From Anaerolineaceae bacterium 46_22 (GTDB lineage Bacteria > Chloroflexota > Anaerolineae > Anaerolineales > Anaerolineaceae), in NCBI GenBank assembly GCA_001508595.1, contig LGHA01000014.1, positions 1-14,970 of the forward strand: a DNA stretch of 14,970 bases. Direction: 5' to 3'. The notes beneath the pieces were generated by a model, which saw nothing but the letters and a program-made list of their open reading frames with translations, did no database searches and was not told the DNA's origin. This document shows, one piece after another, positions 1 through 14,970 of this stretch (position 1 is the stretch's first letter; every line of letters begins with the position of its first letter). The position numbers and the translations under genes are program-made.

Positions 1-210
1 CCGACACAAACCCCAACCCACACGCCGACTTTAACACCGACGCCAAGTCCCACCATTACGCCGACTGACATGGATACGCCTACTGCAACACCCACGAGAA
101 CACCAACACAGGCACCAACACAGGCACCTACATCTACGCAGAACCCAACTAGCACGCCAACAGAATCACCTTCTGCAACGCCTTCGGTGACAGACACCAC
201 CGGGGGCTAA
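1..210 (+). CDS. C-terminal tail of a Thr/Pro-rich repetitive protein (5' end outside window)
   Basis: Frame 1 is open from the first base to a TAA at 208-210 and gives 69 residues made almost wholly of Thr, Pro, Ser, Ala and Gln, in PT/TPT repeats that end in DTTGG. At the DNA level there is short tandem repetition around 100-131, with a 12-base unit GCACCAACACAG and its near copy. Such Thr-Pro runs are common as flexible, probably glycosylated stalks or tails of secreted or surface proteins in Anaerolineae. Only this low-complexity end is present, so no domain or enzymatic role can be named. No sorting motif or membrane anchor follows the repeats, which makes it a free C-terminus rather than a wall-anchored one. 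The gene converges with the minus-strand gene that ends 6 bases further on, and I see no terminator hairpin between them. Confidence 0.8.
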
Positions 211-216
211 GACTCG

Positions 217-2454
217 TTAAAATAAAGCTAATTGTGATGCGCGGTACTCAGGAGGGTCAATTTGGATTTGTTCAATAAACAAATCTCGGGTCAGTAACGC
301 GTTTGCGTCTAAATCCCGGATGAGACGGAATTTTACTGTGAGAAAATTGTGATCCAGTATTTCGCCTAATATTGGATCACGTTGTTTTTTGTATGCGAGA
401 AGATTTGCCCGACTGCCAGGGATAACCAGTACATTTGTCCGGGTATATCCATTATTTTCCCAAATAAGTTTTGATACGATGGCGGTTGATAACACGTGAA
501 AGCTGTAATCTGGCTTGCCATCAAGATCGTCAAGCCATAGAATTGGGTTATCCCCCCGGCTTTTATAATTCAGTCTTTCACCCATATCTAATAGAATTTT
601 ACGAATTTTGTTCACCTCAGCTTCTCTAAGTTCTGCCTTTTCGTTTTCCCGCAAACGCCAGATGTGATCTTTCTGATTGATAAGTTCAGCGTAAGAGTCG
701 AGACAGTTTAGCAAGGCTTTGTCCCCTGGTGTGAATCGGCCTGGAAAAGTTTGATAAACAAAGGTTTTAAGATCCTGGGCTGTTGTTTCTTGAACTTCAA
801 AAAGGTACTTGAGAAGGCTTTGTTCAACACGATCAATCAAGGATGTTGACTGCTTCGATGGATTTTTTAGCCTCCAATCTGTGGTTTCAATCGAGGCTGT
901 TTCTGCCCCAATTCTGATTAAGAGATCTCCTTCTGTAAACAGGGATTCAATCCATTTTTGAGTCTCGGAGGCTGCATTATTTGGGTTTTGAAGAAAAATA
1001 TCCAGGGCAAGCTTGTGTTCACTTGCTAATCCCGTGATCGCTGAAGTGTGGATTTGTTGATAACTTGCGGGTTCACCCTTTTGGTTCAGGTAATCTCTCA
1101 CAGATTGGTGGGCAATTTTAATTGCTGAAGCAGGTAGATCATGATGGCGTGGGTTTGGATTCTTATGCCAGTGGCATTGCGCTATTTGGTCATCCAAAGA
1201 ATGGGCGAAGGCCGACAGGGTCAGACCGGATGTCTCAGCTGCCATCAACGCAGCTAATAAGAGCATTGGCTCATTTTCGGCGATAAGCCCATATAGTTTT
1301 AGGTCGGGATGGTAGAAATCCTTAAAGGTATCGAAAACAGCTTTCAGTGCGTTGGTGTGCCAGTTCCAATCATAGCGCTGCCGAAAAAGGACATTTCGGA
1401 TCGGTGTTATTGCTTCCTGACCCCATATCCATCCCGTCCACAAGGCTGAAAGCGTCCAGAAAGCCTGGTTTGGTCTTGGAATAGCGGCGAAGATTGCGGA
1501 AAAGAATCCTTGATCTGGTTGCGGCGTCAGCTCTCTTATGCGTCCGGGAAACAAGAAAATCCCCGGGTCTTCTGAATAAGATTCGCCCCAGTTCTGTAGT
1601 GGGATTGGGGTCGAAAGGACTTGCCACGACTTGATTGACTCTTCGAGAACCTTCCAGAGATTCCGCTCCTGGTAAACGTTGGGAACGACAATTTGTCGTG
1701 GACGATTTCGAGGTGAGGGGTATGCCCATAAGGTATTGCCCAAATCAGCGGCGGATAGGATTAGCGCAATTAGCAGATCACGGCGTCTTGCGCTTTGATC
1801 CAGGCTGTTGAGTTTATTGATGATGGTTTGTAAGATAATGATTGGTCGTGGTGGATAAGCGTTAAGGGCGTTCAAGACCTGGGATCGCAGCTTTTCATCG
1901 TTGCCAACTATCCTGTTAAGGGCACGTGCCTGGTGGAGTTGAATGGATGGCAAGGTGCCCATGATTTCCTTGTCTTCAGATGTGACTTCCTGTTCGCCGG
2001 CAGCACCACAAAAAGGGCACTCAACCTGGGCTTGAAAGGGATAATCTGCCCCTTTTTCCCAAAGAAAGGAATCGGCTTCGATGCGGTGTTTACAATTAGC
2101 ACACCTTACGTGATACAGGCTCCGAATGTAGGGCTCCATGCGCTCATCGCCTTTGGGTGCAACTGCCAGGTCTTGCAGCGATGCGATTAATTCCGATTCC
2201 TGGGGAGCGGTGGCGATAATTTTCAGCATAAAAGCATGGATTGGGTTGTTGACGGTGGTCAGAACCTGGAATCCGGCAGATGCGATTTCTACAGGGACCA
2301 TGGGATTAAAACCAAAGGGATCAAGCACCCTGTCTCTTGGTGAGAGATATTTCAGGCACCATTCACTTACCATGCCGCTGGGGATTGGCGGTAAAAACCG
2401 CCCAAGCGGCAGGTCCGGGATTGAACCTTTGCCGGGGATATAAGGTATGTCCAT
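217..2454 (-). CDS. DNA-methylase-like protein with Zn ribbon and degenerate catalytic motif
   Basis: A 745-residue protein read from ATG at 2454. The N-terminus looks like an adenine-specific (DUF1156-like) DNA methylase. LDPFGFNP (residues 44-51) sits where the SAM-binding motif I (DPFxGxGT) would be, followed by NNPI (69-72). A Zn-ribbon is suggested by Cys118, Cys121, Cys146 and Cys149 (CANC and CPFC). Residues 319-345 read SAIFAAIPRPNQAFW and continue Trp-rich. This resembles the region around the DPPY motif IV, but with DPPY replaced by AIPRPN. The C-terminal half (about 440-745) has features I associate with these proteins (FPGRFTPGDK at 570-579, WRLRENE at 599-605) but no domain I can name. 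With both motif I and motif IV altered, methyl transfer is doubtful; binding of nucleic acid or nucleotide is possible. No restriction endonuclease is adjacent. The start lies 85 bases downstream of the GH13 gene on the same strand, so they may be cotranscribed; only a weak AG-rich site precedes the ATG. The gene call is firm, the family assignment tentative. Confidence 0.6.
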   Translation of the reverse strand: MDIPYIPGKGSIPDLPLGRFLPPIPSGMVSEWCLKYLSPRDRVLDPFGFNPMVPVEIASAGFQVLTTVNNPIHAFMLKIIATAPQESELIASLQDLAVAPKGDERMEPYIRSLYHVRCANCKHRIEADSFLWEKGADYPFQAQVECPFCGAAGEQEVTSEDKEIMGTLPSIQLHQARALNRIVGNDEKLRSQVLNALNAYPPRPIIILQTIINKLNSLDQSARRRDLLIALILSAADLGNTLWAYPSPRNRPRQIVVPNVYQERNLWKVLEESIKSWQVLSTPIPLQNWGESYSEDPGIFLFPGRIRELTPQPDQGFFSAIFAAIPRPNQAFWTLSALWTGWIWGQEAITPIRNVLFRQRYDWNWHTNALKAVFDTFKDFYHPDLKLYGLIAENEPMLLLAALMAAETSGLTLSAFAHSLDDQIAQCHWHKNPNPRHHDLPASAIKIAHQSVRDYLNQKGEPASYQQIHTSAITGLASEHKLALDIFLQNPNNAASETQKWIESLFTEGDLLIRIGAETASIETTDWRLKNPSKQSTSLIDRVEQSLLKYLFEVQETTAQDLKTFVYQTFPGRFTPGDKALLNCLDSYAELINQKDHIWRLRENEKAELREAEVNKIRKILLDMGERLNYKSRGDNPILWLDDLDGKPDYSFHVLSTAIVSKLIWENNGYTRTNVLVIPGSRANLLAYKKQRDPILGEILDHNFLTVKFRLIRDLDANALLTRDLFIEQIQIDPPEYRASQLALF

Positions 2455-2539
2455 CGAAACTTTCTTTTTAAGTCGAGCTTCCGATGTGTGTGTGATGCTG
2501 TTCTCGATTGTAATCGTTTAAAGACGAACTTTCTTGAAA

Positions 2540-4120
2540 TCAGTCTTTAAGTTTGAGGATATGAACTTGATACGGATTAATTTTTAACAATTTATTTTCT
2601 GTTGTCTGGTTATCAAATAACGAAACCCAGTCGCCATCAGGCAGCTGATAAGTCAGCTCACGACTGGAAAAATTTAAAATCACTATTATTTTGTCAGCAC
2701 CTAAGGTTCTGGTAAAGGCGAGGAGATGCCCCGGATCTGTAATTGCTGGATTGAAATCCCCACGTTGTAAGGCGGGTTCATTTTTCCGGATTCGGATGAT
2801 GTTTTTTACAAAGTTCAGGATCGAATCCGGGTCGGCTGTTTGACTTTCAACATTTCTCTCATTGAAATTTGAATGGACTGGCAGCCAGGGTTCTATTATG
2901 GAAAAACCAGCGTTTTCTTCATCGTTCCACTGCATGGGGGATCGGCAGCCATCCCGCCCTTTGAATAGTGGCCAAAAAGTTTTACCGATGGGGTCTTTTA
3001 TATCAGATTTCTTTCGAATTGGAATGTCCCGCATACCGATTTCTTCACCATAATACATGAAAGGCGTCCCTTTTACTGTCAGAAGCATTGCAGCAGCAAC
3101 TTTCGCCCGCCTGTCATCCTCGCCAAAGCAATAGCGAGAGGCAGTGCGTGTCATATCATGGTTGCTGAGAAAATTATTTGGCCAGGCATTCACTGATAAG
3201 GATTGATACCATTCAGTCAATGATGTTAAGAATCGTTTGGGATGCCAGCGATTTTCTGCAAATTTAAAGTTAAAGGCAGCGTGAAGTTTGTCATTCCCGC
3301 AGTAATTGGCTGTTCGTTCTGTATCTGCCAGGAAGGTTTCGCCCACGACATATGTCTGGTCGTATTGATCTAAAATATCGCGAATATCCTTCAATAAGGG
3401 CATCATCTCGGGTTGGCTGACATCATGGATATGCTCCTGGCGGTCAAAAGCACGAATGCCAAATTTCGGCGGGTTATCTTTGAATTCCGGATCTTTGAAG
3501 TAAGCATTAAAGACATCAAGCCTAAAGCCGTCAACACCTTTGTCAAGCCAGAAGCGGAAAACATCCAGCATCTCCTGTCGAATGTCCGGGTTTCGCCAGT
3601 TAAGATCGGGTTGTTCCTTGTAAAACATGTGATAGTAATACTGTCCCAGGTCGGGATCATACTCCCAGGCTGATCCACCAAAGATCGCCTGCCAATTATT
3701 GGGCGGGTCGCCGTTTGGTTTGGGATCCTGCCAGAGATACCAATCGTAATAGGGGTTATCCTTCGATTTATTTGATTCAAGGAACCAGGGATGTTGATCG
3801 GAAGTATGGTTGAGCACTAAATCCAGGATGATGTGGATCTTTCTGCGTTTTGCTTCCTCAATCAATTGTGAAAAATCAGCCATCGTGCCAAATTTTGGAT
3901 CGATATCCTTATAATTTGCCACGTCATAACCGAAATCAACATCAGGTGAAGGAAATATCGGTGACAGCCAAATGGCATCGATACCCAGGTTCTCTAAATA
4001 ATCGAGCCGGCTGATAATCCCTTTTAGGTCACCAATGCCATCATCATTTGCATCCATAAAAGAACGTGGATAAATTTGGTAAATGATACCGTCACGCCAC
4101 CACAAGAATTCATCTGTCAT
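2540..4120 (-). CDS. GH13 alpha-glucosidase, oligo-1,6-glucosidase type
   Basis: A cytoplasmic glycoside hydrolase family 13 enzyme (526 residues, normal length, no signal peptide) that should release glucose from the non-reducing end of short alpha-glucosides such as isomaltose-type oligosaccharides. The four GH13 regions are visible: DLVLNHTS (100-107), GFRLDV (198-203, nucleophile Asp202), VVGETF (258-263, acid Glu261) and FLSNHD (317-322, Asp322). QPDLNW (170-175) is the marker of the oligo-1,6-glucosidase subgroup. The N-terminal DANDDGIGD (23-31) matches the metal-binding loop of this group. Val203 after the nucleophile is the residue associated in this family with alpha-1,6 preference; Thr or Ala there goes with alpha-1,4. 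I chose ATG at 4120 over the in-frame ATG at 4144 because a perfect GGAGG lies 7 bases before it and the protein then begins MTDEFLWWRDGIIYQIYPRS, the family's usual start. Trehalose synthase and dextran glucosidase are close relatives, so exact substrate is open. Confidence 0.9.
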   Translation of the reverse strand: MTDEFLWWRDGIIYQIYPRSFMDANDDGIGDLKGIISRLDYLENLGIDAIWLSPIFPSPDVDFGYDVANYKDIDPKFGTMADFSQLIEEAKRRKIHIILDLVLNHTSDQHPWFLESNKSKDNPYYDWYLWQDPKPNGDPPNNWQAIFGGSAWEYDPDLGQYYYHMFYKEQPDLNWRNPDIRQEMLDVFRFWLDKGVDGFRLDVFNAYFKDPEFKDNPPKFGIRAFDRQEHIHDVSQPEMMPLLKDIRDILDQYDQTYVVGETFLADTERTANYCGNDKLHAAFNFKFAENRWHPKRFLTSLTEWYQSLSVNAWPNNFLSNHDMTRTASRYCFGEDDRRAKVAAAMLLTVKGTPFMYYGEEIGMRDIPIRKKSDIKDPIGKTFWPLFKGRDGCRSPMQWNDEENAGFSIIEPWLPVHSNFNERNVESQTADPDSILNFVKNIIRIRKNEPALQRGDFNPAITDPGHLLAFTRTLGADKIIVILNFSSRELTYQLPDGDWVSLFDNQTTENKLLKINPYQVHILKLKD

Positions 4121-4127
4121 TCTTCGT

Positions 4128-4132
4128 CCTCC
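4128..4132 (-). promoter_or_regulatory. Shine-Dalgarno GGAGG deciding the GH13 start
   Basis: On the minus strand GGAGG is followed by 7 bases and ATG at 4120. The longer in-frame ATG at 4144 lies upstream of this site and has nothing comparable before it, so it is unlikely to be used. Confidence 0.8.
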
Positions 4133-4154
4133 GCTCGAATCCAATTTCGATTAA

Positions 4155-4182
4155 ATTATAGTAGATTATTGTCTCTTCGCAA
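4155..4182 (-). promoter_or_regulatory. Sigma70-type promoter for the GH13 gene
   Basis: On the minus strand TTGCGA (4182-4177) is followed by a 16-base spacer and a perfect TATAAT (4160-4155). It lies about 35 bases upstream of the chosen GH13 start and points away from the nusA operon. The -35 is imperfect but the -10 is consensus. No operator-like inverted repeat is evident around it. Confidence 0.6.
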
Positions 4183-4280
4183 AATCAAACCGGAACTTTC
4201 TTTGATATCTTCATTGAGTTTAGTTTAGTATATTTGAGTGCAAATATGGAAAATTTATGCCTGGCAGCGCATTAATTCCC

Positions 4281-4309
4281 TTGCACCTCATCTTGATATG
4301 TGCTAAAAT
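4281..4309 (+). promoter_or_regulatory. Extended -10 promoter of the nusA operon
   Basis: TTGCAC (4281-4286), a 17-base spacer, then TAAAAT (4304-4309) preceded by TGC, an extended -10. Transcription would begin near 4316, giving a leader of about 110 bases before nusA that carries the two hairpins listed next. Confidence 0.65.
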
Positions 4310-4322
4310 CACAGGTGAGTTG

Positions 4323-4342
4323 ATAAGCCTCGGCTTATTTTT
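4323..4342 (+). promoter_or_regulatory. Leader hairpin 1 with U-run before nusA
   Basis: ATAAGC - CTCG - GCTTAT forms a 6-bp stem (extendable by C4329-G4332) with a tetraloop, and is followed by TTTTT overlapping the 3' base of the stem. It lies just after the predicted transcription start. The stem is short and AT-rich, so as a terminator it would be weak; it could act as a pause or attenuation element, or be a transcript-end stabiliser. Confidence 0.4.
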
Positions 4343-4357
4343 CATACCCTTTACGTC

Positions 4358-4382
4358 GAAAAGTGGGTTCCCCCCACTTTTC
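4358..4382 (+). promoter_or_regulatory. Leader hairpin 2 before nusA, resembling the rimP leader
   Basis: GAAAAGTGGG (4358-4367) and CCCACTTTTC (4373-4382) form a perfect 10-bp stem with a 5-base loop, followed by TTTG. It is 45 bases before the nusA ATG. In Firmicutes a stem of the type AAGTGGG/CCCACTT lies in the leader of the rimP-nusA operon and is described as the rimP leader. Here the same kind of stem precedes nusA directly. Likely a cis-regulatory or attenuator element of the operon; homology to the rimP leader is inference from shape and sequence only. Confidence 0.55.
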
Positions 4383-4427
4383 TTTGTATCAAGCAAGTTT
4401 TGTTAGTTATTTGGAGTAAGTGGAAAC

Positions 4428-6320
4428 ATGAAAAGTGAATTTGCGCTAGCATTTAATGAAGTTGTTGAGGATCGACAGCTATCCAGAGATGTGATTCTGG
4501 ACGCGCTTGAATCAGCAATGGTTTCAGCCTATCGCAGGGCTGTTAATGCTTCTAACGCGCAGTTAGTTGAAGCAAAAGTTGATCTGGATTCCGGAGATGT
4601 ACGGATATTCGCGGAAAAAGAAGTTGTTGAAGATGTTCAAAATGAACAAACCGAAGTTTTGTTAAGTGAAGCCAAAAAGGTAGAACCTGAGGCAGAACTT
4701 GGTGATATGGTTGTTGTGGATACAACGCCTGAAGATTTTGGGCGTGTTGCTGCACAAACGGCACGTCAGGTCATTCAACAGCGCATTCGGGAAGCAGAAC
4801 GCGAGATTCAATATGAGTATTTCGCCAAGCAAGTTGGCGAGATCGTCAGTGGTGTTGTGCAGGCGATCAGCGGCCGTGGCGCGACCATTGGTTTGGATAA
4901 AAAGGCTGAAGGCACCATGCTTCGGAAGGACATGATCCCACGAGAACGATTACGCGTTCATGACCGCATCCGCTGCCTTATTTATGATGTTAAAGAAAGC
5001 GGCCGAGGCCCGATGATCTATCTTTCTCGTGCGCATCGCAAATTCCTGCGTCGTTTGTTGGAAAACGAAGTTCCTGAAATTTATCACGGTGTTGTCGAAA
5101 TTCGATCGATCGCCCGTGAACCCGGTCAGCGGGCAAAAGTTGCTGTCTCCGCAACACAGCAGGGCATTGACCCTGTTGGCGCCTGTGTAGGGGTGCGCGG
5201 TGTCCGAATTCAGGCGATTGTCCGTGAGCTGAGCGATGAAAAAATTGATGTGATTGAGTGGAGCAGTGATGCTGCGGCTTTCATTGCCAAAGCAATCAGC
5301 CCGGCTCGTGTGGTTGGCGTTTATTTGTCTGAAACTGAGGAAGATGGAAGAACAGCGACTGTTGTTGTTCCAGAGGACCAGCTTTCACTTGCAATTGGGC
5401 GGGACGGTCAAAATGCCCGATTGGCTGCCAAACTAACAGGCTGGCGAATTGATATCAAGAGCCAGGTTGAAGCAGCGGGCGAATCACTTAAGAAACTACA
5501 GGAAGACCAACAATACCAGGAAATGGCAGCTCGCGAAGCTGAGGCAATGGAGAAAATTGCTATCATGCTTGAAAAGAAAGCAGAAGGACGACCGCTGCCC
5601 CCTGAAGATTACGACTTCATGGCAAAATTCATCGACCGCGTGGAAAAACGGGTTGAGAAGAAACGACGTGAAGAGGACATTGAAGAACAACGACGTTATG
5701 AAGAAGCCCTGGCTACAGTTCCTGAATTGACCTTTGAAATTGACATTCTCAATGTGGATTTGAAAGAACACATCCTTTTCATCTTGCAGGAAGCAGGCAT
5801 TGATACCCTGGGTGATCTCGTGCTGCAAATGCGGCTCGATTCAGATAAAATCCTTGCATTGAACGGCATTGGTCCAAAATCCTTTGAGGAAATAGCTGAA
5901 CTGACCGATGCTTTGCGAGTCTCACCGGAAGAAAAGATTGTTGTCGAAGCTGAGGAAGTGGTACAGCCAGAAGAAGAACCGGCAGATCAGGCAGTTATTG
6001 AAGAGGTTGTTGAAGAATTGCCGGCAGAGGAAGTTAAGGAACCCCTGGAAGCAGTTGTTGAAGAAGAACCTGCGGAAGAGGTCATCGAAGAAGCTGTTAA
6101 ACCGGTTAAGAAACAGCCAGTTGAAAAAGAAGAAGACGAGGAAGAAGAAGATTTCGACAAGCTCTTCTCGTATGATGCATCAAAATACGGGTATTACGAA
6201 CCTGCACCTGCCCAATTTGAAGAAGGTGAAGAAGAGGATCGTGCAAAGCCCGAAAAGAAGAAGAAGCGGAAGAAACCCCGACCACCTCGAGAAGATATGG
6301 ACGATTGGGAAGATTGGTAA
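4428..6320 (+). CDS. nusA: Transcription termination/antitermination factor NusA with long charged tail
   Basis: A 630-residue NusA, which binds RNA polymerase and nascent RNA and modulates pausing, termination and antitermination. The NusA N-terminal domain spans about 1-130, the S1 domain about 135-200, and the two KH domains about 205-345 (GVRGVRIQ at 255-262; AIGRDGQNARL at 322-332). A charged linker leads to a helix-hairpin-helix module at about 436-496 (AGIDTLGDL, LNGIGPKSFEEI) that resembles the alpha-CTD/NusA acidic-repeat fold. Residues about 500-630 are a low-complexity tail: Glu/Val-rich repeats, then DFDKLFSYD and YYEPAP, a Lys/Arg cluster (KKKKRKK), and the acidic-aromatic end DDWEDW. 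NusA without such additions is about 350-500 residues. The start follows GGAG 11 bases upstream and MKSEFALAF is typical. It opens the translation operon; rimP, its usual upstream partner, is missing. Confidence 0.96.
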   Translation: MKSEFALAFNEVVEDRQLSRDVILDALESAMVSAYRRAVNASNAQLVEAKVDLDSGDVRIFAEKEVVEDVQNEQTEVLLSEAKKVEPEAELGDMVVVDTTPEDFGRVAAQTARQVIQQRIREAEREIQYEYFAKQVGEIVSGVVQAISGRGATIGLDKKAEGTMLRKDMIPRERLRVHDRIRCLIYDVKESGRGPMIYLSRAHRKFLRRLLENEVPEIYHGVVEIRSIAREPGQRAKVAVSATQQGIDPVGACVGVRGVRIQAIVRELSDEKIDVIEWSSDAAAFIAKAISPARVVGVYLSETEEDGRTATVVVPEDQLSLAIGRDGQNARLAAKLTGWRIDIKSQVEAAGESLKKLQEDQQYQEMAAREAEAMEKIAIMLEKKAEGRPLPPEDYDFMAKFIDRVEKRVEKKRREEDIEEQRRYEEALATVPELTFEIDILNVDLKEHILFILQEAGIDTLGDLVLQMRLDSDKILALNGIGPKSFEEIAELTDALRVSPEEKIVVEAEEVVQPEEEPADQAVIEEVVEELPAEEVKEPLEAVVEEEPAEEVIEEAVKPVKKQPVEKEEDEEEEDFDKLFSYDASKYGYYEPAPAQFEEGEEEDRAKPEKKKKRKKPRPPREDMDDWEDW

Positions 6321-6353
6321 ATTTTAAAAAATTTATACATGAGTAGCGATTAG

Positions 6354-6680
6354 ATGGTCAAAAAACCAAAGCGTCGAAGTAAACATGTACCAAGAAGAAC
6401 ATGTGTTGGCTGCAGAGAAGTCCTGTCAAAACGCTCAATGATCAGAGTTGTCAATGGGCCAGAGGGGGTTAAGGTAGACATCACCGGCAAGGCGCATGGC
6501 AGGGGAGCGTATTTACACGACAAACGATCTTGCTGGTTGCGCGGAATCAATGGCTCACTTGACCATGCACTGAGGACCAGGCTGACAGATCAGGAAAAAG
6601 AAGATTTACGAACCTTTATGGAAAATCAACTTCCTGAAGAAGAACTGGTTCAACCGGGGGCAGAGGAATCGTCAAGATGA
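6354..6680 (+). CDS. ylxR: YlxR/RnpM family RNA-binding protein (DUF448)
   Basis: A 108-residue basic protein with the YlxR signature PRRTCVGCR (13-21) and GRGAYLH (49-55), placed between nusA and infB as in many bacteria. Members bind RNA, and the Bacillus protein has been reported to modulate RNase P (name RnpM). The Lys/Arg-rich N-terminus (VKKPKRRSK) fits RNA binding. Length is slightly above the usual 90 because of an acidic C-terminal extension (EEELVQPGAEE). The ATG at 6354 lies 33 bases after the nusA stop with only a weak ribosome-binding site, so translational coupling is possible. Confidence 0.93.
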   Translation: MVKKPKRRSKHVPRRTCVGCREVLSKRSMIRVVNGPEGVKVDITGKAHGRGAYLHDKRSCWLRGINGSLDHALRTRLTDQEKEDLRTFMENQLPEEELVQPGAEESSR

Positions 6681-6770
6681 GTTAAAATCATCTAATCGCT
6701 CATCAGCAAGAATAATATTTTTGGCCGCATTTTTATCTTGACGGTGAAAATGAGGTAGGGGAATACTAAT

Positions 6771-6775
6771 GGAGG
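6771..6775 (+). promoter_or_regulatory. Strong Shine-Dalgarno of infB
   Basis: GGAGG followed by 6 bases and ATG at 6782. It is the strongest ribosome-binding site in the operon and follows a 101-base gap after ylxR. Confidence 0.75.
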
Positions 6776-6781
6776 TTTTAT

Positions 6782-8569
6782 ATGAGCGATAACGATATCA
6801 GGAAAATTATTTTGCCTTACAGCATAAGCGTGAGGGAGTTGGCTGAAAAAATGGATGCCAGTCCCATTCAGGTCATCAAGGTCTTGATGGCTAATGGCGT
6901 TATGGCGAGCATTAATCAAAATGTGGATTTTGATACTGCCGCTGTCGTCGCCAGCGAATTGGGATTTGAACCAGAACTTCTTCAAATTGAAGAAGAAAAA
7001 CCGGAAGATAAGGGTGAAGTTCCTTTATGGCGTCGTGTGATTGCTGATGAAAAGGAAGAAGATTTACAACCCAGGCCGCCAGTTGTGACAATGTTGGGGC
7101 ATGTTGACCACGGTAAAACCAGCCTTTTAGATGCCATTCGAAAAACGAATGTCGCTGGTGGTGAAGAGGGTGGGATCACTCAGCATATTGGCGCCTACCA
7201 GATTGAGCACAACGGGCGCAAGATCACCTTTCTTGACACCCCTGGCCACGCAGCTTTTACTTCAATGCGTGCAAGAGGCGCTCAGGGTGCAGATATTGTC
7301 GTGCTGGTTGTCGCTGCGGATGACGGCGTTATGCCGCAAACACGTGAAGCTGCTAACCACGCCAAAGCTGCAAGAGTGCCGATCGTTGTGGCTTTAAACA
7401 AGATGGACTTGCCATCAGCTAATCCGGAAATGGCTAAAAAGCAGCTTGCAGAAATCGACCTTGTACCCGATGAATGGGACGGGGATACGATTATCGTGCC
7501 TGTCTCTGCAACGAAGATGCAAGGTCTGGATGACTTGATGGAAGCAATTTTGCTTGTTGCTGACAATAAGGAAATTAAAGCCAATCCTAAGGGTGAGGTT
7601 TTTGGTACAGTTGTTGAAGCGGAGTTGGATAAATTTCGTGGGACGATGGCTACTTTGCTTTTGCAAAATGGGACGATTGAAGTCGGGGATACCATCCTGG
7701 CTGGGAAAGCCCATGGTCGGATTAAAGCCATGTTTGATTTTCGTGGTAAACCGATTAAGAAAGCGGGTCCATCAACACCGATTGCAGTCATGGGGCTGAA
7801 CGATGTACCCCGTGCTGGTGATATTTTCAGGGTGGTTGAATCTGAAAAGGAAGCACGAGCGATTGTTGAAGATATTGAAGCCAACGAAGTGCAGCAAAGT
7901 GCGGCACCTCGTGCAACACTGGAAGACCTGTTTGAGCGGCTTCAGGCGGGTGAAGAGCAGGAACTTCGTTTGATTGTAAAAGCAGATGTTCAGGGTTCTC
8001 TTGAACCGATTGTCAACTCCCTTAAAGAACTTGGCGAGAAACAATCGGAAGTGTCCATGAATGTCTTACACCAGGAAACCGGCAACATCACTGAGAGTGA
8101 TGTTATGCTGGCTGCTGCATCGGATGCAATTGTGATCGGCTTTGCCGTTGACGCCGACAATGCTGCCAAACGATTTGCAGAAACAGAAGGCGTTTCAATA
8201 CGCTTGTATACCATTATTTATCGCTTGATTGAAGATGTTGAAAAGGCACTCAAGGGTATGCTCGAACCTGAGCTGGTTGAGCGCACCATTGGATCAGCAA
8301 AAGTGCTTGCAACCTTTGCAGTTTCCCGTTTTAAAGTTGCAGCCGGATGCCGTGTTGTGGACGGAGAAATTCGACGAAATGGCAAGATTCGTGTGATTCG
8401 CAACAAAGATGTCGTTTTTGAAGGTGAAATTGGTTCCTTGAAGCGTGGCAAAGATGACGTGCGTGAGGTCCGCGTGGGATTTGAATGCGGTATAGCATTA
8501 AAACAATTTCATGAGTTTGAAGAGGGAGATTTGCTCGAGTGCTATGTGATTGAAGAGCAGGCTCGGTAA
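6782..8569 (+). CDS. infB: Translation initiation factor IF-2, short form
   Basis: A 595-residue IF-2, the GTPase that positions initiator fMet-tRNA on the 30S subunit and promotes subunit joining. An IF2-N-type domain is at about 5-60, then a short linker and the G domain with GHVDHGKT (106-113), DTPGH (152-156), NKMD (206-209) and SAT (242-244). Domains II, III and C2 (fMet-tRNA binding) run to the end. It is much shorter than the E. coli (about 890) and B. subtilis (about 716) proteins because the long charged N-terminal extension is lacking; only one N-terminal subdomain remains. The start is fixed by GGAGG and the MSDNDIRKI opening. A 200-codon antisense open frame inside it is a shadow. 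rbfA follows after 23 bases. Confidence 0.97.
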
Positions 8570-8592
8570 ATTATTAGAAAGAAAGAAATAGT

Positions 8593-9012
8593 ATGCCATC
8601 AAATATTCGATTAAAAAGAATTCAAGAACAAATTCAAAAAGTATTAACTGAAATCCTGGAAAACCGGGTCAATGATCCGCGAGTTGAGGGTGTTTATATT
8701 ACTGATGTGACCATTGATCGTGAATTGGATTACGCGAATATCTACGTATCCTCATTGGCTGGTGAACCAGAAGCCGAAGAGATTTTAGAAGGCTTGCGAA
8801 ATGCAGCTGGTTTTATTCGCTATAACCTCAGCCAGGAAGTTGAGCTGCGTGTCATGCCACGGTTGAGATTTTATTGGGATGATACACCTGAACGCGCAGA
8901 ACGGATTGAAGAACTGTTGAATGAGATCCGTGAAGCGCGCGAAGAGCAGGCAGAAAATGCTGTCGAAGACATTGAAGAAATCGTTGAGGATGTGGATGAC
9001 GAAGAAAATTGA
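8593..9012 (+). CDS. rbfA: Ribosome-binding factor A
   Basis: A 139-residue RbfA, a KH-fold 30S maturation factor acting on the 16S rRNA 5' region. Recognisable features are the N-terminal helix (IRLKRIQEQIQKVLTEIL), NDPRV (27-31), ITDVTIDRELDYANIYVS and the late segment RLRFYWDDTPERAERIEELL. About 25 C-terminal residues are a Glu/Asp-rich tail (VEDIEEIVEDVDDEEN) not needed for the fold. The AG-rich stretch before ATG 8593 serves as ribosome-binding site. The last 17 bases overlap the next gene, so the acidic tail codons double as its ribosome-binding site and start. Confidence 0.95.
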   Translation: MPSNIRLKRIQEQIQKVLTEILENRVNDPRVEGVYITDVTIDRELDYANIYVSSLAGEPEAEEILEGLRNAAGFIRYNLSQEVELRVMPRLRFYWDDTPERAERIEELLNEIREAREEQAENAVEDIEEIVEDVDDEEN

Positions 9013-9964
9013 TCAAGATATTAAAGAAAAAATAAAAGCCAGCGAACGCATACTGATTGCCTCTCATGTGAGACCGGACGCAGATGCTGCTGGATCCTTG
9101 CTTGGCTTCGGTTTGGCACTTAAGCAAGCTGGCAAACAAGTGCAGATGGTTTTGGAAGACGGCGCAGATAAATTTCAATATCTGCCAGAATACGATCTGA
9201 TCACACAATCTGCACAGGGGAAAGTGGATATGGTTATTGTTGTCGATTGCTCTGATCCAACCCGTGTTGGGCATGTTTTAGATGGTTATGGGCGACCAGA
9301 CCTGGTTGTAGATCATCACAAAACCAACCTTGATTTTGGCACCTATAATGTTGTTGAACCGGAACAGGCTGCAACAGCAGCAATCTTATTTGATCATTTG
9401 CCAGAATGGGGTTTATCTTACTCACCCGAGGTTGCCAGCTGTTTGCTCTCAGGAATTGTGGGAGATACCATTGGCTTCCGTACATCAAATGTAAATTCAG
9501 ACCTTTTACGGAAAGCAGCTTCTTTGATGGATTTAGGGGCAGACCTTGCAAATATTTACCAAGAAGAATTAGTGATGAAGCCATTTACTGCTGTTCGTTA
9601 CTGGGGGTCTGGATTAAGCCGTTTGGAACATGAGGACGGATTGGTTTGGACGAGTTTAACCCTTGCTGACAGGGAAGAAATCGAGTATTCTGGAAACGAT
9701 GATGCTGATTTGGTCAATGTGCTTTCCTCGGTAAAAGAAGCCGAGATTGCATTAATTTTTGTCGAGCAGTCACAAAATGAAGTAAAAGTCAGTTGGAGGG
9801 CTAGACCGGGATTGGATGTCTCAGGTATTGCATTCGAATTTGGCGGTGGGGGGCATGCCGCTGCAGCCGGTGCAGATATATCTGGTACCTTATCAGAGGT
9901 CATAAAGCGTGTTATCATAGAAACTAAGAAATTATTGAAGCAACAAAAAGCAATCAAGGGGTGA
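8996..9964 (+). CDS. nrnA: DHH/DHHA1 phosphoesterase, NrnA type (nanoRNase / pAp phosphatase)
   Basis: A 322-residue DHH-family phosphoesterase. NrnA-type enzymes degrade 2-5 nt RNA fragments (and pGpG), and several also dephosphorylate pAp. Metal-binding motifs are in order: HVRPDAD (24-30), VVDCSDPTR (82-90), VVDHHKTN (104-111, the DHH motif) and IVGDTIGFRT (154-163). The C-terminal DHHA1 substrate-binding motif GGGGHAAAAG is at 283-292. I chose ATG 8996 because GAGG lies 6 bases before it (8986-8989); the ATG at 8990 is too close to that site, and an upstream frame from 8921 would lie inside rbfA and add an unrelated N-terminus. It overlaps rbfA by 17 bases. A gene of this type between rbfA and truB is seen in several Gram-positive and deep-branching lineages. 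Mono- versus oligonucleotide preference cannot be read from the sequence. Confidence 0.92.
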   Translation: MTKKIDQDIKEKIKASERILIASHVRPDADAAGSLLGFGLALKQAGKQVQMVLEDGADKFQYLPEYDLITQSAQGKVDMVIVVDCSDPTRVGHVLDGYGRPDLVVDHHKTNLDFGTYNVVEPEQAATAAILFDHLPEWGLSYSPEVASCLLSGIVGDTIGFRTSNVNSDLLRKAASLMDLGADLANIYQEELVMKPFTAVRYWGSGLSRLEHEDGLVWTSLTLADREEIEYSGNDDADLVNVLSSVKEAEIALIFVEQSQNEVKVSWRARPGLDVSGIAFEFGGGGHAAAAGADISGTLSEVIKRVIIETKKLLKQQKAIKG

Positions 9965-9995
9965 TCGATAAAGGATCTTGGAGTTTGGAAACACT

Positions 9996-10913
9996 ATGAG
10001 TGAACAAGAATTTGATTTAAAAAATGCTGTCTCAGGGGTTCTGGTGATTGATAAGCCAGTTGGGATGACATCACATGATGTTGTCCAGGTTGTCAGACGA
10101 GGTACGGGCATTCGACGTGCCGGTCATACAGGGACCCTTGACCCCCGTGCGTCAGGTGTCCTGGTTGTTCTGGTCGGTCCGGCTGTCAGGCTGAGTGAGT
10201 ATGTTTCAGCTTCTGACAAACGCTACCAGGCGATTATTCGGTTGGGTGAAAGCACGGATACCTACGATGCTGATGGCGAGATTACCCGTCGAGAAGCCGT
10301 TAATATTACCCAGGAGCAAATTGAAGAAGCCTTGACCCAATTTGAAGGCACTGTTGAACAGGTGCCCCCTGCATATTCTGCAAAGAAAATCAACGGCCAG
10401 AAAGCTTATGAACTGGCTCGAAAGGGTGAAGAAGTTGAACTGGATGCCAAGGAGATTGATGTTTATCACCTGGAGCTGCTTGAATGGGACAGCCCTGAAG
10501 CGATCATCGATGTTTACTGCTCTTCAGGGACATACGTCAGGTCTCTTGCAAATGACCTTGGGGAAGTTTTAGGCTGCGGTGGTCACCTGGTTGGCTTGCG
10601 CCGAACGAAAAGCGGTGAATTTGCCCTGAGAGATGCCATTCAGTTACGAAAACTTGAAGAAGCATTTGACAACGGTGATTGGTACAAATACTTGATCCCT
10701 GCAGCAGAAGCATTGAGCGATTGGCCTTCAAGAGAACTGAGCTTTGAAGAAGTTGACCTTGTACGTCATGGTCATCGTGTTCCTGTTGAAGAAGTACCTG
10801 AAAACCCCGATCATTGGGTGAGGGCAATCAGTCAACAGGGTGAGCTTGTTGCCTTGCTTGAATATTTGCCTGAAGAAAAAGAATGGCAGCCAAGAAAAGT
10901 ATTCTTTACCTAA
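9996..10913 (+). CDS. truB: tRNA pseudouridine(55) synthase TruB
   Basis: A 305-residue TruB that makes pseudouridine 55 in the T-loop of tRNAs. The N-terminal substrate motif VIDKPVGMTSHDVV (17-30) and the catalytic GHTGTLDPRASG (43-54, Asp49) are intact, as are PPAYSAKKINGQKAYELAR in the middle and SSGTYVRSLANDLG later, followed by GGHLVGLRRTKSGEF. The C-terminal part is short and shaped like the TruB C-terminal domain. I prefer ATG 9996 over a possible TTG at 9978, since GGAG/TTGGAA sites lie within 15 bases upstream and MSEQEFDL leads naturally into the fold. The gap from nrnA is 31 bases. It is the last gene before a terminator. Confidence 0.95.
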   Translation: MSEQEFDLKNAVSGVLVIDKPVGMTSHDVVQVVRRGTGIRRAGHTGTLDPRASGVLVVLVGPAVRLSEYVSASDKRYQAIIRLGESTDTYDADGEITRREAVNITQEQIEEALTQFEGTVEQVPPAYSAKKINGQKAYELARKGEEVELDAKEIDVYHLELLEWDSPEAIIDVYCSSGTYVRSLANDLGEVLGCGGHLVGLRRTKSGEFALRDAIQLRKLEEAFDNGDWYKYLIPAAEALSDWPSRELSFEEVDLVRHGHRVPVEEVPENPDHWVRAISQQGELVALLEYLPEEKEWQPRKVFFT

Positions 10914-10945
10914 TCAAGGACAGCAAAAAGAACGGACCAAATGAA

Positions 10946-10984
10946 CGCCCTTTCTTCATTAAAATGAGGGAGGGCGCTCTTTTT
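10946..10984 (+). terminator. Rho-independent terminator after truB, abutting ribF
   Basis: CGCCCTTTCTT (10946-10956) pairs with GGGAGGGCG (10968-10976) and adjacent bases to form an approximately 11-bp stem with some G-U pairs and a short AT-rich loop. TCTTTTT (10978-10984) follows. It lies 32 bases after the truB stop and ends 2 bases before the ribF ATG, so it should separate the translation operon from ribF-thyX, or attenuate read-through into it. Confidence 0.8.
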
Positions 10985-10986
10985 GA

Positions 10987-11964
10987 ATGAAAGCCATTAA
11001 GATGATGTTGAAAGACCGCTACGATTTGCAAAACACGATAGATTTTTTCGAATTGACACCTTTGCCTTATCAAAAGACCTGTATCACCATTGGCAACTTC
11101 GATGGTGTACATCTTGGGCATCAAGCGATCGTTTCACAAATGGTCGAACAAGCCAATGCAAATGGCAAACCTTTAATCGTTATAACTTTTTGCCCCAATC
11201 CTTCTGACTTTTTTAATCCCCATATCCAATCTTTTTATCTCTCAACACCTGATGAAAAGGAAGCGCTCTTACTGAGCCTTGGTGTCGATCGCGTTCTGAC
11301 GTTCAAATTTGACCGGAATTTTGCAAATCTAAGCCCAGTCGAATTCCTGACTGGTTTGAAAGAAAAACTTGCCCTTGAGACGCTGGTTGTTGGTGAGGAT
11401 TTTGCCCTTGGTAAAAACAGACAGGGGACCATTCCAGTCCTGAAAGAAATTGGTGAAAAATTGTCTTTTAGACTTGAAGTATTACCTTCTGTCAGATTGG
11501 GCAGCAAAGATATTTCATCAACCAAGATTCGCAAGCTTTTGGACCTGGGGAAAGTTGATGAGGTTGCTGACTTGTTAGGCAGAAACTATGCTATTTCTGG
11601 CATTGTAAGCCATGGTTCAGATCGCGGTGCAAGGATTGGATTGCCAACTGCCAATATCACCCATTGGCCTAAGAAAAAACTCCCAGCCATTGGTGTCTAT
11701 GCCACCCATGTTGACATGCGGGATGAAAGTTACCGGGGAATCACCAACGTTGGCTACCGTCCTACATTTGAAAACCAGGAAAAAGCCAACATCGAAACAT
11801 TTATCTTTGATTTTAACGACGACATCTATGGCGAAGAAATGAAGGTTTCTTTTTTTGCAAGAATCAGGAATGAACAAAAATTTTCAGGTGTGGAGGCGTT
11901 TCTCGCCCAAATTGAACGAGATAAAGCAGCGGCACAAAGGATCTTCAGAAATGACGAGGAATAG
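10987..11964 (+). CDS. ribF: Bifunctional riboflavin kinase / FAD synthetase RibF
   Basis: A 325-residue enzyme that phosphorylates riboflavin to FMN and adenylates FMN to FAD. The N-terminal FMN adenylyltransferase has GNFDGVHLGH (36-45, HxGH type) and ISSTKIR (176-182). The C-terminal riboflavin kinase has GLPTAN (218-223), NVGYRPTF (254-261), and ETFIFDF starting with the probable catalytic Glu270. Both modules look complete. The start is uncertain: ATG 10987 directly follows the terminator U-run and has no Shine-Dalgarno, while in-frame ATGs at 11002 and 11005 are possible; the conserved domain starts only at about residue 30, so all fit. The stop overlaps thyX by 14 bases, which suggests coupled translation of an FAD-making and an FAD-using enzyme. 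No FMN riboswitch-like leader is visible. Confidence 0.93.
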   Translation: MKAIKMMLKDRYDLQNTIDFFELTPLPYQKTCITIGNFDGVHLGHQAIVSQMVEQANANGKPLIVITFCPNPSDFFNPHIQSFYLSTPDEKEALLLSLGVDRVLTFKFDRNFANLSPVEFLTGLKEKLALETLVVGEDFALGKNRQGTIPVLKEIGEKLSFRLEVLPSVRLGSKDISSTKIRKLLDLGKVDEVADLLGRNYAISGIVSHGSDRGARIGLPTANITHWPKKKLPAIGVYATHVDMRDESYRGITNVGYRPTFENQEKANIETFIFDFNDDIYGEEMKVSFFARIRNEQKFSGVEAFLAQIERDKAAAQRIFRNDEE

Positions 11965-13372
11965 ACGCATTTATTTACTAAGCCCACGGGATTTATCCCC
12001 TGAGACTATTGCTGTTACCTTTGCCAAAACTTCCCGTTCTCCCAAACCCTTTGACGAGATTGCTTCTGAGCTAACCGACGATCGTTCTGCCGAATTTCAT
12101 GAAAAATGGGTGGTCGGTTATGGGCATGCTTCTGTTGCTGAGCATGCCGTTTTGCACCTGGCATTGGAAAATGTTTCACGCCTGGCAATTGAGACAGTTG
12201 AAGGCAACCGTCTGGCTTCATATACAGAAAAATCCAGCCGATATCAGCAGTGGGACCAGGATGCCTTTTATGTCCCAGAAGCGCTTGCAGAAGGAAAATT
12301 AAAGCAAGTTTTTATTGATACCTGTCATTTGCTTTTTAATATCTACCAGGAAAGCATCCCAGCAGTTGAAAGCTGGTTGAAGAGGGTACGACCTCAAAAT
12401 CAACGGGAATCCGATAGTGCCTACAACCGGCGGATTCGGGGCGAGGCCGTTGATAACTGCCGGTTTTTGTTACCGGCTGCATCTTTAGCAAATGTTGGTG
12501 TAACGATCAACGCCCGCTCCCTGGAGTATGCAATTTGTAAAATGCTGAGTTCGCCATTGCAGGAAGTCAGGGAAATCGGGGAGAAATTGCGTGAGGTTGG
12601 ACAAAATGAAGCGCCAACCCTGGTTAAATATGCTGCATGCAATCAGTATTTGGTCAATACCCGGAAAAAGTTGTCAGACGATACAAAGGATCTCTCAATC
12701 GGGTTGTCTGAAGGGGGGGTGAATCTCCTCGATTGGGATAAAACCGGTGAGCAGAAGATTGTAGCTGCACTTCTCTACCGATTTGGCGCAAACTGTGATT
12801 TTCAGGCTTGTTTGGAATATGTTCAGGGTCTTTCCACAGATGAATTTATTAAACTGGCATCGGATTTGATGTCTGGTCGTGGAAAATTTGACCAGCCCTT
12901 GCGGGAATTCGAATATGCACATATGACCTTTGACCTGGTGATGGACCAGGGGGCATATTTTGAGTTCAAGCGCCATCGAATGATGACACAAACGACGGGT
13001 GCATTATCCCCGAAATTCGGATTTGCCGTTCCAAGAGCGATCACAGAAGCAGGATGTGAAGAAGACTACACAAGAGCAATGGATCACGCAGCACAAGTTT
13101 ATGATGAAATTGCCAGGCTAAATCAAGACACTGCCAGTTACATCATCCCGAATGCTTACAACCGTCGGGTCTTGTGCACGATGAACTTGAGGGAGTTTTT
13201 CAATTTCTGCCGTCTCAGGTCAGCAGAGAACGCACACTTTTCAATTCGCCGAATCTCCCAATGGATGGCAGAAAAAGTAGAGGATATTTACCCGGTTTTG
13301 GGGTCTTACCTCGATCGACCCAAAGAAGAAACCTGGCAAGATATCGAAGATCGTTACTTTTCACAAGTGTAA
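11951..13372 (+). CDS. thyX: FAD-dependent thymidylate synthase ThyX, tandem-duplicated form
   Basis: A 473-residue ThyX-family protein, twice the usual 220-260. ThyX converts dUMP to dTMP with methylene-tetrahydrofolate, FAD and NADPH. Two ThyX-like halves are visible. The N-half has HASVAEHAVLHLALENVSR (59-77), then GNRLASYTEKSSRY (85-98), aligning with the canonical RHRx7S signature but with GNR for RHR; the Ser95/Arg97 part is intact. It ends with INARSLEYAI (186-195). The C-half has EYAHMTFDLV (321-330) and RHRMMTQTTGALSP (341-354), where RHR is intact but Ser is Ala351, and then NLREFFNFCRLRSAENAHF (412-430). The two halves therefore keep complementary parts of one signature. I chose ATG 11951 (AAGGA 9 bases upstream) rather than an upstream frame from 11855 lying within ribF. 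No thyA is in the window. Activity is likely but not certain. Confidence 0.88.
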   Translation: MTRNRRIYLLSPRDLSPETIAVTFAKTSRSPKPFDEIASELTDDRSAEFHEKWVVGYGHASVAEHAVLHLALENVSRLAIETVEGNRLASYTEKSSRYQQWDQDAFYVPEALAEGKLKQVFIDTCHLLFNIYQESIPAVESWLKRVRPQNQRESDSAYNRRIRGEAVDNCRFLLPAASLANVGVTINARSLEYAICKMLSSPLQEVREIGEKLREVGQNEAPTLVKYAACNQYLVNTRKKLSDDTKDLSIGLSEGGVNLLDWDKTGEQKIVAALLYRFGANCDFQACLEYVQGLSTDEFIKLASDLMSGRGKFDQPLREFEYAHMTFDLVMDQGAYFEFKRHRMMTQTTGALSPKFGFAVPRAITEAGCEEDYTRAMDHAAQVYDEIARLNQDTASYIIPNAYNRRVLCTMNLREFFNFCRLRSAENAHFSIRRISQWMAEKVEDIYPVLGSYLDRPKEETWQDIEDRYFSQV

Positions 13373-13381
13373 GGCTCAATC

Positions 13382-14332
13382 GTGAATTTTATTAAATCAA
13401 TGGGTGGAATTTTCTGGAGTCAAAACGAGAAGCGTTTGAGGATGTTTTGGCGTCTGCTTATTTTCAGCCTTCTTTTGTTTGGCTTAATGATGCTCTTTTC
13501 CACTTTGGCAGGGATAATTAATTTCACAAATGCATCTTCCATGCTTGCCTTTGTTATCCTTTTAGCTGTTTTATTAGCCTTGCTGATCGCTGGAAAGTGG
13601 ATTGACAGAAGAGAAATCACTGGTTTTGGGCTTCAGCTTTCAAAAGCCTGGTGGCAGGATTTCGGCTTTGGTCTGTTTTTAGGTGCTCTTTTAATGGCGC
13701 TAATTTTCCTCGCTGCCTGGCTGACGGGGAGTTTAAAGATAAGCGGTTACTTCCAGAAGTGGATATCAAACACGCCCTTTATTTGGCAATTTTTGGATGC
13801 CTTGTTCTTTTTCATATGCGTTGGTATTTATGAAGAGCTAATTCTGCGAGGGTATTTGTTAATCAACCTGGCTGAAGGCTTGAAGTTCAATTGGTTTGGA
13901 AAGAAAGGGGCTTTGATCACTGCCCTGGTCATTTCGTCATTGATCTTTGGTGTATTACATATCGTTAATCCAAATGCGAGCTGGATCAGCACAATAACGA
14001 TTTCGCTGGCAGGGGTTTTTCTTGGCTTGGGTCTGGTACTGACCGGCCGCCTGGGACTTTCGATAGGCTTGCATATCACATGGAATTTCTTCCAGGGCAA
14101 TGTTTTTGGTTTCCCTGTCAGCGGAAGTCGTTTTGGTGTGTCATTAATTACGACAGAATTGACAGGACCGGTGTGGTTAACCGGTGGGGCTTTTGGTCCT
14201 GAAGCCGGGGCTCTGGGATTGATGGCGATGCTAATTGGTTGTTTGCTAATTCTGTTGTGGGTGCAAAGGAATGGGAAGTTGGCTTTGAGAAAAGAATTGA
14301 CAGGCTATCAGCCGAAGACCAGACATGGATAA
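13382..14332 (+). CDS. CPBP (Abi/CAAX-like) intramembrane metalloprotease
   Basis: A 316-residue polytopic membrane protein with about eight hydrophobic segments. The three CPBP motifs are intact: EELILR (151-156, EExxxR), FGVLH (189-193, FxxxH) and HITWN (231-235, HxxxN), which coordinate the metal in Rce1-like proteases. The N-terminus up to about 20 is cytoplasmic-type, then hydrophobic spans near 23-46, 53-71, 94-115, 132-149 and further ones to the end; the tail (KELTGYQPKTRHG) is basic. It starts at GTG 13382 with AAGG 7 bases upstream, overlapping the end of the thyX stop codon; an ATG six codons in is an alternative. It is probably cotranscribed with thyX (9-base gap), though no functional link is known. 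Substrate is unknown; relatives act in prenyl-protein processing, bacteriocin immunity or stress responses. Confidence 0.88.
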   Translation: MNFIKSMGGIFWSQNEKRLRMFWRLLIFSLLLFGLMMLFSTLAGIINFTNASSMLAFVILLAVLLALLIAGKWIDRREITGFGLQLSKAWWQDFGFGLFLGALLMALIFLAAWLTGSLKISGYFQKWISNTPFIWQFLDALFFFICVGIYEELILRGYLLINLAEGLKFNWFGKKGALITALVISSLIFGVLHIVNPNASWISTITISLAGVFLGLGLVLTGRLGLSIGLHITWNFFQGNVFGFPVSGSRFGVSLITTELTGPVWLTGGAFGPEAGALGLMAMLIGCLLILLWVQRNGKLALRKELTGYQPKTRHG

Positions 14333-14352
14333 GTTTTGTTTTCGTTTTAACC

Positions 14353-14380
14353 TTGACAATTCAACCGGATTGCCTATAAT
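14353..14380 (+). promoter_or_regulatory. Consensus sigma70 promoter of the trpB2 T-box leader
   Basis: TTGACA (14353-14358), 16-base spacer, TATAAT (14375-14380): both hexamers are perfect. Transcription would start near 14387, giving a leader of about 380 bases to the trpB2 start. This is the strongest-looking promoter in the window, as expected for a gene controlled by premature termination instead of by a repressor. Confidence 0.85.
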
Positions 14381-14611
14381 TGATCCATAATTAAATAACC
14401 AAAGACCTTGATGAGGAAGAGTAGGCAGGCAGTCGGTGTCACAGCGAGCGGTAAAGGGTGAGAAACCGCACATGCGAGCGTGTTGAATGGGCCTCGGAGT
14501 TGTTGAAGCGAAAGGCATCGATTAGCTTCAAACGGACACACCGCCGTTACCAGGGTGAAAGGTATATGCAATTAACTGCTGTACCCGAGTAATGAGTGAG
14601 GCTGGCCTTTT

Positions 14612-14637
14612 CCTGTTGCATCATCAACAGGTTTTTT
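14612..14637 (+). terminator. T-box stem III, terminator-like hairpin with U-run
   Basis: CCTGTTG (14612-14618), loop CATCAT, CAACAGG (14625-14631), then TTTTTT. By position it is stem III of the T-box leader, but the 7-bp stem plus six U also meets the description of an intrinsic terminator or strong pause site ahead of the true terminator. Confidence 0.5.
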
Positions 14638-14676
14638 GTTTAAAGCCTGCCTAATCTGGGTGGCATCACGGACAAT

Positions 14677-14710
14677 AACGTTCGTCCCATTTTTGGGACG
14701 GGCGTTTTTT
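14677..14710 (+). terminator. T-box regulatory terminator
   Basis: AACGTTCGTCCC (14677-14688) pairs with GGGACGGGCGTT (14695-14706) over 12 bp, including two G-U pairs, with a 6-base loop ATTTTT, and is followed by TTTT and further U. Its 5' arm contains TCGTCCC, also used by the antiterminator, so the two structures are mutually exclusive as the T-box mechanism requires. Confidence 0.9.
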
Positions 14711-14769
14711 ATTTGCCCTTCCGCCATTACTCTGGCCATTGACCCATTATTAGAACCTGGAGGTTTAAC

Positions 14770-14970
14770 ATGTCTAAAGAGCAATACAAATATTTGTTGA
14801 ACGAGAGCGATCTCCCAACCCAATGGTACAACATCAGTGCAGACATGCCCGTGGATCCAACGCCGGTACTCAATCCGCAGACGAAAGAGCCGATAACGCC
14901 TGAATTTCTGAACGTGTTGTTCCCGATGTCTCTTGTTGAGCAGGAAGTCAGCAAGGATCGCTATATTGAT
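14770..14970 (+). CDS. trpB: Tryptophan synthase beta chain-like protein, TrpB2 type (3' end outside window)
   Basis: ATG 14770 follows GGAGG at a 6-base distance. The 67 codons in the window start MSKEQYKYLLNESDLPTQWY and continue NISADMP, LNPQTKEPI, LFPMSLVEQEV and SKDRYID. This is the characteristic N-terminus of TrpB2 (COG1350-type), a PLP enzyme that condenses indole with serine (or phosphoserine in some) to tryptophan and is distinct from the TrpA-partnered TrpB1. The PLP-binding lysine and later motifs lie beyond the edge. The tryptophan T-box in front of it supports a role in tryptophan supply. The 59 bases between the terminator and the ATG hold nothing else that I recognise. Confidence 0.9.
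   Translation, partial: MSKEQYKYLLNESDLPTQWYNISADMPVDPTPVLNPQTKEPITPEFLNVLFPMSLVEQEVSKDRYID

What the first reader, a model, noticed from the sequence alone, without database searches (positions are those of the whole stretch)
11951..13372. Tandem ThyX with the catalytic signature divided between the two halves
The protein is a two-domain ThyX. The canonical signature is RHR x7 S x R. In the N-half the aligned segment at residues 85-98 is GNR x7 S x R (GNRLASYTEKSSRY): the Ser/Arg loop is kept and RHR is lost. In the C-half residues 341-351 are RHR x7 A: RHR is kept and the Ser/Arg part is lost. The C-half also keeps the later LRSAENAH segment, where the canonical protein has its dUMP-binding Arg, while the N-half has CKMLSS there. 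In the ThyX homotetramer, each active site is built from residues of neighbouring subunits. Gene duplication followed by complementary loss would give an internal heterodimer with half the number of active sites, each completed by one N-half and one C-half. This is a clear structural hypothesis that I cannot name from described enzymes.
Basis: partly seen in the sequence, partly recalled or inferred. Interest (0 to 1): 0.75.

Follow-up and report, generated by a model that had tools for sequence, protein, structure and literature searches.

The report
Tandem ThyX with divided active site
This bacterium appears to make the DNA building block thymidylate with a double-length enzyme whose two halves have each kept a different, complementary part of the active site, so that neither half should work without the other.

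Summary
The 473-residue protein (window 11951-13372, +) is two fused ThyX domains, both above the Pfam Thy1 cut-off. The N-half keeps the equivalents of T. maritima Ser88, Arg90, Tyr91 and Arg147; the C-half keeps Arg78-His79-Arg80 and Arg174. All eight are present in 253 of 253 non-redundant tandems not selected by motif. One viral protein found later departs at two positions.

In solved ThyX structures these two sets come from different subunits facing one site. By inference, two chains form a ThyX-like tetramer with two complete and two dead sites, each complete site built from one C-half and two N-halves. A predicted single chain has a ThyX fold in both halves; the assembly and activity are untested.

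61 of 66 confirmed tandem genomes in Chloroflexota show no other thymidylate synthase candidate. One phage carries the gene directly behind a dUTPase. A domain-duplicated Chloroflexi ThyX was noted in 2009 as uncharacterised; division of its site was not found in my searches.

The parts
11951..13372 (+). tandem thyX gene, 473 aa (P0001)
   Evidence: Pfam Thy1 two stretches; TIGR02170 thyX 91.3 bits, cut-off 87.9; model pLDDT 91.2, pTM 0.89
11996..12619 (+). N-half Thy1 domain (donor of the Ser/Arg/Tyr loop)
12131..12133 (+). Ser61, equivalent of Mtb Ser71 / Tm Thr55 (role of subunit B, FAD contact)
   Evidence: S or T in 295 of 297 tandems; role from PMC6514825
12203..12244 (+). GNRLASYTEKSSRY, residues 85-98: RHR lost, E93, S95, R97 and Y98 kept
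   Evidence: S95 and R97 297/297, Y98 Y/F 297/297
12461..12463 (+). Arg171, equivalent of Tm Arg147 / Mtb Arg172 (dUMP phosphate in a docking study)
   Evidence: 297/297 in the N-half, not conserved in the C-half; contact from PMC9571937
12539..12541 (+). Lys197, basic residue at or next to the Arg174 column of the N-half
   Evidence: R 168, K 110 of 297; alignment uncertain by one residue
12725..13297 (+). C-half Thy1 domain (donor of RHR and the dUMP-activating Arg)
12971..12979 (+). Arg341-His342-Arg343, equivalent of Tm Arg78-His79-Arg80
   Evidence: 297/297
13217..13219 (+). Arg423, equivalent of Tm Arg174
   Evidence: 296/297, the other an X
10987..11964 (+). ribF, riboflavin kinase/FAD synthetase; overlaps the thyX start by 14 bp (context, makes the cofactor)
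   Evidence: PF06574 and PF01687; a RibF match upstream in 7 of 16 loci L033-L048

Best explanation
It is a thymidylate synthase of the ThyX type made of two fused, specialised ThyX domains. Two chains assemble into a ThyX-like pseudo-tetramer of four domains. At each of two active sites the C-half supplies the RHR motif (FAD) and Arg423 (activation of the uracil, as Tm Arg174). One N-half supplies Ser95, Arg97 and Tyr98, and probably Arg171, for dUMP. The other N-half supplies Ser61 and Arg189 for FAD. The two mirror-image sites, which would need RHR from an N-half and the loop from a C-half, are dead. Chemistry should be the usual ThyX route: methylene from CH2-THF to FAD, then to dUMP. Shown here: the two domains, the residue division, its conservation, a clade for each half, a predicted ThyX fold for both halves, and no other synthase found in most carriers examined. 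Inferred: the quaternary arrangement, the count of two sites, and activity.
For: Residue division in 253/253 non-redundant tandems not fetched by motif and 33/33 at no more than 50% identity. Of 23 columns conserved in 31 canonical ThyX, 12 are kept in at least 95% of tandems in some half; 11 of these 12 reach 95% in one half only (N: S88, R90, Y91, Y133, R147, E182; C: L13, R78, H79, R80, R174), and P199 in both (L13 has no aligned N-half column; R80 is still 68% and R174 53% in N-halves). Published subunit roles match: RHR and Arg199 from subunit A; Ser71 and Arg190 from B; Arg87, Ser105, Arg107 and Tyr108 from C (PMC6514825 section 3.1, read); Gln75 and Arg182 from monomer A, Ser88 and Gln89 from monomer B in PBCV-1 ThyX (PMC3498832, passages). 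N-halves form one clade and C-halves another, each starred. The N-half is not decaying: pairwise identity exceeds the C-half's in 453 of 528 pairs. Single-chain model pLDDT 91.2, pTM 0.89, with a ThyX fold in each half. 61 of 66 confirmed tandem genomes in Chloroflexota have neither a ThyA-family match nor a Thy1 match outside the tandem frame. Phage context: RNR-like ORF, dUTPase and tandem ThyX in a row; dCTP deaminase nearby in another.
Against: The model is of one chain, and the tool gives no coordinates, so neither assembly nor distances were checked. Arg165 (a B-role residue) is common in both halves: N 285, C 175 of 297. Mtb Arg87 (C role) is Arg in only 37% of N-halves. Which subunit Arg147 belongs to was not stated in any text I read. 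Lys/Arg197 of the N-half may mean that Arg174 is not fully lost there. L059 and near relatives keep a full RHR in the N-half, and 10 of 253 keep the first Arg. One viral sequence (L199; L200 has the same coordinates and scores) has RQR in the C-half and SSRA in the N-half. Five of the 66 genomes do hold another candidate: a PF00303 match in G190 and G272, a third Thy1 match in G039, G087 and G197.
Confidence: 0.85

Rival explanations
1. The C-half alone is the catalyst and the N-half is a structural or regulatory pseudo-domain.
Against: The C-half lacks Ser88, Arg90, Tyr91 and Arg147 equivalents (0 of 253 with S.R[YF] near RHR), while the N-half keeps them in all 253; the N-half is the more conserved half. 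Mutating S88, R90 or Y91 in Tm ThyX slows the dUMP-triggered step (PMC8316439, passages).
Confidence: 0.05
2. It is a ThyX-family enzyme for another substrate (for example UMP, as PolB) and not the cell's thymidylate synthase.
For: PolB, a ThyX paralog, methylates UMP and, less well, dUMP (PMC7226160, passages). A C. glutamicum ThyX is titled 'not required for thymidylate biosynthesis' (PDB entry title 3ge9). A thaumarchaeal ThyX-like domain fused to MSRB is predicted not to make dTMP (PMC6211008, passages). No assay exists for the tandem in what I read.
Against: No other synthase candidate in 61 of 66 confirmed Chloroflexota tandem genomes; neither a PF00303 match nor a canonical ThyX in 8 of 11 Acidobacteriota genomes; a published count gives ThyX in 6 and ThyA in 0 of 6 Acidobacteria (PMC5954106, passages); dUTPase and dCTP deaminase neighbours in phages; dUMP-contacting residues kept.
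Confidence: 0.06
3. Both kinds of site still work in some lineages: the N-half retains a self-sufficient site where RHR is kept, and the division is complete only in part of the family.
For: L059 N-half has RHR x7 S x RY; many of the P0272-P0305 rows have SHR or AHR; 10 of 253 keep the first Arg.
Against: In most members position 78 of the N-half is Asp, Gly, Ser or other; in the window's protein it is Gly. In the 253 counted, C-halves lack the loop, so an N-half RHR would have to meet a loop of another N-half, which the proposed arrangement does not offer.
Confidence: 0.15

Closest known systems
Canonical ThyX / flavin-dependent thymidylate synthase (T. maritima TM0449, M. tuberculosis, H. 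pylori)
   Same: Fold by profile and by model; catalytic and binding residues; active site built from three subunits
   Different: Canonical ThyX is a homotetramer with four identical sites; here two fused specialised domains, with two complete sites expected
Domain-duplicated ThyX of Chloroflexi noted by Valas and Bourne 2009 (PMC3224940)
   Different: The passages I read do not mention division of the active site; here also found in Acidobacteriota, phages and proteins named from other phyla
Thaumarchaeal ThyX-MSRB fusion
   Same: A ThyX-like domain inside a longer protein (PMC6211008, passages)
   Different: Fused to a methionine sulfoxide reductase, lacks Ser88, predicted not to make dTMP; not a tandem of two ThyX domains
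Trypanosomatid deoxyhypusine synthase with a catalytically dead paralog
   Same: Impaired and inactive paralogous subunits together form the active heterotetramer (PMC3663545, abstract start)
   Different: Two separate genes, unrelated enzyme; not a covalent tandem
E. coli ThyA restored from inactive mutants (Maley 1995)
   Same: Activity restored to inactive mutants, half-the-sites enzyme (title seen in a reference list only)
   Different: Unrelated fold, laboratory mutants

Membership tests
ThyX (PF02511 / TIGR02170) | Profile match above curated cut-off | tested here: met
   Pfam 179.5 bits in total, cut-off 24.8; each half above cut-off; TIGR02170 91.3 vs 87.9
ThyX (PF02511 / TIGR02170) | ThyX fold | tested here: met
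ThyX (PF02511 / TIGR02170) | Signature RHR x7 S x R within one domain | tested here: not met
   Split: RHR in the C-half only, SxR in the N-half only
ThyX (PF02511 / TIGR02170) | All key residues (R78, H79, R80, S88, R90, Y91, R147, R174) present in the polypeptide | tested here: met
   Present in the stated halves, 253 of 253, Y91 as Y or F
ThyX (PF02511 / TIGR02170) | Homotetramer with the site at a three-subunit interface | not testable with these tools
   Only a single chain could be modelled; inferred from published roles
ThyX (PF02511 / TIGR02170) | FAD-dependent dUMP methylation, complements thyA | not testable with these tools
   Only genetic context: no other synthase found in most carriers examined
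ThyA (PF00303) | Profile match | tested here: not met
   No PF00303 match in the window's genome; the Pfam scan of P0001 lists Thy1 and one sub-threshold family only
Valas-Bourne duplicated ThyX | Two ThyX domains, in Chloroflexi without ThyA | tested here: met
   the exact sequences of the 2009 paper were not compared

The most novel reading that the evidence does not exclude
The two degenerate sites are not empty relics but have been turned into something else, for example a regulatory nucleotide pocket: position 78 of the N-half is often Asp (138 of 297), and a basic residue at 197 is kept in 278 of 297. That would make this a thymidylate synthase with built-in allostery, serving as the main dTMP source in large parts of Chloroflexota and Acidobacteriota.
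Probability: 0.15. Interest if true: 0.8.

Novelty: new variant of a known kind. Interest (0 to 1): 0.64.

Why it matters
Thymidylate synthesis is essential, and in the papers I read ThyX is a drug target described as a homotetramer. If right, many bacteria depend on a ThyX in which evolution has separated the roles of the subunits. That gives a natural test of the three-subunit active-site model: each residue can be changed in one role only, which is impossible in a homotetramer. The graded N-halves (RHR, QHR or SHR, then others) also give a readable record of how the division arose.

Tried and rejected
Rejected: an alignment artefact. Profile-profile alignment and an independent joint MAFFT alignment of halves and canonical ThyX agree at the key columns. 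Rejected: a pseudogene or recent fusion in one genome; the pattern spans 253 non-redundant proteins. Not shown: f53-type tandems (L094-L097) and L093 as an independent duplication. In the first tree their N-halves stood apart, but the AU test did not reject one N clade (p 0.467); a single duplication is possible, not proven, for them. Led nowhere: P0001 patterns in viral contigs (none); paper searches for the chain role of Arg147 (none; searches give the contact, not the chain). The structure came only, as a single chain without coordinates.

Selection limits. The genome-contig loci (L103-L182) and the viral loci L183-L185 were fetched with patterns that hold RHR or the loop among others, and my extraction kept only ORFs with RHR and S.RY (81 of 83; L140 and L175 were dropped unexamined). 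They are left out of the 253, but are in the 297 and may be in the 33. Protein rows of 440 aa or less (first two protein searches) or under 420 aa (third) were left out. The 80% filter keeps the first of each near-identical set, so near-copies were not judged; P0270, for one, has a deviant C-end. Eleven later viral loci (L194-L204) are in neither count. Each protein search listed only its best 120. The structure alignment used 54 of the 361 proteins at hand, all from the first two searches or the window.

Full report
What is there. Window 11951-13372 (+) encodes a 473-residue protein. It lies near the end of a run of same-strand genes: nusA, ylxR, infB, rbfA, a DHH-family gene, truB and ribF, and is followed by a CPBP/Rce1-like membrane protein. 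The thyX start codon lies inside the end of ribF (14 bp overlap); ribF makes FAD, the cofactor of ThyX. A RibF match lies upstream in 7 of the 16 nearest tandem loci examined (L033-L048). Pfam finds Thy1 twice; each half is over the cut-off. In the window's genome (71% complete) the only Thy1 matches are these two halves, and there is no PF00303 (ThyA) match.

The motifs. The N-half reads G85-N86-R87-x7-S95-x-R97-Y98 and keeps R171; the C-half reads R341-H342-R343 and keeps R423. Profile alignment with 31 canonical ThyX (30 from Chloroflexota plus T. maritima) places these at Tm S88, R90, Y91, R147 and at R78, H79, R80, R174. The canonical proteins hold all of these at 97-100%. A separate MAFFT alignment of 17 tandems, cut into halves, with the same 31 canonical proteins gives the same columns.

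How general. I collected tandems from three protein searches, from Chloroflexota genomes, from one scan of named genomes and from viral contigs: 497 aligned rows, 297 at no more than 80% identity, 33 at no more than 50%. Leaving out loci fetched with motif-bearing patterns, 253 remain, and 253 of 253 have all eight residues in the stated halves (Y91 counted as Y or F). In the other half they are mostly not conserved: the first Arg of RHR survives in 10 of 253 N-halves, and no C-half has S.R[YF] near its RHR. Of 23 columns conserved in canonical ThyX, 12 reach 95% in tandems; 11 of the 12 do so in one half only, though R80 is still 68% and R174 53% in N-halves. The N-half is the more conserved half overall (453 of 528 pairs), which speaks against decay. 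Exceptions: L159 has an unread residue (X) at R423. Of 11 further viral loci, nine have S.RY in the N part and RHR in the C part by pattern, though in L202 and L204 the C-half profile gave no hit; two (L199, L200, same coordinates and scores) have altered motifs, and L199 reads SSRA and RQR.

Spread. Proteins whose sources name Brevefilum, Bipolaricaulia, Woykebacteria, Smithella, Deltaproteobacteria and a Thermoproteota archaeon show the same division. Most are metagenome bins, so misassigned contigs are possible.

Why the division makes sense. In M. tuberculosis ThyX each site is built by three subunits: RHR (95-97) and Arg199 from A, Ser71 and Arg190 from B, and Arg87, Ser105, Arg107 and Tyr108 from C (PMC6514825 section 3.1, read in full). 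In PBCV-1 ThyX an inhibitor is held by Gln75 and Arg182 of monomer A and Ser88 and Gln89 of monomer B (PMC3498832, passages). Mapped on the tandem, the A residues are in the C-half. The C residues, and the B residue Ser71, are in the N-half; the B residue Arg190 is mainly there (Arg in 285 of 297 N-halves but also in 175 of 297 C-halves). Inference: with 222 symmetry, put C-halves at positions A and D and N-halves at B and C. Then sites A and D are complete, and sites B and C lack both RHR and loop. Two chains give two sites, each from one C-half and both N-halves.

Points that weaken it. Arg147 is kept only in N-halves, and its Mtb equivalent Arg172 is listed among phosphate contacts in a docking study (PMC9571937, passages), but no text I read names its subunit. 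Mtb Arg87 is matched by Arg in only 37% of N-halves. The N-half has a basic residue at or beside the Arg174 column. The assembly was not modelled.

Origin. With trait columns left out, 24 N-halves form one side of a branch (100/99) and 24 C-halves another (100/100) (24 tandems chosen by me, f53-type not included). The N-halves that keep RHR, QHR or SHR (L059, P0269, P0272, P0276, P0281, P0301, P0306) group together (100/98), as do their C-halves (97/85). All 24 C-halves have lost the loop. The simplest reading, which is inference, is one duplication, early loss of the loop in the C-half, and later and gradual loss of RHR in the N-half.

Role in the cell. Among 300 Chloroflexota genomes drawn at 90% completeness or more, 264 have Thy1 and 46 have a PF00303 match. 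Nine have a long ThyA match at E below 1e-80, and none of the nine is among the 264. I confirmed the tandem as one reading frame in 66 of the 300. A search of these 66 for Thy1 shows every match inside the tandem frame except one extra match each in G039, G087 (frames of 316-319 aa) and G197; G190 and G272 have weak partial PF00303 matches; 61 of 66 have neither. In 11 Acidobacteriota genomes (11 of the 80 loci, chosen by me), all have two Thy1 hits of tandem strength, G310 also has a canonical one, and 9 of 11 have no PF00303 match. A published table gives ThyX in 6 of 6 and ThyA in 0 of 6 Acidobacteria, and ThyX in 9 and ThyA in 2 of 9 Chloroflexi (PMC5954106, passages). In phage contigs the tandem stands directly behind a dUTPase with an RNR-like gene before it (L184), and near a dCTP deaminase (L183). 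This fits dUMP as substrate. Against: ThyX-family proteins that are not thymidylate synthases exist, such as PolB (PMC7226160, passages), a thaumarchaeal fusion (PMC6211008, passages) and, by its PDB title, a C. glutamicum protein.

What is known. [quoted passage not shown] Searches of the held library for tandem, fused, duplicated or two-domain ThyX (listings, with passages of the ThyX papers that searches hit read) showed nothing on a divided active site; subscription papers are mostly not held. A 2004 PNAS paper on the three-monomer site (Leduc et al., seen in reference lists) was not held. Trypanosomatid deoxyhypusine synthase is the nearest parallel in principle (PMC3663545, abstract start).

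Verdict. A real, ancient-looking and widespread variant of ThyX. Activity and assembly are for the bench.

Noticed in passing
window 10987-11964 and 11951: FAD synthetase gene ribF overlaps the start of the FAD-dependent thyX by 14 bp; a RibF match lies upstream in 7 of 16 nearby tandem loci.
   Followed up: partly
L184:501-4500: Phage contig with RNR-like ORF, dUTPase and tandem ThyX in a row.
   Followed up: partly
L183:1464-6115: Phage contig with Mu-like portal, tandem ThyX and dCTP deaminase.
   Followed up: partly
L194-L204: Viral contigs (five of the 11 over 200 kb) carry very divergent tandem ThyX; L199 has RQR and SSRA motifs.
   Followed up: partly
L094-L097, L093: A very divergent tandem ThyX with HHHP (L094-L097) or HSHP (L093) in the N-half; one shared duplication with the main family is neither shown nor rejected.
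   Followed up: partly
G039:C13:37262-37702, G087:C7:80096-80545: Weak extra Thy1 matches (about 45 bits) in frames of 316-319 aa beside the tandem; nature unknown.
   Followed up: no
window 217-2454 (-): A 745-residue ORF without any Pfam match at 1e-5; its start 'RVLDPFGFNP' recalls DNA methyltransferases (recalled, not tested).
   Followed up: no
G300, G301, G190, G272: Weak, partial PF00303 matches in four tandem genomes, in open frames of 218-525 aa; nature unknown.
   Followed up: no
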